The notes under the pieces: model-generated | The model's database searches: none | Seen by the model: only the letters and a program-made list of their open reading frames with translations | What the model was told of the DNA's origin: nothing | Made by a program: the position numbers and the translations under genes | From: Bacteroidota bacterium | GTDB lineage: Bacteria > Bacteroidota > Bacteroidia > Flavobacteriales_D > Crocinitomicaceae | Length of the DNA stretch: 64,000 nucleotides | Direction: 5' to 3' | Assembly: GCA_006226425.1 (NCBI GenBank) | Contig: SBGX01000031.1 | Location: forward strand, 248,001-312,000 | Shown here: in pieces, positions 1 through 64,000 of the stretch | Position numbering within the stretch: position 1 is the stretch's first letter | Layout of the letters: each line of letters opens with the position of its first letter

Positions 1-1116
1 TTCCGGATGTGGAATAGCTCCAGCCGAAAAACTCACACGGGATTGCTTTTCAATCGCCTTAATCTTATGCTTTTCTTTGGTATTTATGAGTACCAGTGAT
101 TCTCCCTGTTTTCCGGCACGAGCGGTTCTACCACTTCGATGGGTATAATTCTCAATGTCATCTGGTAGGTTGTAGTTGATCACGTGACTGATGTCATCCA
201 CATCAATTCCACGAGCTGCCACATCCGTAGCAACCAACAACTGTAATGTTCTGTTTCGGAAACGATTCATCACGTTATCCCGCTGTGCCTGTGACAAATC
301 ACCGTGCAAAGGTTCCGCATTGTATCCGTCTCTTCCCAGTTTTTCTGCCACCGATTGAGTTTCTCTTCTCGTACGACAGAATACCAGTCCAAAAATATTC
401 GGGTTAAAATCGATCAAACGCTTTAATGCTGCATAACGATCTTTCTCTTTCACGCTGAAATAAACGTGATCAATATTCTCATTACTCTGATTTTTATGTC
501 CAATGGAAACCTCCAACGGATTCTCCATGTAATTTTTGGCAATCCGCGCTACTTCTTTGGGCATGGTTGCTGAGAACAACCAAACATTTTTGTACGACGG
601 TGTTTCGTTCAGAATATAGTCAATATCTTCTTTGAAACCCATATTCAACATTTCGTCTGCCTCATCAAGCACCACGCATTCCACTTCTCCCAATCGAACA
701 GCTTTTCGTTTGATCAAATCGACTAAACGTCCCGGTGTTGCCACGATCACCGAAGCCTTCTTGACAGCAGTGATCTGTTTTTTAATATCTGTTCCACCAT
801 AAACAGGAACAATCGAAATACCCGAATCATATTTGGCAAAGTTCTTCATATCTCCAGAAATCTGCAGACAAAGTTCTCTTGTCGGACAAATAACAAGTCC
901 TTGCGGAGCCTTGGTATCACTACTAATATTGCTAATTAAGGGTAAACCAAACGCTGCGGTTTTACCTGTACCGGTTTGTGCCAGCCCTACAAAATCACTC
1001 TCACTCTGTAAAAGATAAGGAATTGCTTTCTCCTGAATAGGTGTTGGAGAGTCGAAGCCCAGATCTTCAATTGACCTCAGCACTTCTTGCCTCAGCCCCA
1101 ATTCATTAAAGGTCAT
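1..1116 (-). CDS. DEAD-box RNA helicase (C-terminus beyond window)
   Basis: ATP-dependent RNA helicase of superfamily 2, probably acting in ribosome assembly, RNA decay or cold response. The 372 residues present hold both RecA-like lobes. The Q motif (PTPIQ) is near residue 24, Walker A AQTGTGKT is at 46-53, PTREL and TPGR follow, DEAD is at 151-154, SAT near 182 and HRSGRTARAG near 323. The start ATG at 1116 begins MTFNELGLR and lies shortly after a TACCTTTG promoter element. The gene runs leftward off the window, so the C-terminal extension that would separate CsdA/DeaD from RhlE-type enzymes cannot be seen. The family call is certain; the subfamily is open, because many Bacteroidota carry several paralogues. 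Confidence 0.95.
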   Translation of the reverse strand, partial: MTFNELGLRQEVLRSIEDLGFDSPTPIQEKAIPYLLQSESDFVGLAQTGTGKTAAFGLPLISNISSDTKAPQGLVICPTRELCLQISGDMKNFAKYDSGISIVPVYGGTDIKKQITAVKKASVIVATPGRLVDLIKRKAVRLGEVECVVLDEADEMLNMGFKEDIDYILNETPSYKNVWLFSATMPKEVARIAKNYMENPLEVSIGHKNQSNENIDHVYFSVKEKDRYAALKRLIDFNPNIFGLVFCRTRRETQSVAEKLGRDGYNAEPLHGDLSQAQRDNVMNRFRNRTLQLLVATDVAARGIDVDDISHVINYNLPDDIENYTHRSGRTARAGKQGESLVLINTKEKHKIKAIEKQSRVSFSAGAIPHPE

Positions 1117-1135
1117 AATATTCTAAAATTGAGGG

Positions 1136-1143
1136 CAAAGGTA
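1136..1143 (-). promoter_or_regulatory. -7 element TACCTTTG for the DEAD-box gene
   Basis: On the minus strand TACCTTTG matches the Bacteroidota -7 consensus TAnnTTTG and ends 19 nt before the ATG. I see no clear TTG at the -33 position. Confidence 0.5.
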
Positions 1144-1211
1144 CGGTCTTTTTCATCAGCTCCGACAGAAGTCCTAAAATAAAGCTCTCCGAACTTGTTA
1201 TGCAGGTCAAA

Positions 1212-1237
1212 TAAAAAAGCCCGTCGATGACGGGCTT
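1212..1237 (-). terminator. Rho-independent terminator after the PKD/T9SS gene
   Basis: The arms AAGCCCGTC (1217-1225) and GACGGGCTT (1229-1237) form a 9-bp stem with a 3-nt loop. On the minus strand the stem is followed by a T-run, just past the stop of the 1244-2980 gene. Confidence 0.9.
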
Positions 1238-1243
1238 CCCTTG

Positions 1244-2980
1244 CTATTCTTTCAGGAACCTCTTTATTTGTTCCGTTCCGGAACTTCTTAATTTCAAGAG
1301 ATAACTCCCTCTACTTAACGTACTTAAATCCAATTTGGTTTGCGGGGAGTCTATCTTTCCTTTGCGGATAAGCTTCCCTTCGATCCCTAACAATTCATAA
1401 TTTCCCGCTTCAATTCCATCCATCTCAATCATTAAATGATCCTTGGTCGGATTCGGATAAATCGTGAAATGGAAGATTTCCTCTTCTGTCAACCCAGCTC
1501 CTTCCAGGGCCATGCATGACGAAGTTGATGAGCACGCGCCGGACGTCACTACCACATAATATTCTGCCAAATCTCCAGGCAGGAAGAAAGCAGAAGTAGC
1601 TCCAGCCACAGCTTGTTGGTCCGCACAACTGTACCACTGATAGCTGTCGTAAGCAGGTGACACTAGTAAACTATCACCTGATGCCATAATCTGCGAGATC
1701 ACGCTTCCCAACTGTAAATCAGTTACTACAATACTGTCACAACCATTTGCCGCACTTCCGAAAAGCGTATCCGTCACTAGCTGCGAATCATAATACCAGT
1801 TTCCGTGGAGCATTACTGAATCACATGCCTGCAAGCTTTGGTAATGAACCAATAGATTATTTGAATCCGAGATATATAATGGCAGATTCAATGTCGCCGA
1901 TGAATCGGGGTTACACAGTTGATTCGTCACGGTCAAACTCACCAGATATAAACCAGCACAATGATAGGTGTGGCTCGGAGAGTGATCCTGAGAGCTTGTT
2001 CCATCACCGAAATTCCAGGCAGAAACATCTGCATTGGCACTCAGATTCGTGAATTTTACATCTATCTGCTGGGTAAGCGAGTCCAACTCCAGCACCAACG
2101 GAGAGTAAACGAATAGCGGAGTCGGTGCAATGCAGCGCAATCCATCAATATAACTTGCTTTCGTATACACTTCCTGTCCCAGGATAAGATTTCCCTCTAC
2201 CTTTAAAACAGGAATTCCATAAGCGGAATCGAGCCATTCATAACTAACCAGGGTATCCGTGATTGGTACGGTAAGTGAATCTGTATACAAGGTATCTGTC
2301 TTATAAACCATCGTTTTTACCTTCAGAACTGAGGCAAAATCCCCGTATGGTGTTTTCAAGCTTCCCCATCCATCGATCTCGTAGCTTCGCCTTCTCTTGG
2401 CATCATATCTCAAAGGAACCCCTAATGAATTCAGATCTAACTTGTAACTACTTTTCGAAGTATAACTATCTCCATAGTTCATCGGAAAGCGAAAAATGGT
2501 ATCCGCTTCTTCATAGACCGTAATGAAAGGAATCGGAATTCCACCGACCTCGATCGTTGCTCCCTGCATTTGATAGGTTAGCGCACTGGCATTGTGTTGA
2601 TAATGATCCACCACATTAGCCAGCTTCAATGTTCCCAAAGTGACTGAATCCAACCCATATTGTCCTAGATTGGTATAAGCTGCGAACTGGCTGTTACAAC
2701 CAATGATGATCCCCTCATTGACACACCAACTGCTCTTATATCCTGCGGATGAAGGATCTAAAAAACGTTGGTCCTTTTGTTGATTCAGTCCCAATGCGGA
2801 AAAATCCCAGTTCACATTCGCACCACTTTGCGTAAAATCGTGTGCACCAAATCCCGAGTTGGCGACACTGATGTGGAAACTATCACTCACCGCAGCGTAA
2901 TTATCCGAGGTATAGGTGATTTGAGATTTGACAGAGGCCCCTAATAATAAAGTAGTTGCCAGCAGTAATGTTCTTTTCAT
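1244..2980 (-). CDS. Secreted PKD-domain protein with T9SS sorting domain
   Basis: Exported protein of 578 residues with no recognised enzymatic domain. The N-terminus MKRTLLLATTLLLGASVKSQ is a Sec signal peptide. Residues about 20-290 are unique. A PKD-type beta-sandwich lies near 300-370 (core WNFGDGTSSQDHSPSHTY). An Ig-like stretch follows, and the last 75 residues, starting around FTIYPNPTKDHL, are a typical type A T9SS C-terminal sorting domain. By family knowledge such proteins cross the outer membrane through the type IX system and are attached or released at the surface. It is a single-gene unit ended by a strong terminator. The function of the N-terminal half is unknown; adhesion or substrate binding is only a guess. 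Confidence 0.85.
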   Translation of the reverse strand: MKRTLLLATTLLLGASVKSQITYTSDNYAAVSDSFHISVANSGFGAHDFTQSGANVNWDFSALGLNQQKDQRFLDPSSAGYKSSWCVNEGIIIGCNSQFAAYTNLGQYGLDSVTLGTLKLANVVDHYQHNASALTYQMQGATIEVGGIPIPFITVYEEADTIFRFPMNYGDSYTSKSSYKLDLNSLGVPLRYDAKRRRSYEIDGWGSLKTPYGDFASVLKVKTMVYKTDTLYTDSLTVPITDTLVSYEWLDSAYGIPVLKVEGNLILGQEVYTKASYIDGLRCIAPTPLFVYSPLVLELDSLTQQIDVKFTNLSANADVSAWNFGDGTSSQDHSPSHTYHCAGLYLVSLTVTNQLCNPDSSATLNLPLYISDSNNLLVHYQSLQACDSVMLHGNWYYDSQLVTDTLFGSAANGCDSIVVTDLQLGSVISQIMASGDSLLVSPAYDSYQWYSCADQQAVAGATSAFFLPGDLAEYYVVVTSGACSSTSSCMALEGAGLTEEEIFHFTIYPNPTKDHLMIEMDGIEAGNYELLGIEGKLIRKGKIDSPQTKLDLSTLSRGSYLLKLRSSGTEQIKRFLKE

Positions 2981-3002
2981 AGTGTTTATTGTTAATGATT
3001 GA

Positions 3003-4208
3003 TTATTGTTGATAGCGCGTCCAGAAGTAGGTATGACTTACCCCAAAGTAGCTTCCGGTCACTTTTAATTTTCCTGATTTCATGAGTTGAAGCTGTCCAC
3101 TGACCTGCAAATTTCTACTTGGAACATATAACTTTCCTTTGTTCCAGGTCGAGTTTCCGGCATGTACAAAACCTTTCAGAATAGAAAGGGACTCTTTCCC
3201 CTTCTCCTTCAGTTTTCGCTCAAGCTCCAACTGTTTTTGTGCATCCAGGGCATGTAGGACTTTTCCATAATATTTCCCATTATCCGCCTGATAGATTCGT
3301 ACGACGGCTTTGCCATTCTCCCCCTCCGAAATCCATTTCCCCAGGATTCGATCGGCTCCATCAGAACCGCTAAACGAACATAACATCAATGGTAGAAGCA
3401 GCAACCACGTTCCACGAGACCATCCAGAACGAACAAGCGAGTCTTTCCCAAAACGACGTTCCTGAATTTCATCGTATGTGGCCACATAATCGGGATGCTC
3501 AGTCTTCATGACCCGATCCCAAAAACGGAAATAAAGCCCATAATTCCCATGAAAATCTTTGTGGTGCAAGTTGTGATACACCGAAGTATTCAGAACCTGA
3601 AACCAGATGGAACGACGAAAGCCTCGAGGCATCAATTCATAGCCCAAATGACCGTAGACATTGATCAAAAATCCTAGTAAGCCAAAGGACATCAAGGCCA
3701 ATGGATGCATCGGTAGAATGAATACCAAAATCAGTAGGATCATGTTTTCCAAAATAGCTTCCAGCAGATCGAATGAATAGGATGTCCAAGGTGAAGGATT
3801 GGTTGACTGATGATGGGTCAAGTGAACCTTTCGAAAAAATCTGGGTTTGTGCACGATTCGGTGCATCCAATAAAAATAGGTGTCCTGAATGATCAAGGCT
3901 ACAATCACACTCAGGGGAATCCACCAAAGAGAATAATCACTCAATTGATCATACACCAGTGTTAGCTTGCGAAATGGTGTAAAAAGCACCAGACTGGCTA
4001 TGGCGGCGATAACCAGAATGGTCATGAGCGAATTTCTGATCTCGCTCACAAAGTTTGTCCTTTTCGCCTCTCTGGATTGGATTTTATTCCGTTTAAAACG
4101 ATTTCGACACAAAAAATAAAACAGTAAAAAAGGAATTCCTGCCAACAAGAAATAACGGAGCCCGGATGTGAGCAGGATACTTAAAAATTTAATTACATAG
4201 GTTTCCAT
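3003..4208 (-). CDS. Fatty acid hydroxylase/sterol desaturase-type membrane enzyme fused to DUF2147
   Basis: The N-terminal two thirds is a membrane di-iron hydroxylase/desaturase-type protein. It has several hydrophobic segments and the histidine clusters HRIVH, HLTHH and HNLHH that bind the iron pair in this superfamily. After a hydrophobic linker (TWLLLLPLMLCSFSG) the C-terminal ~110 residues, starting near DRILGKWISEGENGKAVVRI, match DUF2147, a small lipocalin-like domain normally encoded alone with its own signal peptide. The linker probably threads DUF2147 into the periplasm. I chose the ATG at 4208 (METYVIKFLS); an in-frame ATG at 4244 and a TTG at 4268 are possible. It probably shares a transcript with the Crp-family gene upstream. 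The lipid substrate is unknown. Confidence 0.85.
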   Translation of the reverse strand: METYVIKFLSILLTSGLRYFLLAGIPFLLFYFLCRNRFKRNKIQSREAKRTNFVSEIRNSLMTILVIAAIASLVLFTPFRKLTLVYDQLSDYSLWWIPLSVIVALIIQDTYFYWMHRIVHKPRFFRKVHLTHHQSTNPSPWTSYSFDLLEAILENMILLILVFILPMHPLALMSFGLLGFLINVYGHLGYELMPRGFRRSIWFQVLNTSVYHNLHHKDFHGNYGLYFRFWDRVMKTEHPDYVATYDEIQERRFGKDSLVRSGWSRGTWLLLLPLMLCSFSGSDGADRILGKWISEGENGKAVVRIYQADNGKYYGKVLHALDAQKQLELERKLKEKGKESLSILKGFVHAGNSTWNKGKLYVPSRNLQVSGQLQLMKSGKLKVTGSYFGVSHTYFWTRYQQ

Positions 4209-4271
4209 AATCGATTGATTTGATTCTGTAACAAATGTCTCCATTCCCGGGCTTGGGTCAATTAACAAAAG

Positions 4272-4865
4272 TTAAGTGGCAGAACTTTTTTCTGCTAAAC
4301 GTTTTCTAATTCTACTAAGTGAAACAGGCGTTATTCCTAAGAAAGAAGCCAAATGTTTGTCTTGCACTCTCCCAACAATATCTCCCTGTTCAAGCAGATG
4401 CAAATACCTTTCTTCCGGAGTGTTGACCACAAAAGACTTGATCCGCTTAGAACTCCTGACAATCATATCCTGCAACATGTGTTTCCTGGCCTTTTCAAAT
4501 TTTGGATGTCGATCGAGAAAATCCTGCAACAAATCGTAATCAACTTCCCAAATTTTACAATCTTCCAGCGCCTCAATCACCTGGGTTGATGCTTGGTTTT
4601 CCAACAATACTTCAATCGACCCGATTGGCTCCTTCTCTTTGGCAAAAAAGTGGGTACGTTCCTCCCCGTCTTCCCGGATAAAATAGGCCCTCATGATTCC
4701 TTGTTGGATATAAGCAACCTTCCTTTTCTCACTGCCCAATTCAATGAACAGATCTCCCGCTTTCAGTTTTCGGTATCTGGCAAGGCGGGATAATTTATAG
4801 ATATCCTCAAAGTTCAGAAAACGAAACAGGGTCAGAAAGTCATATACCTGATCTTTGTTCAGCAT
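4272..4865 (-). CDS. Crp/Fnr-family transcriptional regulator (no Fe-S cysteines)
   Basis: This 197-residue protein has an N-terminal cyclic-nucleotide-binding-type beta-barrel (about 20-120), a long dimer helix and a C-terminal winged helix with recognition-helix sequence GITPVSLSRIRKRLAEK. That sequence is typical of the small Bacteroidota Crp-like group. Only one cysteine is visible, so an FNR-type iron-sulphur sensor is unlikely. The ligand is unknown. It is the first gene of a minus-strand unit with the hydroxylase-DUF2147 gene and is divergent from the cbb3 operon, with 246 bp between them. Whether it acts on either neighbour cannot be told from sequence. Confidence 0.88.
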   Translation of the reverse strand: MLNKDQVYDFLTLFRFLNFEDIYKLSRLARYRKLKAGDLFIELGSEKRKVAYIQQGIMRAYFIREDGEERTHFFAKEKEPIGSIEVLLENQASTQVIEALEDCKIWEVDYDLLQDFLDRHPKFEKARKHMLQDMIVRSSKRIKSFVVNTPEERYLHLLEQGDIVGRVQDKHLASFLGITPVSLSRIRKRLAEKSSAT

Positions 4866-4884
4866 GCAGTAGAAAGTGTTTTCC

Positions 4885-4913
4885 TAAAGTTATCAATTTC
4901 TTGTTTCTTTCAA
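4885..4913 (-). promoter_or_regulatory. Promoter of the Crp-family gene
   Basis: On the minus strand TTG (4911-4913), an 18-nt spacer and TAACTTTA (4885-4892) match the Bacteroidota TTG/TAnnTTTG promoter with one mismatch. The start codon follows about 20 nt later. Confidence 0.55.
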
Positions 4914-5041
4914 CATGATCCTCCTCTTCGTTCTCAAAAAGTGGTTCCGTTTTAAAAAAGCGAAAATAAAATAACTATTTCGCTCTTAAAGCAGTAACGA
5001 ACACCCCTGAAACACTCTAAAACAAAGGGCTTTCAAAAAAC

Positions 5042-5055
5042 CTGATAAGAATCAT
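5042..5055 (+). promoter_or_regulatory. FNR-type operator upstream of ccoS
   Basis: The sequence CTGATAAGAATCAT contains a perfect TGAT-N4-ATCA dyad and matches the FNR consensus TTGAT-N4-ATCAA except at the two outermost bases. Its centre is 63.5 bp before the ccoS ATG. If transcription starts close to the ATG, as the CAAATTTG at 5100-5107 suggests, the box is near -61.5, a class I activator position. The likely binder is the FNR-like protein encoded at 15111-15800; that link is inference. Confidence 0.75.
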
Positions 5056-5099
5056 GTTTTTGCATAATACAACTCATTATTTAAATAGGCTTCTAAAAT

Positions 5100-5107
5100 C
5101 AAATTTG
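5100..5107 (+). promoter_or_regulatory. Putative -7 element CAAATTTG of the cbb3 operon
   Basis: One mismatch to TAnnTTTG, ending only 4 nt before the ccoS ATG, which would give a leaderless or nearly leaderless message. The weak match fits a promoter that depends on the activator site at 5042-5055. Confidence 0.4.
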
Positions 5108-5111
5108 CACT

Positions 5112-5297
5112 ATGGGAATTATCTATCTGATGTTGATTGTAAGCTTGCTGATTGCCCTCTTCTTTTTGTTTTCCTTTTTATGGGCTACAAAGAGTGGACA
5201 GTATGATGATGACTACAGCCCATCGATCAGAATTCTCTTCGATGATGAAACGAAATCCGAACAAAAAAAAGCAACACATGGAAATCGAAAAGTTTAG
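5112..5297 (+). CDS. ccoS: CcoS, cbb3 oxidase assembly protein
   Basis: A 61-residue inner-membrane protein with one N-terminal transmembrane helix (IIYLMLIVSLLIALFFLFSF), followed by the CcoS signature FLWATKSGQYDD. CcoS is needed for insertion of haem and copper into the catalytic subunit of cbb3-type cytochrome c oxidase. Length and position fit, since in Bacteroidota ccoS usually precedes the fused ccoNO gene. The hydrophilic C-terminal tail is longer than the minimal family core. Its last 20 bp overlap the start of ccoNO, implying translational coupling. It is the first gene of the operon and lies just after the FNR-type box. Confidence 0.93.
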   Translation: MGIIYLMLIVSLLIALFFLFSFLWATKSGQYDDDYSPSIRILFDDETKSEQKKATHGNRKV

Positions 5298-7461
5298 TTA
5301 TGACAACCGGATTGTCCGGAATTTTGCCTATGCCACCATCATTTGGGGGATCATTGGGATGCTTGTTGGGCTAATAGCCGCCCTGCAACTGGCATTTCCG
5401 GAATTTTTCAATGATTATTTGGGCTTCAGCTTCCTGTCTTTTGGACGAATCAGACCTCTCCACACCAATGCAGTCATCTTTGCCTTCGTTGGGAATGGTA
5501 TTTTTATGGGGGTTTATTATTCTTTGCAACGACTGTTAAAAGCCAGGATGTGGAGTGATAAACTGAGCTACATTAACTTCTGGGGTTGGCAATTTATCAT
5601 TCTTTGTGCGGTACTGACCCTTCCTTTTGGGATTACCACCGGGAAAGAGTATGCTGAACTGGAATGGTGGATCGATATTTTGATTACGCTCCTATGGGTT
5701 GTTTTCGGTATCAACATGTTTGCTACCATCCTTGTTCGTCGTGTGAAGCACCTTTATGTAGCCATTTGGTTCTATATTGCCACCTTCGTAACTGTAGCGA
5801 TCCTACACATCTTCAACTCTTTCGAACTACCAGTTTCTTTCCTGAAAAGTTATAGCTGGTATGCCGGAGTACAGGATGCACTTGTTCAGTGGTGGTACGG
5901 TCACAATGCCGTTGCATTCTTCCTAACAACCCCTTATCTGGGATTGATGTATTACTTCGTTCCAAAAGCGGCTAACCGTCCGGTTTACTCATACCGACTG
6001 TCTATCATTCACTTTTGGGCATTGATCTTCATTTATATCTGGGCTGGTCCTCACCACTTGCTTTATACCTCTTTGCCTGACTGGGCTCAAAGTTTAGGAG
6101 TCGTATTCTCCGTGATGCTGATCGCTCCTTCCTGGGGTGGGATGTTAAACGGATTGCTGACCCTTCGTGGTGCCTGGGACCGTGTGCGTGACAATGTCAT
6201 GTTAAAGTTCATGGTAGTTGCCCTTACCTGTTACGGGATGGCCACTTTCGAAGGACCACTATTGTCCCTGAAGAATGTGAATATGATCTCTCACTTTACA
6301 GACTGGACCATTGCACACGTTCACGTGGGTGGTTTGGGATGGAACGGGATGTTGACCTTCGGTTTGCTCTATTGGCTATTCCCACGAATGTTCGGAACAC
6401 CACTCTATTCTAAAAAAATGGCTAACCAACACTTCTGGATCGCCACACTGGGAATCATTCTTTATGCCATTCCAATGTACATCGCCGGATTCATGCAAGG
6501 TTTGATGTGGCAGGATTTCAATCCGGATGGAACTTTGGTGTACAAAGACTTCCTGGAAACAGTTGATGCCCTGAAACCATACTATATCCTTAGATCTATT
6601 GGTGGATTGTTGTTCATCTCCGGAGCTGTGATGATGTTCTACAACCTGATTCGTACCGCGAAGTCCGGAAAACTGATTCCAAACGAAGAAACGGAAGCGG
6701 CAGTTACGAAGAATGTACAGGTTGAAACTGGTCGCGAATACTGGCACCGTACCATTGAGCGTAAACCAGTACAGTTTATGATCATCAGTTTATTGGTAGT
6801 AGCCATCGGTGGATTGGTTGAAATTGTTCCGACCATGATCGTCAAAAGCAATGTACCAACCATTTCTCAGGTCAAACCATACACGCCACTTGAGCTTGAA
6901 GGACGTGATATCTACATCAGTGAGGGTTGTTACAACTGTCACTCTCAGATGATCCGACCACTCCGCTTTGAAACGGCTCGCTATGGAGAATACTCTAAAT
7001 CAGGAGAGTTTGTTTATGATCACCCATTCCAATGGGGGTCTAAACGGACCGGGCCGGACCTTGCCCGCGAAGGGGGACTCAGAAGTAACTACTGGCACTA
7101 TCAGCACTTGATCCGTCCGAAAGATATTTCCAGCGGCTCCATCATGCCAGCTTACCCCTGGTTGAAAGAAAATGAATTGGATAAAAGTCTGATCGAAAGT
7201 AAAATCGGTGCTATGAGAACACTTGGGGTTCCATATCCGGAAGGATACGAAAAACAAGCACTGGCAGATCTTGAAAAACAAGCACTGGAAGTTGCCACGG
7301 ATATTGTCAACAACCAACCAAAAGAAATTTTGCAGAGTGTGAATGTCAAGCAGGAAATCAATACGATCAAAAACAGTGAAATTGTGGCGATCATTGCCTA
7401 TCTGCAACGACTTGGAATGGATATCCAAAAAATGAATACAGCGTCTTCTAACACTAAATAA
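5278..7461 (+). CDS. ccoN: Fused CcoN/CcoO subunit of cbb3 cytochrome c oxidase
   Basis: Catalytic subunit of the high-affinity oxidase, reducing O2 at the haem b3-CuB site. This 727-residue protein joins CcoN and CcoO, an arrangement common in Bacteroidota. Residues about 1-480 form a 12-helix haem-copper domain with the histidine motifs RPLHTNAV, WYGHNAVAF, GPHHLLY and IAHVHVGG. The CcoO part begins near 520 with one membrane helix and carries the haem c site C551-YN-C554-H555. I chose the ATG at 5278 (MEIEKFSYDNR) because upstream in-frame starts lie deep inside ccoS and code for non-CcoN sequence. It is followed at 6 bp by ccoQ. All key ligands are present, so the enzyme should be active. 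Confidence 0.97.
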   Translation: MEIEKFSYDNRIVRNFAYATIIWGIIGMLVGLIAALQLAFPEFFNDYLGFSFLSFGRIRPLHTNAVIFAFVGNGIFMGVYYSLQRLLKARMWSDKLSYINFWGWQFIILCAVLTLPFGITTGKEYAELEWWIDILITLLWVVFGINMFATILVRRVKHLYVAIWFYIATFVTVAILHIFNSFELPVSFLKSYSWYAGVQDALVQWWYGHNAVAFFLTTPYLGLMYYFVPKAANRPVYSYRLSIIHFWALIFIYIWAGPHHLLYTSLPDWAQSLGVVFSVMLIAPSWGGMLNGLLTLRGAWDRVRDNVMLKFMVVALTCYGMATFEGPLLSLKNVNMISHFTDWTIAHVHVGGLGWNGMLTFGLLYWLFPRMFGTPLYSKKMANQHFWIATLGIILYAIPMYIAGFMQGLMWQDFNPDGTLVYKDFLETVDALKPYYILRSIGGLLFISGAVMMFYNLIRTAKSGKLIPNEETEAAVTKNVQVETGREYWHRTIERKPVQFMIISLLVVAIGGLVEIVPTMIVKSNVPTISQVKPYTPLELEGRDIYISEGCYNCHSQMIRPLRFETARYGEYSKSGEFVYDHPFQWGSKRTGPDLAREGGLRSNYWHYQHLIRPKDISSGSIMPAYPWLKENELDKSLIESKIGAMRTLGVPYPEGYEKQALADLEKQALEVATDIVNNQPKEILQSVNVKQEINTIKNSEIVAIIAYLQRLGMDIQKMNTASSNTK

Positions 7462-7467
7462 ACGAGC

Positions 7468-7671
7468 ATGTTACGATTTATCAAACATCATATGACCACC
7501 ATTGACGGGATCGAAATATACCCGATCATTTCCCTACTGATTTTTGTGACCTTCTTCGCTTTCATGTTGGCCTACGTGCTTCGAATGAAGAAGACTCGCA
7601 TTCAGGAATTAAGTGAAATTCCACTGGAAAACGAGCAAGAAAGTCGAACCCAAACAAAAAATACGTTATGA
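7468..7671 (+). CDS. ccoQ: CcoQ-like small subunit
   Basis: A 67-residue single-span membrane protein with a hydrophobic helix around residues 17-38 (YPIISLLIFVTFFAFMLAYV), then a positively charged cytoplasmic segment starting RMKKTR. CcoQ stabilises the cbb3 complex and is defined mostly by size, topology and its place between ccoO and ccoP. It lies exactly there, and its end overlaps the ccoP start by 4 bp. Sequence identity in this family is low, so context carries the call. Confidence 0.88.
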   Translation: MLRFIKHHMTTIDGIEIYPIISLLIFVTFFAFMLAYVLRMKKTRIQELSEIPLENEQESRTQTKNTL

Positions 7672-9068
7672 AAAACTTAGTTCGCATCACCATCTGGCTA
7701 ATTCTTCCACTATTGCCTGTTCAATTGCTGGCCCAGGGAGAACAGTTATTCAAAGCCAAATGTAATACCTGTCACCTGGTCGACAAAAATTCGACTGGTC
7801 CACACCTCAAGGGGGCTAAACAAAAATGGATTGACGCCGGTGAGGGAGATTTGATCTATGAATGGGTTCGTAATCCACAGGGCTTGGTTGCCAGCGGAAA
7901 AAGTAGCATGGCTGCAAAAGCAGACGCATACAGTCCAACGGCTATGACTCCTCAAAATCTGAAAAACGAAGAAATCGATGCCATTCTGGACTACATCGAT
8001 AACTACACCCCACCTGCTCCGGCGGCAACTGCAGCCTCCGGTGGAGATGCTCCGGTAACAATTGTTCCGAATTACAAGGACAATCTCAACATCTTTTATG
8101 CATTGATTACCGGAACATTCTTGCTCCTAATAGCCATTTTACTCTTGTCGAACTCTATTATCTCCCTGGTGAAATCTGAGTATTTCAAAGAAAAGATCAA
8201 AGAACGAGAAGCAAATGGCGGACTAAAAACACTACTGGTCATTGTGACATTTGGTCTCATGACATTTGGAAACGACGCTCTGGCAATGAAATGGGGGGCA
8301 ACGCAAGGAGCTCCCGAAGGGACTCCCTGGTTACTCGTGGAAAGCAGTGATATTTACCTACTACTCACTATAAATATCATCTTGCTGGGCGTCGTTTTAT
8401 ATCTGCGCAATATGTTCAACCATTTTATGCGCATGACCAAGGATGAAAAACAAGTTCAGGAAGAACCGTCCGCTATTCAAAACATCAACCGGGTGTTGAC
8501 AGATGCCGTTCCAATTGAGGAAGAGGAAAAAATCATGTTACACCATGAATACGATGGAATCCGGGAGCTGGACAACAACCTTCCACCCTGGTGGGTTTGG
8601 GGATTCTTCGCAACCATTGTTTTTGCCTTCGTCTATTTGTTCAATTACCATATCATTGGCGTTTCGGATCTTCAAATCGAAGCCTATAACAAGGAAGTGA
8701 AGCAAGCAGAAATCGATGTCAAGGCCTACCTGGAAAAAATGGCCATGAACGTGGATGAAACTTCTGCTACCATGCTCACAGATGCCAAAGACCTCTCTGC
8801 CGGAAAGTCCATTTTCAATGCAAACTGTGTCACTTGTCACAATCCAGCTGGAGAAGGAAACATTGGTCCCAACCTGACAGATAAAAACTGGATTTACGGT
8901 TTTGACATCAAAGAAATATTCAAAACCATTAAAAAAGGAACTCCAAAAGGAATGCCGGAACATGCCTCCAAACTGAATCCGGTACAGATACAACAAGTAT
9001 CTTCTTACGTGCTCAATTTGCCTGAAGCCAAAGGGAAAGAGCCCGAAGGGGATATTATCGAAAAATAA
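7668..9068 (+). CDS. ccoP: CcoP-type membrane cytochrome c of cbb3 oxidase, split haem domains
   Basis: Electron-input subunit of the oxidase. Residues 1-23 are a signal peptide, followed at once by a cytochrome c domain with C32-NT-C35-H36. About three hydrophobic segments lie between 135 and 245. Then comes the FixP N-terminal module with helix PWWVWGFFATIVFAFVYLFN near 305-325, and a second cytochrome c domain with C387-VT-C390-H391 and later Met candidates. Classical proteobacterial CcoP has one or two membrane helices followed by two adjacent haem domains. Here the two haems are separated by about 350 residues and several membrane helices. The operon position and FixP module make the assignment firm. 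The start at 7668 overlaps ccoQ by 4 bp. Confidence 0.93.
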   Translation: MKNLVRITIWLILPLLPVQLLAQGEQLFKAKCNTCHLVDKNSTGPHLKGAKQKWIDAGEGDLIYEWVRNPQGLVASGKSSMAAKADAYSPTAMTPQNLKNEEIDAILDYIDNYTPPAPAATAASGGDAPVTIVPNYKDNLNIFYALITGTFLLLIAILLLSNSIISLVKSEYFKEKIKEREANGGLKTLLVIVTFGLMTFGNDALAMKWGATQGAPEGTPWLLVESSDIYLLLTINIILLGVVLYLRNMFNHFMRMTKDEKQVQEEPSAIQNINRVLTDAVPIEEEEKIMLHHEYDGIRELDNNLPPWWVWGFFATIVFAFVYLFNYHIIGVSDLQIEAYNKEVKQAEIDVKAYLEKMAMNVDETSATMLTDAKDLSAGKSIFNANCVTCHNPAGEGNIGPNLTDKNWIYGFDIKEIFKTIKKGTPKGMPEHASKLNPVQIQQVSSYVLNLPEAKGKEPEGDIIEK

Positions 9069-9073
9069 ATAGT

Positions 9074-10483
9074 ATGGATGAGCCACTTAAGGACGGTGAA
9101 GACACCTTCCGAGACCATATAGCAACAGTTAATGAAAAGGGTAAACGTATTTGGGTTTACCCTAAAAAACCGGGCGGAAAGTTCTATAATTACCGAAAAT
9201 GGGTCAGTTATTTTCTACTGTTCCTGCTTTTCGCCTCGCCCCACATCAAATACCATGGAGAACAACTCTTTCTCTTCAATGTCGTAGAGCGGAAGTTTGT
9301 CATTTTCTTCAAGGTTTTCTGGCCTCAGGACTTGTATATTTTCGCCATCGCCATTGTTCTTGGAGTGGTTTTCGTTATTTTCTTTACAATTATTTATGGA
9401 AGAATTTTTTGTGGCTGGGTTTGCCCGCAAACCATCTTCATGGAGATGCTTTTCCGACGGGTTGAATACTGGATCGAAGGAGACTGGACCCATCAAAAAA
9501 AGCTGAGTGCTCAGCCATGGAACACAGAGAAAATACTCAAGCGGGGAGGAAAACACGTCGCTTTCTGGCTGATTTCCTTCATTATTGCCAATACTTTCTT
9601 GAGTTACATCATTGGTTCAGATGAACTTTGGCGAATCGCAACAGACCCCATCGGAGAACACTGGGGTGGTTTCATAGCAATTATCATCTTCACCTACGTT
9701 TTTTACGGTGTGTTTGCCTGGTTGCGTGAACAGGTTTGTACGACAATTTGCCCCTACGGACGTCTGCAGGGAGTTTTACTCGACGAAAATTCCATGGTTG
9801 TCGCCTACGACCACAAGCGAGGTGAAAATCGAGGAAAATTTAAAAAAGGGGAAGACAGAAGTCAAACGAGCAAAGGAGATTGCATCGACTGCAAACAATG
9901 TGTGCACGTCTGCCCGACCGGAATTGATATTCGGAATGGAACGCAATTGGAATGTATTAACTGTACGGCCTGTATCGATGCCTGTGATCACATCATGGAA
10001 GGGGTCGGAATGGAAAAAGGCCTCATCCGCTTCGTGTCCGAAAAAGGAATCACGGAACGTAAAGGTTTTGAATGGACCCGTCGGGTGAAAGCTTATACCT
10101 TCCTGTTGTTCCTGTTAATGGTACTTCTTGGCGTCCTGTTGGTCACGCGAAAAGATGTCGAAACAACCATTTTGAGACAGCGCGGATCTACTTTCCAGAT
10201 CACCGACGACAAACAGATTTCCAACATTTTTGAGATCAACATGACGAACAAAACCCGCCATGATTTCAACATCAGGTTGACGACCGATTGCAAGGATTGC
10301 TCCATCAAAACGGTGGTCAAAAAAATGAAATTGGACAAAGAGAAAAGAATGAAAGAACGCTTTATCATGAAAATGCCTGTATCGAATATCTCTGGAGGCA
10401 AACGCATGATTAAGGTTCAAATTTGGGGGAACGGAAAACTTCTGGAAGAAACAGAAGTCAAATTTATAGGTCCGCTCCTGTAA
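9074..10483 (+). CDS. ccoG: CcoG, cbb3 oxidase assembly ferredoxin-like membrane protein
   Basis: Membrane protein of 469 residues with about five transmembrane helices and cluster-binding cysteines: CGWVCPQT, CTTICPYG, and two 4Fe-4S motifs in CIDCKQCVHVCPTG and CINCTACIDACD. The C-terminal ~130 residues form an Ig-like periplasmic domain. In other bacteria CcoG/RdxA/FixG helps cbb3 maturation, reportedly by reducing Cu(II) to Cu(I) for delivery to the catalytic site. The start ATG at 9074 is 5 bp after the ccoP stop. All expected cysteines are present. Confidence 0.95.
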   Translation: MDEPLKDGEDTFRDHIATVNEKGKRIWVYPKKPGGKFYNYRKWVSYFLLFLLFASPHIKYHGEQLFLFNVVERKFVIFFKVFWPQDLYIFAIAIVLGVVFVIFFTIIYGRIFCGWVCPQTIFMEMLFRRVEYWIEGDWTHQKKLSAQPWNTEKILKRGGKHVAFWLISFIIANTFLSYIIGSDELWRIATDPIGEHWGGFIAIIIFTYVFYGVFAWLREQVCTTICPYGRLQGVLLDENSMVVAYDHKRGENRGKFKKGEDRSQTSKGDCIDCKQCVHVCPTGIDIRNGTQLECINCTACIDACDHIMEGVGMEKGLIRFVSEKGITERKGFEWTRRVKAYTFLLFLLMVLLGVLLVTRKDVETTILRQRGSTFQITDDKQISNIFEINMTNKTRHDFNIRLTTDCKDCSIKTVVKKMKLDKEKRMKERFIMKMPVSNISGGKRMIKVQIWGNGKLLEETEVKFIGPLL

Positions 10484-10500
10484 CTTTAACTATTTGAGCT

Positions 10501-10926
10501 ATGAACTGGGGAAAAGGAATCATATTAGCCATGGGCTTATTTATCAGTTTCATTGTTGTACTGATTGTCATCTTCTTTTCGAATCGCATCGATTTGGTCA
10601 GCGAAAACTACTATGAACAGGAGATTTCCTACGAAAGTGAGATTTTGGCCCGACAAAACTGGCAGCAGAGTCAGTCTGAAGTGGCCTTTGAATTGGGAGA
10701 AGAACACTTGAGCGTCAAACTTCCCGAAATTGAAGGGGTCACGTCTTACAAGCTGGAACTTTACCGTCCGAATGATATCGAAAAGGATCTCCTTTTTGAG
10801 ATCAACGATACCAAAACCTTCCTGATTGATCGAAAACAGTTGGAACCCGGACAATACGAATATAAAATTCGGGCGGCCGGCAATGGAAAGGAATATTTGA
10901 ATTCTGGAAAATACTACGTCAAATGA
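10501..10926 (+). CDS. ccoH: CcoH (FixH-family) oxidase assembly protein
   Basis: A 141-residue membrane-anchored protein. It has a short N-terminal cytoplasmic stretch, one helix (IILAMGLFISFIVVLIVIFF), then a FixH-like periplasmic beta-domain. The signature NRIDLVSENYYEQEISYESEI after the helix resembles the conserved FixH segment. CcoH associates with CcoP and supports assembly of the cbb3 complex. It overlaps the next gene by 4 bp (ATGA), so the two are translationally coupled. Position after ccoG matches the usual ccoGH order. Confidence 0.88.
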   Translation: MNWGKGIILAMGLFISFIVVLIVIFFSNRIDLVSENYYEQEISYESEILARQNWQQSQSEVAFELGEEHLSVKLPEIEGVTSYKLELYRPNDIEKDLLFEINDTKTFLIDRKQLEPGQYEYKIRAAGNGKEYLNSGKYYVK

Positions 10927-11687
10927 TGATCTTCTGGACAAGCTTTATTCTTGGGATCGGATCCAGTTTTCACTGTCTGGGCATGTGCGGCCCACTGGCT
11001 TTGGCCATTCCGGTCAATCGCTCAAGCACCACCTCTACCCTTCTCGGAATCCTTCAATACAATCTCGGCAGAATCAGTGCTTACGCCCTGTTGGGAGTGC
11101 TTATTGGCTTTATTGGGATCAGTATTGAATTGCTTGGAGTACTTCAAATACTGAGTATCCTCGCCGGAATTCTATTGATTCTTTTTGCCTGGAGCAGGAA
11201 ATTCAGTAATATGTCAGCTTTTCAACCCATCTCGGACTTTCTAAGGAAATTTTCAAGTAAGTACATGGGAAAACTGCTGGCATCGGAATCCCGCCTGAAA
11301 CTTTTTGGTTTAGGTGCCCTGAACGGAATCCTTCCCTGTGGGATGGTCTATCTGGCTTTAATGAATGCTCTTTTGAGTGGTGATCCTTTCGGAGGCGCCA
11401 TGGCCATGGGATTTTTTGGACTGGGGACACTTCCCGCAATGATGGCCGTTGGTTTTGCCGCCAAACGTTTCTCAGGTGGAATTCGTACCAAAATTTCCAA
11501 GTGGTCTCCTTACCTCATCACCCTGGTTGGAGTCCTGGTCATTCTCCGCGGAGCAAACCTGGATATTCCGTACCTCAGCCCGAAGATCAGTCTGAAGAAA
11601 CATCAGGAAATGGCCATCGAAAACAAAAAAGCAGCTCCTGAAGTGGAAATGAGCTGTTGCCACAGCAAAGAAAGTTGTGAGGACTAG
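10923..11687 (+). CDS. SafE/UreH-like membrane protein with Cys/His-rich tail
   Basis: A 254-residue membrane protein of the sulfite-exporter TauE/SafE (UreH-like, DsbD-2) family with about six helices. Family motifs are visible: FHCLGMCGPLALAIP near the N-terminus and NGILPCGMVYLAL in the second half, each with a conserved Cys next to Pro or Gly. In Bacteroidota this family regularly follows ccoH and is presumed to take part in metal or redox handling for oxidase maturation; no transport substrate is proven. The C-terminal tail contains CCHSKESC, a plausible soft-metal ligand set. Its stop codon shares the palindrome CTAG with that of the convergent gene. Confidence 0.85.
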   Translation: MMIFWTSFILGIGSSFHCLGMCGPLALAIPVNRSSTTSTLLGILQYNLGRISAYALLGVLIGFIGISIELLGVLQILSILAGILLILFAWSRKFSNMSAFQPISDFLRKFSSKYMGKLLASESRLKLFGLGALNGILPCGMVYLALMNALLSGDPFGGAMAMGFFGLGTLPAMMAVGFAAKRFSGGIRTKISKWSPYLITLVGVLVILRGANLDIPYLSPKISLKKHQEMAIENKKAAPEVEMSCCHSKESCED

Positions 11688-12958
11688 AGTTTTCTTCGGG
11701 AAAGCTTTCTGAAACTATTGTGATCGTACAAATAATAGAGGAACCCATTTCTAATTTTGAGTCGGACATGCTCGGGATTCGACTTTTCCCCTACCGACTT
11801 TAGACTTGCATCGCCCAAATTCACTTCGAAAAAGGAGGAGCTTCCATTACGTTTAATCTCCAGATAATACCCAAAACTAAAAGGATCCTTTTGAACACTA
11901 ACTCTCCCCTTTTTATCCCAATTCAATTGAAGTTCTTTATTGACCTTTTGTTGTGATTTGTCAAAAAACAAGAGTTTTTTTTGCTCCAGGTCGAACAACA
12001 AGATTTCCGCTCCATGATCGAAGCAAACAATGTTCAACGGAAGGCTCCGAATAGAACGATACCATATGAGTTGTGATTTAGTAACCACATTCATTAACTC
12101 AACAACATCTCCGGTCCAAAAACCATTCAAAATAATATTTGCCTCCTCCGGAACAGAAGCGTGATATAGTGACAAGAGCAAATTATACTCCTTCCGGGCA
12201 ACCAACTCAGCCACACTATCGCGGTAGTAATATATAATTTCGGTCGCCTTTCCCGATTCCTTGTAAAGTAGATAAAAGCGTTGGTTATGATGGCTGTAGT
12301 CATAAGCATAAATCCCATGATCTCCTCCAGCAATCGTCTTTTGCAAAAATCGTTTGTAGTCCCCAATAGGATAAGTTCTGTAGATTCCAATCCCCAGATC
12401 TAAAATAACCTGGTAAATGCTGTCTTTTGAAAGGATATGAAAATTTCCCAAATAGTCCTGAAAAAATGATTCCGGCTTGAAATTCAGAGAGACTTCATTT
12501 TCTATTTTTTCAAAGCTTTCGCGACTTAAGAAGTATTGGTTTTTTCTTTTTTTCAGCAGAATAAGGTCATTCTCCCCTATTAATTCATAGTCCAACAAAT
12601 GTTCGTTCAATCTTCCGACTGTCAGCACTTGTTGTTTTCGTTCCACCCGAACTTCTTCCAATTGCTGCACTTTCTCATCCAATTCAAAAACGTGTCGAAT
12701 AGTATCCTGATCGTTGGCGGGAACAAGCCAGACCGAAGAAGAAAAATTCCCCCAAAAACACTGAATGGAATCCTGATTCCGAACAGCTAGTTTGATACTC
12801 CCCTTTGAAGAAGATTCCCCAACTAAACGATTGTTAACATACACTCTCCCATTGGCAACTACTTCCCCATTTCTGACCAACAGTCCTTCAAGAATCTTTT
12901 GTCCGGAAACTTCAGTCAAAAAGAATAGAAAAAAAAGACTTATCAAAAGAGATCTCAC
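11684..12958 (-). CDS. Exported protein of unknown function (paralogue of the 29685-31052 gene)
   Basis: I do not recognise a named family. Starting from GTG at 12958 the N-terminus MRSLLISLFFLFFLTEVSGQ is a good signal peptide. An upstream ATG at 12991 is in frame but would bury the signal. TATATTGG, close to TAnnTTTG, lies 4 nt before the GTG. Residues about 20-95 look like a carboxypeptidase-regulatory-like beta-sandwich (LVRNGEVVANGRVYVNN, then KGSIKLAVR). The rest has repeating short beta-strands such as YLGNFHILSKDSIYQV, suggesting a beta-propeller. The protein at 29685-31052 has the same layout and similar local motifs. It is divergent from paaA and may share the FNR-type box in the intergenic region. 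Confidence 0.7.
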   Translation of the reverse strand: MRSLLISLFFLFFLTEVSGQKILEGLLVRNGEVVANGRVYVNNRLVGESSSKGSIKLAVRNQDSIQCFWGNFSSSVWLVPANDQDTIRHVFELDEKVQQLEEVRVERKQQVLTVGRLNEHLLDYELIGENDLILLKKRKNQYFLSRESFEKIENEVSLNFKPESFFQDYLGNFHILSKDSIYQVILDLGIGIYRTYPIGDYKRFLQKTIAGGDHGIYAYDYSHHNQRFYLLYKESGKATEIIYYYRDSVAELVARKEYNLLLSLYHASVPEEANIILNGFWTGDVVELMNVVTKSQLIWYRSIRSLPLNIVCFDHGAEILLFDLEQKKLLFFDKSQQKVNKELQLNWDKKGRVSVQKDPFSFGYYLEIKRNGSSSFFEVNLGDASLKSVGEKSNPEHVRLKIRNGFLYYLYDHNSFRKLSRRKL

Positions 12959-13059
12959 CTGACCAATATAATGAAAATCCAAACCGTCCATCCTCAAAAA
13001 GGCTCAATGGTTGGTCTAAACGAGTAAAGTGTAAAATATGACGAATATCATGTTTTGAC

Positions 13060-13073
13060 TTGATAGCTATCAT
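13060..13073 (+). promoter_or_regulatory. FNR-type operator between paaA and the divergent gene
   Basis: The sequence TTGATAGCTATCAT matches the FNR consensus TTGAT-N4-ATCAA at every base but the last, with a perfect TGAT/ATCA dyad. Its centre is 36.5 bp upstream of the end of a TTTCTTTG -7-like element, which puts it near -41.5 of the predicted paaA start, the class II activator position. It could instead serve the divergent gene that starts at 12958. Confidence 0.78.
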
Positions 13074-13095
13074 TCCGGGGAAGCCTCTTCTACTC

Positions 13096-13103
13096 TTTCT
13101 TTG
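13096..13103 (+). promoter_or_regulatory. Putative -7 element of paaABC
   Basis: TTTCTTTG differs from TAnnTTTG at one base. The ATG at 13128 follows after 24 nt, with a purine-rich AGGAG 6 nt before it, an unusually clear Shine-Dalgarno-like stretch for this window. Confidence 0.4.
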
Positions 13104-13127
13104 CAAGTAACTGAAAATAGGAGTGTT

Positions 13128-14078
13128 ATGACAGTTCAAGCAGTAATCGAGCAAGAAAAACTTGCACAATTCGAAGCTAAGATTGAGAACGAAATCAAGA
13201 TCGAGCCCAATGATTGGATGCCTGAAGATTATCGGAAGCATTTGATTCGACAAATTTCCCAGCACGCTCATTCCGAAGTCATCGGGATGCAACCGGAAGG
13301 GAATTGGATCACCCGGGCACCAAGTCTTCGAAGCAAAAAAATACTGCTGGCCAAAATCCAGGATGAGGGAGGACACGGACTTTATCTCTATGCTGCTGCA
13401 GAAACGCTGGGTGTAAGTCGTGAACAGTTCATTTCCTGGCTTCACGAAGGAAAAGCCAAATATGCTTCCGTATTTAACTACCCGACTCTTAATTGGGCAG
13501 ATATCGGAGCTATCGGTTGGCTGGTAGATGGCGCAGCCATTACCAATCAGGTATCTCTGCAACGAACCTCCTACGGTCCATACTCCAGAGCCATGGTGCG
13601 TATCTGCAAAGAAGAATCATTTCATCAAAGACAGGGATACGAGATCATGTGGAGAATGATGGAAGGAACAAAGGATCAACAGCGAATGGCGCAGGATGCC
13701 CTCAATAGATGGTGGTGGCCTTCCCTGATGATGTTTGGACCTCACGATACGGACTCTCCGCGTTCAGAAAAAGCCATCCAATGGAAAATCAAGCGGGAAA
13801 GCAATGATCGACTCCGGGAAAAATTCATCAATAAGACCATTCCTCAAGCCGAATTGATCGGTCTAAAGGTTCCTGACCCGGAACTTCGTCTAAATGAAGA
13901 CGGAACCTATCAGCACGGAGACATTAACTGGGACGAATTTTACGCCGTAATTAACGGAAACGGTCCCTGTAACAAACAACGACTTCAACACCATATCAAG
14001 GCCCATCAGGATGGTGCCTGGGTAAGGGAAACAGCAGCTATTCACCAGCAAAAAATGAACAATCATGGAAAGCACTAA
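13128..14078 (+). CDS. paaA: PaaA, 1,2-phenylacetyl-CoA epoxidase catalytic subunit
   Basis: Catalytic alpha subunit of the multicomponent oxygenase that converts phenylacetyl-CoA to its ring 1,2-epoxide, the first O2-dependent step of aerobic phenylacetate breakdown. The 316-residue protein is ferritin-like. It has both ExxH di-iron motifs, EGGH in [12 protein letters not shown] and ESFH in [12 protein letters not shown], plus the expected upstream Glu in HAHSEVIG. Length fits the family. I chose ATG 13128 ([11 protein letters not shown]), after the AGGAG; the TTG at 13101 lies within the presumed promoter. The end overlaps paaB by 14 bp. An FNR-type box lies upstream. Confidence 0.94.
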
Positions 14079-14361
14079 CGATCAACAGGGAGAATTGTAC
14101 GAAGTATTCATACAGTCAAAGCCAGGTCAAAGTTTTAAACATGCGGGAAGCGTTCATGCCTTTGATAAGAATATGGCCCTTCAAAATGCACGCGACACCT
14201 ATACCCGAAGAAATGAGGGAACCGGAATTTGGGTCGTCCCAAGCAAAGAAATCACCGCTTTATCGCTGGAAGAACAGGCCTACTTTGTAGAGCCTTCGAC
14301 AGATAAGATTTATCGTCATCCGACCTTTTATAATCTACCGGAAGGGGTTAAAAACATGTAA
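14065..14361 (+). CDS. paaB: PaaB, phenylacetyl-CoA epoxidase subunit
   Basis: Small beta-type subunit of 98 residues with the PaaB signature [20 protein letters not shown] and the later segment IWVVPSKEI. PaaB bridges the PaaAC heterodimers and is needed for a functional complex. It overlaps paaA by 14 bp and is 2 bp from paaC, so the three genes form one unit. Confidence 0.93.
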
Positions 14362-14363
14362 TC

Positions 14364-15110
14364 ATGGAGCATAAAGAAAAATTCTATCTTCAAATTGCTG
14401 ACAATGCACTGATTCTCAGTCATCGACTAAGTGAATATTGTAGCAACGCCCCTTTTCTGGAAGAAGATCTTGCCAATACGAATGTAGCATTGGATTTGAT
14501 CGGGCTGGCCGAAAGTGTTTACACAGAGTTAGCTTCTCAAAAGGGGACCGGAACTGCCGACGACTATGCTTACCGGAGAACCGAAGAGCAATTCTTTAAT
14601 TGCACCATGACTGAATTGGATTACCCTGACTTCGCTCATTTGATGGTCAGACAATTCTTCATGGACAATTTTCATTTTCATTTTTTCTCTGAATTGGTGC
14701 ACAGCAAAGACGAGTTCTTGAGCGCCCTGGCCCTCAAGAGCATTAAAGAGGTTACGTATCATCTCCGCAGAAGCTCGGAATGGATCATCCGAATGGGAGA
14801 CGGAACAGAAGAGGCCCATCAGCGAATGATAGCAGCCATTGAAAGAATGTGGTCGCACCATGAAGAACTTTTCACTCCCTCAGAGGCGGACCTGGAAATG
14901 CTAAACAATAACGTAGCCCCAAATTTGAGCCGGATTAAGGAGCTTTGTATGCAAAAAGTACAGGAAATCTTCTACTTTGCTAAACTAGCCGTTCCGGAAA
15001 CGATTCCGAATGCTTATCAAGGGAAAAAGGGAATTCATACGGAACAAATGGGGCACATCCTCAGTGAAATGCAATTCCTTCCTGGGAAATACCCGGAAGC
15101 CGTTTGGTAA
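14364..15110 (+). CDS. paaC: PaaC, phenylacetyl-CoA epoxidase structural subunit
   Basis: A 248-residue ferritin-like protein that pairs with PaaA but usually lacks a working iron centre. Features seen are the N-terminal helix LQIADNALILSHRLSEYC, the central HLRRSSEWIIRMGDG and the C-terminal YQGKKGIHTEQMGHILSEMQ, typical of PaaC. It is the last gene of the unit. No paaD, paaE (the reductase that feeds the epoxidase) or paaG follows; a convergent regulator gene begins immediately. The missing partners must lie elsewhere for the complex to work. Its TAA directly abuts the regulator's stop in the palindrome TAATTA. Confidence 0.92.
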   Translation: MEHKEKFYLQIADNALILSHRLSEYCSNAPFLEEDLANTNVALDLIGLAESVYTELASQKGTGTADDYAYRRTEEQFFNCTMTELDYPDFAHLMVRQFFMDNFHFHFFSELVHSKDEFLSALALKSIKEVTYHLRRSSEWIIRMGDGTEEAHQRMIAAIERMWSHHEELFTPSEADLEMLNNNVAPNLSRIKELCMQKVQEIFYFAKLAVPETIPNAYQGKKGIHTEQMGHILSEMQFLPGKYPEAVW

Positions 15111-15800
15111 TTATTTACCAGCTATGTTCATGAGTTTGTGTGCGTCTAAGACCTCCACTTTCCTTGTGTGAATTTCGATCAGGCCTTCCTCTTTGAAGTC
15201 TTTAAGCAAACGAATTAAGGTTTCAGTCGCCGTACCTACAAAGTTGGCCATATCCTCCCGGGAGAGATTGATCATTTCATCTTTGTAAATATTGTTGAGG
15301 ATCAACAACGAAAAAGCAAGACGCTCTCGAACTGACTTTTGTGCCAGATTCGTAATAAAAACAGCACGTTCCCCAAGTTCTCTGGAAAGTTCTCTCATCA
15401 CGTTGTTTCGAAGAGTCAGGTTGCTATCCAGCATGTTCAGAAAATCTTCCTTCCCGATGAAACAGATATTGCAATCTTCCAGGGTAGTTGCTGATACCTT
15501 GTACGGATCACCGCTAAACATAGCTCTAAAACCAATGATCTCTCCAGAACCTGCAATATGGATAATCTGTTCTTTTCCTTCATCTCCACGCGCATACACC
15601 TTGACCTTTCCTTCATTCAAACAGAAGACCCCGCGCGGATAACTTCCTTCCAAAAACAGACCCTGTCCTTTTTTGTAGAAGGAACAAGACTTATGATGAT
15701 CCAAATGATGAACATCATCTTCCGATAATTCACTAAACAAGGAATTTCTCCTGGAAAGGCAGTTTGCACAGGTTACATGTTTGTGATTTGATTCCATCAT
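15111..15800 (-). CDS. FNR-like Crp-family regulator with altered cysteine pattern
   Basis: A 229-residue regulator that aligns well with E. coli FNR. C11 and C14 match FNR C20 and C23, C113 (context LEDCNICFI) matches C122, but the position of FNR C29 is Ser20. Extra cysteines C39, C60 and C110 could supply a fourth cluster ligand. The sensor barrel spans about 35-150, followed by the dimer helix and a winged helix. The recognition helix TATETLIRLLKDF keeps the Glu and Arg of FNR (E209, R213) but has Ile for Ser212. The two FNR-type boxes in this window (5042, 13060) are candidate targets. A role as oxygen or redox sensor is likely but inferred. A good -7 element lies at 15815-15822. Confidence 0.88.
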   Translation of the reverse strand: MMESNHKHVTCANCLSRRNSLFSELSEDDVHHLDHHKSCSFYKKGQGLFLEGSYPRGVFCLNEGKVKVYARGDEGKEQIIHIAGSGEIIGFRAMFSGDPYKVSATTLEDCNICFIGKEDFLNMLDSNLTLRNNVMRELSRELGERAVFITNLAQKSVRERLAFSLLILNNIYKDEMINLSREDMANFVGTATETLIRLLKDFKEEGLIEIHTRKVEVLDAHKLMNIAGK

Positions 15801-15814
15801 TGGCTCGTTTGCAA

Positions 15815-15822
15815 CAAAATTA
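15815..15822 (-). promoter_or_regulatory. -7 element TAATTTTG of the FNR-like gene
   Basis: A perfect TAnnTTTG on the minus strand, 14 nt before the start codon, giving a very short leader. Confidence 0.55.
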
Positions 15823-15857
15823 TAAAAATTGTCTAACTATTCTTATTCCCGAAGGCT

Positions 15858-16793
15858 TCACTTTGCAATTTGAAACAGTGTTAGAAAGCATGCTTCAATG
15901 ACTTTTGCCATGCGTTCTAAATCCAAATTTTCCAATTGATCACTATCCTTATGATATGACTTGTTTCTGTAAAATGCTGTATCTGTTATCATTAGGGCTG
16001 GAAATCCGAACTTCCAATAGTTGAGATGATCTGAAAAATCCACCCCGGTTAATGTGGCTGGTGCGATGAAACGTTTTGTTCGGATCTTTTTTTGTTTTTT
16101 GAACTTTCGGAAAAATCTTCGTTCAAATGCATCACCATTCAATTTTCTCACCAAAGTGATATAATTCCCACGGCTTCCATAAATCCCCTTGAGCATCCGC
16201 AAAGGATAGTCCTGTGTTTTTTTCTCATCTTTGAAGTACCCAATCATCTCAAGTACCACCATGCCTTTTACCGGGATATTCCGTTCATACAAATCATGGG
16301 CGTGGACATAACTTCCCATCTGTTCCGTCCTGAAAAATGGAGGCTCTTCTAGTGTATAAGCTACTAAATCAACCCGTTTTGAAAGATTTTTTCCCTGAAA
16401 TAAACGTGCCAATTCGAGCAAACCAGTCACCCCGCTGGCGTTGTCATCGGCTCCTTCCTGATCTCCACAAACATCGTAATGAGCTCCAACAATAATACGT
16501 TCCGCGTCTCTTGGACCAAAAGTGGCAATGACATTCCGGTACCGCTCGCCATGGACCAGATAACTCTGTTCATATACACTATCTGCCCATTTTGAAAATT
16601 CCTGGAGTATATAATCGGCGGTACGATCCAATTGTTTAACGTGTTTGTAGTTCCGAAATTGAGGTGTTTTTGTCAGGTTATGCAAGTGCTCCCTTAAGCT
16701 TCCGGGCATGACAACAATATTTTCCTGAGAAATTCCAAAACAGGAAAGCAATAAAAGAACTGCTAATAAGTGGATTTTCAGATTTTGATCCAT
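15858..16793 (-). CDS. M28-family zinc aminopeptidase, exported
   Basis: Secreted or periplasmic metallopeptidase of 311 residues. It has a signal peptide (IHLLAVLLLLSCFGISQ) and a catalytic M28 domain with zinc ligands in GAHYD, ADDNASG, the LEEPP glutamate pair, the LEMIGY acidic residue and the late histidine in NKSYHKDSD. Family members release N-terminal amino acids from peptides. The start ATG overlaps the stop of the upstream aminotransferase gene by one base (TAATG), so the two are translationally coupled. No sorting domain is present. Substrate preference cannot be read from sequence. Confidence 0.9.
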   Translation of the reverse strand: MDQNLKIHLLAVLLLLSCFGISQENIVVMPGSLREHLHNLTKTPQFRNYKHVKQLDRTADYILQEFSKWADSVYEQSYLVHGERYRNVIATFGPRDAERIIVGAHYDVCGDQEGADDNASGVTGLLELARLFQGKNLSKRVDLVAYTLEEPPFFRTEQMGSYVHAHDLYERNIPVKGMVVLEMIGYFKDEKKTQDYPLRMLKGIYGSRGNYITLVRKLNGDAFERRFFRKFKKQKKIRTKRFIAPATLTGVDFSDHLNYWKFGFPALMITDTAFYRNKSYHKDSDQLENLDLERMAKVIEACFLTLFQIAK

Positions 16794-18187
16794 TAACTCC
16801 TGGCTAAAACCTCATCCACCGTTACATTTTTGAAACTTTCCACAAAACGACAAAATTCTTCTAAATCTGCCCCGGTAGTGGCAATCCCTACTGAAACACG
16901 GACCGCTCCCCTCATTTTTCCGAGCATACTTGCCATTTTATGGTAATCTCCCAAATCCCTGCTTGTAAAATACTTAGCTGTTTCTTCAGCCGTCACGCAA
17001 TTGTTAATCTCATCGATCCCTGGATTGCAGAAACAACCGCTCCGAATCGAAATATTTCGTTCGTTCGCCAGTCGCTCGGATTCCCAAAATGGAATCGGCT
17101 TCCCTTCTGGATCAAAGAAATTCAAAATAACATTTCCCCCTCGCTTTTCCAGTTCATCGGGTCCAAAAACACTCACAACGGATCGTCCGTTATCATGTTT
17201 CAGTTCCTTTAACTGTTCAATCAGTGCTTTCGTTAACGATTTGACACGCGCTGAAATTTTGTCAATTCCTATTTCAGAAATATGATCCAAACCTATCTTA
17301 ATCGCCGGAATATCCAGGTAATTAATTGTACCGTCTTCGAAACGTTCATGATCACTAGCTAAAAAGTAACTAGGATTCCCAACTGAAACAAAATTAACCG
17401 TTCCCCCCGCGAACCAGGGTTTCTGTAGTTTATGAAAACGATCCTTCTTAATCAGCAAGCAACCAATTCCGGTCGGATATCCAAATATCTTGTAGAAAGA
17501 CACCGATACAAAGTCAGGTTGGACTTTCCGGAGATCTAATTTAGAGGTCGGAACAAAAGCCGCAGCATCCAACAATACGTCAAAGCCTCTTTCCTGTGCA
17601 TACGCCACCCAGGAAAGCTTGTGTTTCACACCTGAAACGTTTGATTGCGCTGGGAAAGCAAGCAAATTATTTGCCTCCGCATTTGCTTCTGAAATAGCCT
17701 GTTTTAACTCATTCTCTGGAATGCACAAGTCCTCATATTGAACCGGTATGTACTTAAATCGTCCTTTTCGTTTCAGGCAAAATTCCCTGATCCCGTTTAC
17801 CGAGTTATGGTTATCAGCTAACATCAACAAAGAACTTTGCTCATCAAAAGGGTAACCCTCTCCCACTATTTTGAGTGCCGCCGAAGCATTGGCGGTAAAC
17901 ACGCAGACATAATCTTCTGCCTGGAAAAAATCGATGACGCTCTGTCGGGCTTCATCCACCAATTCCGTTGCCCTTCGAGAAGTAGGATTGGACGAATGTG
18001 GATTCCCAAATACATCACGTAAAAGTTGCTCCTTATGCTTCAAGATTTGAGAGCTTCCGTAAAGGTTTCCTCCAGTATAGTCCAGATAAATTTGTCCCTG
18101 TTGATTTAATCGGGCATATTCCCGGTTTCTCAGGTCCGTAAAAAAAGCTTCCTCGAACAAATTGGTCAAACCCGCTCTAATTCCCAT
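16793..18187 (-). CDS. Class V aminotransferase, cysteine desulfurase/MOCOS-like
   Basis: PLP-dependent fold-type I enzyme of 464 residues. The Schiff-base lysine lies in SVSFYKIFGYPTGIGCLL, the preceding aspartate is in DVLLDAAAFVP, and a cysteine-rich loop SIRSGCFCNPG follows. This pattern is closest to the N-terminal domain of eukaryotic molybdenum cofactor sulfurase and related uncharacterised bacterial cysteine desulfurase-like proteins, rather than to IscS/SufS. The likely reaction is sulphur removal from cysteine, but the acceptor is unknown and no molybdenum enzyme is nearby. It is coupled to the M28 peptidase gene by a 1-bp overlap. Confidence 0.82.
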   Translation of the reverse strand: MGIRAGLTNLFEEAFFTDLRNREYARLNQQGQIYLDYTGGNLYGSSQILKHKEQLLRDVFGNPHSSNPTSRRATELVDEARQSVIDFFQAEDYVCVFTANASAALKIVGEGYPFDEQSSLLMLADNHNSVNGIREFCLKRKGRFKYIPVQYEDLCIPENELKQAISEANAEANNLLAFPAQSNVSGVKHKLSWVAYAQERGFDVLLDAAAFVPTSKLDLRKVQPDFVSVSFYKIFGYPTGIGCLLIKKDRFHKLQKPWFAGGTVNFVSVGNPSYFLASDHERFEDGTINYLDIPAIKIGLDHISEIGIDKISARVKSLTKALIEQLKELKHDNGRSVVSVFGPDELEKRGGNVILNFFDPEGKPIPFWESERLANERNISIRSGCFCNPGIDEINNCVTAEETAKYFTSRDLGDYHKMASMLGKMRGAVRVSVGIATTGADLEEFCRFVESFKNVTVDEVLARS

Positions 18188-18295
18188 AAGTAGTAATTAT
18201 GATCTGTTAATGATAAATCAGAATCAAAAATAAAAAATCAAGTTGGAACGAGCTATTTCTAAATCAATTTAGTTCTTGGATTGCTTACATCACAT

Positions 18296-19540
18296 TTACC
18301 CAACTAAATCGTCTTCTTCGCTTTCCTCCGATTCCTGCTCTTTTCTCTTTTCCTCCTCTTTCTGCTTGCGCTCCTCTTCTATTGCCTTCTTATCGACATT
18401 CATGATTCCAACCATCATGATCAGTGCGGTTAAAATGATCACCTGGGTTACCAGAGATTCATTCACTGGATAAATGAGGTGTTTTGCCGGAATTGACAGA
18501 AAAAGTAAGATGGTGATCAGTCCTCTGGGCGCAATCCACAGCAATGGATTGAATTTCATTCCGGCTACTTTGAGGTGAATTGCCCGAATAATGTAAACAC
18601 TCACAGTAATACCAGCAGCCCAATACAATGTATCCAAATTCAACAGTTCAGACGTCTCGATGAGATAACCAAAAAGTAGGAAAAAGAGTGCCCGAATCAA
18701 AAACGCAAGTTCCGTCGTTAATTCCGTAAACTTTTTCACTTCCCGGTTCAGCACCTGTGGCCGCATTCTTCTTACAATCTTAAATTGCTTGAACTTATCA
18801 ATATTTCCAAGAAATAAACCGAATAACAGGATGAAGATCAGCGCCGGTAAATGATAAATTTTGGAGATCGCATAAATCAACACCACCAGCAAAATGATTG
18901 GGGCAAACTTTACGTGATGCTTGATCTTACTAAGCAAAAAGGATAAGCCGAGCGTGGCAACAAAGGAAACGACCATGATGATGATGATTTCCAATGCAAA
19001 AATACCAAAGGTACCTGCGTCAAATTGCTCGTTTAAAGAAACAAAATTGAAAAAAACAACCCCATAGATGTCTGAAAAACTCGTTTCATAAGTGACAAAC
19101 TCCTTTGTCTTAGAGCTCAGACTTTTTGCACTCGGAATAGCAATTGCACTACTAATAATTCCCAATGGGATTGCATTGGTCAGGCAGGATTTGAAGGAAC
19201 CATAGCCCAAATACTGAAACAAATAGGCCAGACCAAAACTAAAAATTAGCATCGGAATCAGGGCAACGAGACTTGAGCGCTGAATAATTCCCCGTTTTGA
19301 TTTGTTCAACTCCAGATCCAGCGAACCTTCCAGGACAATCAGAATCAAACCGATGGTCCCAAGTACAGGGAGTGCCGGATTCAGATTCGGCAACTCCAAA
19401 TGAAGAAAGCCAGTCATCTGACGAACACACCACCCCAGCAAAAGGAGCAAAATAACCGCCGGAATTCGCGTCTTCGGTGCCGATATATCAAAAACATAGG
19501 CAAGCAGAAGTAACAAACATATAGCAATTGTAACAGTCAT
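18296..19540 (-). CDS. Cation:proton antiporter (CPA-type)
   Basis: A 414-residue inner-membrane protein with about 12 hydrophobic helices. Motifs of the Na+(K+)/H+ exchanger superfamily are visible: LVLEGSLDLEL near residue 75 and a conserved acidic residue in TYETSFSDIYG in the core helix region. The C-terminal ~35 residues form a highly charged cytoplasmic tail rich in Glu and Lys (KKAIEEERKQKEEEKRKEQE). It probably exchanges Na+ or K+ for protons in pH or salt homeostasis. It is a single-gene unit with a well-formed promoter. Confidence 0.88.
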   Translation of the reverse strand: MTVTIAICLLLLLAYVFDISAPKTRIPAVILLLLLGWCVRQMTGFLHLELPNLNPALPVLGTIGLILIVLEGSLDLELNKSKRGIIQRSSLVALIPMLIFSFGLAYLFQYLGYGSFKSCLTNAIPLGIISSAIAIPSAKSLSSKTKEFVTYETSFSDIYGVVFFNFVSLNEQFDAGTFGIFALEIIIIMVVSFVATLGLSFLLSKIKHHVKFAPIILLVVLIYAISKIYHLPALIFILLFGLFLGNIDKFKQFKIVRRMRPQVLNREVKKFTELTTELAFLIRALFFLLFGYLIETSELLNLDTLYWAAGITVSVYIIRAIHLKVAGMKFNPLLWIAPRGLITILLFLSIPAKHLIYPVNESLVTQVIILTALIMMVGIMNVDKKAIEEERKQKEEEKRKEQESEESEEDDLVG

Positions 19541-19563
19541 CTACATGGTACTTTTACAGGAAG

Positions 19564-19591
19564 CAAAGATAGCCAATTATAGTTTTGACAA
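19564..19591 (-). promoter_or_regulatory. Promoter of the antiporter gene
   Basis: On the minus strand TTG (19589-19591), a 17-nt spacer and TATCTTTG (19564-19571), a perfect TAnnTTTG. The ATG lies 23 nt downstream. Confidence 0.65.
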
Positions 19592-19675
19592 TCTTTTGGC
19601 CCAATTCCGATTCATAAAACTTATGAACAGGCTAAACCATTGTAATTAAGCCTTTAGGGTGGATTTCAACACTCG

Positions 19676-20263
19676 CTATCCGACATACAGGCGTTTCACT
19701 TCTTCCCTGAGCATTGGGACAATCTCATGAACGAACCATGGATTCTTCTGTTGCCACCGAATGTTTCTTGGGGATGGATGAGGTAAGGGAAGATAACGCG
19801 GCAGATAATCCTGATAGTTTCGAACCGTTTCGGTCAAATTGCGCTTGCACGATTTGCCTAAATAATACTTTTGAGCATATTGTCCAACCAATAGAACCAA
19901 TTCAACCTTAGGCAATAGTCTGAATAACTCTCCATGCCAATCCGGGGCACAACGTTTCATGGGCGGAAAATCCCCTGAATCACCGGTTCCTGGATAACAA
20001 AAGCCCATCGGAATGATCGACATCTTTTCGGTATCATAAAATTGTTCACGATCCAAATTCATCCATTTTCTCAAATTGTCTCCACTGCGGTCATTCCAGG
20101 GAATTCCCGTTTCGTGAACTACTCTTCCCGGAGCCTGTCCAATCAAAACGATCTTCGAATCTTCATGTGCCCTCAATACAGGCCTCGGTTCATTCGGTAG
20201 TTCCGCCTGACAATTTCGGCAACGTTCAATCTCTTCAAGTAGGGTATTCAGTTTCTTTTTCAT
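19676..20263 (-). CDS. Uracil-DNA glycosylase superfamily protein
   Basis: A 195-residue protein with the UDG fold signature: the motif 1 region LIGQAPGRVVHETGIPWND near residues 40-58, the central strand VELVLLVGQYAQKYY, and the C-terminal motif PLPHPSPRNIRW. It resembles the family-4/5-like group that many genomes annotate simply as uracil-DNA glycosylase family. An N-terminal CRNC pair may reflect the iron-sulphur site of related enzymes, but the full four-cysteine set is not evident. I chose ATG 20263 because TAGCTTTG, a perfect -7 element, lies 8 nt before it; the in-frame GTG at 20302 would be upstream of that promoter. Function in base excision repair is probable but not certain. Confidence 0.82.
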   Translation of the reverse strand: MKKKLNTLLEEIERCRNCQAELPNEPRPVLRAHEDSKIVLIGQAPGRVVHETGIPWNDRSGDNLRKWMNLDREQFYDTEKMSIIPMGFCYPGTGDSGDFPPMKRCAPDWHGELFRLLPKVELVLLVGQYAQKYYLGKSCKRNLTETVRNYQDYLPRYLPLPHPSPRNIRWQQKNPWFVHEIVPMLREEVKRLYVG

Positions 20264-20271
20264 GTCTGGAA

Positions 20272-20279
20272 CAAAGCTA
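20272..20279 (-). promoter_or_regulatory. -7 element TAGCTTTG of the UDG-like gene
   Basis: A perfect TAnnTTTG on the minus strand, 8 nt before the chosen ATG. It supports that start over the upstream GTG. Confidence 0.5.
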
Positions 20280-20348
20280 ATGCTTTTGAATACTGTCTCC
20301 ACGATATTTTCGCAAAACTGACCCCCGTCATTTTTTTATGTACCTTAA

Positions 20349-20377
20349 ACTTAGAATTTTGCTTTGTCATTCTAAGT
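20349..20377. repeat. Inverted repeat just before hemN
   Basis: Perfect 9-bp arms ACTTAGAAT (20349-20357) and ATTCTAAGT (20369-20377) with an 11-nt centre, ending 8 nt before the hemN ATG. The centre holds TTGCTTTG across its right part, a one-mismatch -7 element, so the dyad may be an operator around the promoter or a hairpin in the leader. Confidence 0.6.
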
Positions 20378-20385
20378 TGAGCCAC

Positions 20386-21732
20386 ATGAATACACTGATT
20401 GAGAAATACAACATCCCCTGCCCCAGGTACACCTCCTATCCGACTGTTCCCAACTGGAAACAAATTCCGATGGGGGAAGAAGAATGGCTCCAAAGTGTCA
20501 GACAAAACCTCGCTCATTTTAAGCAAAACAAGACGGCCGTCTATATCCATCTTCCTTTTTGCGAATCCATGTGCACCTTTTGTGGTTGTCACAAACGGAT
20601 CACCAAAAATCATGGTGTCGAAGGAGGCTATGTAGATGCGCTGTTGAATGAATGGCAGATTTACAGCGACCAATTTCTGCTTCATATTGATGACCTCCAT
20701 CTCGGTGGTGGAACCCCCACTTTCTTTTCCATGGAGCAACTTGATCGTTTGCTTGGGAAAATTCTCGGAAAACAAAAAGGGCAATTGGATGACTGCAATT
20801 TCAGTTTTGAAGGACATCCTAATCATACAAAAAAAGAACACCTGGAAGGGCTCTATAAATGGGGCTTCCGACGCGTTAGCTTTGGAATTCAGGACTATGA
20901 CCAAACGGTGCAAAAAGCGATTCACCGTTTTCAAAGTTTTGAACAGGTTCAACAAGTTCATGAGCTTGCCAAGAAAATTGGTTATAAATCAATCTCCCAC
21001 GATTTGGTCTATGGTTTACCCAAACAAAACTGGCAAGGCTTCAAACGATCGATTGAATTGACGCTTCAGTTGCGTCCGGATCGCGTTTCACTATACAGTT
21101 ATGCTCATGTCCCATGGATCAAAGGAAACGGTCAACGAGGATTTGACGAGAGTGATCTTCCTGACAATCATGAAAAGAGGGCTTTGTACGAGGGAGCACG
21201 AGAATTGTTTCTTGATGCTGGATACATTGAAATCGGGATGGATCACTTTGCGCTTCCACACGATGATTTGGCCATTGCCCTCAAAAACAAGAGTCTGCAC
21301 CGCAACTTTATGGGCTATACCGTCCAGGAAAACAATTTATTGATTGGTTTGGGAGCCTCTTCCATTTCGGATAGCTACTTTGCCTTTGCTCAAAATGAGA
21401 AGAAGGTTGAGACATATCAGGAGCTTGCCCTTCAAGGACAGGTTCCCATTGTTAAAGGACATCTGCTAAGTGCTCAGGATCAACAAATCAGAAGGAACAT
21501 CCTGGATCTTATGTGTCAATATGAAAGTGAGCTTCCATCCGATCCAGAACTAACAGCAAATATCCGAAAGCAACTCGAAGAACTCAAAGAGGATGGCTTG
21601 ATTTTGATTGAAGATGGAAAAGTCCGGGTTTTAGAGGAAGGAGAAGCTTTTGTTCGAAATGTTTGTCGAGCTTTTGATCAATATATTGACCATAGCCAGA
21701 TTGACAATCAAACGTATTCCAAAGCAATTTGA
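20386..21732 (+). CDS. hemN: HemN, oxygen-independent coproporphyrinogen III oxidase
   Basis: Radical SAM enzyme that decarboxylates coproporphyrinogen III to protoporphyrinogen IX without O2. The 448-residue protein has the HemN-specific cluster motif CESMCTFCGC near residue 60, followed by GGGTPTFFS and the substrate-side region ELTLQLRPDRVSLYSYAHVP. A HemN C-terminal domain ends the protein. The start ATG 20386 gives MNTLIEKYN, which aligns with family N-termini; an in-frame ATG at 20338 would add an unlikely leader. It lies 9 bp before ccoI, so haem synthesis at low oxygen and cbb3 maturation share one transcript. Confidence 0.95.
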   Translation: MNTLIEKYNIPCPRYTSYPTVPNWKQIPMGEEEWLQSVRQNLAHFKQNKTAVYIHLPFCESMCTFCGCHKRITKNHGVEGGYVDALLNEWQIYSDQFLLHIDDLHLGGGTPTFFSMEQLDRLLGKILGKQKGQLDDCNFSFEGHPNHTKKEHLEGLYKWGFRRVSFGIQDYDQTVQKAIHRFQSFEQVQQVHELAKKIGYKSISHDLVYGLPKQNWQGFKRSIELTLQLRPDRVSLYSYAHVPWIKGNGQRGFDESDLPDNHEKRALYEGARELFLDAGYIEIGMDHFALPHDDLAIALKNKSLHRNFMGYTVQENNLLIGLGASSISDSYFAFAQNEKKVETYQELALQGQVPIVKGHLLSAQDQQIRRNILDLMCQYESELPSDPELTANIRKQLEELKEDGLILIEDGKVRVLEEGEAFVRNVCRAFDQYIDHSQIDNQTYSKAI

Positions 21733-21741
21733 TCCCCGTTT

Positions 21742-24144
21742 ATGGCTGAGCAATGCTACCACTGTGGAGATCAGATTGTTGGAAAAACGGTCGTTTACGA
21801 TGAGCATCCTTTTTGTTGTAATGGCTGTAAATCGGTGTACCAACTACTAGAGGAACATTCCCTCCATGCATTTTATGATTACGAACAACAGGCAGGAACT
21901 AAACCTGGTAAAATAAATTCATACGAATTTGATTTTTTGGATGTCCCTGAAATTCGAAGGAAATACATTGATTTCGAAGATGCACATCGGGCCAGGGTAA
22001 CCATGCACCTCCCAGACATCCATTGCTCTTCCTGCATCTACCTCCTTGAAAATATTCACCGGATCAACCCGCATATCCAGAGCTCATTTATCCAGTTCAC
22101 CAAGAAAGAGGCCAGTTTCCAATTTGATCCCGAAGCACTTAAGCTCTCTGAGCTGGCCGAACTACTTAGTTCCATCGGATACAAACCAAGATTTGGAAGT
22201 CTAGGAGCCAATCAAAAGAAAGCAGATCGAAGCTTTCTGTACAAAATGGGGATCGCCGGTTTTGCCTTCGGAAGTATCATGCTGTGGACTTTCCCCGAAT
22301 ACCTGGGACTTTCCGAAGATTTTCTACCCTTCCGGAATTTCACCTCCTATCTAAGTCTGCTCGTATCCATTCCTGTTTTACTCTACTCTGCCAGTGATTA
22401 TTTCAAATCTGCCTGGAAAGCCCTCCAAAACAAATATCTGAACCTGGATGTTCCGGTGGCTCTGGGCATTATAACCTTGTACGGACAGAGCTTGTGGAGT
22501 ATTTTAAATGAGCAGGGATCGGGTTACATGGATTCCTTCTCTGGTTTCATTTTCTTTTTGTTGATTGGTAAATGGTTCCAGCAACGCGGGTACCAGGCCA
22601 TGAACTTTGAACGTGACTACAGCGCCTATTTTCCGGTGGCCGTGCAGCGGATTCGCAAAGGAAATGAGACCGAACTCGTCGAAATTGATCGTTTGGAAAT
22701 CGGAGAACACATCCGCATCCGAAACGATGAGATCGTTCCTTGTGATGCCATACTGTTGGACGAAAATGCCCAAATTGATTATAGTTTCGTCACCGGTGAA
22801 TCAGTCATTGCTGACATCCATCAAAACGATCACATATACGCAGGCGGTAAGATCATTGGTCAGGCTGCCCGCTTTGAAGTGCTCGAAAAAACGAAAAGAA
22901 GCCAATTGACCCGAATGTGGAACATGAGTAGTTCACAAAAAGAAGAGCTTCAAAAGGACAAACAACAGCGAAATATCTCCCGTTACTTTCTGACAGCCGT
23001 TTTGGTCATTGCATTGATCTCCGCCGTTAGCTGGTTTTTCCTGGATCAAAGTCAGGTCATGCATGTTGTCGTATCCGTACTCATTGTTACCTGTCCCTGC
23101 GCACTGGCACTATCTGCTCCCTTCACATACGGAAACATGATGAGACTCCTGGGAAGAAAAGGCCTTTACCTCAAGAATGCCGATGTCGTTAAACAATTGA
23201 ACCAATGCACAGACATTGTTTTTGATAAAACAGGAACGCTGAGTTCCATCAGACAACAGGTTCATTTCGAAGGAAAAGAAACCCTGAATGAAACTGAGCG
23301 CTGTCTACTTAGTCGACTATGCGAAAATTCTACCCATCCCCATGCCCAGGGCATCCTGGAATGGATTCTGAAAGACAGTTCTTCTTCTTCCTGTGCCCCC
23401 TGGACCATGTCTGACTACCTTGAACAAGTAGGAAAAGGTATTTCAGCAAACTTCCACAGCCCCGGTGGAGCATCTGTCAGTATGCGTCTGGGAACTTCCT
23501 CTTGGATCGGAGCCGAACAAAACAATGACCGCCCAGAAGTAAGCTCCTACCTGAGTATCAATGGAACTTCCAAGGGACGTTTCATCTTCGAATCTGAATT
23601 TCCGGAGGAACTAAAAGACACGCTCCAACACCTGAGAAGCTACCAATTGCACGTGCTAACGGGAGATAAGGAGCGGGACCTGGAAAAATTGCAGCAAATC
23701 TTCCCGGAAACAAGTGTCATGAAATTCCGTCAAAGTCCGGAGGACAAATACGAATATGTAAAAGCCCTACAAGCAAAAGGAAGTAAGGTACTAATGCTTG
23801 GCGATGGGCTGAATGACTCCGGTGCCTTGCATGAAGCCTGGACCGGAATTGCCATCTGTGATGAACTTGGACACTTCAGCCCTTCTTCCGATGCCATCAC
23901 GGATCGACACGGCCTCATTCTCTTACCAGACTACCTCAAAAATGTCCGTTTTGCGAAGAGAATCATGAATGTCTGTCTGATCTTTTCGGCCCTTTACAAC
24001 CTCGTTGGATTGAGCTTTGCCGTAAGCGGACAATTGAGTCCTTTGGTAGCCGCAATCCTCATGCCATTAAGCTCATTGAGTATTGTGTTGATCACCTCAT
24101 TAAGCGTTTGGAAACTGGCTCCCGGGATTTCCGAAAAGAAGTAA
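21742..24144 (+). CDS. ccoI: CcoI-type copper-exporting P1B ATPase
   Basis: Copper pump of 800 residues needed in other bacteria for copper supply to cbb3 oxidase. N-terminal Cys-rich metal-binding segment CYHCGDQIVG to CCNGCKSVY (residues 5-35), a heavy-metal-associated domain with CSSC near 95, then about eight membrane helices. Transport motif CPCALALS, phosphorylation site DKTGT, the HP motif in STHPHAQGI and hinge GDGLNDSG are all intact. The Cys-rich N-terminus plus the hemN neighbour favour CcoI/FixI over a general CopA. It is about 10 kb from the structural cco operon rather than inside it. Confidence 0.93.
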   Translation: MAEQCYHCGDQIVGKTVVYDEHPFCCNGCKSVYQLLEEHSLHAFYDYEQQAGTKPGKINSYEFDFLDVPEIRRKYIDFEDAHRARVTMHLPDIHCSSCIYLLENIHRINPHIQSSFIQFTKKEASFQFDPEALKLSELAELLSSIGYKPRFGSLGANQKKADRSFLYKMGIAGFAFGSIMLWTFPEYLGLSEDFLPFRNFTSYLSLLVSIPVLLYSASDYFKSAWKALQNKYLNLDVPVALGIITLYGQSLWSILNEQGSGYMDSFSGFIFFLLIGKWFQQRGYQAMNFERDYSAYFPVAVQRIRKGNETELVEIDRLEIGEHIRIRNDEIVPCDAILLDENAQIDYSFVTGESVIADIHQNDHIYAGGKIIGQAARFEVLEKTKRSQLTRMWNMSSSQKEELQKDKQQRNISRYFLTAVLVIALISAVSWFFLDQSQVMHVVVSVLIVTCPCALALSAPFTYGNMMRLLGRKGLYLKNADVVKQLNQCTDIVFDKTGTLSSIRQQVHFEGKETLNETERCLLSRLCENSTHPHAQGILEWILKDSSSSSCAPWTMSDYLEQVGKGISANFHSPGGASVSMRLGTSSWIGAEQNNDRPEVSSYLSINGTSKGRFIFESEFPEELKDTLQHLRSYQLHVLTGDKERDLEKLQQIFPETSVMKFRQSPEDKYEYVKALQAKGSKVLMLGDGLNDSGALHEAWTGIAICDELGHFSPSSDAITDRHGLILLPDYLKNVRFAKRIMNVCLIFSALYNLVGLSFAVSGQLSPLVAAILMPLSSLSIVLITSLSVWKLAPGISEKK

Positions 24145-24287
24145 AGACATATTGTCCGGCCAGAATTGCAAAAAAATCAAAACTCCGTATACCGCTCACA
24201 TATAGGCATTTAGGTGCTTTCATCCGAAGAAACACTTGTTTTTTTTCGACTTGAATAGTAACCTATTGAAAGTTGCTTCCGTAACAG

Positions 24288-24512
24288 ATGCAAGAAGAAT
24301 TTACAAACGACAATATGATACTTCGAATTCAAACAAAAAAATTGATCACCAGTCCGGCGGAACTGGCTCAAAAGCGTCTGAAGAATCATCAGCAAGCTGG
24401 AAACTCCAGTAAGCTAAGTATTTTTGAGGTAGCTCGACTAATGGACCAAGCAAGCGCTCCGGATGAAGCAGAAAACTCATCCAGCGACTACTTTGATATT
24501 TGCTACAATTAA
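24288..24512 (+). CDS. Small hypothetical protein
   Basis: A 74-residue reading frame filling most of the gap between ccoI and mnmA. It is hydrophilic, with a predicted helical Lys/Gln-rich middle ([15 protein letters not shown]), an acidic C-terminus and no signal peptide or membrane helix. I recognise no family. Support is only positional: it fits neatly, and its stop shares the palindrome TTAA with the convergent mnmA stop, a style seen at other convergent pairs here. The 143 bp before it hold no clear promoter. Confidence 0.45.
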
Positions 24513-25693
24513 GAATAAATGACCCCGGAACCAACCAATTCCTCCCCCAGATACCAAGCGGCGAATTGTCCGGGTGTAACACCACGTTGCAAGTCATCAA
24601 ATAAAATATACAGCCCCTCATCTTCTCTGAAAAGCACTGCATTCTGCAAGTTTTGACGATAGCGAATCCGAACGGATGCGCGAAGCTCCTCTCCTATTTT
24701 CATTTCATGTGCCGGATTGACATAATGGATGTCTTCAGTTCGCACAAACAAAGCCCGACGATTGAGTCCTCGATGCTTTTCTCCAAGCCCAGTAAAAATC
24801 AGATTATTCTTTACATCACTAGCGATGACAAACGAAGCTTCCGGTCTTCCTCCAATATGGAGTCCCCTACGTTGGCCTATCGTATAAAAATGGGCCCCTT
24901 GATGACGTGCCACCTCCTGTCCGTCGTTGTGAACGAAAGAATACGGTTCAACTAATTCTTTCAAATGTTCTCGGTCGGCCTTGAGTCCATGGTAATGGAG
25001 TAATTGCTCATGATCATCAGGCACCTCAATCACAGCTCCCTCCTTGGGTTTTAGTTGTTGCTGAAGAAATATGGGCAGACTGATCTTTCCTACGAAGCAA
25101 AGTCCTTGAGAATCTTTCTTATCAGCCGTCACCAGTCCTATTTTTCGAGCAATTTCCCGAACTTCAGACTTCATCAGGTCCCCGATGGGGAACAGTGCTT
25201 GAGACAACTGCTCCTGTGTCAATTGGCACAAAAAATAGGATTGATCTTTTGAAGGGTCCTTCCCGGAAAGAAGCTGATAGTTCCCTTGTTCATCCATCGA
25301 TTTCCGGCAATAATGACCAGTCGCCAGGTAATCTGCCCCTAACTGCTGGGCGGCTTTCAGAAAAACATCAAACTTGATTTCCCGGTTGCATAATACGTCC
25401 GGATTAGGAGTACGTCCTGCCTCGTACTCGGCAAACATGTAATCCACAATCCGTTCTTTATACGGCCCACTGAGATCCAATACCTGGAAGGGAATTCCTA
25501 ATTGCTCCGCAATCAGAAGTGCATCATTCGAATCATCAATCCAGGGGCACTCATCAGACAAAGTCACTGATTCATCGTGCCAGTTTCGCATAAAAATCCC
25601 AATCACCTCATAGCCCGCTTCTTTCAGCAAATAAGCCGAAACAGAAGAATCTACTCCTCCAGAAAGACCGACAACAACGCGTTTTCCCTGCAT
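24509..25693 (-). CDS. mnmA: MnmA, tRNA-specific 2-thiouridylase
   Basis: Adds the 2-thio group to the wobble uridine of tRNA Lys, Glu and Gln. This 394-residue enzyme has the ATP-binding PP-loop GLSGGVDSS at residues 9-17, the catalytic cysteine in [12 protein letters not shown], the partner cysteine in SQGLCFVGK, and the C-terminal tRNA-contact region with [11 protein letters not shown]. Length is normal. A TAATTTTG promoter element lies only 4 nt before the ATG, implying a leaderless message. It stands as a single gene, divergent from the 25824 gene. Confidence 0.96.
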
Positions 25694-25697
25694 ATTG

Positions 25698-25705
25698 CAA
25701 AATTA
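25698..25705 (-). promoter_or_regulatory. -7 element TAATTTTG of mnmA
   Basis: A perfect TAnnTTTG on the minus strand ending 4 nt before the ATG. No TTG is seen at the expected -33 distance. If real, the transcript begins at or next to the start codon. Confidence 0.5.
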
Positions 25706-25823
25706 CGAATTTAAGCTGCGCGAGAACCTATTTGGAATAGGTGATTTTAAGCTAGAACAAATACTTTTAACAGAAAATAACTTCTTTTCCACTATGTGGA
25801 ACAACTTTTGCAACTATTTTAGC

Positions 25824-26537
25824 ATGATGATAGCTGCCTTTCGTTATTTGATTCCCGCACTCCTGGTGATCAGTTGTTTTTCGGGAACGAGTTATGCTCA
25901 GAAACGAGTTTTACTCCGAGGACAGGTCGTTGATACCTTCCAGGTACAGAATTTTTACAACCTGATGGTCATTAACCGCACCTCGGGCAGGGGCGTTTTT
26001 GGACAACCGGATGGAAGTTTTTCCGTTTACGTTGAAGAGGGAGATTCAATCAACCTTTCCACCAAAGGCTATCCAATTTACGGATTTCGGGTAAAATCAG
26101 ATAGTAATAATCAAATGCAGGTGCGCCTGATTCTTGAAAATAAGGTCGTTGAAAAAGAAGAGGTAGTAGTCCGACCAATCAAAAGCCTGAAACAAATCAA
26201 GGAAGAACGTCAAAGCCTCTCCCTTCGTGAAACCAGGATGGTCAGTGGAATAGAAGTACTTCGAAGCCCAATTACAGCACTGTATGAACGTTTCTCTCAG
26301 CGCGAAAAGAATAAACGGATGGTCGCCCAATGGGAATTCCGGGACAATCAGGTGAAAGTGCTGAAAGAATTACTCAGACTCTATGTTTCTTATGACATTG
26401 TGGACCTGACAGAAGATGAGTTTGAAGATTTCATTCACTTCCTGAATCTGGACGAAAACATGCTCAAGACAGCTTCGGACATGGAGTTGGTCACTTTCAT
26501 CAAAGATAAATTTGATCATTACAGGCGACTGAAATAA
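25824..26537 (+). CDS. Exported CarboxypepD-regulatory-like domain protein
   Basis: A 237-residue exported protein with signal peptide MMIAAFRYLIPALLVISCF ending near SYAQ. Then comes a carboxypeptidase-regulatory-like beta-sandwich (KRVLLRGQVVDTFQVQNFYN to INLSTKGYPIYGFRV, about 25-105). The C-terminal half is a charged, probably helical region with SLRETRMVSGIEVL and ELLRLYVSYDIV. Proteins of this layout are common in Bacteroidota genomes as hypothetical proteins; I know no function. I chose ATG 25824 because it begins the signal peptide, and the longer frame from 25695 would run across the mnmA promoter. Confidence 0.75.
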   Translation: MMIAAFRYLIPALLVISCFSGTSYAQKRVLLRGQVVDTFQVQNFYNLMVINRTSGRGVFGQPDGSFSVYVEEGDSINLSTKGYPIYGFRVKSDSNNQMQVRLILENKVVEKEEVVVRPIKSLKQIKEERQSLSLRETRMVSGIEVLRSPITALYERFSQREKNKRMVAQWEFRDNQVKVLKELLRLYVSYDIVDLTEDEFEDFIHFLNLDENMLKTASDMELVTFIKDKFDHYRRLK

Positions 26538-26572
26538 AGGTGACAAAGCACGACGGATTAAATATATTTCCT

Positions 26573-26580
26573 TAACTTTG
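26573..26580 (+). promoter_or_regulatory. -7 element TAACTTTG of pyrR-pyrB
   Basis: A perfect TAnnTTTG ending 6 nt before the pyrR ATG, so the message would be leaderless or nearly so. Confidence 0.6.
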
Positions 26581-26586
26581 AGCCCG

Positions 26587-27135
26587 ATGGAAAAGCACGT
26601 CATACTGAATTCCCAACAATTCGATTTGACCATTAAACGGCTTTGTCATCAACTCATTGAAAATCACGATCAATTTACCGATTCCGTCCTGATTGGTCTT
26701 CAACCAAGAGGGATTCACGTATTGACCAGAATCAAGAAACATCTGGAAGAAATTCTCGATAGATCCGTCAAATGCGGGAATCTGGACACAACGTTTTACC
26801 GGGACGATTTCCGAAGAAGGGAAAAACCGCTCATTCCAAGCGCTACGAACATTGATTTCATCATTGAAAACAAACGGGTCGTGCTCATCGATGATGTGCT
26901 GTTCACCGGACGAAGCATTCGCTCTGGAATGGATGCCCTCCTTGCATTCGGAAGACCCGAACAAGTGGAACTGCTCACTTTTATTGACCGGAGATTTAAG
27001 CGTCAACTTCCAATCCAGGCCGATTACGTCGGAAAGACAGTGGACTCACTGACCACAGAACGCGTTACTGTGGAATGGCAGGAAACAGATGGAAGGGACC
27101 AGGTCATATTATATTCGATGGACGAAAATGGATAG
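26587..27135 (+). CDS. pyrR: PyrR-type phosphoribosyltransferase
   Basis: A 182-residue type I PRTase. PRPP loop VVLIDDVLFTGRSIRSGMDAL lies near 100-120 and the PyrR-like ending has VEWQETDGRDQVIL. In Gram-positive bacteria PyrR binds a leader RNA to control pyr operons and also has uracil phosphoribosyltransferase activity. Here it directly precedes pyrB with an 8-bp overlap, so a pyrimidine role is clear. The start ATG 26587 fits; a TTG nine bases earlier overlaps the promoter. With only about 6 nt between promoter and start there is no room for a classical leader attenuator, so regulation must differ. Confidence 0.92.
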   Translation: MEKHVILNSQQFDLTIKRLCHQLIENHDQFTDSVLIGLQPRGIHVLTRIKKHLEEILDRSVKCGNLDTTFYRDDFRRREKPLIPSATNIDFIIENKRVVLIDDVLFTGRSIRSGMDALLAFGRPEQVELLTFIDRRFKRQLPIQADYVGKTVDSLTTERVTVEWQETDGRDQVILYSMDENG

Positions 27136-28057
27136 ACTCAGCATCAAACACCTCCTGGGAATTCGGGACCTGACCGTTCGGGACATCGAATTGATCTTTC
27201 AAACAGCAGATCAGTTTAAAGAGATCATCAACCGTCCCATTAAGAAGGTTCCCTCTCTCCGGGATATCACCATTGCCAACCTCTTCTTTGAAAATTCGAC
27301 CAGAACCAAACTTTCCTTTGAACTGGCTCAAAAAAGATTATCTGCGGACGTCATTAATTTTAGTGCCTCAGGAAGCTCTGTTAAAAAAGGAGAAACACTC
27401 ATTGATACCGTCAACAACATTCTTTCCATGAAAGTGGATATGGTTGTTATGCGTCATCCCAACCCGGGAGCAGCTCACTTTTTATCACAACACGTATCTG
27501 CCCGAATCATCAATGCCGGCGACGGAACACATGAACATCCGACTCAGGCTTTGTTAGACGCCTTTTCAATCAGGGAAAAACTGGGAGATATTTCTGGCAA
27601 AAAAGTAGTGATTGTGGGAGATATTTTGCACTCCAGAGTCGCGCTGTCAAACATTTATTGCCTCCAGAAAATGGGAGCTGAAGTGATGGTATGTGGTCCG
27701 AGCACGCTCATCCCTAAATACATCGCCAAACTGGAAGTCAAGGTAGAACACGACCTGATGAAGGCCCTCAACTGGTGCGACGTTGCCAATATGCTTCGGA
27801 TTCAACTGGAGCGTCAGGAAATGAAATACTTCCCGAGTCTGCGCGAATACAGCATGCAATTCGGTCTGAATAAAGAAATTTTGGATAGCCTGGACAAGCG
27901 GATTGTAGTTATGCACCCGGGACCAATCAACCGCGGAGTGGAAATTACATCGGAAGTGGCTGATTCGGATCAATCTATTATTCTGAATCAGGTTGAAAAT
28001 GGGGTGGCCGTTCGAATGGCTGTCACCTACCTCCTCGCTTCTCAAATTGAGCGTTAA
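27128..28057 (+). CDS. pyrB: PyrB, aspartate carbamoyltransferase catalytic subunit
   Basis: Condenses carbamoyl phosphate and aspartate, the second step of pyrimidine synthesis. The protein of 309 residues has the carbamoyl-phosphate loop FENSTRTKLSFE, SASGSSVKKGETL, the HPTQALLD motif and the late HPGPINRGVE, all diagnostic. The start ATG 27128 (MDRLSIKHLLG) overlaps the pyrR end by 8 bp. No pyrI is next to it. The stop shares the 4-bp palindrome TTAA with the convergent histidine kinase gene. Confidence 0.96.
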   Translation: MDRLSIKHLLGIRDLTVRDIELIFQTADQFKEIINRPIKKVPSLRDITIANLFFENSTRTKLSFELAQKRLSADVINFSASGSSVKKGETLIDTVNNILSMKVDMVVMRHPNPGAAHFLSQHVSARIINAGDGTHEHPTQALLDAFSIREKLGDISGKKVVIVGDILHSRVALSNIYCLQKMGAEVMVCGPSTLIPKYIAKLEVKVEHDLMKALNWCDVANMLRIQLERQEMKYFPSLREYSMQFGLNKEILDSLDKRIVVMHPGPINRGVEITSEVADSDQSIILNQVENGVAVRMAVTYLLASQIER

Positions 28058-29640
28058 ACCCGAAAGAGGATTCTAAACTCTGAGCTTTCACGTAAGTATT
28101 GAAGTTCTCCTCCAATTTGTTCACTCAGAATCGTGATCAGTTCCAAGCCAAGGGTTCCACTATTAAACACGTCGATGTCTTCTGAGATTCCTGGACCGGA
28201 ATCCGCATAAATTAGTACAAATTGATGCTCCTCCGTTTTTTGGATTTTCAATCGGATCGAGTTGACTTTCCCCTCCTCAAAGGCATACTTGTAGGAATTG
28301 GTTAACAGTTCGTTCAAAATCAATCCCAGGGGAATCATCGTGTCCATTCCGAATTGCATGTCATTAGGTACCTCAATGCTATTTTCTACCGCATACTGAT
28401 CATCCAGAAAACTTCCTTCCAAATGCCCCATCAGTTGCTCCAGGTACTCCCTGACGTAAATATTCGTCAGATGCTCGTTGCCATATAACTTCTGATGCAC
28501 CAGAGCCATCGACTGAATTCGGTTCTTACTCTTAAGAAGTGCCCTGATCACCTCTTCGTTGGATTCATTCATCCGTTGTAAATTGAGTAGACTCGCGATA
28601 ATTTGCAGGTTATTCTTAACGCGATGATGGACTTCCTTAATTAGCGTTTGAATCTGATTGACCTGACTTTCTAGTTCCTGATTCTTTTCGTTCAGGTTCT
28701 TCTGGGTTCCCACCAATTGGGCATTCAAACGACTGTGACGAACGTACTGGAGCCAAACGATTACCGAAATAATGATCAGTAAAACGTACCAGGCATAGGT
28801 CATTCCAGAAATACGCACATCCTCTCGAAAGGCTTCTTTATGAGCCACTTCCACCTTGATCTTGAGATTGTAGAAATCAATCTCGGAGCCAATAAAATCG
28901 AGTTCTTTATAAGGATAATTCCGAAAGTCCTCCGGATCTTTCTTCCCTTGTTCTTCATGAAAGCGATTCAACACTTTCTCCCGGTTAAAATAGATGGAAT
29001 CATTCACGGAGAAACGATAGACGTAACCCTGACTTTTTGGATTGGCATAAATTCGGTTCAACAGGTATTTCACATTCACAATTGGTGCGAAATAGCCCCT
29101 CGAACGCTCTTCTTCGTCGAACACCGAAAAATTAAAGGGAAATCCGGCCCACCCCTCCACGAGATTAATTGGTGGAAAGAGCTGGATATCGGGCTCAAAC
29201 ATCAGGCGATTGAGAGCCGCCACTTCATGAGGAGGCCTCAAATTCACCACCGATACCCCTTTAAGGTGGTATGGATCAATGTGAAATGGGGTCACCGAAT
29301 ACCTGAAAACCTGGTTCGTATCCACCCAGGAAACCACAATTGAATCCTGGAAGCGGGTATCTCGAATCAAATCCTTCAAAAAATGAAAGAGTTCATCTTC
29401 AGTCGGATACTTATTCGCATGATTCACATAGGAACGTATGGATGAAACCAACGTGGAATACACATCGATTGCCGTCCGAATGTGTAATTCGGCCTCTTCA
29501 CGGGCTTCGAGTAAACGGGTGTCATACTCTTTTCGGGCTGCTTCAGCATTTGACTGCAACAACTGATAAACCAGCGCCAAGCCACTGAGTAGGACCAGAA
29601 AAAGGATAAATTGATATTTGAACCTCGCAAACAAGGCCAC
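28054..29640 (-). CDS. CHASE-like sensor histidine kinase (HisKA_2 type)
   Basis: Inner-membrane sensor kinase of about 528 residues. It has an N-terminal membrane helix (FKYQFILFLVLLSGLALVYQ), a periplasmic sensor of about 220 residues resembling CHASE, a second helix near 275-297, and a coiled-coil linker. The HisKA_2 phosphoacceptor region EVHHRVKNNLQIIASLLNLQ is near 339, followed by an ATPase domain with NELLTNSYKYAF and DSGPGI. No response regulator is adjacent. The frame opens with GTG at 29640, but a perfect -7 element TATATTTG (29640-29647) overlaps that codon and a TTG at 29634 follows 5 nt later. The true start may therefore be this TTG on a leaderless mRNA. Confidence 0.88.
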   Translation of the reverse strand: MALFARFKYQFILFLVLLSGLALVYQLLQSNAEAARKEYDTRLLEAREEAELHIRTAIDVYSTLVSSIRSYVNHANKYPTEDELFHFLKDLIRDTRFQDSIVVSWVDTNQVFRYSVTPFHIDPYHLKGVSVVNLRPPHEVAALNRLMFEPDIQLFPPINLVEGWAGFPFNFSVFDEEERSRGYFAPIVNVKYLLNRIYANPKSQGYVYRFSVNDSIYFNREKVLNRFHEEQGKKDPEDFRNYPYKELDFIGSEIDFYNLKIKVEVAHKEAFREDVRISGMTYAWYVLLIIISVIVWLQYVRHSRLNAQLVGTQKNLNEKNQELESQVNQIQTLIKEVHHRVKNNLQIIASLLNLQRMNESNEEVIRALLKSKNRIQSMALVHQKLYGNEHLTNIYVREYLEQLMGHLEGSFLDDQYAVENSIEVPNDMQFGMDTMIPLGLILNELLTNSYKYAFEEGKVNSIRLKIQKTEEHQFVLIYADSGPGISEDIDVFNSGTLGLELITILSEQIGGELQYLRESSEFRILFRV

Positions 29641-29647
29641 AAATATA
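29640..29647 (-). promoter_or_regulatory. -7 element TATATTTG at the histidine kinase start
   Basis: A perfect TAnnTTTG on the minus strand whose last G is the first base of the candidate GTG start. A TTG codon in frame lies 5 nt downstream. Confidence 0.45.
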
Positions 29648-29684
29648 ACTCATTTATTCTGTGACACTTAGGACAACTCTTTTT

Positions 29685-31052
29685 TTATCGGGGAATCGTG
29701 ACGCGATACAAATACTTCTTCTGAGCGGACTCAAACGGACGATAGATATAATAAATCTGTCCTCCATAAACTGCCAGATTATCAACATAGCGGTGTTTCA
29801 GGCGAATAATTTTTCCCAACTTCCCTGTTTTTAAACTCACCTCCCGAATGCTACAAATTCCGTCTTTCTCAAAATAAGCATATACTTTTCCGTCGTCTTT
29901 GTCCTGAACTAACATTCGCTTCCAACCACTTTTCTTGGGCTGGTAATGGTGGAAGATAGCGACACTGTCTTGCTTCGCCCCGAGTGTGTCGAAAGAATAC
30001 AGATAATCCCGGTAATAATCGAAGACAAAAATGGAGTCGTTTCGGTGGAACATCGGTGCATACAACTCCTTATAGTACAGGGAACGCGTAAAATAATTGG
30101 CCCCCACCCAGATTTCCTTATCAATTCCTGTTTGAATTTCCTGGTTTCGAGCCCACAATTTAGTTCTTACGTCCACCCACTTGTACTCTGAACGATACAG
30201 TTCCATCATCAGATCATCTTTGATCTCTATGATCCGCTGATAACTGGAGTCCAGCTGATCGTAGATCAGGTAATCAAAGGCAGGGTAATCCTTATTGAAG
30301 TTCGAGAAATAGTATTTGCTGTCACTCGTATCTATGATGGGAAACACGTATTTCATGAAGTACGACTTCTCTATGGTCGAAACACCAATCTTTTCCTTTA
30401 ATAAATGGATGCCGTACACCCCTTTTTCGCAGACGACGTGGGCGTTCCCTCTAAAATCACAGACCAGTTCTTTCGGTTTTTCTCTCACCTCAAAAGTGGA
30501 AGACAGTTTTCCTGTTTCACTAATGGCCAACAAGCCTCCTTTTTCCAGACGTTTCGGATAGAGCAACAAAAGCAATTTTCCGTTCTCCATGAATTCAAAA
30601 TCCGAAACACTGTACTTTTTGGATTGGTAAACTATTTCTGGCACCCCAGGAGCTGTTACCTGAACTTCAGCAAGATGTTGCGTCCGATCCCGTTCAAGAG
30701 CTATTTTCAGAAAAGCTGTATCCTGATCAAAGCGGAGTTTTTTTAGCTGGATTGTTTGTTGTACCTGTTCATAAAAGCCGTGTCTAAGCTTCAATTCCAG
30801 TTCTTCAGAGAATGAACCTAAGGAAAGTACGGAAACACCATCCGAATTGGAAAACCCGAATCGCTTGATTGAATCCATGGAAATCGTGATTTGTGCATTT
30901 CGAACCGGGGCTTTGGTCTCCCGATCAAAACAATACACGGACAACCATCGTGACTGCGCACTCAGTTGCTCAACACACAATAAACTAAACGCTATGAAAA
31001 GTAGAACTCGCAATTCTTTTCTTTTAAGATGAAAAAAAGACGCCAATTCCAC
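29685..31052 (-). CDS. Exported protein of unknown function (paralogue of the 11684-12958 gene)
   Basis: A 455-residue exported protein with a charged N-terminus, a signal segment (LRVLLFIAFSLLCVEQLSAQ) and a carboxypeptidase-regulatory-like domain (APVRNAQITISMD, near 40-115). There follows a run of beta-rich repeats such as DFRGNAHVVCEKGVYGI, KYYFSNFNKDYP and YLYSFDTLGAKQD that suggest a propeller. The ordering of segments parallels the 11684-12958 protein. The frame opens with GTG 31052, 8 bp after the ilvE stop, so it may be read from the ilvE transcript. No enzymatic motif is recognised. Confidence 0.7.
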   Translation of the reverse strand: MELASFFHLKRKELRVLLFIAFSLLCVEQLSAQSRWLSVYCFDRETKAPVRNAQITISMDSIKRFGFSNSDGVSVLSLGSFSEELELKLRHGFYEQVQQTIQLKKLRFDQDTAFLKIALERDRTQHLAEVQVTAPGVPEIVYQSKKYSVSDFEFMENGKLLLLLYPKRLEKGGLLAISETGKLSSTFEVREKPKELVCDFRGNAHVVCEKGVYGIHLLKEKIGVSTIEKSYFMKYVFPIIDTSDSKYYFSNFNKDYPAFDYLIYDQLDSSYQRIIEIKDDLMMELYRSEYKWVDVRTKLWARNQEIQTGIDKEIWVGANYFTRSLYYKELYAPMFHRNDSIFVFDYYRDYLYSFDTLGAKQDSVAIFHHYQPKKSGWKRMLVQDKDDGKVYAYFEKDGICSIREVSLKTGKLGKIIRLKHRYVDNLAVYGGQIYYIYRPFESAQKKYLYRVTIPR

Positions 31053-31060
31053 AAAGGATA

Positions 31061-32131
31061 CTACACTTTCATCGTCCAGCCAAAGGAATCAGTCTCTGCA
31101 CCGATTTTGATGTCTGTTAAATAGCGACTCATTCGATTGGAGAATTCACGTGTTTCCAGCGCAGGAAGATCGAAAATTTCATCCCGGTAACCGATCTTCT
31201 CGATGTGTGCAATTGTGGCTGCCGTTCCAGCTCCAAAACACTCGGTCAATCGTCCATCCCGGATGGCCTGCAAAACCTCATCCACACGTACTCTGCGTTC
31301 TTCTACTTCGTAACCCCATTTTTTAGCTACTTCAATGACGCTTCGCTTGGTGATTCCTCTCAGGATCGTATCGTTCTCTTCCCCAGGCGTGATCAATTTC
31401 CCATCGATCAGGAACATGACATTCATCGTTCCCGATTCTTCAATGTACTCGTGCGTTTTTCCGTCTGTCCACAACAGCTGATGGAAACCTTTCTCCTGAG
31501 CCAATTTTGCCGGATAAAGAGAGCTGGCGTAGTTCCCTGCTGCTTTTGCCCGTCCTACACCTCCTTCTGCTGCACGCGTATAATACTCTTCTATTTTTAC
31601 TTTCACCGGCTCTGCATAGTAGGCTCCAACCGGACAGGTAAAGATCAAAAATTTGTACTTATCCGATGGACGAATCCCTACAAACTCATCTGTGGCATAC
31701 ATGAAAGGGCGAATGTAAAGGGAGTAGCCCTCACGATCCGGAACCCAGTTTCGGTCCAGTTCAATCAATTTGCGAATACATTCAACAAAATTTTCTACCG
31801 GAATCTCTGGCATGCACATTCTTTTCGCAGACTCATTGAATCTCTTGGCATTCATATCCGCTCTGAAAACACGAATTTCACCGTCTGCGCCACGAAAAGC
31901 CTTCAAGCCTTCAAAAATGGATTGACCATAATGAATTGCCGAAGTTGCCGGATGAAAAGGAACGGTTCCAAAAGGCATGATCTCAGGAGTTTTCCACGCA
32001 CCATTGTCATAATCCATTACCAACATGTGATCAGAAAATACTTTCCCAAACGGTAAATTATCCCAATCAACCTGGTTGATTCTTGACTCCTCTATCTGAT
32101 TTATTTTAATGTTGATTGTATCCTGTAACAT
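31061..32131 (-). CDS. ilvE: IlvE, branched-chain amino acid aminotransferase
   Basis: PLP enzyme of fold type IV, 356 residues, catalysing the last step of Leu, Ile and Val synthesis and their first breakdown step. Motifs: HYGQSIFEGLKAFRG, the PLP lysine in GRAKAAGNYASSL, EYIEESGTMNVMF and FGAGTAATIAHI. The size is that of the class II, eukaryotic-like branched-chain transaminases common in Bacteroidota. The upstream promoter TTG-N20-TATATTCG is well placed. Confidence 0.96.
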   Translation of the reverse strand: MLQDTINIKINQIEESRINQVDWDNLPFGKVFSDHMLVMDYDNGAWKTPEIMPFGTVPFHPATSAIHYGQSIFEGLKAFRGADGEIRVFRADMNAKRFNESAKRMCMPEIPVENFVECIRKLIELDRNWVPDREGYSLYIRPFMYATDEFVGIRPSDKYKFLIFTCPVGAYYAEPVKVKIEEYYTRAAEGGVGRAKAAGNYASSLYPAKLAQEKGFHQLLWTDGKTHEYIEESGTMNVMFLIDGKLITPGEENDTILRGITKRSVIEVAKKWGYEVEERRVRVDEVLQAIRDGRLTECFGAGTAATIAHIEKIGYRDEIFDLPALETREFSNRMSRYLTDIKIGAETDSFGWTMKV

Positions 32132-32178
32132 GCTCTATTGGTATGTGAATAAGTTTATACTCTAAACGAAATTTTCCG

Positions 32179-32209
32179 CGAATATACCGCTTTTTTCTGT
32201 TATTTTCAA
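32179..32209 (-). promoter_or_regulatory. Promoter of ilvE
   Basis: On the minus strand TTG (32207-32209), a 20-nt spacer and TATATTCG (32179-32186), one mismatch from TAnnTTTG. The leader would be about 40 nt. Confidence 0.6.
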
Positions 32210-32243
32210 GTAAAATAATACAATCGGACCTTTCTATTTTGCC

Positions 32244-32251
32244 TATTTTTG
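32244..32251 (+). promoter_or_regulatory. -7 element TATTTTTG of recQ
   Basis: A perfect TAnnTTTG ending 10 nt before the recQ ATG. No clear -33 partner is seen. Confidence 0.45.
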
Positions 32252-32261
32252 ATCTGACCGA

Positions 32262-34160
32262 ATGAAGCAGAGCAGGGAAATATTGAAACGATACTGGGGC
32301 TATGACAACTTTCGCCCCCTTCAGGAAGACATCATCGACGAATCAATAAATGGTGCCGATGTACTGGCTCTTTTGCCCACCGGAGGAGGAAAATCTATCT
32401 GCTTTCAGGTTCCCGGAATGGCCAGGGAGGGCATCTGTTTGGTCATTTCTCCTTTGATTGCCCTGATGAATGATCAGGTAGAACAACTGAACCAACGAGG
32501 GATCAAGGCCATTGCCATCACCAGTGGCATGAGTTATCGTGAAATTGACATCGCGTTGGACAATGTCCGTTTTGGGGACACCAAATTTCTATACACTTCT
32601 CCTGAACGACTTCAAACAAGGCTTTTCAAAGAGCGTTTCAAACAAATGAAAGTGGCACTTATCGTAGTCGATGAGGCTCACTGTATCTCCGAATGGGGGC
32701 ATGACTTTCGTCCTCCTTACCGGAAAATTGCACAATTGCGTGAAATGCATCCACATGTTCCTTTCATGGCTCTGACTGCGACTGCCACGGAAGATGTCAA
32801 GGATGACATTATTTTACAATTAGGTTTGAAAAATGTGCGAAAGTTTGAAGGAAACTTTCAACGTCCGAACATTAGCTATGAAGTTTATCCTGTTAGAAAC
32901 AAACTCAAAGCAATTCTGGAAGTCTGTCGCAGGTTTCAGGATCAAAGTGGGATTATTTATTGTCAGCGTAGAAAATCGGTCAAGGAAGTGGCCTTGTGGC
33001 TCCAGCGAAATAATGTGGCAGTGGGCACTTACCACGGAGGAATGAAAAGCGATGAGCGGAACGCCATGATGAAAAGTTGGATTTCAAACCAAAACAAGGT
33101 CATGGTGGCCACCAATGCTTTCGGAATGGGGATTGATAAAGCAGATGTTCGCTTCGTCGCCCACTACGAATTTCCAGTGACCCCTGAAGCCTATTTTCAG
33201 GAAGCTGGTAGAGCTGGTAGAGATGGTGAAGAATCCAGGACTTTTGTTTTCTATGAGGAAAAGGATCTGGAAGCCAACGAAGAAATCATCCAAAAACAGT
33301 TCCCTGACCTGGAGGTCATTAAAAACTGTTATCGAGCACTGTGCAACTACCTCAAAATTGCCATTGGCTCCGGAGAAAACGAATCCTTTCCACTTGACAT
33401 CAAACAATTTTGCAAACAATTTAAGCTGGACATTTACGAAAGCTACCAGTCGCTTAAAATTCTGGAAATGAACGGAGATTTGCTCCTGTCCGAGAATTTC
33501 TTCCATCCAACCACACTCAAATTCCTGATTGGGAACCGGGAACTCTACAACTTTCAGATCAAACACGAGCGACTTGCGGGCTTGATTACACTGCTCAGTA
33601 GAAGTTATACAGGCATTTTTGATCAATTCGTACGCTTGGATGAACAAAGCTTTGCCAAACGATTGGGAATTAGTGAAAGTGAATTGTCCGGACAGCTTCA
33701 GTATTTGGAGCACAACGGAGTCATTGATATCAACTGGAAAACAGACCTCCCACTCCTTACGCTCACTCATGAGCGGTTTCCGGATAGTCAGTTTAATCTG
33801 AAGGCTGAAATCTACCACGAACGTAAAAAACAGTCTATCCAACGCTGGAAAGTTATGCGGGAATTCCTCGAAAGCGATCTTTGTCGGGCCAAGTTTCTGA
33901 TCGCCTATTTCGGTCAGGACAGCGAGGATTGTGGAAAATGTGATTATTGCCTTCGCAAACTTGCAGGCCATCATCCGGAAAATGTTGAAATTAGCCAACT
34001 AATGATGGATCAATTAAGGGCGCAGGCTATGACCCTCGATGAACTAATTGATTCGTTTAAGAACTTGGATCGATCAGTCATTTTAGCTTCCTACAAGGCG
34101 CTGTTGAAGGAAGAACAAATTCTTCTCCGAGAGGGTCTCATCTACCCTAATTCAAAATAA
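32262..34160 (+). CDS. recQ: RecQ-family ATP-dependent DNA helicase (short form)
   Basis: 3'-5' DNA helicase of 632 residues acting in recombination and fork repair. Motif 0 (WGYDNFRPLQ), Walker A LLPTGGGKS, VVDEAHCISEWGHDFRP, TATA, the motif VI stretch EAGRAGRDGE and a zinc site (CRAKFLIAYFG, then CGKCDYC) are all present. No HRDC domain is recognised at the C-terminus, which is typical of the shorter RecQ paralogues in Bacteroidota; a longer RecQ may exist elsewhere. It is a single gene, divergent from ilvE. Confidence 0.93.
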   Translation: MKQSREILKRYWGYDNFRPLQEDIIDESINGADVLALLPTGGGKSICFQVPGMAREGICLVISPLIALMNDQVEQLNQRGIKAIAITSGMSYREIDIALDNVRFGDTKFLYTSPERLQTRLFKERFKQMKVALIVVDEAHCISEWGHDFRPPYRKIAQLREMHPHVPFMALTATATEDVKDDIILQLGLKNVRKFEGNFQRPNISYEVYPVRNKLKAILEVCRRFQDQSGIIYCQRRKSVKEVALWLQRNNVAVGTYHGGMKSDERNAMMKSWISNQNKVMVATNAFGMGIDKADVRFVAHYEFPVTPEAYFQEAGRAGRDGEESRTFVFYEEKDLEANEEIIQKQFPDLEVIKNCYRALCNYLKIAIGSGENESFPLDIKQFCKQFKLDIYESYQSLKILEMNGDLLLSENFFHPTTLKFLIGNRELYNFQIKHERLAGLITLLSRSYTGIFDQFVRLDEQSFAKRLGISESELSGQLQYLEHNGVIDINWKTDLPLLTLTHERFPDSQFNLKAEIYHERKKQSIQRWKVMREFLESDLCRAKFLIAYFGQDSEDCGKCDYCLRKLAGHHPENVEISQLMMDQLRAQAMTLDELIDSFKNLDRSVILASYKALLKEEQILLREGLIYPNSK

Positions 34161-34165
34161 ACTTC

Positions 34166-34173
34166 TATCTTTG
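34166..34173 (+). promoter_or_regulatory. -7 element TATCTTTG of the AMP nucleosidase gene
   Basis: A perfect TAnnTTTG starting 5 nt after the recQ stop. The ATG at 34230 is 56 nt further on, a longer leader than most in this window. Confidence 0.55.
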
Positions 34174-34229
34174 CCCCCAGATCATTGGTCTACTTTGATC
34201 CACTTAATGACCACATTCCATTTGAAATT

Positions 34230-35006
34230 ATGAAGACAAAAAAGGCAATTGTAGAAAATTGGTTACCTCGCTATACCGGAGAAAAACTAGAGAATTTTGG
34301 AGAGTATATTCTCATCTGTAACTTCCAAAATTACGTTGAAAAATTTGCCAAACAGCACGGTGTTCCTGTTGTTGGAATTGGAAAGCCAATGCAATGCGCC
34401 ACAGCCAACAACATTACGATCATCAATTTCGGAATGGGTAGTGCCTCGGCTGCGACCTGTATGGATTTATTATCTGCCATCAAACCAAAAGCCGTATTGT
34501 TCCTAGGAAAATGTGGCGGATTGAAAAAGAAAAATGCCGTTGGTGACTTTGTACTTCCAATTGCTGCTATTCGCGGTGAAGGGACCAGTACGGATTACTT
34601 CCCACCGGAAGTACCAGCCCTTCCTTCCTTTGCCCTTCAGAAGGCCATTTCCACCACGATCCGCGATATGGAACAGGATTACTGGACAGGAACTTGCTAT
34701 ACCACGAACCGACGTGTTTGGGAACATGACAATGAATTCAAAAAGTACCTGAATAAGATTCGTGCCATGGCCATTGATATGGAAACTGCAACCATTTTTA
34801 CGGTTGGTTTTGCCAACTCCATCCCAACAGGTGCACTCCTACTCGTTTCCGATCAACCGATGATCCCGGAAGGAGTGAAAACGAGTAAAAGCGACGAGAA
34901 AGTAACTTCCAAGTTTGTCGATATGCACCTGAAGATTGGAATCTCCTCGCTGCGTCAATTGATTGACAACGGTCACACCGTCAAGCATCTTCGTTTCGAA
35001 GACTAG
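34230..35006 (+). CDS. AMP nucleosidase (PNP/UDP phosphorylase family)
   Basis: A 258-residue enzyme that hydrolyses AMP to adenine and ribose-5-phosphate, adjusting adenylate pools. Motifs are FGMGSASAATCMDLL, VLFLGKCGGLKKKNAVGDFV, the phosphate/base region PIAAIRGEGTSTDYFPPE, TTNRRVWEHD and the ribose-binding AMAIDMETATIF. The start ATG 34230 gives MKTKKAIVENWLPRYTG, the family N-terminus. It lacks the extra N-terminal domain of E. coli Amn, as is usual for the Bacteroidota form. It converges on the MuiA-like gene with 3 bp between stops. Confidence 0.93.
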   Translation: MKTKKAIVENWLPRYTGEKLENFGEYILICNFQNYVEKFAKQHGVPVVGIGKPMQCATANNITIINFGMGSASAATCMDLLSAIKPKAVLFLGKCGGLKKKNAVGDFVLPIAAIRGEGTSTDYFPPEVPALPSFALQKAISTTIRDMEQDYWTGTCYTTNRRVWEHDNEFKKYLNKIRAMAIDMETATIFTVGFANSIPTGALLLVSDQPMIPEGVKTSKSDEKVTSKFVDMHLKIGISSLRQLIDNGHTVKHLRFED

Positions 35007-35009
35007 GAA

Positions 35010-37052
35010 TTACTCCAGGTAAATTCGCATTCCTTTTTTGGAATCAACTGAATAGTCGAAGCCGACTTTGTTTGTGCTTCCCTTTGGCACTGTCATCTCC
35101 CAGCTCAAAATCCCTGTTTGTGGATTCAATTTTGCTCCTTTGATGTCACCGTGCTTCACTTTAATGTCAGCATTCACCGAAATCGGAAACTGATCCTTGA
35201 TGATCAATGGAATTTCGGCTCCACCATTGTTGCGGGCGATAATTTCCCAGGCGATATCTACCTTCAGACGCGATCCGATATATTTTCGCTTACTGAGTTC
35301 TTTGACCCGGTTGCGCTCTAATTGAATCTTTTCGTCTTTCCCCATGGAAATGCTGAGTGTGTCACGTGTAGATTCGGTATCGATATAGGTCTCTCCGATG
35401 AAAGTTCCATCAAAATAGATATTGGCGGCGCCACTCAACAAATTTTTGGACTCCCATCCGTTGATTTGAGCCACCAAATAGACCGTTGGATCAATTTTAG
35501 GAACGGCATGATACTCATAGTTTGCTGGCATGTCATAATTCTGAATGGCTACCCGTTGCTCACTTCCGTTTCCTGCAATCGAAAACTTGGATTGGATGGC
35601 ATATTCTACTCTCAAATCCTTTGCCTCTTCTACAACCTCTACCTGATTCTGTCCTTCGCCATATCCGTCCAGTTGATCTTTCAGATCACGACGGCCTTTC
35701 TTTTTTCCTCTGACACCATTGACACTCTTCAACACACTTGCTCTTCTAGCACCTACTACCTGTACTTCTTCCGTTGCCATAGAACTTGAGGTAGCTGCAT
35801 CGTACATCGTATAGGTTCTCGAGCTTTCAATTTCCTTTGCAAGTTTGTCTGCCCGCCACTTATTGCGCTGCATGGTAACTGGCTTCCTGTCCATGAAAAA
35901 CTTCAAATAAGGAGCATTGATCACCAAGGTTCTATTTCGATATCCCATGAACGAAGCCACGAGGTTGCCCGGATTTTGAGGAACGTCTATTTCAAATTTC
36001 CCGGTGGCATCTGTCATGGCCGTTTTTGCTGGAAAATTCGAAAAGTAAATTTTAGCGAAAGGCATAGATTCTCCTGTTTTCAGATCAATCACCTCTCCCC
36101 TGATTCGCTGTCCGGCATAACTATATGCTTGATACGTCCTTTTCTGATCCAATTGATAACGATTTGGGGACCTATTATAATCAAGCATCCATGGTCTCAG
36201 TTCGACTTCGCTTGAATTCTGATAAGGTTCATTGGTCGATAGAATCAAATCTATTTTTTCCCAGTCAATCTCCGTTTCCTGACGAACCAGGGCCTTTGCT
36301 TCCAATTTTACCGGTGCACCAACACCTCCACTGCGTATATCATAATATGGTTCCCAGGAAGCTCGATCCGTCATATAATTAAACGTAAAATCGACTTTTC
36401 CTGCCTGCTTGACATCTGCCTCCACAACGATTTCTGAATAATGAATGATTGGTTTGCTTCGCTGCACCTCAATTTCCTGCCAAATTTTGTTCTTGCGATG
36501 ATTTAAATCCTCTAGTTGTTTCCCTAACTCACTTTCCTTTTGAGAAATCTCCATCATCCTCGCATGAATAAAGGAGTATGCTTCCTTCAACTCAGCCACT
36601 TTCACACCAGTCTGACTCCCTTTCAAGTCTGTATTTTTAGATAAAATCTCCCGGTCCATTCGCAAGATTTCGAAAGCATCTTCAACCCTGATGATCTCCA
36701 TGTCCAAATCATCCATTTTTTTATTCAAACGTGCTATTTCCTCATTACTAATACGTTCATCCTCAAAGTTTTTTCGCAAGGAAACAGATAAAATCGTCAG
36801 CGCGCCGGAGGCACGCAACTGAATTGAGTTGGGATCAATGTAATTGGTCAGTTTTGGGAATACCAATCGTTGCTTTCCAGCAGAAAGTTGCTGTTGAGCA
36901 ACCCGATTCAATTGAGCACCTTCCAAAAATAAAATAGCCCCCGATAATTTCGACTTAATATTTACCTCCTTGTTCTGGGCATGCAATCCACTCAATGATA
37001 ACAGCAAAACCACCAGACATTGACTCATTCTTTTCACGTTCATCTTTTTCAT
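35010..37052 (-). CDS. DUF4139/MuiA-like exported protein with inserted CarboxypepD_reg domain
   Basis: A 680-residue exported protein. A signal peptide (LVVLLLSLSGLHAQ) follows MKKMNVKRMSQC; MSQCLVV is an alternative start. The N-terminal DUF4140-like domain (about 30-110) leads into a coiled-coil (95-205), then the DUF4139 core with TFNYMTDRASWEPYYDIR and, near the end, IKHGDIKG-type and LNPQTGILSWEM strands. Between residues about 315 and 395 a carboxypeptidase-regulatory-like domain (IRGEVIDLKTGESMPFAKIY) interrupts DUF4139, a TonB-plug-like style common in this phylum. Members are named mucoidy inhibitor MuiA from a genetic effect; the biochemical role is unknown. No operon partner is evident. 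Confidence 0.87.
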   Translation of the reverse strand: MKKMNVKRMSQCLVVLLLSLSGLHAQNKEVNIKSKLSGAILFLEGAQLNRVAQQQLSAGKQRLVFPKLTNYIDPNSIQLRASGALTILSVSLRKNFEDERISNEEIARLNKKMDDLDMEIIRVEDAFEILRMDREILSKNTDLKGSQTGVKVAELKEAYSFIHARMMEISQKESELGKQLEDLNHRKNKIWQEIEVQRSKPIIHYSEIVVEADVKQAGKVDFTFNYMTDRASWEPYYDIRSGGVGAPVKLEAKALVRQETEIDWEKIDLILSTNEPYQNSSEVELRPWMLDYNRSPNRYQLDQKRTYQAYSYAGQRIRGEVIDLKTGESMPFAKIYFSNFPAKTAMTDATGKFEIDVPQNPGNLVASFMGYRNRTLVINAPYLKFFMDRKPVTMQRNKWRADKLAKEIESSRTYTMYDAATSSSMATEEVQVVGARRASVLKSVNGVRGKKKGRRDLKDQLDGYGEGQNQVEVVEEAKDLRVEYAIQSKFSIAGNGSEQRVAIQNYDMPANYEYHAVPKIDPTVYLVAQINGWESKNLLSGAANIYFDGTFIGETYIDTESTRDTLSISMGKDEKIQLERNRVKELSKRKYIGSRLKVDIAWEIIARNNGGAEIPLIIKDQFPISVNADIKVKHGDIKGAKLNPQTGILSWEMTVPKGSTNKVGFDYSVDSKKGMRIYLE

Positions 37053-37121
37053 ATTAAGTTAGTTCCTTACGATTTCTACTACAACTGATGCAACAATCCG
37101 TTTAATTCCATAACTGAGGAT

Positions 37122-37343
37122 TTACTTTTTGATCAAAGGATAGATTAATTTTTCCAATCCATTCTGCTTAATCTCCAGCATTTGTTCTAATTGCCTTCCC
37201 AATTTACCTTTTGGAAATCCCTTTTGTCTGTACCAAACCAGATAGGCTTCGGGAAGTTGAACCAGGTATTTTCCTTCATATTTTCCAAATGGCATCATGG
37301 CATTTGCCAGCTCTAAAAGTTCCTTTCTGGCCTGATCATCCAT
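37122..37343 (-). CDS. DUF3820 family small protein
   Basis: A 73-residue protein with the DUF3820 core MPFGKYEGKYLVQLPEAYLVWYRQKGFPKGKLG. The family is widespread and is sometimes labelled quorum-sensing-regulated virulence factor, without a known mechanism; it resembles the small domain found near some exonucleases. It is cytoplasmic, with no membrane helix. A weak AT-rich promoter (TATATTTT near 37355) lies upstream. Confidence 0.87.
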   Translation of the reverse strand: MDDQARKELLELANAMMPFGKYEGKYLVQLPEAYLVWYRQKGFPKGKLGRQLEQMLEIKQNGLEKLIYPLIKK

Positions 37344-37425
37344 CCGAAAAAATATATTTGTTTACCATTCAATCAATTATTTAAACACTTCAGGTTTTTG
37401 ATTTCGCAGCATGACCAGAGTCACG

Positions 37426-37433
37426 TATCTTTG
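37426..37433 (+). promoter_or_regulatory. -7 element TATCTTTG ahead of the candidate small RNA
   Basis: A perfect TAnnTTTG on the plus strand with no plus-strand gene following for 1.8 kb. A TTTG at 37397-37400 is 25 nt upstream, slightly too far for the usual spacer. Confidence 0.45.
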
Positions 37434-37552
37434 GTACATAGATAGTTAGTTACAAATCTAGTTTTATTGTTTTTGGTTGAAACCTGATTCTGTGTTTTTG
37501 AAGCGTTTTTTGGTTTGCGCGTGAGTGGTACACAGGATCAGGTTTTATTTTT
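37434..37552 (+). ncRNA. Candidate structured small RNA ending in a terminator-like hairpin
   Basis: Between the minus-strand DUF3820 and SUI1 genes a plus-strand unit is visible. It has the -7 element at 37426-37433, about 45 nt of AU-rich sequence, then a long hairpin and a T-rich end (TTTTATTTTT). The hairpin arms are AAACCTGATTCTGTGT (37480-37495) and ACACAGGATCAGGTTT (37530-37545), 16 bp with a 34-nt loop. The one non-Watson-Crick position is U-G on the plus-strand RNA but C-A on the minus strand, so the structure favours plus-strand transcription. No plus-strand gene ends nearby, so it is not an ordinary gene terminator. I do not recognise a known RNA family. Confidence 0.5.
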
Positions 37553-37895
37553 ACCCTCCTTTCTTCTTCACCCGATACCCCTGCTGACTCAACAAATCAG
37601 CAACTTTATCCCGAAAATTCCCCTGAACAATCACCTCGCCATTTTTGACACTTCCACCTACTCCACACTTGGATTTTAACATTTTCCCCAATTCCTTCAA
37701 ATCATCTTCCGTCCCTATAAACCCTTCGACGAGCGTCACCTCTTTTCCGCCTCTTTGCTTGTGATCCAGAGATACATACAAGTTCTGTTCGCCCGGAGGT
37801 AGAGTTTCCGCATCTTCTGTATTGTCGTCTTCGTATTGAAAGTCCGGATTAGTCGAATAAACGACATTCACCCGGTTTTTATGCTTTTTACTCAT
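37551..37895 (-). CDS. SUI1/YciH-family translation factor
   Basis: A 114-residue protein whose C-terminal ~80 residues form a SUI1/eIF1-like domain: QRGGKEVTLVEGFIG, LKSKCGVGGSVKNGEVIVQGNFRDKV and the ending LLSQQGYRVKKKGG. The family (E. coli YciH) can influence initiation fidelity or act as a stress-time inhibitor of translation. The N-terminus is acidic and variable. It overlaps the upstream GDPD gene by 8 bp, so the two are coupled. Confidence 0.93.
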   Translation of the reverse strand: MSKKHKNRVNVVYSTNPDFQYEDDNTEDAETLPPGEQNLYVSLDHKQRGGKEVTLVEGFIGTEDDLKELGKMLKSKCGVGGSVKNGEVIVQGNFRDKVADLLSQQGYRVKKKGG

Positions 37896-38706
37896 TGTCT
37901 TTTGCTATTACGGCCGCCCGCAAATCATCACTGATCAAAAAATCTGCCCCTTTGCGCAAGGCTTTCCGGATTCCCTTGGGAGACCTCACCTCGAAGATAG
38001 CAACTTTTTTCTTTTGTTCCCGGAACCAGTCCACATCTTCCTTTTCCACCGCTTTATTCTTCAAAACGAGTCCATCCAGTTGCGGATAGCTTAGCAATAA
38101 TTCTTTCGCAAAATTGACTGTAGGGGATGAAAAATAAACTTCAAAGGGCCCCTTCTTCAACTCTGGAACCCAGGCTTCATTGGATGTGATCAAAATCACC
38201 CGGTAGGTGCCCCCGCCATCTAAAAGTTCCTCTATCTCCTGACGCATTTTTACCGATGAAACATATTGATTCTCGCAGGCATTCAGGTGACGCAGATCCA
38301 GAAAAAGGGTCTTTTGGGGACCTTCCCAGACAGCCAAACGCTTCAATGAACACAGGTTCTCCCCCTGAATCCCCTTATAGGTGATCCCTGAAAGTTCCTC
38401 GCCAGTCTTTTCGGAAATACAACCTTCGCTATCCGTCTCCGAATCCAGTTGCGGATCATGGTACAACCAAAGACTCCCATCCGCTCCAAGTTGCACATCT
38501 ACTTCCACCCCAGAAGCACCATCCAGTTCCAGGGCATGTTTAATTGCCTCATAAGAATTGGCATGATACAGCGAATTACTCCGGTTCAATCCGTTTCCGG
38601 CATGCCCGATCAACTCCACTTGCGGATTTGCATTTCCTTTGCGACAACCCGAAAGGACACCAACACTAACGAGGCAAACTATAAGCCAAACGAATTTGAT
38701 ATGCAT
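37888..38706 (-). CDS. Glycerophosphodiester phosphodiesterase-like lipoprotein
   Basis: A GDPD-fold protein of 272 residues. The chosen start ATG 38706 gives a lipoprotein signal ending in VGVLSGC, so the protein should be membrane-anchored outside the cytoplasm; an ATG at 38745 would only lengthen the leader. GDPD signatures: GVEVDVQLGADGSLWLYHDP with the Glu-Asp pair and second histidine, and terminal GIRKALRKGADFLISDD. The usual first motif HRG reads HAG (ELIGHAGNGL), and the ENT-type motif is changed too, so substrate or activity may differ. It lies between the 38666 gene and the SUI1 gene in one transcript. Confidence 0.85.
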   Translation of the reverse strand: MHIKFVWLIVCLVSVGVLSGCRKGNANPQVELIGHAGNGLNRSNSLYHANSYEAIKHALELDGASGVEVDVQLGADGSLWLYHDPQLDSETDSEGCISEKTGEELSGITYKGIQGENLCSLKRLAVWEGPQKTLFLDLRHLNACENQYVSSVKMRQEIEELLDGGGTYRVILITSNEAWVPELKKGPFEVYFSSPTVNFAKELLLSYPQLDGLVLKNKAVEKEDVDWFREQKKKVAIFEVRSPKGIRKALRKGADFLISDDLRAAVIAKDNE

Positions 38707-39148
38707 AAGACAAGTAATGATTGTATCCTTTTCTTCCAGTAACACTTTCCAAAGCTAGTCCCAGGCCCAGATCACATTGCAATTTTCTTCTGCGACCAAA
38801 CTTTAAAGCGGGTCCCGTTTGAAATTCCTGAAAATAAATGCGGCTGTGTGTCGCTTTTCGTAACTCATAAGTCGAAGAATAAAAGCCAGCATAAAAACCC
38901 GCTTCAAAATTCCTTTTACGAAGCAAATGACGGGACAATAAGTAATAAACTTCTGGATGAATCCTTTGTTGAAAGATTGTGCGATTTACAGCAAAACCTA
39001 CCCCCAACTCTTGCTTCCAGGAATTTCCATAGACTTTACCGACGTGGGTAAAGAAATCCATCCGATTCATCCGGACATCCAGTACCAGGTCCTGTGCTGA
39101 AAGGGTTCCTACAAAAAGCAGGGCAAGGATATACAAGCGCATTTTCAT
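38666..39148 (-). CDS. Exported hypothetical protein, possible outer-membrane beta protein
   Basis: A 160-residue protein starting at ATG 39148 (MKMRLYILALLFVGTLSAQ), a clean signal peptide. The remainder alternates hydrophobic and polar residues in strands (NFEAGFYAGFYSSTYELR, LQCDLGLGLALESVTGR, YAYQIRLAYSLPR) and ends with a beta-strand, consistent with a small outer-membrane barrel. No family is recognised. Its 3' end overlaps the GDPD start by 41 bp. It is the first gene of the unit, with a perfect -7 element at 39162-39169. Confidence 0.65.
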   Translation of the reverse strand: MKMRLYILALLFVGTLSAQDLVLDVRMNRMDFFTHVGKVYGNSWKQELGVGFAVNRTIFQQRIHPEVYYLLSRHLLRKRNFEAGFYAGFYSSTYELRKATHSRIYFQEFQTGPALKFGRRRKLQCDLGLGLALESVTGRKGYNHYLSYAYQIRLAYSLPR

Positions 39149-39161
39149 TCTTCGACGGGAA

Positions 39162-39169
39162 CAAAGATA
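39162..39169 (-). promoter_or_regulatory. -7 element TATCTTTG of the 39148-37551 unit
   Basis: A perfect TAnnTTTG on the minus strand, 13 nt before the ATG at 39148, so the leader is only a few nucleotides. Confidence 0.55.
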
Positions 39170-39243
39170 GTTATTGTGAGTTCCCTGCTTCCATGGCGGA
39201 TCATTCAAAAAACTTTATTTTTATCGCTAAAGACTCTTTTATT

Positions 39244-41589
39244 ATGAAACGAATCGCCCTGTTTAGTTTAGCATTGATCCTCTTCACCCCCCTTCTCTTA
39301 AATGCCCAGCTCAAGCTGGAAAACATCATGAGGGGAGACGATTTCATTGGACATCAACCAGAAAATGCCTTTTGGTCCTGGGATAGTAAGCGAATCTATT
39401 TCAGCTGGAATCCGGGAAATGAACCGGGAAACAGCCTATTTTACTGGGAAAGCGGCAGGCCATCCGTTCATACAGCCTACGAAAGGGACATTTTGGACAG
39501 CTATCTCTCAGACCCTGAACAACATGGGCGAAGTCAGCGCTATTACATTCGAAGTGGGGCCATTTACGCTTTCAATACACAAGACAAAAAACACACATTA
39601 ATCTACCAAAGCTCCACTCCCGTGAGAGAGCTTGTTTTTGTCCAAAACGAGCAGCTATTCTACTTTGTCCAGGCTGGAAATCTCTTCCGCTTTGACCGGT
39701 CGAAAGGCAGTATTCAACAAGTCACTAATTTCCAAAAAGGACAGGAAACAAAAGGTGACAAGGAGAGCGATTTTTTGTCTGAACAACAAATGGAACTCTT
39801 CCAGTACATCAAAGACGAAAAAGAAAGAAAAAAATGGCGCAAAGAAACCAGAGAAAGAGAAAAAGCCCCCTTCCCAACAGCCATTTATTCAGGCAATTTC
39901 TTCGTTAACAACATTCAACTTACAGCCAATGAAGAATACGTCCTCTACCGCCTATCTCAATACAAATCAGGCAAGGAAACCACTTATGCGGATTACCTGA
40001 CTGAAGATGGCCATACCCAGGGTAAACCGGCTAGAGAAAAAGTAAGCATCAACAATTACAGTGAGCATAAACTTGGTATTTATCAACTATCGAGAGACAG
40101 TTTCTATTATGTTGATTTCAGTCATCTTAGTGGACTGGATGAACAAGCCTCCTACCTGGAGTTATACGAACCGACAAAAATTGCAGACCCAAAACCACGA
40201 AGAATCGTAATGAGTGAAGTGGTAATGAACGAAAAGGGCGACCAATGCGTACTCATTGTCAGAAGTCAGGACAACAAAGATCGATGGATCGTATCATTGG
40301 ATCTGGAAACCGGAAAGATCGACGAACTCGAACATCAGCATGATCCAGCCTGGATCGGTGGACCCGGAATCAGTTCCTGGAACTTCGTTTTGGGAACTCT
40401 TGGTTTTCTGGAAGACGGAGAAAGCATTTATTTCCAGTCTGAGGAAAGCGGATTCTCGCATCTCTATAGCATGCATATACACACCAAAAAGAAAAAGCAA
40501 TTGACCTCGGGAAACTGGGAAGTCCGATCCGTACAACTCTCCCGGGACAAAAAGCATTTTTACATTGAAGCCAACAAGAGTCATCCGGGAAATAGAGATT
40601 TGTATAAACTTCCCACGAAAGGTGGTGAACTAATCCCTATCCTCGTGAAAGACGGATTTCACGAAGTAAGCATCAGCCCGGATGAGAAACAGCTCGCTGT
40701 GCGCTATTCTTACAAAAACAAGCCATGGGAACTCTACATCGCAAGCAATAAAGCGAATACGGAATGTAAACAAATTACTCAATCAAGCTCGGAAGCTTTT
40801 CGGGCTTACCAGTGGAAAGAACCGGAAGTGATTCATTTTAAAGCACGGGATGAAAACGAAGTTTACGCCCGGATTTATCAGCCTGAATCAGCCAGGAAGA
40901 ATGGAGCGGCAGTCATTTTTGTACACGGCGCAGGCTATCTTCAAAATGCGCACAATCGTTGGAGCTCTTACTCCCGGGAATATATGTTTCACAACCTACT
41001 CGTTGACGAAGGGTTTACGGTACTGGACATCGATTATCGGGCCAGCGACGGGTATGGTCGGGATTGTCGCACAGCCATTTACCGCCACATGGGTGGAAAG
41101 GATCTCAGTGACCAACTGGACGGACGCAAACTATTGATTGAACAATACGGAATTGACTCAAATCGCGTCGGAATTTATGGCGGTTCTTACGGAGGATTTA
41201 TTACCCTCATGGCACTTCTGACCGAACCAGGAAAATTTGCCTGTGGTGCGGCCCTGAGATCAGTGACAGACTGGGCCCATTACAATCATGGATATACCTC
41301 AAACATCCTGAACTACCCAGAAACAGACCCGGAAGCATACCGTAGAAGTTCACCGATCTATTTTGCAGAAAACCTTTCAGATCCGCTGCTCATGCTCCAC
41401 GGTGTGGTTGATGACAACGTTCAGTTTCAGGACGTCGTTCGACTTTCTCAACGCTTCATTGAACTCGGAAAGAAAGACTGGGAACTCGCTTTGTTTCCGG
41501 CCGAAGCCCATGGTTTCCGGAAAAGTAGCTCGTGGACCGATGAGTACCGAAGAATCCACGAATTGTTTTTGAAACATCTGCTGAAATAA
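39244..41589 (+). CDS. S9 prolyl oligopeptidase/DPP-IV-like exported peptidase
   Basis: A 781-residue exported serine peptidase. Signal peptide MKRIALFSLALILFTPLLLN, then a beta-propeller of roughly 480 residues, then an alpha/beta-hydrolase domain. The nucleophile S648 is in IYGGSYGGF, the aspartate in LLMLHGVVDDNVQ and the histidine in EAHGFR. Layout and length fit the S9B/S9C group, which trims dipeptides or oligopeptides outside the cell or in the periplasm. The ATG at 39244 starts the signal peptide; the longer frame from 39094 lies inside the divergent gene region. No sorting domain is present. The GNAT gene follows after 3 bp. Confidence 0.92.
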   Translation: MKRIALFSLALILFTPLLLNAQLKLENIMRGDDFIGHQPENAFWSWDSKRIYFSWNPGNEPGNSLFYWESGRPSVHTAYERDILDSYLSDPEQHGRSQRYYIRSGAIYAFNTQDKKHTLIYQSSTPVRELVFVQNEQLFYFVQAGNLFRFDRSKGSIQQVTNFQKGQETKGDKESDFLSEQQMELFQYIKDEKERKKWRKETREREKAPFPTAIYSGNFFVNNIQLTANEEYVLYRLSQYKSGKETTYADYLTEDGHTQGKPAREKVSINNYSEHKLGIYQLSRDSFYYVDFSHLSGLDEQASYLELYEPTKIADPKPRRIVMSEVVMNEKGDQCVLIVRSQDNKDRWIVSLDLETGKIDELEHQHDPAWIGGPGISSWNFVLGTLGFLEDGESIYFQSEESGFSHLYSMHIHTKKKKQLTSGNWEVRSVQLSRDKKHFYIEANKSHPGNRDLYKLPTKGGELIPILVKDGFHEVSISPDEKQLAVRYSYKNKPWELYIASNKANTECKQITQSSSEAFRAYQWKEPEVIHFKARDENEVYARIYQPESARKNGAAVIFVHGAGYLQNAHNRWSSYSREYMFHNLLVDEGFTVLDIDYRASDGYGRDCRTAIYRHMGGKDLSDQLDGRKLLIEQYGIDSNRVGIYGGSYGGFITLMALLTEPGKFACGAALRSVTDWAHYNHGYTSNILNYPETDPEAYRRSSPIYFAENLSDPLLMLHGVVDDNVQFQDVVRLSQRFIELGKKDWELALFPAEAHGFRKSSSWTDEYRRIHELFLKHLLK

Positions 41590-41592
41590 GCT

Positions 41593-42030
41593 ATGGAAAT
41601 CAAAGAATTAAAGTCAATGGAGGAGATGTTGACACAATTGGACGTCATGCAGCAATTGTATCCTACTTTGAATGCCAAAACTTACGCATCTATGCTTGGA
41701 CCTATGATTGATTTGGGCTACCAACAGATCGCTGTTTTCCAAAACGACAAATGTATTGCTCTAAGTGGATACTGGATCGGATGCAAGTTATGGTGTGGAA
41801 AGTACCTGGAGATGGACAATGTCATAGTGCACCCCGCACATCGAACTCAAGGGGCTGCGAAATACATGGCCGAATACCTGGAACAAAAGGCACTGTATGA
41901 AGACTGTAATATTTTAAGCCTGGACGCTTACACAAACAACTTCCAGGCTCATCGCTTCTACTACAATCAAGGCTACGAACCCAAAGGCTTCCATTTTGTA
42001 AAAACGTTGAATGAAGAGGGGCTCAGATAA
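41593..42030 (+). CDS. GNAT-family N-acetyltransferase
   Basis: A 145-residue acetyl-CoA-dependent acetyltransferase. The GNAT core is visible: strand QIAVFQNDKCIALSGYWIG, then YLEMDNVIVHPAHRTQGAAKYMAEYL, where the acetyl-CoA loop would be RxxGxx/A-like (RTQGAA), and the C-terminal AHRFYYNQGYEPKGFHFVK. Substrate is unknown. It is 3 bp behind the S9 peptidase gene and so probably co-transcribed, though no functional link is evident. Confidence 0.87.
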   Translation: MEIKELKSMEEMLTQLDVMQQLYPTLNAKTYASMLGPMIDLGYQQIAVFQNDKCIALSGYWIGCKLWCGKYLEMDNVIVHPAHRTQGAAKYMAEYLEQKALYEDCNILSLDAYTNNFQAHRFYYNQGYEPKGFHFVKTLNEEGLR

Positions 42031-42046
42031 AGTAATTTACTAAAAA

Positions 42047-42976
42047 CTACTTTGTCAAACTCCCGGCTTTCCCGCAATCCAACAGTTCTATATAGAATTT
42101 GAGTGATTCGTAGGGTTGAATATCAAAACGACCAGTATTTGGATTGTACATCCCCTGGTCTCCGTATGCCATGTTAAACGGAACATAAAGGTGGTATTTC
42201 CCTCCTTTTTGCATTAGAGGTAATCCTTCCTGCCATCCGGGAACCACATTCAACAATGAAAAAGCAGTCAACGGCTGATTGTATTGTTCCACCATTTCAA
42301 AGGAGCTCTGAAGCGTATCCCCCAGACTATTGATCAAGATATAGTGTGCCAGTACATCATCGCTTGCCTCAGGTTTTGGTCCATTCCCCCGAACAATCGG
42401 GATCAGTACCAAGCCACTGGCAGTTTGCTCTGCCCCTTCCATTTTCGAAGCTCGTTCCATCATTGCGGTACCATTCAATTTGTTCATATCCGCAATAAAG
42501 TTCTGAATAATGCTCGCCTGCTCTGTTCTCGGAATCAAACTATCCGACTTTTTAAGTCCTGCCTCAAAACCAGCCACCAGAATCTTAATATCGAAACGGT
42601 CCCAGGCATTTTTCTTTTTCCAGCTTTCCGTAAAAAACATGGAAGAAAGCTTCCCGATACAGGCAGAACCGGATTTCACTTCTTTCTCATTAAATTCGTT
42701 CCCTTGCGCACCGAAAAGCCCTTTTAAGCTTTTTTGACAGGCCTCATCAAAAGCCTGCTCGTTCCCCAAACCTGCTTCAAAACCCTGAACAATTGAATTC
42801 AAATCGTATTTCTGAAAGTTTGGGTCACCCGACTCGGAAATCGAACGGGCATGATCTGCTCCCAAAGCATAGGAAAGACGATCTTTAAAGCCTTCCAGAA
42901 TTAGCTGATCCTCCTTCTTCTCTTCTCCACAGCTTCCAAGCAGCAGAACGAGCAAAAACGGCAAATACCTTTTCAT
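42047..42976 (-). CDS. FKBP-type peptidyl-prolyl isomerase lipoprotein
   Basis: A 309-residue lipoprotein (signal with LLLGSCGEEKK, lipid attachment at the Cys). It has two copies of the FKBP N-terminal dimerisation region, about 30-105 (DRLSYALGADHARS) and about 110-175, followed by one FKBP domain (residues 190-300, SDDVLAHYILINSLGDTLQSS to SLKFYIELLD). It would fold proteins in the periplasm, like FkpA or Mip. It is 3 bp downstream of a second FKBP gene. Confidence 0.9.
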   Translation of the reverse strand: MKRYLPFLLVLLLGSCGEEKKEDQLILEGFKDRLSYALGADHARSISESGDPNFQKYDLNSIVQGFEAGLGNEQAFDEACQKSLKGLFGAQGNEFNEKEVKSGSACIGKLSSMFFTESWKKKNAWDRFDIKILVAGFEAGLKKSDSLIPRTEQASIIQNFIADMNKLNGTAMMERASKMEGAEQTASGLVLIPIVRGNGPKPEASDDVLAHYILINSLGDTLQSSFEMVEQYNQPLTAFSLLNVVPGWQEGLPLMQKGGKYHLYVPFNMAYGDQGMYNPNTGRFDIQPYESLKFYIELLDCGKAGSLTK

Positions 42977-42979
42977 GAA

Positions 42980-43579
42980 TTAACGAACAGCTAAAAGTTC
43001 CACATCAAATACCAATGTCATAAATGGTTTGATCGGACCTCCTGGATGTGGGTTAGCTCCATACGCCAGTTCTTGTGGAATGTACAGACGGTACTTAGCT
43101 CCCTCATTCATTAATTGAAGTGCTTCGGTCCATCCACGAATCACTTGAGAAACACCAAATGAAGCCGGCGTACCTCGTTGAATCGAGCTATCAAATACGG
43201 TTCCGTCAATCAGGGTTCCATGGTAGTGTACTTCAACCGTATCCTGTGCACCAGGTTTTTTTCCTGTTCCTGGTTGAATTACTTCATACTGGAGTCCTGA
43301 AGCAGTCACTTCAACACCTGCTTTTGTTTTATTTTTTTCCAAAAACGCTTCACCAGCCTTCTTGTGTTCTTCATATTTCGCCTCGCTCATCTCCTGAACG
43401 TATTCCTGGATATGTTGATTTGCTTCTTCCGGACTAAATCGTAGTTCTTTTCCTTCAAACACATCTTTGATTGCTTCTGCAAACACCATCGGGTCAATTT
43501 CACCTAAATCCTGCTGAATCAAACTTCCTGCTACACTCATTCCAACGCTGTAACTCACGTCCTTCAATTTTTCTGACAT
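42980..43579 (-). CDS. FKBP-type peptidyl-prolyl cis-trans isomerase (FklB-like)
   Basis: A 199-residue protein with an FKBP_N region (KDVSYSVGMSVAGSLIQQDLG) and a complete FKBP catalytic domain (GKKPGAQDTVEVHYHGTLIDG to FMTLVFDVELLAVR). No signal peptide is evident, so a cytoplasmic FklB-type isomerase is likely, in contrast to the lipoprotein encoded 3 bp downstream. The promoter TATATTTG lies upstream, next to a pair of ATCTGGACA repeats. Confidence 0.92.
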   Translation of the reverse strand: MSEKLKDVSYSVGMSVAGSLIQQDLGEIDPMVFAEAIKDVFEGKELRFSPEEANQHIQEYVQEMSEAKYEEHKKAGEAFLEKNKTKAGVEVTASGLQYEVIQPGTGKKPGAQDTVEVHYHGTLIDGTVFDSSIQRGTPASFGVSQVIRGWTEALQLMNEGAKYRLYIPQELAYGANPHPGGPIKPFMTLVFDVELLAVR

Positions 43580-43595
43580 TGTGTATAATTTTCAG

Positions 43596-43603
43596 CAAAT
43601 ATA
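43596..43603 (-). promoter_or_regulatory. -7 element TATATTTG of the FKBP pair
   Basis: A perfect TAnnTTTG on the minus strand, 16 nt before the ATG. The first ATCTGGACAGAT dyad lies 10-20 bp upstream, in the spacer and -33 region. Confidence 0.6.
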
Positions 43604-43612
43604 CGCTTAATT

Positions 43613-43657
43613 ATCTGGACAGATTAATGATCCCCGAGAAGATCTGGACACAGATTA
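43613..43657. repeat. Two ATCTGGACA(CA)GATTA repeats in the divergent promoter region
   Basis: Copies ATCTGGACAGATTA (43613-43626) and ATCTGGACACAGATTA (43642-43657), 29 bp apart. Each is a small dyad (ATCT...AGAT). They lie between the FKBP promoter and the divergent 43725 gene, where paired operators would be expected. Confidence 0.45.
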
Positions 43658-43724
43658 TTTTTATTAAAAATTTGTTAATTCCAAATTAATTATTTACCTT
43701 CCTGTGTTTCAAATCATTTAAACC

Positions 43725-44003
43725 ATGCAAGTATTAGATTACCAATCCATCGAAAAGGAAGCTGTTCCTTCTCTGTCATTCCGGAAGGAAATGACGGTTA
43801 ATCAGCACCCGGACCTACAAGAGCATCTCGAACAGGCGACCTTGCTTGGAAATGGATACCGGACCAAGGTGACCATCTACTTTCATGATGATGAGGGGCC
43901 ACGAAAAGTCCAAACAACCATTTGGGCTGCGGGAGCCAACTACATTTGTCTGAAAGGCGGGATTTGGATTCCAATATCAAGAATTGAAAAAATTCAATTT
44001 TAA
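43725..44003 (+). CDS. Small conserved-type hypothetical protein
   Basis: A 92-residue soluble protein with no signal peptide. The C-terminal half forms a compact beta-rich unit (GYRTKVTIYFHDDEGPRKVQ, TTIWAAGANYICLKGGIWIP, SRIEKIQF) that looks like a small barrel or SH3-like fold. I have a general memory of similar short proteins in Flavobacteria but no function. It is divergent from the FKBP genes and lies before the dsbD-type genes with 138 bp between. Confidence 0.7.
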   Translation: MQVLDYQSIEKEAVPSLSFRKEMTVNQHPDLQEHLEQATLLGNGYRTKVTIYFHDDEGPRKVQTTIWAAGANYICLKGGIWIPISRIEKIQF

Positions 44004-44084
44004 CACTGATTATCAACTAGTTAAAAAATTAATCTTTCACTTGTTCGCCCTTTAAAAAGCAAGCATTATTCATAACAGGGTTTA

Positions 44085-44113
44085 TTGTCAATCCTTTTCG
44101 TTTCCTAATTTTG
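44085..44113 (+). promoter_or_regulatory. Promoter of the dsbD-type pair
   Basis: TTG (44085-44087), an 18-nt spacer and TAATTTTG (44106-44113), a perfect TAnnTTTG. The TTG start codon follows 28 nt later. Confidence 0.7.
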
Positions 44114-44141
44114 AGGTATTCAACCCGAAATCAATTCAAAC

Positions 44142-44588
44142 TTGAAGACGAAAAGGATTTTTTTATGCCTGATGCTGACTATTTCAGGAACGGTTTTATC
44201 TCAAAACCCGGTTTCCTGGAGCATTCATCAGTCGGAGGACAAATCCAGCATCTCCATTCATGCCCAAATTGAATCGGGTTGGCACATCTATAGTTTACAC
44301 GTCGACGAAAACGCCGGACCGGCATCGACAAAATTTTATTTTGACAAATCAGACGCTTTTGAGTTGGTAGGTCAGGTATCTGAACCTCCTTCGGATGAAG
44401 TCTTTGACGAAAATTTCCAGGCTAAACTGCGCTTTTTCGAAAATCAGGTCACTTTTGAACAGAAAGTCAAGGTACTTAACAATGACACGCTCACTGGAAG
44501 TGTTGTTTATATGGCCTGCAATGAAGATCTTTGCCTGCCACCACAGGAAAGTAAATTTAAACTGAAACTCATCCCCCCACATGAATAA
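44142..44588 (+). CDS. Exported single-domain DsbD-alpha-like protein
   Basis: A 148-residue exported protein that consists of one DsbD N-terminal (alpha) domain. The start is TTG at 44142, needed to give the signal peptide MKTKRIFLCLMLTISGTVLS; the first internal ATG would cut the signal short. Key features match those in the next gene's N-terminus: GWHIYSLHV, FELVGQVSEPPSDEVFDE and the cysteine pair in MACNEDLCLPP. It overlaps dsbD by 8 bp. Probably an extra periplasmic acceptor of electrons from DsbD, made by duplication of its first domain; that role is inferred. Confidence 0.87.
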   Translation: MKTKRIFLCLMLTISGTVLSQNPVSWSIHQSEDKSSISIHAQIESGWHIYSLHVDENAGPASTKFYFDKSDAFELVGQVSEPPSDEVFDENFQAKLRFFENQVTFEQKVKVLNNDTLTGSVVYMACNEDLCLPPQESKFKLKLIPPHE

Positions 44589-46731
44589 TTTTTCTCCTAC
44601 AAAGCTCCTTCGCGGAAATCGAAAAAAAATCGTTTTCGGATTCCTACTTACTTTGTTCTCTATTCTCCAGGTTCAAGGGCAGTTAGAATTGCCTGAAGAC
44701 AAGGTACAATGGAAATTCCGGGTCGAACAAAATGAATGCGAAGCCACGATCATTGGGGAGATCACCATGGTTCCGAACTGGCACATCTATGCCCTTTACC
44801 TACCGGAAGGAAGTTTTTCCATCCCAACCAAGGTCAAGTTGGAAGCCAATCCAAACTATGAGCTTGTCGGAAAAGTTACCGAGCCAAAACCTCATTTTGA
44901 ACATGATGAAATGGCGGATGAAGACCTTTATTACCACAGCAATCGAATCCTTCTCAAGCAAAAAATAAAGATTCTATCCAAAAAGAATTTTCAGATCAAA
45001 GGAACCTTCTCCTTCCAAACGTGTGATGACACACATTGCCTCCCTCCCTATGAAACGGAATTCACCGTTCAGGTTAAAGCTTGTTCCCCCAAAATAGAAG
45101 AAGCTAAAACAAACGAAGAGGAAAAAGGATCTGAGAAAACCCCAGATCAAAATACAGAGCAGAAAGATTCCGGCGCAAGTCAAACCTCATCGGTAGAAGA
45201 AGATAAAAATCCACCCGCTAATGAGGAGACAGGAAACTCTGCAGAGAAAGAGAAAAATAATCCTTCGAAAAAGGACAAAAAAAATAAAAACAGATCGCTA
45301 TGGGTGATTTTTGCCATTTCCTTTGGGAGTGGCTTCCTGGCGCTCCTAACCCCTTGTGTGTTCCCAATGATCCCTATGACGGTTAGCTTTTTCACCAAAC
45401 AAAGTAAGACCAAATCACAGGGAATTAGAAATGCGATCATCTACGCAATCAGTATTATTGCGATCTACATCTTATTGGGCGTTGTAATCACAGCTGTTTT
45501 TGGAGCCTCCTCTCTGAATGAGATGTCTACAAACCCCTGGTTCAATCTCTTTTTCTTTGCCTTACTGATCGTTTTCGCCGTGTCTTTCATGGGAGCTTTT
45601 GAAATCAGGCTTCCGAATTCCTGGATCAACAAAGCAGATAGCAAAGCAGACAAAGGTGGCTTCATTGGGATTTTCTTCATGGCTCTGGTGTTGGCCCTGG
45701 TTTCCTTTTCCTGTACCGGACCAATTGTTGGCTCTCTGATTGTAGAAGCGGCCAGTGTTGGAGGAATTACTCCCATTGTTGGAATGTTTGGTTTTTCACT
45801 AGCTCTTGCTTTACCATTTGCACTATTTGCAGCTTTTCCTGGCTGGCTAAACTCGATGCCTCAATCCGGCGGATGGCTGAACACAGTCAAAGTTGTCCTT
45901 GGATTTTTGGAGCTTGCACTCGCCTTCAAATTCCTTTCCAATGCGGATCTGGCCTGGCAATCGCACTTCCTGGAACGAGAACTTTTTATCGCTATTTGGA
46001 TCGGAGTCTTTGCGGTACTCGCCCTTTACCTCTTCGGAAAAATCACTTTGCCACATGATACGCCAATAGAAAGACTTTCCGTCGGAAGAACTCTTTTTGG
46101 AACCCTGGTGCTCGTATTTGTTATTTACATGCTTCCAGGAATGTGGGGTGCTCCGCTCAAACTGATCAATGCCTTCCCTCCTCCCAATCACTATGCAGAA
46201 TCCCCGCTAGGAGTCGGTGGGGGTGGAAATTCTGGCGGACATGAACAGGAAAGTATACCAGGAACCCATTTGGGACCACAAAATATCATGGCATTCCATG
46301 ATTATGACGACGCCCTGGCCTATGCCAAACAGGTAAACAAGCCTCTTTTTGTCGATTTTACCGGATGGAATTGTGTCAACTGTCGAAAGATGGAACAGGG
46401 AGTTTGGGGAGAACCTGGAATCATTGACATCCTTAAAGAAGATGTAATTGTCGTCTCTCTTCACGTAGATGAGCGAACAGAACTGCCTAAAGAAGATCAA
46501 AAAACAGTTGATATTCAGGGTAAGAAGCGGAAAATAAGCACGGTTGGAGACAAATGGATGCTGAAGCAGATCAATGAGTATAACATTGCCGCTCAACCAT
46601 ACTATATCATGCAAAGCCCGGATGGAAAAGACTTGAACAATGGGTCCGCTGACTATCAAAACCACCGTGATCCGGCCAAATTCCAGCAATGGTTAAAGGA
46701 CGGTTTAACAGAGTTCAAAAAAAACAAGTAA
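44581..46731 (+). CDS. dsbD: DsbD-type thiol:disulfide interchange protein
   Basis: Carries reducing power from cytoplasmic thioredoxin to the periplasm. The 716 residues fall into an N-terminal alpha domain with the pair in QTCDDTHCLPP (about 35-165), an acidic low-complexity linker rich in Glu, Lys and Asn (170-240), an eight-helix membrane domain with the redox cysteines in LLTPCVFPMIP and SFSCTGPIVG, and a C-terminal thioredoxin-like domain with C598-VN-C601 in GWNCVNCRKM. All six catalytic cysteines are present. In Bacteroidota DsbD supports cytochrome c maturation among other tasks, which suits the cytochromes in this window. It overlaps the preceding alpha-domain gene by 8 bp. Confidence 0.95.
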   Translation: MNNFSPTKLLRGNRKKIVFGFLLTLFSILQVQGQLELPEDKVQWKFRVEQNECEATIIGEITMVPNWHIYALYLPEGSFSIPTKVKLEANPNYELVGKVTEPKPHFEHDEMADEDLYYHSNRILLKQKIKILSKKNFQIKGTFSFQTCDDTHCLPPYETEFTVQVKACSPKIEEAKTNEEEKGSEKTPDQNTEQKDSGASQTSSVEEDKNPPANEETGNSAEKEKNNPSKKDKKNKNRSLWVIFAISFGSGFLALLTPCVFPMIPMTVSFFTKQSKTKSQGIRNAIIYAISIIAIYILLGVVITAVFGASSLNEMSTNPWFNLFFFALLIVFAVSFMGAFEIRLPNSWINKADSKADKGGFIGIFFMALVLALVSFSCTGPIVGSLIVEAASVGGITPIVGMFGFSLALALPFALFAAFPGWLNSMPQSGGWLNTVKVVLGFLELALAFKFLSNADLAWQSHFLERELFIAIWIGVFAVLALYLFGKITLPHDTPIERLSVGRTLFGTLVLVFVIYMLPGMWGAPLKLINAFPPPNHYAESPLGVGGGGNSGGHEQESIPGTHLGPQNIMAFHDYDDALAYAKQVNKPLFVDFTGWNCVNCRKMEQGVWGEPGIIDILKEDVIVVSLHVDERTELPKEDQKTVDIQGKKRKISTVGDKWMLKQINEYNIAAQPYYIMQSPDGKDLNNGSADYQNHRDPAKFQQWLKDGLTEFKKNK

Positions 46732-46788
46732 TCCGAACCAACTTTTAGACTTTAATTTCGTTCTGATTTGAAGTAATATTTCTGGCAT

Positions 46789-46818
46789 TTTTTTTGATCA
46801 CTCAGGTAGTCAAAAAAA
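46789..46818. repeat. AT-rich inverted repeat upstream of the giant surface protein gene
   Basis: Perfect 9-bp arms TTTTTTTGA (46789-46797) and TCAAAAAAA (46810-46818) around a 12-nt centre, between dsbD and the 2041-residue gene. It ends 24 bp before the TATCTTTA element, so it may be an operator; it lacks a GC stem and is a poor terminator. Confidence 0.4.
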
Positions 46819-46841
46819 GTGATACTGTGATAAATTATAAG

Positions 46842-46849
46842 TATCTTTA
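46842..46849 (+). promoter_or_regulatory. Putative -7 element TATCTTTA of the giant gene
   Basis: One mismatch to TAnnTTTG, 24 nt before the ATG. No clear -33 TTG is seen. Confidence 0.4.
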
Positions 46850-46873
46850 CTGCTAGATTAAACCTTCATATTT

Positions 46874-49800
46874 ATGAATCGAATTATTACCGCCTTACTG
46901 ATCTTCTTCAGTTTTGCCGCTTTCGGACAGGAAAACAACAAAAAACAACCAGCCAATTGGGTGCAGATGATGCATGACCCGAACGTTAATTTTTACGACG
47001 TTCAAAAAGCTTTCAATGATTATTGGAAAGACCGTGAAATCATCAAAGGAGCCGGTTATAAGCAATATAAACGTTGGGAAGCGTTTATGGAACCACGGGT
47101 GTATCCAAGTGGAAAAAAGGAACTTGCTTCATTGGCCTATGAAAATTTCAAAAAATGGGAAAAAGAGCATCCAGCTTATCAGAATAAATCCAGCAACGGA
47201 AACTGGACTTCTTTAGGCCCGGTAGGAAAACCTACAAATGGAGGTGCCGGTCGCCTCAATTTCGTTCGCTTTGACCCGTCCAACCCTAATACCATTTTCG
47301 TGGGTGCACCGGTAGGAGGACTCTGGAAAAGTACAAACAGTGGTTCAAGCTGGTCTTCAAACACAGATCAACTCACTGTAATTGGTTGTACAGACATCGC
47401 GATTGACCCGAATAATTCTCAAATCATGTACCTGGCCACAGGGGATGGTGATGCAAGAGACAGTTATAGTGTTGGGGTATTGAAATCTACTGATGGTGGA
47501 AATAGTTGGAACACTACTGGTCTGAACTGGAGTGTTACAGAGCAAAAAACGATTTCCCGCTTATTGATCGATCCTACGAACAGCAACATGATTATTGCCG
47601 CTACAAGTGCTGGTATTTATCGTTCTTTAGATGCTGGTGCTAACTGGACAATTGAACGTACTGGTTCATATAAGGACATGGAATTCAAACCAGGCGATCC
47701 CAACACGATTTATGCAGCCGGAACTTCTTTTGTTCGATCTACAGATAATGGAAATAACTGGTCCACCATTACCTCTGGTTTACCATCAAGTGGACAAGTA
47801 GCTCGGATTGCCATCGCAGTCAGTAACGCTAATAGCAATTATGTATACCTCGTGATCGGGGAAAATACCAATTACGGATTGCTCGGGGTTTATCGCTCTT
47901 CAAACAGTGGTACGAGCTTTACCCAACGCGATAGTGGTACTTTAAACCTCTTGTCAAGCAATTCAGACGGATCCGGGGCCAGAGGACAAGCCTGGTACGA
48001 CCTGGCCATTGCAGCATCTCACACGAATGCAGAAGAAATCTACGTTGGTGGTGTGAATATATGGAGATCAACTAGTGGAGGAAGCTCCTGGTCTCTGGTG
48101 GCCCACTGGTGGGGAGACAATGCCCCTTATGTTCACGCGGATCAGCACGACCTGATTTTTAGTGGAAGTACGCTATACTCAGGGAATGACGGCGGAATTT
48201 TTAGAACAACTAACAGCGGTTCTTCCTGGACAGACCTAAGTTCTAACCTGGTTATTGCCCAGCAATACCAATTAGGACTGTCTGCCAGTTCTCCAAACCT
48301 GATTATCGCAGGACATCAGGACAATGGTTCAAACCTGTTTTCTTCAGGAACATGGACAAATGTTATGGGGGGAGACGGAATGTACTGTCTCATCGATCGG
48401 ACGAATAACAATGTTATGTATGCTTCTTACCAGTACGGACAGCATCAAAGATCTACGAACGGAGGAAGTTGGTTTGATCCGATTGACACGGATCTTCCCT
48501 CCGGTTCTGGAAATGCACACTGGGAATCACCATTGCATCAGGATCCAGTGACTGCCACCACACTTTATGCCGGAGGTCGATCGAACCTATACAGATCTAC
48601 CAATCAGGGAACCAACTGGACGATGTTGGGTGCACCAGGAGGTTCTGGAGACATTCTCGAATTTGATATCGCTCCAAGTAATAATCAGGTGATTTATGCC
48701 ATTCAACAGAATCGCGCTGCCAGATCGAGCAATGGAGGAAGCAGTTGGACAAACATTTCTACGGGTTTACCAATCAGCTCGCTCATGCCGGAGGACATAA
48801 CCGTTTCTGATGATGATCCAAATATTGCCTGGATCACTTTCTCTGGATACAGTGCAAGTAGCAAAATCTACAAAACAACAAATGGAGGAAGCAGTTGGAC
48901 CAATATATCATCCGGACTTCCTAATGTGCCTTGTAATACCGTCGTACACGATTATAATTCAACGAACGGCGCCATTTACGTAGGAACAGATATTGGTGTT
49001 TATTACACAGACAACGATCTGGGAGCATGGCAGTTTTTCTCGACAGGACTTCCACGAGTGGTTGTACGTGATTTGGAAATATACTACCCAACTGGCTTGC
49101 TTCGTGCCGCCACTTACGGTCGCGGAACCTGGGAATCAGATCTTTATTCTTTGAATTCACCACCCGTTGCAGATTTCGTTGGTGCCCCTACTAGCATCTT
49201 CGAAGGGCAATCAGTGAATTTCACGAATATTTCAACTGGAAATCCAACCGGATATAACTGGTCTTTCTCAGGAGGAACACCAAGTAGCAGTACAGCAACC
49301 AATCCATCTGTAACCTATAACACGGCCGGAGTTTACCCTGTTTCGCTGACAGCTACCAATGCATTTGGATCTGATACGGAAACAAAAACATCGTACATTA
49401 CAGTTACTGCCATTGATCCGCCAGTTGCGGCTTTCTCAGCAGACAAAGTAAGTATTTGTCCTTTTGCCTCCATCAATTTTACGGATGAATCAACAGGAGA
49501 CAACCTAACTTACAGCTGGAGCTTCCCTGGAGGAACTCCGAATACAAGTAGTTCTCCAAATCCAACCGTTTCGTATCCTTTTGCAGGAACCTACACCGTC
49601 ACACTCGTTGTTAGCAATGGAGGTGGTTCCAGTACCGAAACAAAAACTGATTATATTTCTGTGGGGACAGGAAATGGCCTGGATCTTCCTTTTAGTGAAG
49701 GATTTACCTCAGGGGTCTTTCCTCCAAATGCGAACTGGAATGTCGTTGATGCTGGTGGAAGCGGAAATTGGGAGCACACAACAACAGCTGGTTTGGCTCC

Positions 49801-52800
49801 AACAGACGGAAACTCTGTTCGTTTTGACAATTACAGCTTTGACGACAGTGGTTCCAATGATGAATTCTGGCTTCCTGGATTAAACCTCGCCGGATACCAA
49901 AGTGTTACTTTGAGTTTCGACCTGGCTTATACCACATATGATGCAGCTAATTTCGACGGATTGGAGATTTTGGTTTCAGATAACTGTGGAAACAGTTTCA
50001 CCAGTGTTTACTCAAAATCCAACATGGATCTTAGTACTACCGGAGCACCATTAAACACGCAATTTGTTCCAACATCTGGTCAGTGGAGAAGAGAAACGAT
50101 CGATTTAAGTGCATACAGCTCAGCAAGTAATCTACTTATTTCCTTTAAGAACATCGCAGGATACGGAAATACACTTTACATTGACAATATTGAAATTACT
50201 GGAATGGGTGGGCTTCCCACGGCTAACTTCGGAAAAAATGTCAGTGATCTCTGTGAAGGAGAAAGCGTTACATATAACAGTGTCGTAACTGGTAACCCAA
50301 CTTCTTACAACTGGTCTTTCCCAGGAGGTACACCTTCGTCAAGTACTGATCCGAACCCAACAGTAAGTTATTCGACTGCGGGAACCTACGATGTCACTTT
50401 GACGGTGAGCAATGCCAACGGAAGTGATACGGAATCCAAAACAGGGTTCATCACGGTGAAATCAAGCCCTACCCCAACGGTAAGCGCCTCTGGAGCTACC
50501 AGTTTGTGTTCTGGAGAAGAGCTCTACTTAATCAGTTCTTATGCCAGCTCCAATGTTTGGAATACCGGTTCTACCAACGACAGTCTATTAGTGACCAGCA
50601 GCGGGTCCTATTCTGTAACAGTTACCCAAAATGGATGTTCTGGACAATCTGCTGTAACGGATGTCACTTTCTTTGATCTTCCTAGTATTAGCGAGGGAAC
50701 AATTACTGCGACAAGTACCTGTGCCTCCAGCGACGGAAGCATTCAGGTTAATGGTACCGCAACTGGTACGATCAGTTGGAGTGGAACTGGTAATGGAAGT
50801 GCCAACAATATTACCTTGCCATACACGATCAATAATCTGGCGGCTGGAAGTTATCAGATCAGCTTCCAGGATCAGAACGGATGTTCCGCAACTGATTTGC
50901 AGGCAACAGTAGATAGCCCTAACAAACCAGGAATCCCTTCTATTTCAACGAATGGTTCAACGACCATTTGCGATGGGGAGAATTTAACTCTTACCTCTTC
51001 CTCTTCTGTGAATAACGTGTGGTCCACTGGAGAAACGTCTCAAAGCATTACAGTTGCGCAAGGAGGAACATACACACTTCTAATCAGTGATAACGGCTGT
51101 GATTCAGATCCGGCTTCTATTACAATCACCGTGAACAGCAAACCAATCATTACGACAGGAGTTATTGTTAACCCTAGTGCCTGTGGAAATTCAGACGGAA
51201 GCATTCAGGTAAATGGAAGTGGAAATGGAACACTCAGCTGGACTGGAGTCAGCTCTGGAAGTACTTCGACCAGTCTGCCTTTCAATATTTCCTCTCTGAA
51301 AGCTGGTTCTTACTCCGTTGTATTCAATGACGGTTGTGAATCTAACATGCTTACCTTGTCACTCAATGATCCAGGCGCTCCATCAGCACCGGTAATTAGT
51401 GCAGACGGACCAACAACTTTCTGTGAAGGAGGCAGTGTTACCTTAAGCTCTTCAGCAAATAACAATACGTGGTCCAACGGTTCAACCGACCAAAGTATTA
51501 CGGTTAGTACAAGCGGAACGTACTCAGTCACAAGCATTGAAAACGGATGTACTTCTGAAGCTGCGAGCATTCAGGTTACCGTTGAACCAAAACCGGTCAT
51601 TTCTGCTGGAAGTCTTGTGAATGCCTCCGATTGTTCGAGTAGTGACGGAAGCGTCGTTATATCAGCAAATGGTGTTAGTTCAGGTGATTTAAGCTGGACT
51701 GGGCCTTCTTCAGGAAGCATGACTGGTGTGAATATGCCATTCACAGTCAATAACCTGGAGGTGGGGACTTATCAATTCAACTTCAGTACACTACCTGGTT
51801 GTAGTTCGCCTGAAATTCAGGTAACCATTGAAAGTAACACACAACCAACTGCTCCTGTCATCACGACAGATGGTTCTACCGTCATTTGTGAAGGAACTGA
51901 ATTGACCCTGACTTCTTCTTCGGAAACAGGAAATCACTGGTCAACTGGAGAAACTACCAAGTCAATTGTTGTGAGTACTGCAGGAACTTTCACACTTTAT
52001 GCGGTCATCAATGGATGTGTTTCGGAAACTGCTCAAATAGACATCACCAGCACACCTTCTCCTACAATTTCTGCAGGATTGTTAATCAACCCGTCATCTT
52101 GTGGAACCAACACAGGATCAATTGCAGTGAATGGAAGTGGATCAGGAACCATTACATGGTCAGGAACTTCTGGTGGTACGCTTGCAGCTACTTTACCAAC
52201 CACCATTCAAAACCTGAAAGCAGGATCTTATGACATCGTATTCAATGATGGATGTCCTTCCAATACCTTATCTCTGTCGCTCTCTGATCCAGGCGCTCCT
52301 GATGTTCCAACTATTTCAGCTAGTGGCCCAGTCAAATTCTGTGAAGGTGATAGCGTTGTCTTAACTTCTTCTGTGGCAGATGGCTTGTTCTGGTCCAATG
52401 GAGAAACCAGTCAATCTATTGTTGTCAAAACAGAAGGAACTTATTCAGTCAGCGCTTCTCAAAACAACTGTACATCTAGTTCAAAAAGCATTACCGTGAT
52501 CGTTTATCCGACTCCTCAGGTAATTTTGGAAGACTTCGGAACAGTTTGTCTGGGACAGGGCATTGTTTCACTTGACCAGGGAGACCCTTCAGGTGGTACA
52601 TACAGTGGAGATGGTATCAGTGGGAATACATTCGACCCTACTGTTGCCGGAGTTGGTTCTCATACAATCACCTACTCATTTACAGATGGAAATGGTTGTT
52701 CCAATACCATTAGCGGAGATATCATTGTTGATGCCTGTGCCAGTGTTGAAGAGATGGAATCAGCCAGTTTCCTAATCTTCCCGAACCCGGCGAAAGAACA

Positions 52801-52999
52801 AATCACGATCAAAAATTTGGGCAACTCCAAAATAGAGCGTGTTCAGTTCTACAATAGCCTGGGGCAAATAATCATGGACGTGCCAATGGAGCATCTCGAA
52901 AAGCAGATTTCAATTCAGGAACTTGCCAGCGGAAGTTATCAGATTCGATTTGTAACCGAGCAGGGAACGGTCTGGAAAAAGATCCAAATTCACCACTAA
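46874..52999 (+). CDS. Giant T9SS-secreted protein: BNR propellers, PKD and Ig/SprB-like repeats
   Basis: A 2041-residue secreted protein. Signal peptide 1-19. Residues about 110-755 form sortilin-like beta-propellers with more than ten Asp-box motifs (KSTNSGSSW, KSTDGGNSW, RSTDNGNNW, KTTNGGSSW). PKD domains start near 762 and 849. A choice-of-anchor/cleaved-adhesin-type domain covers about 936-1110, and a third PKD begins near 1113. Residues 1197-1879 are alternating Ig-like and SprB-like modules (five A, four B). A last beta-domain and a type A T9SS sorting domain (FLIFPNPAKEQ onward) follow. Glycine, serine and threonine content is very high. Likely a surface adhesin or matrix protein; no catalytic site is recognised. 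A strong terminator follows. Confidence 0.88.
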   Translation: MNRIITALLIFFSFAAFGQENNKKQPANWVQMMHDPNVNFYDVQKAFNDYWKDREIIKGAGYKQYKRWEAFMEPRVYPSGKKELASLAYENFKKWEKEHPAYQNKSSNGNWTSLGPVGKPTNGGAGRLNFVRFDPSNPNTIFVGAPVGGLWKSTNSGSSWSSNTDQLTVIGCTDIAIDPNNSQIMYLATGDGDARDSYSVGVLKSTDGGNSWNTTGLNWSVTEQKTISRLLIDPTNSNMIIAATSAGIYRSLDAGANWTIERTGSYKDMEFKPGDPNTIYAAGTSFVRSTDNGNNWSTITSGLPSSGQVARIAIAVSNANSNYVYLVIGENTNYGLLGVYRSSNSGTSFTQRDSGTLNLLSSNSDGSGARGQAWYDLAIAASHTNAEEIYVGGVNIWRSTSGGSSWSLVAHWWGDNAPYVHADQHDLIFSGSTLYSGNDGGIFRTTNSGSSWTDLSSNLVIAQQYQLGLSASSPNLIIAGHQDNGSNLFSSGTWTNVMGGDGMYCLIDRTNNNVMYASYQYGQHQRSTNGGSWFDPIDTDLPSGSGNAHWESPLHQDPVTATTLYAGGRSNLYRSTNQGTNWTMLGAPGGSGDILEFDIAPSNNQVIYAIQQNRAARSSNGGSSWTNISTGLPISSLMPEDITVSDDDPNIAWITFSGYSASSKIYKTTNGGSSWTNISSGLPNVPCNTVVHDYNSTNGAIYVGTDIGVYYTDNDLGAWQFFSTGLPRVVVRDLEIYYPTGLLRAATYGRGTWESDLYSLNSPPVADFVGAPTSIFEGQSVNFTNISTGNPTGYNWSFSGGTPSSSTATNPSVTYNTAGVYPVSLTATNAFGSDTETKTSYITVTAIDPPVAAFSADKVSICPFASINFTDESTGDNLTYSWSFPGGTPNTSSSPNPTVSYPFAGTYTVTLVVSNGGGSSTETKTDYISVGTGNGLDLPFSEGFTSGVFPPNANWNVVDAGGSGNWEHTTTAGLAPTDGNSVRFDNYSFDDSGSNDEFWLPGLNLAGYQSVTLSFDLAYTTYDAANFDGLEILVSDNCGNSFTSVYSKSNMDLSTTGAPLNTQFVPTSGQWRRETIDLSAYSSASNLLISFKNIAGYGNTLYIDNIEITGMGGLPTANFGKNVSDLCEGESVTYNSVVTGNPTSYNWSFPGGTPSSSTDPNPTVSYSTAGTYDVTLTVSNANGSDTESKTGFITVKSSPTPTVSASGATSLCSGEELYLISSYASSNVWNTGSTNDSLLVTSSGSYSVTVTQNGCSGQSAVTDVTFFDLPSISEGTITATSTCASSDGSIQVNGTATGTISWSGTGNGSANNITLPYTINNLAAGSYQISFQDQNGCSATDLQATVDSPNKPGIPSISTNGSTTICDGENLTLTSSSSVNNVWSTGETSQSITVAQGGTYTLLISDNGCDSDPASITITVNSKPIITTGVIVNPSACGNSDGSIQVNGSGNGTLSWTGVSSGSTSTSLPFNISSLKAGSYSVVFNDGCESNMLTLSLNDPGAPSAPVISADGPTTFCEGGSVTLSSSANNNTWSNGSTDQSITVSTSGTYSVTSIENGCTSEAASIQVTVEPKPVISAGSLVNASDCSSSDGSVVISANGVSSGDLSWTGPSSGSMTGVNMPFTVNNLEVGTYQFNFSTLPGCSSPEIQVTIESNTQPTAPVITTDGSTVICEGTELTLTSSSETGNHWSTGETTKSIVVSTAGTFTLYAVINGCVSETAQIDITSTPSPTISAGLLINPSSCGTNTGSIAVNGSGSGTITWSGTSGGTLAATLPTTIQNLKAGSYDIVFNDGCPSNTLSLSLSDPGAPDVPTISASGPVKFCEGDSVVLTSSVADGLFWSNGETSQSIVVKTEGTYSVSASQNNCTSSSKSITVIVYPTPQVILEDFGTVCLGQGIVSLDQGDPSGGTYSGDGISGNTFDPTVAGVGSHTITYSFTDGNGCSNTISGDIIVDACASVEEMESASFLIFPNPAKEQITIKNLGNSKIERVQFYNSLGQIIMDVPMEHLEKQISIQELASGSYQIRFVTEQGTVWKKIQIHH
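50681..52511 (+). repeat. Two-copy higher-order repeat (~0.92 kb) inside the giant gene
   Basis: Two consecutive blocks, about 50681-51594 and 51595-52511, each encode B-A-B-A modules. The same markers recur about 918 bp apart: ATTCAATGA at 51322 and 52240, and the NGC/PGC turn at 50879 and 51798. In protein terms KAGSYSVVFNDGC and KAGSYDIVFNDGC occupy the same place in each block. The repeat period is 306 residues. Confidence 0.75.
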
Positions 53000-53020
53000 T
53001 ATTTGTGATCATATAAATTA

Positions 53021-53048
53021 AAAAGGGGGCTTTAAGCCCCCTTTTTTG
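53021..53048. terminator. Bidirectional terminator between the giant gene and the S4 gene
   Basis: The stem AAAGGGGGCTT / AAGCCCCCTTT with flanking A and T runs lies between two convergent stops (52999 and 53069), so it can serve both strands. Confidence 0.92.
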
Positions 53049-53068
53049 TTCTCAATAATCTGTATGGT

Positions 53069-53290
53069 TTAAGCGGTAATTCTGATCTCATAAGAATCAA
53101 TTGTCACCAAATCTCCGTCTCGCAGTTTGGCTCTTTTTCGCAATTCCCTTGCTCCATTTAAACGTACTTCCCCCTCAGCAACAATCATTTTCGCATGTCC
53201 ACCTGTTTGAGCAATTCCAAGTGCCTTTAATAAAGCGATCAGCTCAATGTACTCCGATCCTTCTTCCAGTTTAAAATCTATCTTCTCCAT
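53069..53290 (-). CDS. S4-domain RNA-binding protein (YbcJ/YaaA-like)
   Basis: A 73-residue protein that is a single S4 RNA-binding module: YIELIALLKALGIAQTGGHAKMI, then VAEGEVRLNGARELRKRAKLRDGD. Such short proteins bind structured RNA; some are linked to ribosome or heat-shock function. The start lies within the MeaB gene end (13-bp overlap), so it is translationally coupled to it, though no functional link is obvious. Confidence 0.92.
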   Translation of the reverse strand: MEKIDFKLEEGSEYIELIALLKALGIAQTGGHAKMIVAEGEVRLNGARELRKRAKLRDGDLVTIDSYEIRITA

Positions 53291-54318
53291 TTCAATATGA
53301 ATTCTTTAAACATTTCTTCAGCCGCTCCAAATGAGCTCAATTGCCCTGCTCCAAGCATCGCCTCAAGTTCATTCATTCTTTCCTGGAATCCTTCCATCCC
53401 GTAAATGTGTCCCAGGATCATTTCTTTCAAGCTTTCTCTGAACCAATATAAATCCTGCTTCTTCCGATTGTGAGAAAAGGAAAGATTCTCCGTGGTCAGT
53501 TTACAAAATTCATCAATTTTCTCCCATACGGCACTCATGTCTTCTGATCGAAAAGCGCTTACCTTCATCGATTCAGCCGTCCACTTATTGCTGTTCGGAG
53601 GAAACAAATGCAAGGCATTTTGGTAAGTTCTGCGTGCTTTTTCCGCTGTCTTCTCATTCTCCCCATCAGCTTTTGTGACCAGCAGTAAATCGGCCATTTC
53701 CATGATCCCTCGTTTAATTCCCTGTAGCTCATCCCCTGCTCCCGAAAGCATCAATAACAGGAAAAAGTCCACCATCGAATGAACACTCGTCTCCGACTGC
53801 CCGACCCCCACTGTTTCAACAATGATTGCATCAAATCCAGCTGCTTCACAAAGAAAAATGGATTCTCTTGTTTTCCGAGCCACTCCGCCTAATGAATCTC
53901 CAGCCGGCGAGGGACGAATAAACGCCTCTTTTCGAAGCGAAAGTTGTTCCATTCTGGTTTTGTCTCCCAAAATACTCCCTCCGGTCTTTTCACTACTTGG
54001 ATCAATGGCCAACACTGCTACTTTCTTCTTGCGTTCAATCAACTCGAGTCCAAAAGACTCGATAAAGGTGCTTTTTCCGACTCCCGGAACTCCGGTAATT
54101 CCTATTCTGATAGAATTCCCTGAGAAAGGGAGACACTCCCGTACCAGGTGTGCAGCGGCCTCTGCGTCTTCTTTTCTTCTACTTTCCAGGAGCGTAATTC
54201 CGCGAGCCAGGGCATGCCTGTCCCCCGCCCGAATTCCTTCGAATAGTTTCTGAGGATCATATAGCTCTTTTCGCTTTTTACGACTGTTCAGCCAATTTTC
54301 AAGTTGATCTCCTTTCAC
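53278..54318 (-). CDS. meaB: MeaB/ArgK-type GTPase, methylmalonyl-CoA mutase chaperone
   Basis: G3E-family GTPase of 346 residues that protects and loads adenosylcobalamin into methylmalonyl-CoA mutase. Walker A GVPGVGKSTFIESFG near residue 75, AIDPSSEKTGGSILGDKTRM, ETVGVGQSE and the guanine motif TKADGEN are all present. The reading frame opens with GTG at 54318 (KGDQLENWLNSRKKRK), preceded by TAATTTTG 14 nt before it. The mutase is not in the window. It overlaps the S4 gene by 13 bp. Confidence 0.94.
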   Translation of the reverse strand: MKGDQLENWLNSRKKRKELYDPQKLFEGIRAGDRHALARGITLLESRRKEDAEAAAHLVRECLPFSGNSIRIGITGVPGVGKSTFIESFGLELIERKKKVAVLAIDPSSEKTGGSILGDKTRMEQLSLRKEAFIRPSPAGDSLGGVARKTRESIFLCEAAGFDAIIVETVGVGQSETSVHSMVDFFLLLMLSGAGDELQGIKRGIMEMADLLLVTKADGENEKTAEKARRTYQNALHLFPPNSNKWTAESMKVSAFRSEDMSAVWEKIDEFCKLTTENLSFSHNRKKQDLYWFRESLKEMILGHIYGMEGFQERMNELEAMLGAGQLSSFGAAEEMFKEFILKWRR

Positions 54319-54332
54319 GCAGTGAATTTCTA

Positions 54333-54340
54333 CAAAATTA
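54333..54340 (-). promoter_or_regulatory. -7 element TAATTTTG of meaB
   Basis: A perfect TAnnTTTG on the minus strand, 14 nt before the GTG start, giving a short leader. Confidence 0.55.
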
Positions 54341-54379
54341 AAGGAATAATTCCATTACTTTGTATTTCAAAGATTTGTC

Positions 54380-54877
54380 GTGACAAAAATCGGCTTGCTT
54401 TCAGACACTCACGGATACCTGGATCCCAAAATTTTTGACTATTTCAGTGAAGTAGATGAAATCTGGCATGCCGGAGATGTCGGAAGCACTCAGGTCATTG
54501 AAGAACTGCGGGCATTTAAACCACTTCGAGCTGTCTATGGGAACATCGACGATCATCAAATCCGACTCCAACTGGAAGAGACGGAACGCTTTTGGGTAGA
54601 GGACTGTGAAGTTTTGATGACTCACATCGCCGGACGCCCGGGAAAGTACAATCAAAAAGTATTTGAAGAACTGGAAAAAAGAGTCCCTAAAATATTCGTT
54701 TGCGGGCACTCTCACATTCTTCTGGTACAGAAGGATCCACGTTTCGACATGCTCTGGCTCAATCCGGGAGCTTGCGGCTACAAAGGATTTCACAAAGTCA
54801 AAACCCTACTCCGTTTTGAAATCAATGGTTCCCAAATCCAAAACATGGAGGCCATTGAAATTGGAAAACGGGCCTAG
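54380..54877 (+). CDS. YfcE/MJ0936-family metallophosphoesterase
   Basis: A 165-residue calcineurin-like phosphoesterase. The metal motifs are complete: LLSDTHGY (residues 6-13), WHAGDVGS, GNIDD, MTHIAG and CGHSHILL, with NPGACGYKG near the end. Such proteins hydrolyse simple phosphodiesters in vitro; the natural substrate is unknown. The start is GTG at 54380 (MTKIGLLSD), preceded by AAGATTTG, a one-mismatch -7 element, with only 2 nt between. It lies 36 bp before porQ. Confidence 0.92.
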   Translation: MTKIGLLSDTHGYLDPKIFDYFSEVDEIWHAGDVGSTQVIEELRAFKPLRAVYGNIDDHQIRLQLEETERFWVEDCEVLMTHIAGRPGKYNQKVFEELEKRVPKIFVCGHSHILLVQKDPRFDMLWLNPGACGYKGFHKVKTLLRFEINGSQIQNMEAIEIGKRA

Positions 54878-54913
54878 TAGAATATTTCCTATTTTTATCC
54901 GTTACTAGGGAAC

Positions 54914-55978
54914 ATGAAAATACTCGGAGTTATTCTTTGTCTGATCGGATCGTTGGCCCTCCAGGCTCAAATCGGAGGTAAAGGAGCATTTTCTGTACTT
55001 GACCTCCCTTTCAACGCCAGAAGTGCCGCTTTGGGCAATGACTTCATCTCTTCCAGAGATCAGGATGTAAATATGGGAGTTCAAAACCCAGCCCTGTACA
55101 ATCAAAAAATGGATCGTCACTTAGGCGTCAATCAGGGACTGTTGGCAGGGGGAATCAACATGGGTATGATCAGTTATGGTCGGAAATTGAACGATAGCAT
55201 CAACTGGGGTGCTTCCTTTAGATATTCCAGCTACGGGATCATGGATCGTTATGACGAAGCCGGGATTCTTACCGGGAAACTCTATGCCGGAGATTTCATT
55301 TTTGGAATCGGAGCTTCCAAGAAAATTCCGTTGAAACAAAAGAAAAACGACAGTCTGCCTCCAGATCAACAAGCAGCCTTTCACATTGGCGTAAATTCAA
55401 ATCTACTCTACGGTCAATATGAACGTCAGACAAAACTGGGACTGGCTTTTGACCTGGCTGCTTCTTATGAAGTTCCCGCTTCTAATTTTTTCCTGACAGC
55501 CGTCCTCAAAAATGTGGGCGCGCAATTTGACCGAAGTCCAAGTCTGACACCGTGGGAATTACAGCTTGCAGTAGCACATAAGGTGAAACACGCCCCCTTT
55601 AGATTCACGCTACTAATGCACCATCTGAATACTTTTGATTTGACCTATACTGACCCGAATCAACGACCGGACATTGATCCGCTGACAGGAGATACCATCC
55701 CAATTACACTTCCCGGCTTTGGAGAAAAAGTATTTAGACACCTCAGCTATCAGGTCGAATTGATTTTCAGTAAAAACCTCCATCTTCGCACAGCTTTTGA
55801 TTATCATCGTCGTCAGGAACTTAAGGTTTCTGAACGACCTGGAATCGCTGGATTTTCTTTTGGGATCGGAATGTATTTCAAACGATTCTCTCTCGATTAT
55901 GGATTAATCGCCTATTCAGCCGCAGGGTACAGCAACCTAATTACCCTGACCACCAACCTCGAAAAGTGGAGGAATTAA
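54914..55978 (+). CDS. porQ: PorQ, type IX secretion system protein
   Basis: A 354-residue outer-membrane beta-barrel protein of the PorQ/PorV-like group. Signal peptide MKILGVILCLIGSLALQAQ; the conserved N-terminal region GAFSVLDLPFNARSAALGNDFISS; amphipathic strands throughout; a terminal strand ending SNLITLTTNLEKWRN. In known systems PorQ works with PorU, PorV and PorZ in surface attachment of T9SS cargo. The two T9SS-tagged proteins in this window are likely cargo types for it. No other por gene is adjacent, which is usual, since T9SS genes are scattered. Confidence 0.88.
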   Translation: MKILGVILCLIGSLALQAQIGGKGAFSVLDLPFNARSAALGNDFISSRDQDVNMGVQNPALYNQKMDRHLGVNQGLLAGGINMGMISYGRKLNDSINWGASFRYSSYGIMDRYDEAGILTGKLYAGDFIFGIGASKKIPLKQKKNDSLPPDQQAAFHIGVNSNLLYGQYERQTKLGLAFDLAASYEVPASNFFLTAVLKNVGAQFDRSPSLTPWELQLAVAHKVKHAPFRFTLLMHHLNTFDLTYTDPNQRPDIDPLTGDTIPITLPGFGEKVFRHLSYQVELIFSKNLHLRTAFDYHRRQELKVSERPGIAGFSFGIGMYFKRFSLDYGLIAYSAAGYSNLITLTTNLEKWRN

Positions 55979-56033
55979 CGTCCTCTCCCTATTTGGTTAA
56001 AAGTTATTATCAACAGAAAAAAGTTCATATTTT

Positions 56034-56068
56034 TTTGTAACCGGACAATCAAATAAACCGTATATTAG
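56034..56068 (+). promoter_or_regulatory. Promoter of the outer-membrane barrel gene
   Basis: TTTG (56034-56037), a 23-nt spacer and TATATTAG (56061-56068), one mismatch from TAnnTTTG. The ATG lies 23 nt downstream. Confidence 0.6.
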
Positions 56069-56091
56069 CTCAAACCAAAAAAATAGTTTAT

Positions 56092-56772
56092 ATGAAAAGA
56101 TTATCGCTATTAGTTGGAGCAATTGCACTATCAACAGCTGTTTTTGCTCAAAGACCTACCGAAGGAAATCCATTTTCTCTTGAGGGTCAACTTTCGTTGA
56201 GTGCATTAAACCAAACATTCAGCGCACCATCTGTTAAGCTTCGTTATTTCGCTGCTGACAACATCTCTATTCGTTTAGGATTAGGATTTGATAATGCAAC
56301 TGATGTAACAAATGCATACGGAAACGGAAATGACGGAAATCCAAGTGCTGATTCGGTTGGAGTTTGGACTTCTAAGGCCTCTAATACAATGATTGCCATC
56401 GGAGGTGCTTACCACTTCTCTCAAATGGACAGATTGTCTCCATACGGATTCCTTGACGTAATGATCGGAATGGGGGGTACAAATGACGAGATGGAAAACT
56501 ACGATGGAAATACGGATTCTTACATGAAAGGTGCGAATTCAACAATGGAATCTAAGTATTCAACTTTCGGATTGAATATTGGTGCTGGATTTGACTATTA
56601 CTTCGCTGAAAACGTATTCGTTGGTGCAGAGGTAGGATTCTTGTTTAACTCATGGAAAGATAAAGATGGTAGTATGACTGTGAACTCCACAACGACTACA
56701 ATTCATCCATCTGGAAACAATTCAGCTTTCATGACGAACTCTTTCGGACTTCGTCTTGGATGGAGATTCTAA
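56092..56772 (+). CDS. Outer-membrane beta-barrel protein
   Basis: A 226-residue protein with signal peptide MKRLSLLVGAIALSTAVFA and alternating-strand sequence through to the terminal FGLRLGWRF, whose C-terminal Phe is a classical outer-membrane barrel signal. Internal strands such as VKLRYFAADNISIRLGLG and TFGLNIGAGFDYYFAENVFVG are typical of the OmpA-like/outer-membrane beta-barrel families of Bacteroidota. Codon choice looks biased and the gene has its own promoter and terminator, suggesting high expression. Porin or structural role is unknown. Confidence 0.85.
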   Translation: MKRLSLLVGAIALSTAVFAQRPTEGNPFSLEGQLSLSALNQTFSAPSVKLRYFAADNISIRLGLGFDNATDVTNAYGNGNDGNPSADSVGVWTSKASNTMIAIGGAYHFSQMDRLSPYGFLDVMIGMGGTNDEMENYDGNTDSYMKGANSTMESKYSTFGLNIGAGFDYYFAENVFVGAEVGFLFNSWKDKDGSMTVNSTTTTIHPSGNNSAFMTNSFGLRLGWRF

Positions 56773-56790
56773 ATTGAATATCACTTTAGT

Positions 56791-56821
56791 AAAAAGGTCA
56801 GCTCAAGAGCTGGCCTTTTTT
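56791..56821. terminator. Bidirectional terminator after the barrel gene
   Basis: The stem AAAGGTCAGCTC / GAGCTGGCCTTT (one G-T type mismatch) has A and T runs on both sides. It overlaps the stop codon of the convergent 56820 gene. Confidence 0.88.
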
Positions 56822-57080
56822 AGTTTAGGTAAATCAGCATGAAGAAGATGCTTAGCACCAGGGATAAAACATTCAAAATAAAAGCCAGTTTCCCCAATTG
56901 AAATGCCTCATGATATTCAAAGGGATCTGATTGGTAAATTTTCCTCAGGTAGAAAAAGATTCCCATAAAAGGAAGAGAAAGCAAAACAGCCACCCAACTT
57001 AGGTACCAACAAAAAAGTATTCCCACCACCCCGGTAGCGATTCCAGCTATTGAAAGAACACGAAAACGACTTGTTTCCAT
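56820..57080 (-). CDS. Small CCC-motif-like membrane protein
   Basis: An 86-residue protein with about three hydrophobic helices (VLSIAGIATGVVGILFCWYL, VAVLLSLPFMGIFFYL, FILNVLSLVLSIFFMLIYL). The middle YQSDPFEYHEAFQLGKLAFI parallels YQEDPAAYQQSYKTARAGYI in the gene upstream, so the two are related. The function is unknown. It is the last of four small membrane-protein genes; the terminator at 57092 separates it from the others. No obvious own promoter. Confidence 0.72.
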   Translation of the reverse strand: METSRFRVLSIAGIATGVVGILFCWYLSWVAVLLSLPFMGIFFYLRKIYQSDPFEYHEAFQLGKLAFILNVLSLVLSIFFMLIYLN

Positions 57081-57091
57081 AGAACAATATT

Positions 57092-57121
57092 AATAAAAAA
57101 AGGGAGCATTGCGGCTCCCTT
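57092..57121 (-). terminator. Terminator after the 57142 gene
   Basis: On the minus strand GGGAGC and its complement GCTCCC form a 6-bp stem (extended by flanking A/G pairs) followed by TTTTTTTATT. Confidence 0.8.
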
Positions 57122-57141
57122 CCCTATTTCGATTAAGACTC

Positions 57142-57489
57142 TTATCTAAAGTCATGTACTGCATTGTTCATTGTCTGAACAAAGATGAATACGAAAGCAA
57201 TTACGAAGATCAGGAACAACACTGAAATGATCAGTCCGATCAATCCGCAAATGTAACCTGCTCTCGCGGTTTTATATGACTGCTGATAAGCAGCTGGGTC
57301 TTCCTGATACAATCTCTTGTCTCTAGGATGCAATGCCAGAGCAATGATCCCGCAAATGATCCCAATGACCCCGTAAAGCCAAAAAGTTGCCAGTGAAATA
57401 ATCCCGAGCACTAAAGTTGCCGTAGCATTTGGTAAGGTTTTGTTTCCCTGAATCTCCGACGAAGACCCTCCATCAAGTATATCACTCAT
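57142..57489 (-). CDS. CCC-motif (DUF4190-like) membrane protein
   Basis: A 115-residue protein with a disordered N-terminus and about three hydrophobic segments (ATATLVLGIISLATFWLYG, IIGIICGIIALAL and IGLIISVLFLIFVIAFVFIF). The loop DKRLYQEDPAAYQQSYKTAR between them is characteristic of the Bacteroidota CCC-motif family. No biochemical role is known. It is 6 bp downstream of the 57496-57987 gene, so the two form one transcript ending at the 57092 terminator. Confidence 0.82.
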   Translation of the reverse strand: MSDILDGGSSSEIQGNKTLPNATATLVLGIISLATFWLYGVIGIICGIIALALHPRDKRLYQEDPAAYQQSYKTARAGYICGLIGLIISVLFLIFVIAFVFIFVQTMNNAVHDFR

Positions 57490-57495
57490 AATAGT

Positions 57496-57987
57496 TTATT
57501 TTAAATGTTTTAAGTTAAGTGTGTACATGGTTCCAAATGCAATTGCAATGATCAACGCAAAGACAAATGAAACATACACCATGGAAGACATCGTTCCTTC
57601 CGAGGTATCAATGCTACTCACAAACAGCGCACTCCCAATCAAAGGCAGCACCTGTCCGGCCACGTAGACATAAAAACCATTCTTTTTCAGTCTCCACATC
57701 ATCAATGCTCCCAATAAACAAAGCAGATTTCCCGCCAGAGTAGCCAAATAGGAAGTCATTCCCCATTTTTTAAGAGCCACAATCTGACTATCAATCGACC
57801 CCATGTTTACCCGTCTAAAAATACGCTTGCTATTCTCAAGACTTTCCAGGGCCATATCAAAAGTAAAGATATTGTACAGGGACCCCAAAATCCCTAAACC
57901 TGTGCCAATAAACGTAAGAATACAAAGCACCTTCAGGAACATTGGCATTCCGGTGTTACTCTCAGGCAAATCAAGTTGTTCTTCCAC
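57496..57987 (-). CDS. Four-helix membrane protein of unknown function (copy 1)
   Basis: A 163-residue protein with about four membrane helices. It starts with GTG at 57987 (EEQLDLPESNTG); no ATG fits before the first helix apart from M14 or M16. It is a paralogue of the 58051-58530 protein: FLKVLCILTFIGTGLGILGSL against FLTVLCILTWIGSAWGIISSL, GALMMWRLKKNGFYVYVAGQV against GALQMWKLSKMGLYIWTACEV, and a shared KHLK ending. The promoter element TATTTTTG lies 5 nt before the GTG and is formed partly by the T-tract of the preceding terminator. The function is unknown. Confidence 0.78.
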   Translation of the reverse strand: MEEQLDLPESNTGMPMFLKVLCILTFIGTGLGILGSLYNIFTFDMALESLENSKRIFRRVNMGSIDSQIVALKKWGMTSYLATLAGNLLCLLGALMMWRLKKNGFYVYVAGQVLPLIGSALFVSSIDTSEGTMSSMVYVSFVFALIIAIAFGTMYTLNLKHLK

Positions 57988-57992
57988 GGGTA

Positions 57993-58000
57993 CAAAAATA
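57993..58000 (-). promoter_or_regulatory. -7 element TATTTTTG embedded in a terminator T-tract
   Basis: A perfect TAnnTTTG on the minus strand, 5 nt before the GTG at 57987, directly following the hairpin at 58004-58030. Confidence 0.5.
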
Positions 58001-58030
58001 AAAAAAGCCTGGCCTAAACAGCCAGACTTT
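57994..58030 (-). terminator. Terminator after the 58051 gene
   Basis: On the minus strand AAAGTCTGGC pairs with GCCAGGCTTT (one mismatch), followed by TTTTATTTTT. The T-tract doubles as the next gene's promoter element. Confidence 0.82.
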
Positions 58031-58050
58031 AAAATTAATCAATCTTCTGA

Positions 58051-58530
58051 TTATTTCAGATGTTTTGCATTGATCCAGTAAAGAACAATGAAAAGCGCTG
58101 GGAACAAAGATCCCAAAATCAACGCAAAATTCATTGCACTTTCGATAGCAGCTGTACCAGCTGATGCAAAAGCAGCACTCATTTCGTCATTCATTCCGGA
58201 AGCCTCAACAGCATCCCCCATGATATGACCAAGGTACCCTTTTACAACTACCCACATCAATACGACAGCGATTACCTCACATGCCGTCCAGATGTAAAGA
58301 CCCATTTTACTGAGTTTCCACATTTGAAGTGCTCCAAACAATGTTCCCAGGTTCAAGGCCAACATCACCCAATAGTAATATCCAGCGTACTCCTTCAAAC
58401 CAGGATCCTGAATAAATAAACTGGAGATGATCCCCCACGCTGAACCAATCCAGGTCAGAATACATAGCACTGTCAGGAAGGTAGGTCGCTTTCCTGCATT
58501 GCTTTCATTTACGTCTAATGATTCCGTCAT
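58051..58530 (-). CDS. Four-helix membrane protein of unknown function (copy 2)
   Basis: A 159-residue protein with about four helices and an N-terminal hydrophilic segment (TESLDVNESNAGKRP). It is clearly paralogous to the 57496-57987 protein through helices 1 and 2 and the C-terminal KHLK. The region before the last helix (SGMNDEMSAAFASAGTAAIE) is unique to this copy. No function is known. Its own promoter (58559) and terminator (57994) make it a single-gene unit. Confidence 0.8.
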   Translation of the reverse strand: MTESLDVNESNAGKRPTFLTVLCILTWIGSAWGIISSLFIQDPGLKEYAGYYYWVMLALNLGTLFGALQMWKLSKMGLYIWTACEVIAVVLMWVVVKGYLGHIMGDAVEASGMNDEMSAAFASAGTAAIESAMNFALILGSLFPALFIVLYWINAKHLK

Positions 58531-58558
58531 AATAGCAATAATTTAATAGTTAATAGAA

Positions 58559-58566
58559 CAAATATA
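58559..58566 (-). promoter_or_regulatory. -7 element TATATTTG of the 58530 gene
   Basis: A perfect TAnnTTTG on the minus strand, 28 nt before the ATG; a typical leader length compared with the leaderless set. Confidence 0.5.
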
Positions 58567-58619
58567 TGATTTAATCCGGACGAACCTAATTTTTATCTAA
58601 ATTTTATTTTAACATTCAA

Positions 58620-58651
58620 TTTGTTAAAAACCCAGTTTAAGATTAAATTTG
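58620..58651 (+). promoter_or_regulatory. Promoter of the 58655 lipoprotein gene
   Basis: TTTG (58620-58623), a 20-nt spacer and TAAATTTG (58644-58651), a full match to the Bacteroidota promoter. The ATG begins 3 nt after the -7 element, predicting a leaderless transcript. Confidence 0.75.
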
Positions 58652-58654
58652 AGT

Positions 58655-59281
58655 ATGAGAATTTACTTTTTAATCCTGAGCGTAATCCTACTTGGCTCCT
58701 GTAAAAAAAAGGATTTAGAATTCAGGATGCAGGGAAAGGTGACAGACCTAAGCTTCAATAAAGGCCTGGACGGAGGAATTATCGAAATCAGAGAACTGGG
58801 AAGTAACGGCGCTATCTCTGGAAACCCTATCGTCAGTGCAACATTGGATGCCGGTGGAAATTACGATGTCACTTTTAAACGAAAATCGGTCATCAAGTAC
58901 CTCATCCATATCAAAAAGGACAACTATTTTGAAGTGGACAAAGAAATTCCATTCGGTGATTTACAGGTAAACGAAACAAATACCTATAATTTCCAGACAA
59001 CCGCCAAGTCCTGGGTAAAACTACATTTCATCAATCAGGCTCCTTCCTCCGCAGATGACCAGCTACGCTTCATCAAACAAGATGGCAAAGAAGGTTGTGA
59101 ACTTTGTTGCCCGGACACCGATCGTTTTGTTAATGGGACCAAGGATAGCATTTTTTATTGCATCAACGATGCGAACACCAGCTACTCTTATTTCTTTTGG
59201 TCTGAGAATCCGAGTGATTTCGGTGAAGAGTCCATCACGACCATTGCCTTTGACACGGTAGAAATTGTCAAGAACTGGTAA
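58655..59281 (+). CDS. Hypothetical lipoprotein
   Basis: A 208-residue lipoprotein (signal RIYFLILSVILLGSCKKK, lipid Cys about residue 15). The first ~100 residues form a carboxypeptidase-regulatory-like beta-sandwich (QGKVTDLSFNKGLDGGIIEIRE, GNYDVTFKRKSV). The second half has a beta-rich region with the cysteine group GCELCCPD, which could bind metal or form disulphides. Family unknown. It converges on the DUF4296 gene, and the two stops abut in TAATTA. I chose ATG 58655; the TTG at 58649 lies inside the -7 element. Confidence 0.75.
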   Translation: MRIYFLILSVILLGSCKKKDLEFRMQGKVTDLSFNKGLDGGIIEIRELGSNGAISGNPIVSATLDAGGNYDVTFKRKSVIKYLIHIKKDNYFEVDKEIPFGDLQVNETNTYNFQTTAKSWVKLHFINQAPSSADDQLRFIKQDGKEGCELCCPDTDRFVNGTKDSIFYCINDANTSYSYFFWSENPSDFGEESITTIAFDTVEIVKNW

Positions 59282-59653
59282 TTACAGTTTGTTCTTAGCT
59301 CTTTGAGAACGCAGTTCATTCACCTTCTGATTCATGTTGGTCATGACCATGGAGTACAGCTCTTTCATTTTTCCATCCAGAGACGCATAATAATTTAAGG
59401 AGCGATCAAACCTTTCATATTCCATTCCTCGTTTTTCCAGCACCTGATCTCCTGATTTCTTCAGACAGAGTTCAAATTGATCCGGGCGTGGGTACCTTGA
59501 CTGAATATATTGCTCTAAAAGCATCACGTCCTCCATAATTTGAACCATGGTATCTTCCGGAATTAAATCTTTCGGTGCATCCGGTACTTCAAGGCTCGTT
59601 TCACAGGCAAACAATGCTCCAAGAAAAACTATGATCAACGTCCATTTCCTCAT
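59282..59653 (-). CDS. DUF4296 lipoprotein
   Basis: A 123-residue lipoprotein with signal IIVFLGALFACETS and a helical DUF4296 domain (DLIPEDTMVQIMEDVMLLEQ, then FDRSLNYYASLDGKMKELYS). Function unknown. In many Flavobacteriia it follows a polyprenol-phosphate mannosyltransferase gene and a dihydroorotase gene, exactly as here. It overlaps the pyrC end by 4 bp, so it is translated from the same message. Confidence 0.9.
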   Translation of the reverse strand: MRKWTLIIVFLGALFACETSLEVPDAPKDLIPEDTMVQIMEDVMLLEQYIQSRYPRPDQFELCLKKSGDQVLEKRGMEYERFDRSLNYYASLDGKMKELYSMVMTNMNQKVNELRSQRAKNKL

Positions 59654-60987
59654 CGGATCATCTGAATTCTTTTTCCCGCATTTCGATCCAATACCTTTTC
59701 TCCGTCATAAACCTGTTCCCCATTCACCCAGGTACTCAATACCTTTCCTCTGAAAGTCACTCCTTCAAAAGGAGACCAGGCACATGCATAAAGTAAATCC
59801 TTCTTCTCGACCTTCGTTTGCGCATCCAAATCAACTAAAACGAGGTCGGCCCAATATCCTTCTCGAACATATCCCCGATCCTTCAAACGAAAACAATCCG
59901 CTGGAGCATGAGCCATTTTCCGAACCATGGTGGGCAGATCAAAACGACCTTCATTCACCTGATCCAACATGGCTGGCAAAGCATGTTGAACCAAAGGCCC
60001 TCCTGAAGGTGCCTTGAAATAAGAATTATTCTTTTCTTCCAGGGTATGGGGAGCATGATCTGTGGCAATTACATCAATCCTATCATCCAAGAGGGCTTTC
60101 CATATTTCTTCCCGATCCTCCAGCGACTTAACAGCAGGATTCCATTTTATTAGTGAGCCTTTCGAATCGTAATCCGCATCGGTAAACCACAAATGATGCA
60201 CACAAGCTTCCGCAGTAATCCTTTTCTCTTTCAGGGGAAGATCATTTCGGAAAAGTTCCAACTCTCTCGCTGTCGAAATATGCAGGATATGCAGCCTCGT
60301 TCCATATTTTTCCGCCAGACGCACAGCCATGGATGAAGAGCGGTAACAGGCTTCGGCATTTCTTATGATTGGGTGAATACTTATTGGAGGTTCTTCTCCA
60401 TAAGCAGCTCTTATTTCTTCTGTATTCTTACGGATTGTCGCTTCATCTTCACAATGGGTAGCGATCAATCCCTCCACCTGGGAGAACAAACCATCCAGGA
60501 TTTGCTCGTTGTCCACCAGCATATTTCCCGTAGAAGAGCCCATGAAAACTTTTACTCCACAAACCCATTCATGATCTACTTTTAAGACCTCTTCCAAATT
60601 TTCATTGGATGCCCCCATGTAAAATGAATAGTTTGCCGGAGAACATTTTTCCGCAATCCGATATTTATCCTCCAGGAGATCAATGGTTAGCGTATTCGGA
60701 ACCGTATTGGGCATTTCCATGAAGGTAGTAATCCCTCCTGCCACCGCTGCCTTTGATTCCGAGGCAATGGTTGCCTTATGTGTCAAACCCGGTTCTCTAA
60801 AATGAACCTGATCATCAATACACCCTGGAATCAAGTACTTTCCCCCGGCATCGAACTCTTCTACATTCGAAGAAGTCTCAAGCCCCTGTCCCAAACGCTC
60901 AATTCGTCCACCAACAATGAGCAAATCTGATTCAATGATTTTTCCTTCGTTAACAACTCGTGCATTCCGAATAAGTAAATCTTTCAT
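59650..60987 (-). CDS. pyrC: Dihydroorotase
   Basis: Cyclic amidohydrolase of 445 residues converting carbamoyl aspartate to dihydroorotate. The metal site includes the motif DDQVHFREPG near residue 59, where the usual first His of HxH is Gln. The rest fits the family: lysine in GVKVFMGSSTGN, LIATHCED, LHILHIST and VIATDHAPHT. The start overlaps the glycosyltransferase stop by 1 bp. Because this Q variant occurs as a group trait in Bacteroidota by my recollection, I keep the dihydroorotase call, but another amidohydrolase role is possible. pyrB is 33 kb away in this window. Confidence 0.9.
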   Translation of the reverse strand: MKDLLIRNARVVNEGKIIESDLLIVGGRIERLGQGLETSSNVEEFDAGGKYLIPGCIDDQVHFREPGLTHKATIASESKAAVAGGITTFMEMPNTVPNTLTIDLLEDKYRIAEKCSPANYSFYMGASNENLEEVLKVDHEWVCGVKVFMGSSTGNMLVDNEQILDGLFSQVEGLIATHCEDEATIRKNTEEIRAAYGEEPPISIHPIIRNAEACYRSSSMAVRLAEKYGTRLHILHISTARELELFRNDLPLKEKRITAEACVHHLWFTDADYDSKGSLIKWNPAVKSLEDREEIWKALLDDRIDVIATDHAPHTLEEKNNSYFKAPSGGPLVQHALPAMLDQVNEGRFDLPTMVRKMAHAPADCFRLKDRGYVREGYWADLVLVDLDAQTKVEKKDLLYACAWSPFEGVTFRGKVLSTWVNGEQVYDGEKVLDRNAGKRIQMIR

Positions 60988-61700
60988 TAAACGTCCATTT
61001 TACGCATTTTCCAAACTCCGAAAAAAGCTTCTTTGAAAATTCCTGAGCTCATTTTAGAGGTTCCCTCTTGTCGATCCGTGAATGTTATCGGAACCTCTTT
61101 GACTTTAAATCCATGCTTTAAGGCGGCATACTTCATACAAATTTGGAATGCATAGCCTTTAAAAGGAATATGATCCAATTGAATGCTTTCCAAAACTTCC
61201 CGCTTGTAGCATTTGAAACCAGAAGTGGTATCCTTGATTCCAATAAAGAGAATCATTCGAACATAAATAGAAGCAAAATAAGACATCAATACCCGACCGA
61301 TTGGCCAGTTTGTAATTTTCCCTCCTCGACAGTATCTGGAGCCGACGCTCAGATCGTATGAATTCTCAGTGAGTTCAGCCAATAAGCGACTTAAATCATC
61401 CGGATCATGGGAAAAATCACAATCCATCTCGAAAATGTAATCATATCCGTGTTTCATCCCCCACTTGAATCCGTGAATATAGGCCGTACCCAGACCTTGC
61501 TTTCCAGCTCTCTCTTCCAAATGAAGGCTGTCTCGGAATTCTTGTTGCAAATTCCTGACAATTTGCGCTGTACCATCCGGGGAACCGTCATCAACAATCA
61601 ATATGTGATACTTTTCAGGATACGAAAAAACGCGTCGAAGCATCTTCTCTATGTTTTCCTTTTCGTTATACGTTGGTATGATGACCAGACTCTTCGACAA
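60987..61700 (-). CDS. Polyprenol monophosphomannose synthase-like glycosyltransferase (GT2)
   Basis: A 237-residue GT2 enzyme of the DPM1-type. Motifs: VIIPTYNEKENIEKML, ILIVDDGSPDGTA, FEMDCDFSHDPDD (the DxD-type metal site), GSRYCRGGKITNWP and QEGTSKMSSGIFKEA. It should transfer mannose, or another sugar, from a nucleotide sugar to polyprenyl phosphate on the cytoplasmic membrane face. No membrane helix follows the catalytic domain. The start is TTG at 61700 (MSKSLVIIPTYNE), since no ATG lies before the first motif. A weak -7 (TAAATTTA) lies about 20 nt upstream. First gene of the pyrC-DUF4296 unit. Confidence 0.92.
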   Translation of the reverse strand: MSKSLVIIPTYNEKENIEKMLRRVFSYPEKYHILIVDDGSPDGTAQIVRNLQQEFRDSLHLEERAGKQGLGTAYIHGFKWGMKHGYDYIFEMDCDFSHDPDDLSRLLAELTENSYDLSVGSRYCRGGKITNWPIGRVLMSYFASIYVRMILFIGIKDTTSGFKCYKREVLESIQLDHIPFKGYAFQICMKYAALKHGFKVKEVPITFTDRQEGTSKMSSGIFKEAFFGVWKMRKMDV

Positions 61701-61791
61701 AGCTCTTTTTTTATTCCGGTTAAATTTAAGTCTTAATTTCTATCTGGCAAACCGAGGCCTTTAATTTTAACGTTCGTTTTCAATTTAATAT

Positions 61792-62250
61792 TCACTCTCC
61801 TAGCTTCCGAATAATCAGCTCCGACTCAAAGCCTTTTCCCATCAGGTAACGCTGAATCTTCACTTTCGTTTCAAAATCTTCCTTTCTCCCTCCAAGCTCC
61901 TTTTCCTTGCGCGCAATCAAATAGGCTATTGTTTCCTCGTAATCATCCTCACTTAGTTCACTAAAGGCCTCCCTGATAATACTTTCCGGGACGCTTTTTT
62001 GTTTGAGATAAGCCCTGATCTTAATCCTTCCCCAACGCTTCTGATTGAACTTTCCCTGAACATATGAACGGGCAAAGCGTTCTTCATCCAAAAAGCGCTC
62101 TTTTCGGAGCTGTTCCATCACCCTCGCAATCTCCTCCTCTTTCAACTGAAAAGATCTTAGTTTTTGCAGCACCTCCTGTTCACAACGATCCTGAAGCGCA
62201 CACCATTTCTGTAATCGATGCAAAGCCTGTTCGTATGTTAAACCGATCAT
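61792..62250 (-). CDS. recX: RecX family regulatory protein
   Basis: A 152-residue helical protein with RecX repeats: ALHRLQKWCALQDRCEQEVLQKL, EEIARVMEQLRKERFLDEERFARSYV, then KRWGRIKIRAYLKQKSVPESII. RecX modulates RecA filament formation. recA is not adjacent. It lies downstream of rng with a terminator between. Confidence 0.92.
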   Translation of the reverse strand: MIGLTYEQALHRLQKWCALQDRCEQEVLQKLRSFQLKEEEIARVMEQLRKERFLDEERFARSYVQGKFNQKRWGRIKIRAYLKQKSVPESIIREAFSELSEDDYEETIAYLIARKEKELGGRKEDFETKVKIQRYLMGKGFESELIIRKLGE

Positions 62251-62273
62251 GAATCTTTTTATTGTTTAGGCAA

Positions 62274-62300
62274 TAAAAAACCCTTTGAAAATCAAAGGGT
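62274..62300 (-). terminator. Terminator of rng that contains its stop codon
   Basis: The stem ACCCTTTGA (minus strand) with TCAAAGGGT and a 3-nt loop is followed by a T-run. The first arm (62292-62300) encodes the last codons and TGA stop of rng. Confidence 0.88.
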
Positions 62301-63839
62301 AATTTCTTCATTTTTTGAATTTACAAAACTGTATTGCAAGAGGTGGTGTGCTGCCATTCCCCTGACCGGAATCCACTTTTTGTATTTCATGAACCACTTC
62401 ACCTGACGTGAGAAAAGTCCTTTTTGAAAATAGGATTGCAAATACGGATGTACAAGTAAGGCAATGTCTTTCTCCTTTCGGTCCTGAATCAGGAAGCTCA
62501 GATTGTTTTCAATCTCCTCCGCAAAAAGGATCGATGCCTGAATATCTCCAGTACCATTACAAGTTGGACAGGTTTCATTCGTGATGATCTCGGTCTCCGG
62601 GCGAACCCGTTGACGCGTAATCTCGACCACACCGAATTTGGATGGTGGCAAAATATTGTGTTTCGCCCGATCGCCCTTCATGACTTTTTTCAAATGATCA
62701 AAAAGGGCCTTGTTATTCTCCCGATCGTGCATATCGATGAAATCGATTACAACGATCCCTCCCATATCTCGCAACTGCAATACCCGAGCAATTTCTTCCG
62801 CAGCCTCCATATTGGTTGCCAAGGCATTGCTTTCCTGTCCATCAGCCCCCTTACGGTTTCCACTGTTCACGTCAATGACGTGCATTGCTTCGGTATGCTC
62901 GATAATCAGATAACCTCCAGATTGCAGAGGCACTTTCTTCCCAAACAAAGTCTTGATCTGCTTGCTAATTCCAAATCGCTCAAAAATGTCGAGTTTACCG
63001 TCATAATGCTTGACAATATTCTCTCTTCCCGGCGCGATTCCACTCACAAACTCTCTAACCTCATCATACAGTTCACCATCGTTGACATGGATATTTGTAA
63101 AATCTGCATTTAGTAGGTCCCGGAGAATCGAAGAAGTTTTGTTCATCTCTCCCAACACTCGTTTGGGAGGAGTACTTCCTTTTAAATTCTTGAATAATTC
63201 ACTCCATTTATCGATCAGATTGGTCAAATCCTGATCGATTTGCTCCAACTTTTTATTCTCAGCAACCGTCCGGATGATCACCCCAAAATTTTTGGGTTTG
63301 ATCGTTTCCATAATTCCACGAAGGCGATCCCGCTCTGCGTGATCTTTTATCTTCTGGGAAATTGAAATTTTCTCTGAAAAAGGAACCAGAACGAGGTACC
63401 TCCCTGCCAGGGTAATTTCCGCACAGAGTCTTGGTCCCTTACTGGAAATTGGCTCTTTGGCCACCTGTACCAAAATGGATTGGTTGGCGGAAAGAACATC
63501 ATCCATCTTTCCGTCTTTCGGAATATCTTTTTCCGATTTAAAATACTGTAAATCTGCTACATTCTGCTTGTTGCGCAGCGTATCTTTAGTAAACTTATTG
63601 AGAGAGGCGAATTGCGGGCCTAAATCCAAATAATGAAGGAACGCATCTTTCTCGTATCCCACATTGACAAAGGCTGCATTCAGGCTGGGAACTATCTTAC
63701 GGACTTTTCCCAAATAAATATCCCCAACTACAAATTCCTTATTTCCTTCCTCTTCGTGTAATTCGACAAGTCTTCCGTCACGCAACAAAGCTAACCAAAT
63801 CCCAGATGGTCTGGAATCAACAATTAGTTCTAAACTCAC
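62292..63839 (-). CDS. rng: Ribonuclease E/G (RNase G-type)
   Basis: Single-strand-specific endoribonuclease of 515 residues, acting in rRNA maturation and mRNA decay. It has an S1-like domain at 35-120 (VGDIYLGKVRKIVPSLNAAFVNVG), the catalytic DNase I-like part with IDVNSGNRKG and IVVIDFIDM, and the zinc-link cysteines CPTCNGTG. It lacks the long C-terminal degradosome scaffold of RNase E. The frame opens with GTG at 63839 (SLELIVDSRPSG). A TAAATTTT element near 63845 may be its promoter. The preceding basic-peptide gene ends in its own terminator 22 bp upstream. Confidence 0.95.
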   Translation of the reverse strand: MSLELIVDSRPSGIWLALLRDGRLVELHEEEGNKEFVVGDIYLGKVRKIVPSLNAAFVNVGYEKDAFLHYLDLGPQFASLNKFTKDTLRNKQNVADLQYFKSEKDIPKDGKMDDVLSANQSILVQVAKEPISSKGPRLCAEITLAGRYLVLVPFSEKISISQKIKDHAERDRLRGIMETIKPKNFGVIIRTVAENKKLEQIDQDLTNLIDKWSELFKNLKGSTPPKRVLGEMNKTSSILRDLLNADFTNIHVNDGELYDEVREFVSGIAPGRENIVKHYDGKLDIFERFGISKQIKTLFGKKVPLQSGGYLIIEHTEAMHVIDVNSGNRKGADGQESNALATNMEAAEEIARVLQLRDMGGIVVIDFIDMHDRENNKALFDHLKKVMKGDRAKHNILPPSKFGVVEITRQRVRPETEIITNETCPTCNGTGDIQASILFAEEIENNLSFLIQDRKEKDIALLVHPYLQSYFQKGLFSRQVKWFMKYKKWIPVRGMAAHHLLQYSFVNSKNEEITL

Positions 63840-63861
63840 GAAAGCTAAAATTTAAGACGTA

Positions 63862-63903
63862 AAAAAATAAAATAACTTAGCAAGCCAAACTCACTAAGTT
63901 ATT
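63862..63903 (-). terminator. Terminator after the basic-peptide gene
   Basis: On the minus strand AATAACTTAG and CTAAGTTATT (63894-63903 and 63871-63880) form a perfect 10-bp stem with a 13-nt loop, followed by TTATTTTTTT. Confidence 0.8.
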
Positions 63904-63924
63904 CCCGTTAAAACAAAAAGCTAA

Positions 63925-64000
63925 TTACTTTTTCTTCTTATGACGGTTTTTTCTAAGTCTTTTCTTTCGCTTATGCGTTGCCATCTTGTGTCTTTTTCTC
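63925..64000 (-). CDS. Very small Lys/Arg-rich protein (N-terminus beyond window)
   Basis: An open frame of 24 complete codons enters from the right edge. It ends ...MATHKRKKRLRKNRHKKKK and TAA; the residues before this Met are RKRHK. The composition is almost all Lys, Arg and His. I recall a conserved tiny basic protein of this kind (often starting MPSGKKRKRHK) in Bacteroidota, annotated as hypothetical and plausibly ribosome-associated; this is memory, not a search. It has its own terminator and precedes rng. An isolated internal ATG at 63984 would give a 19-residue form, but the in-frame upstream basic residues argue for the longer one. Confidence 0.75.
   Translation of the reverse strand, partial: RKRHKMATHKRKKRLRKNRHKKKK

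Follow-up and report, generated by a model that had tools for sequence, protein, structure and literature searches.

The question raised by this locus is why a promoter element, an AU-rich 5′ part, a 16-bp hairpin, and a T-rich end should follow one another on the plus strand between two minus-strand genes. The initial annotation read them as a candidate small RNA; all four are present in that order in the window (the complete 64,000-nucleotide stretch analysed here, from a genome of 3.41 Mb that we place in the Crocinitomicaceae, Flavobacteriales), and its remark that no plus-strand gene ends nearby also holds, the nearest upstream one—encoding a PNP_UDP_1 protein—ending at 35006, 2.4 kb away. 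We propose that 37438–37552 encodes a plus-strand small RNA that occurs across the bacterial family, has its own promoter and terminator, probably has a LytTR-type regulator as its activator, and probably acts in trans; taken as a whole, we consider this reading likely. The conserved RNA, its strand, its promoter, and the register of the repeats upstream of it are well supported by comparison of genome sequences; which LytTR protein would act, the action in trans, the mode of contact, and the targets are points that we infer. The parts of the locus are:

37122–37343, minus strand: divergent QSregVF_b (PF12843) gene, a neighbour here that lies outside the conserved unit
37364–37372, plus strand: ACCATTCAA, first of the two 9-bp repeats in a tandem site of LytTR type, at register -62 to the -7 element
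37385–37393, plus strand: second 9-bp repeat ACACTTCAG, at register -41; 12 bp separate it from the first repeat and 32 bp from the -7 element
37426–37433, plus strand: -7 promoter element TATCTTTG of the sigma-ABfr type, TANNTTTG or a near form in relatives
37438–37552, plus strand: predicted small RNA of ~115 nt, its start placed from the -7 element and its end from the T-run
37459–37478, plus strand: conserved U-rich segment TAGTTTTATTGTTTTTGGTT, predicted to be mostly unpaired
37473–37478, plus strand: first UUGGUU motif, in the linker
37480–37495, plus strand: 5′ arm of the terminator-like stem
37510–37515, plus strand: second UUGGUU motif, in the loop
37530–37545, plus strand: 3′ arm of the stem
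37543–37552, plus strand: T-rich 3′ end; many relatives, though not all, likewise have a T-run after the stem
37551–37895, minus strand: convergent SUI1 (YciH/eIF1-like) gene, Pfam PF01253, a frequent neighbour of the RNA

A DUF4139/DUF4140 protein encoded at 35010–37052 of the window carries an inserted carboxypeptidase-regulatory-like domain.

The stem in the window consists of 15 Watson-Crick pairs and one U-G pair (U37489 with G37536), and can be extended to 18 pairs with a loop of 34. A simple terminator scan, restricted to loops of 3–8 bases, did not report it. Folding of 37438–37556 gives -33.1 kcal/mol (z -4.5) on the plus strand and -22.0 kcal/mol (z -4.7) on the minus strand, and on neither strand was any of 200 dinucleotide shuffles as good. 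Since both strands fold far below the shuffles, the hairpin is not due to chance, and folding alone does not fix the strand, which is fixed by comparison with relatives.

Two alignments were used for covariation, A3 (genera g1, to which the window belongs, and g18; 11 sequences) and A7 (43 distinct rows fitted to a covariance model). The A3 row of genome G003 lacks 17 nt of the 5′ end and has the stem complete. Compensatory changes in the two arms, which the initial annotation had put forward as a check, were found among these 11 sequences: 10 of the 15 pairs of the stem have changed on both sides, and pairing holds in 97.0% of 164 cells, against 27–42% of cells in controls with slid partners; none of 500 shuffles did as well on four measures, and 3/500 did on a fifth. 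All 14 modelled pairs show double changes in A7, where 97.8% of 595 cells are paired (0/500 shuffles on four measures, 11/500 on the number of pairs with double changes). When all types were aligned jointly with MAFFT the stems came out misaligned, and for alignment A2 RNAalifold returned no structure, so that the covariation rests on A3 and A7.

The single U-G mismatch of the stem, which would be C-A on the minus RNA, had been taken as a sign of plus-strand transcription, and the same argument extends to the relatives: in the 11 sequences, 22 stem cells hold G-U pairs on the plus RNA that would be C-A on the minus RNA, two A-C cells point the opposite way, and 159 of the 164 cells are paired on the plus RNA compared with 139 on the minus RNA. 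Placement of the predicted RNA on the plus strand is thus well supported by the wobble pairs and the comparison with relatives. Relatives conserve the promoter and the leader core along with the stem, and the stem covaries, which bears out the plus-strand reading of the initial annotation.

In the window the stem is followed by a U-run on the same strand, as in an intrinsic terminator, and a T-run follows the stem in many members of genera g1, g10, g15, g17, and g18. No clean T-run stands right after the stem in six members of g5, g9, and g12 or in G018, and the T-run is weak in seven g11 members; an intrinsic terminator is therefore supported for many members but not for all.

The first 18 bases of TAGTTTTATTGTTTTTGGTT occur exactly in four of the five genomes of the window's genus and in none of 195 other genomes of the family. 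With one mismatch allowed, this leader pattern was found in 25 of 200 family genomes and its reversed control in 10 of 200, so little weight can be given to approximate matches beyond the genus. When the intergenic region was searched at nucleotide level against 59 genomes, most matches were short and looked like chance; those in G002, G003, and G004 proved useful. At the corresponding place beside SUI1, the congener G002 has TAGCTTTG, an identical TAGTTTTATTGTTTTTGGTT, a stem of other sequence, and a T-run; G003 and G001 have the RNA unit at other locations; and G004 (contig C31, locus L013) has kept the promoter and leader core away from SUI1, with a short, different hairpin in place of the long stem. 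Shared 21-mers in G030 and G032 were also considered and were read by eye as aspartokinase coding sequence.

A match to SUI1 is present in at least 187 of the 200 family genomes, and 78 SUI1 flanks were chosen from them by hand, with a bias to genera already showing the architecture. Thirty-seven flanks, from nine genera, were aligned and 41 were left out, although the hairpin of G155, one of the latter, is the same as that in G134. The large genus g22 contributed two of the 78 flanks, both lacking the architecture; among the genomes listed, g22 has no model match.

Two covariance models were searched against genomes. R1, trained on g1 and g18 only, gave a single match at E ≤0.1 in each of 42 of the 200 family genomes and none in the other 158, under strict filters that lose weak members. 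On held-out flanks it matched g17, g10, and g15 at E ≤0.021 and g5 at E 0.045–0.11, and these matches sit at the convergent place beside SUI1. R2, built from 44 sequences, matched 38 of the 78 flanks at E ≤1 (29 of them at E ≤0.001) and left 40 unmatched; 28 of the 38 are in its training set, and the 10 outside it have E-values from 6e-4 to 0.24. In the order-wide search at E ≤0.01, R2 found 31 of 299 genomes, 30 of them within the family and one weak match outside it (G327, E 0.005), and in the class-wide search 2 of 295, the genome of the window itself and, weakly, G465 (E 0.004). At E-values like those of G327 and G465 a few matches would be expected by chance, and the genome-wide searches were strictly filtered. 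A family-wide RNA, at one place per matching genome and with almost nothing outside the family, is accordingly well supported by these searches.

The g11 members (L033, L034, L134, L135, L144, L171, and L181) have a distinct stem and the loop motif TTTTTCATAGGGTTGGTTATTGGTTATAA, with one extra T in L033. They may represent a diverged type, weakly or not matched by the models.

The initial annotation knew of no matching family. Rfam 15 agrees: neither the window nor any of 11 related loci has a match at the gathering score, and when the region was scanned with relaxed settings only a pair of weak matches turned up, each with E 2.6. By these comparisons, the candidate is a new small-RNA family of a known kind of RNA.

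The promoter element TATCTTTG of the window fits both TANNTTTG and the refined -7 consensus TAHHTTTG described for this promoter type (PMC6847099). The predicted RNA has a promoter of its own, of the organism's main type, and the relatives carry TANNTTTG or a near form. Alignment on the -7 element of 55 upstream regions—the 37 aligned loci and 18 model or search matches—shows a 9-bp repeat of the form ACMGTTNAR conserved at registers -62 and -41 and, more weakly, a third time at -83; the -7 elements were hand-picked, partly by eye, and short regions were padded with N. These three registers, spaced by exactly 21, are the best of 100 offsets, with mean repeat scores of 7.04 (-62), 7.55 (-41), and 5.73 (-83) compared with an all-offset mean of 4.27 (sd 0.71), on sequences that are related and with a scoring consensus partly derived from the same loci. 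Compared with itself at period 21, the repeat in the 55 regions has an identity of 5.47 of 9, and none of 27 other periods exceeds 3.24; when one sequence per genus was used (n=9) the tandem peak again fell at -62. G002 carries ACATTTCAC twice; the window departs from the best consensus in both copies, ACCATTCAA having A and ACACTTCAG having C where the consensus has G. This upstream tandem repeat was not mentioned in the initial annotation.

Direct repeats of 9 bp, mostly 12 bp apart and just upstream of the -35 element, are described as sites of LytTR regulators (PMC6193735), and the 55 regions match this, with two such repeats separated by about 12 bp and a period of about 21. The 32 bp from the end of the second repeat to the -7 element leave room for 4–11 bp before the -33 element, which is degenerate. 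That the tandem repeat has the geometry of LytTR-regulator sites, in a fixed register to the -7 element, is well supported by the alignment, and control of the RNA by a LytTR-type regulator is likely. The window's genome has 18 LytTR-domain matches; as LytTR proteins were found in all 13 genomes tested, their presence says little.

Outside the promoter, the most constant sequence is UUGGUU, which is found in 37 of 39 RNAs and absent from two, compared with a mean of 6.9 and a maximum of 15 in 200 shuffles; 19 of the 39 have at least two copies. UUUUUGGUU is absent from 18 of the 39, and TTTTTGGT is invariant in 22 aligned rows. The U-rich segment of the linker is mostly unpaired in one predicted fold and partly paired in the fold of a slightly different stretch. 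UUGGUU would be the site contacted by mRNAs or a protein. A-rich translation leaders are reported for Flavobacterium johnsoniae (PMC6847099), which would suit a U-rich contact site. When pairing was computed for 44 genes of the window, however, leaders as a class paired no better than internal sites (p 0.92). Two of the 44 pair unusually well with the conserved segment, at -18.9 and -20.1 kcal/mol, an energy of -18 kcal/mol or better being seen in 14 of 4000 random windows; they belong to minus-strand genes at about 1243–2980 and 15857–16793, the products of which begin like exported proteins. These two leaders are possible targets on the energy calculation, as a lead found after the fact.

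The same motif might instead serve mainly as a protein-binding decoy, the repeated UUGGUU titrating an RNA-binding protein rather than pairing with mRNAs. Both the wide sharing of the motif, with its repetition in about half of the RNAs, and the negative leader-pairing result lend this some weight, but a single short motif present once or twice would make a poor sponge, and the g17 and g10 members shown have it in the linker only. On balance we think a decoy unlikely, while keeping it in consideration.

The SUI1 gene invites a different explanation, that the RNA acts in cis on its convergent neighbour as an antisense RNA or by transcriptional interference. The initial annotation had observed that the 3′ end touches the SUI1 stop codon and had suggested such an action; the contact is real, the stop codon lying at 37551–37553 and overlapping the T-tail by ~2 nt, and orientation is convergent in all 38 R2-matched flanks (E ≤1, among the 78 hand-chosen flanks). 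The suggested action does not fare as well, because the spacing varies: the distance from stem end to SUI1 match is 0–196 nt among the 37 aligned members, ~0.7–1.6 kb in G063, G172, G076, G026, G159, G128, and G075, and ~17 kb in G023, while RNA and SUI1 are on different contigs in G001 and G059 and the RNA is on the other side of SUI1 in G003. Even in the window, the overlap amounts to only those ~2 nt. The tie to SUI1 is thus common but not fixed, which makes the RNA a unit of its own, and with such spacing a general cis role on SUI1 is very unlikely. The other neighbour in the window is no more constant, the QSregVF_b homologue of G002 being on another contig than SUI1.

Could the RNA be a divergent 6S RNA of this family, a sigma-factor mimic? 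Such an RNA would agree with the single copy per matching genome, with the long stem, asymmetric inner loop, and inner hairpin seen in some genera, and with the lack of any 6S-Flavo match above the cut-off in these genomes. The conserved central bubble of 6S RNA, however, is not seen in the aligned g17 and g10 members or in two of g18 (G153 and G205), all of which close on a loop of 4–11 nt. The 6S-Flavo searches gave 0/20 matches and then 1/100, below the cut-off, and matched 0/14 controls; with no working positive control they decide nothing and do not establish that 6S-Flavo is absent. We regard a 6S identity as highly improbable.

A short mRNA for a small protein is hardly credible either. 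Its best evidence is an identical 17-aa plus-strand frame in five of seven g11 members, together with short frames bearing MSPDF or MSPRF in g5, g9, and g12 members and a short frame in two of three g10 members; but no closed plus-strand ATG frame of at least 10 codons is present in four g1 RNAs including that of the window, frame length and reading frame vary between genera, and no coding frame is common to all 39 RNAs. That the hairpin is the terminator of the minus-strand SUI1 gene deserves almost no credence: it does lie directly 3′ of the stop codon of SUI1, and folding of the minus RNA likewise beats the shuffles, but no U-run follows it on the minus strand in the window—for which reason it can hardly be a SUI1 terminator—the wobble cells favour plus, homologues away from SUI1 retain the structure, and the promoter, leader core, and repeats would be left without a role.

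The reading that we prefer remains that of a trans-acting small RNA, and it would work as follows. The sigma-ABfr promoter would direct plus-strand transcription of 37438–37552; activation would come from a LytTR-type regulator occupying the tandem 9-bp repeats, which end 32 bp before the -7 element; the RNA's own intrinsic terminator would end it, and the stem may also protect it; and UUGGUU, present in the linker and for many members in the loop as well, would make contact in trans, by base pairing to mRNA leaders or by binding to an RNA-binding protein.

A further and more tentative idea, which we offer as possible rather than probable, is that this is an independent Bacteroidota LytTR/small-RNA circuit like AgrA-RNAIII or VirR-VR-RNA, in which UUGGUU silences a set of mRNAs. 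A signal would then act through a LytTR regulator on one conserved RNA, and through it on the silenced mRNAs, perhaps for secreted proteins. Going by the papers cited here, few small RNAs have been studied in flavobacteria. Because this one is family-wide, occupies one place per matching genome, and comes with a control site that can be read upstream of it, a circuit could be approached from either end, the candidate regulator class or the fixed RNA. If the LytTR link is true, a Gram-positive theme of regulator and RNA would extend to the Bacteroidota.

VirR, of the Gram-positive VirRS-VR-RNA system, is a LytTR protein. In that system and in AgrA-RNAIII a regulator controls a regulatory RNA, as proposed here, and AgrA is described as having a LytTR-like binding sequence (PMC3673130). 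Both differ from the window RNA in phylum and sigma factor, and the likeness seen is one of circuit layout. 6S-Flavo (RF01685) is a flavobacterial hairpin RNA, with 108 model positions compared with ~115 nt for the window RNA; it has no match in the window at the gathering score or in the relaxed scan of the region, and its bubble is missing in several members. Rfp18 of Flavobacterium psychrophilum is also a conserved flavobacterial small RNA with strong predicted structure; compared by description, it has its predicted pairing region in a third stem-loop and is conserved in the genus Flavobacterium, and the main text of its paper makes no mention of SUI1 or LytTR (PMC9723704). FopS and GibS of Bacteroides thetaiotaomicron are likewise Bacteroidota small RNAs, and were compared with the window RNA by description, Rfam giving no match at the gathering score. 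FopS resembles the window RNA in its described layout, in which the conserved seed lies in single-stranded 5′ sequence and an intrinsic terminator hairpin comes after it (PMC11697453). It differs in its 14 paralogues of ~65–70 nt (PMC11697453), whereas the window RNA is found at one place per matching genome and has a long stem, often with a large loop.
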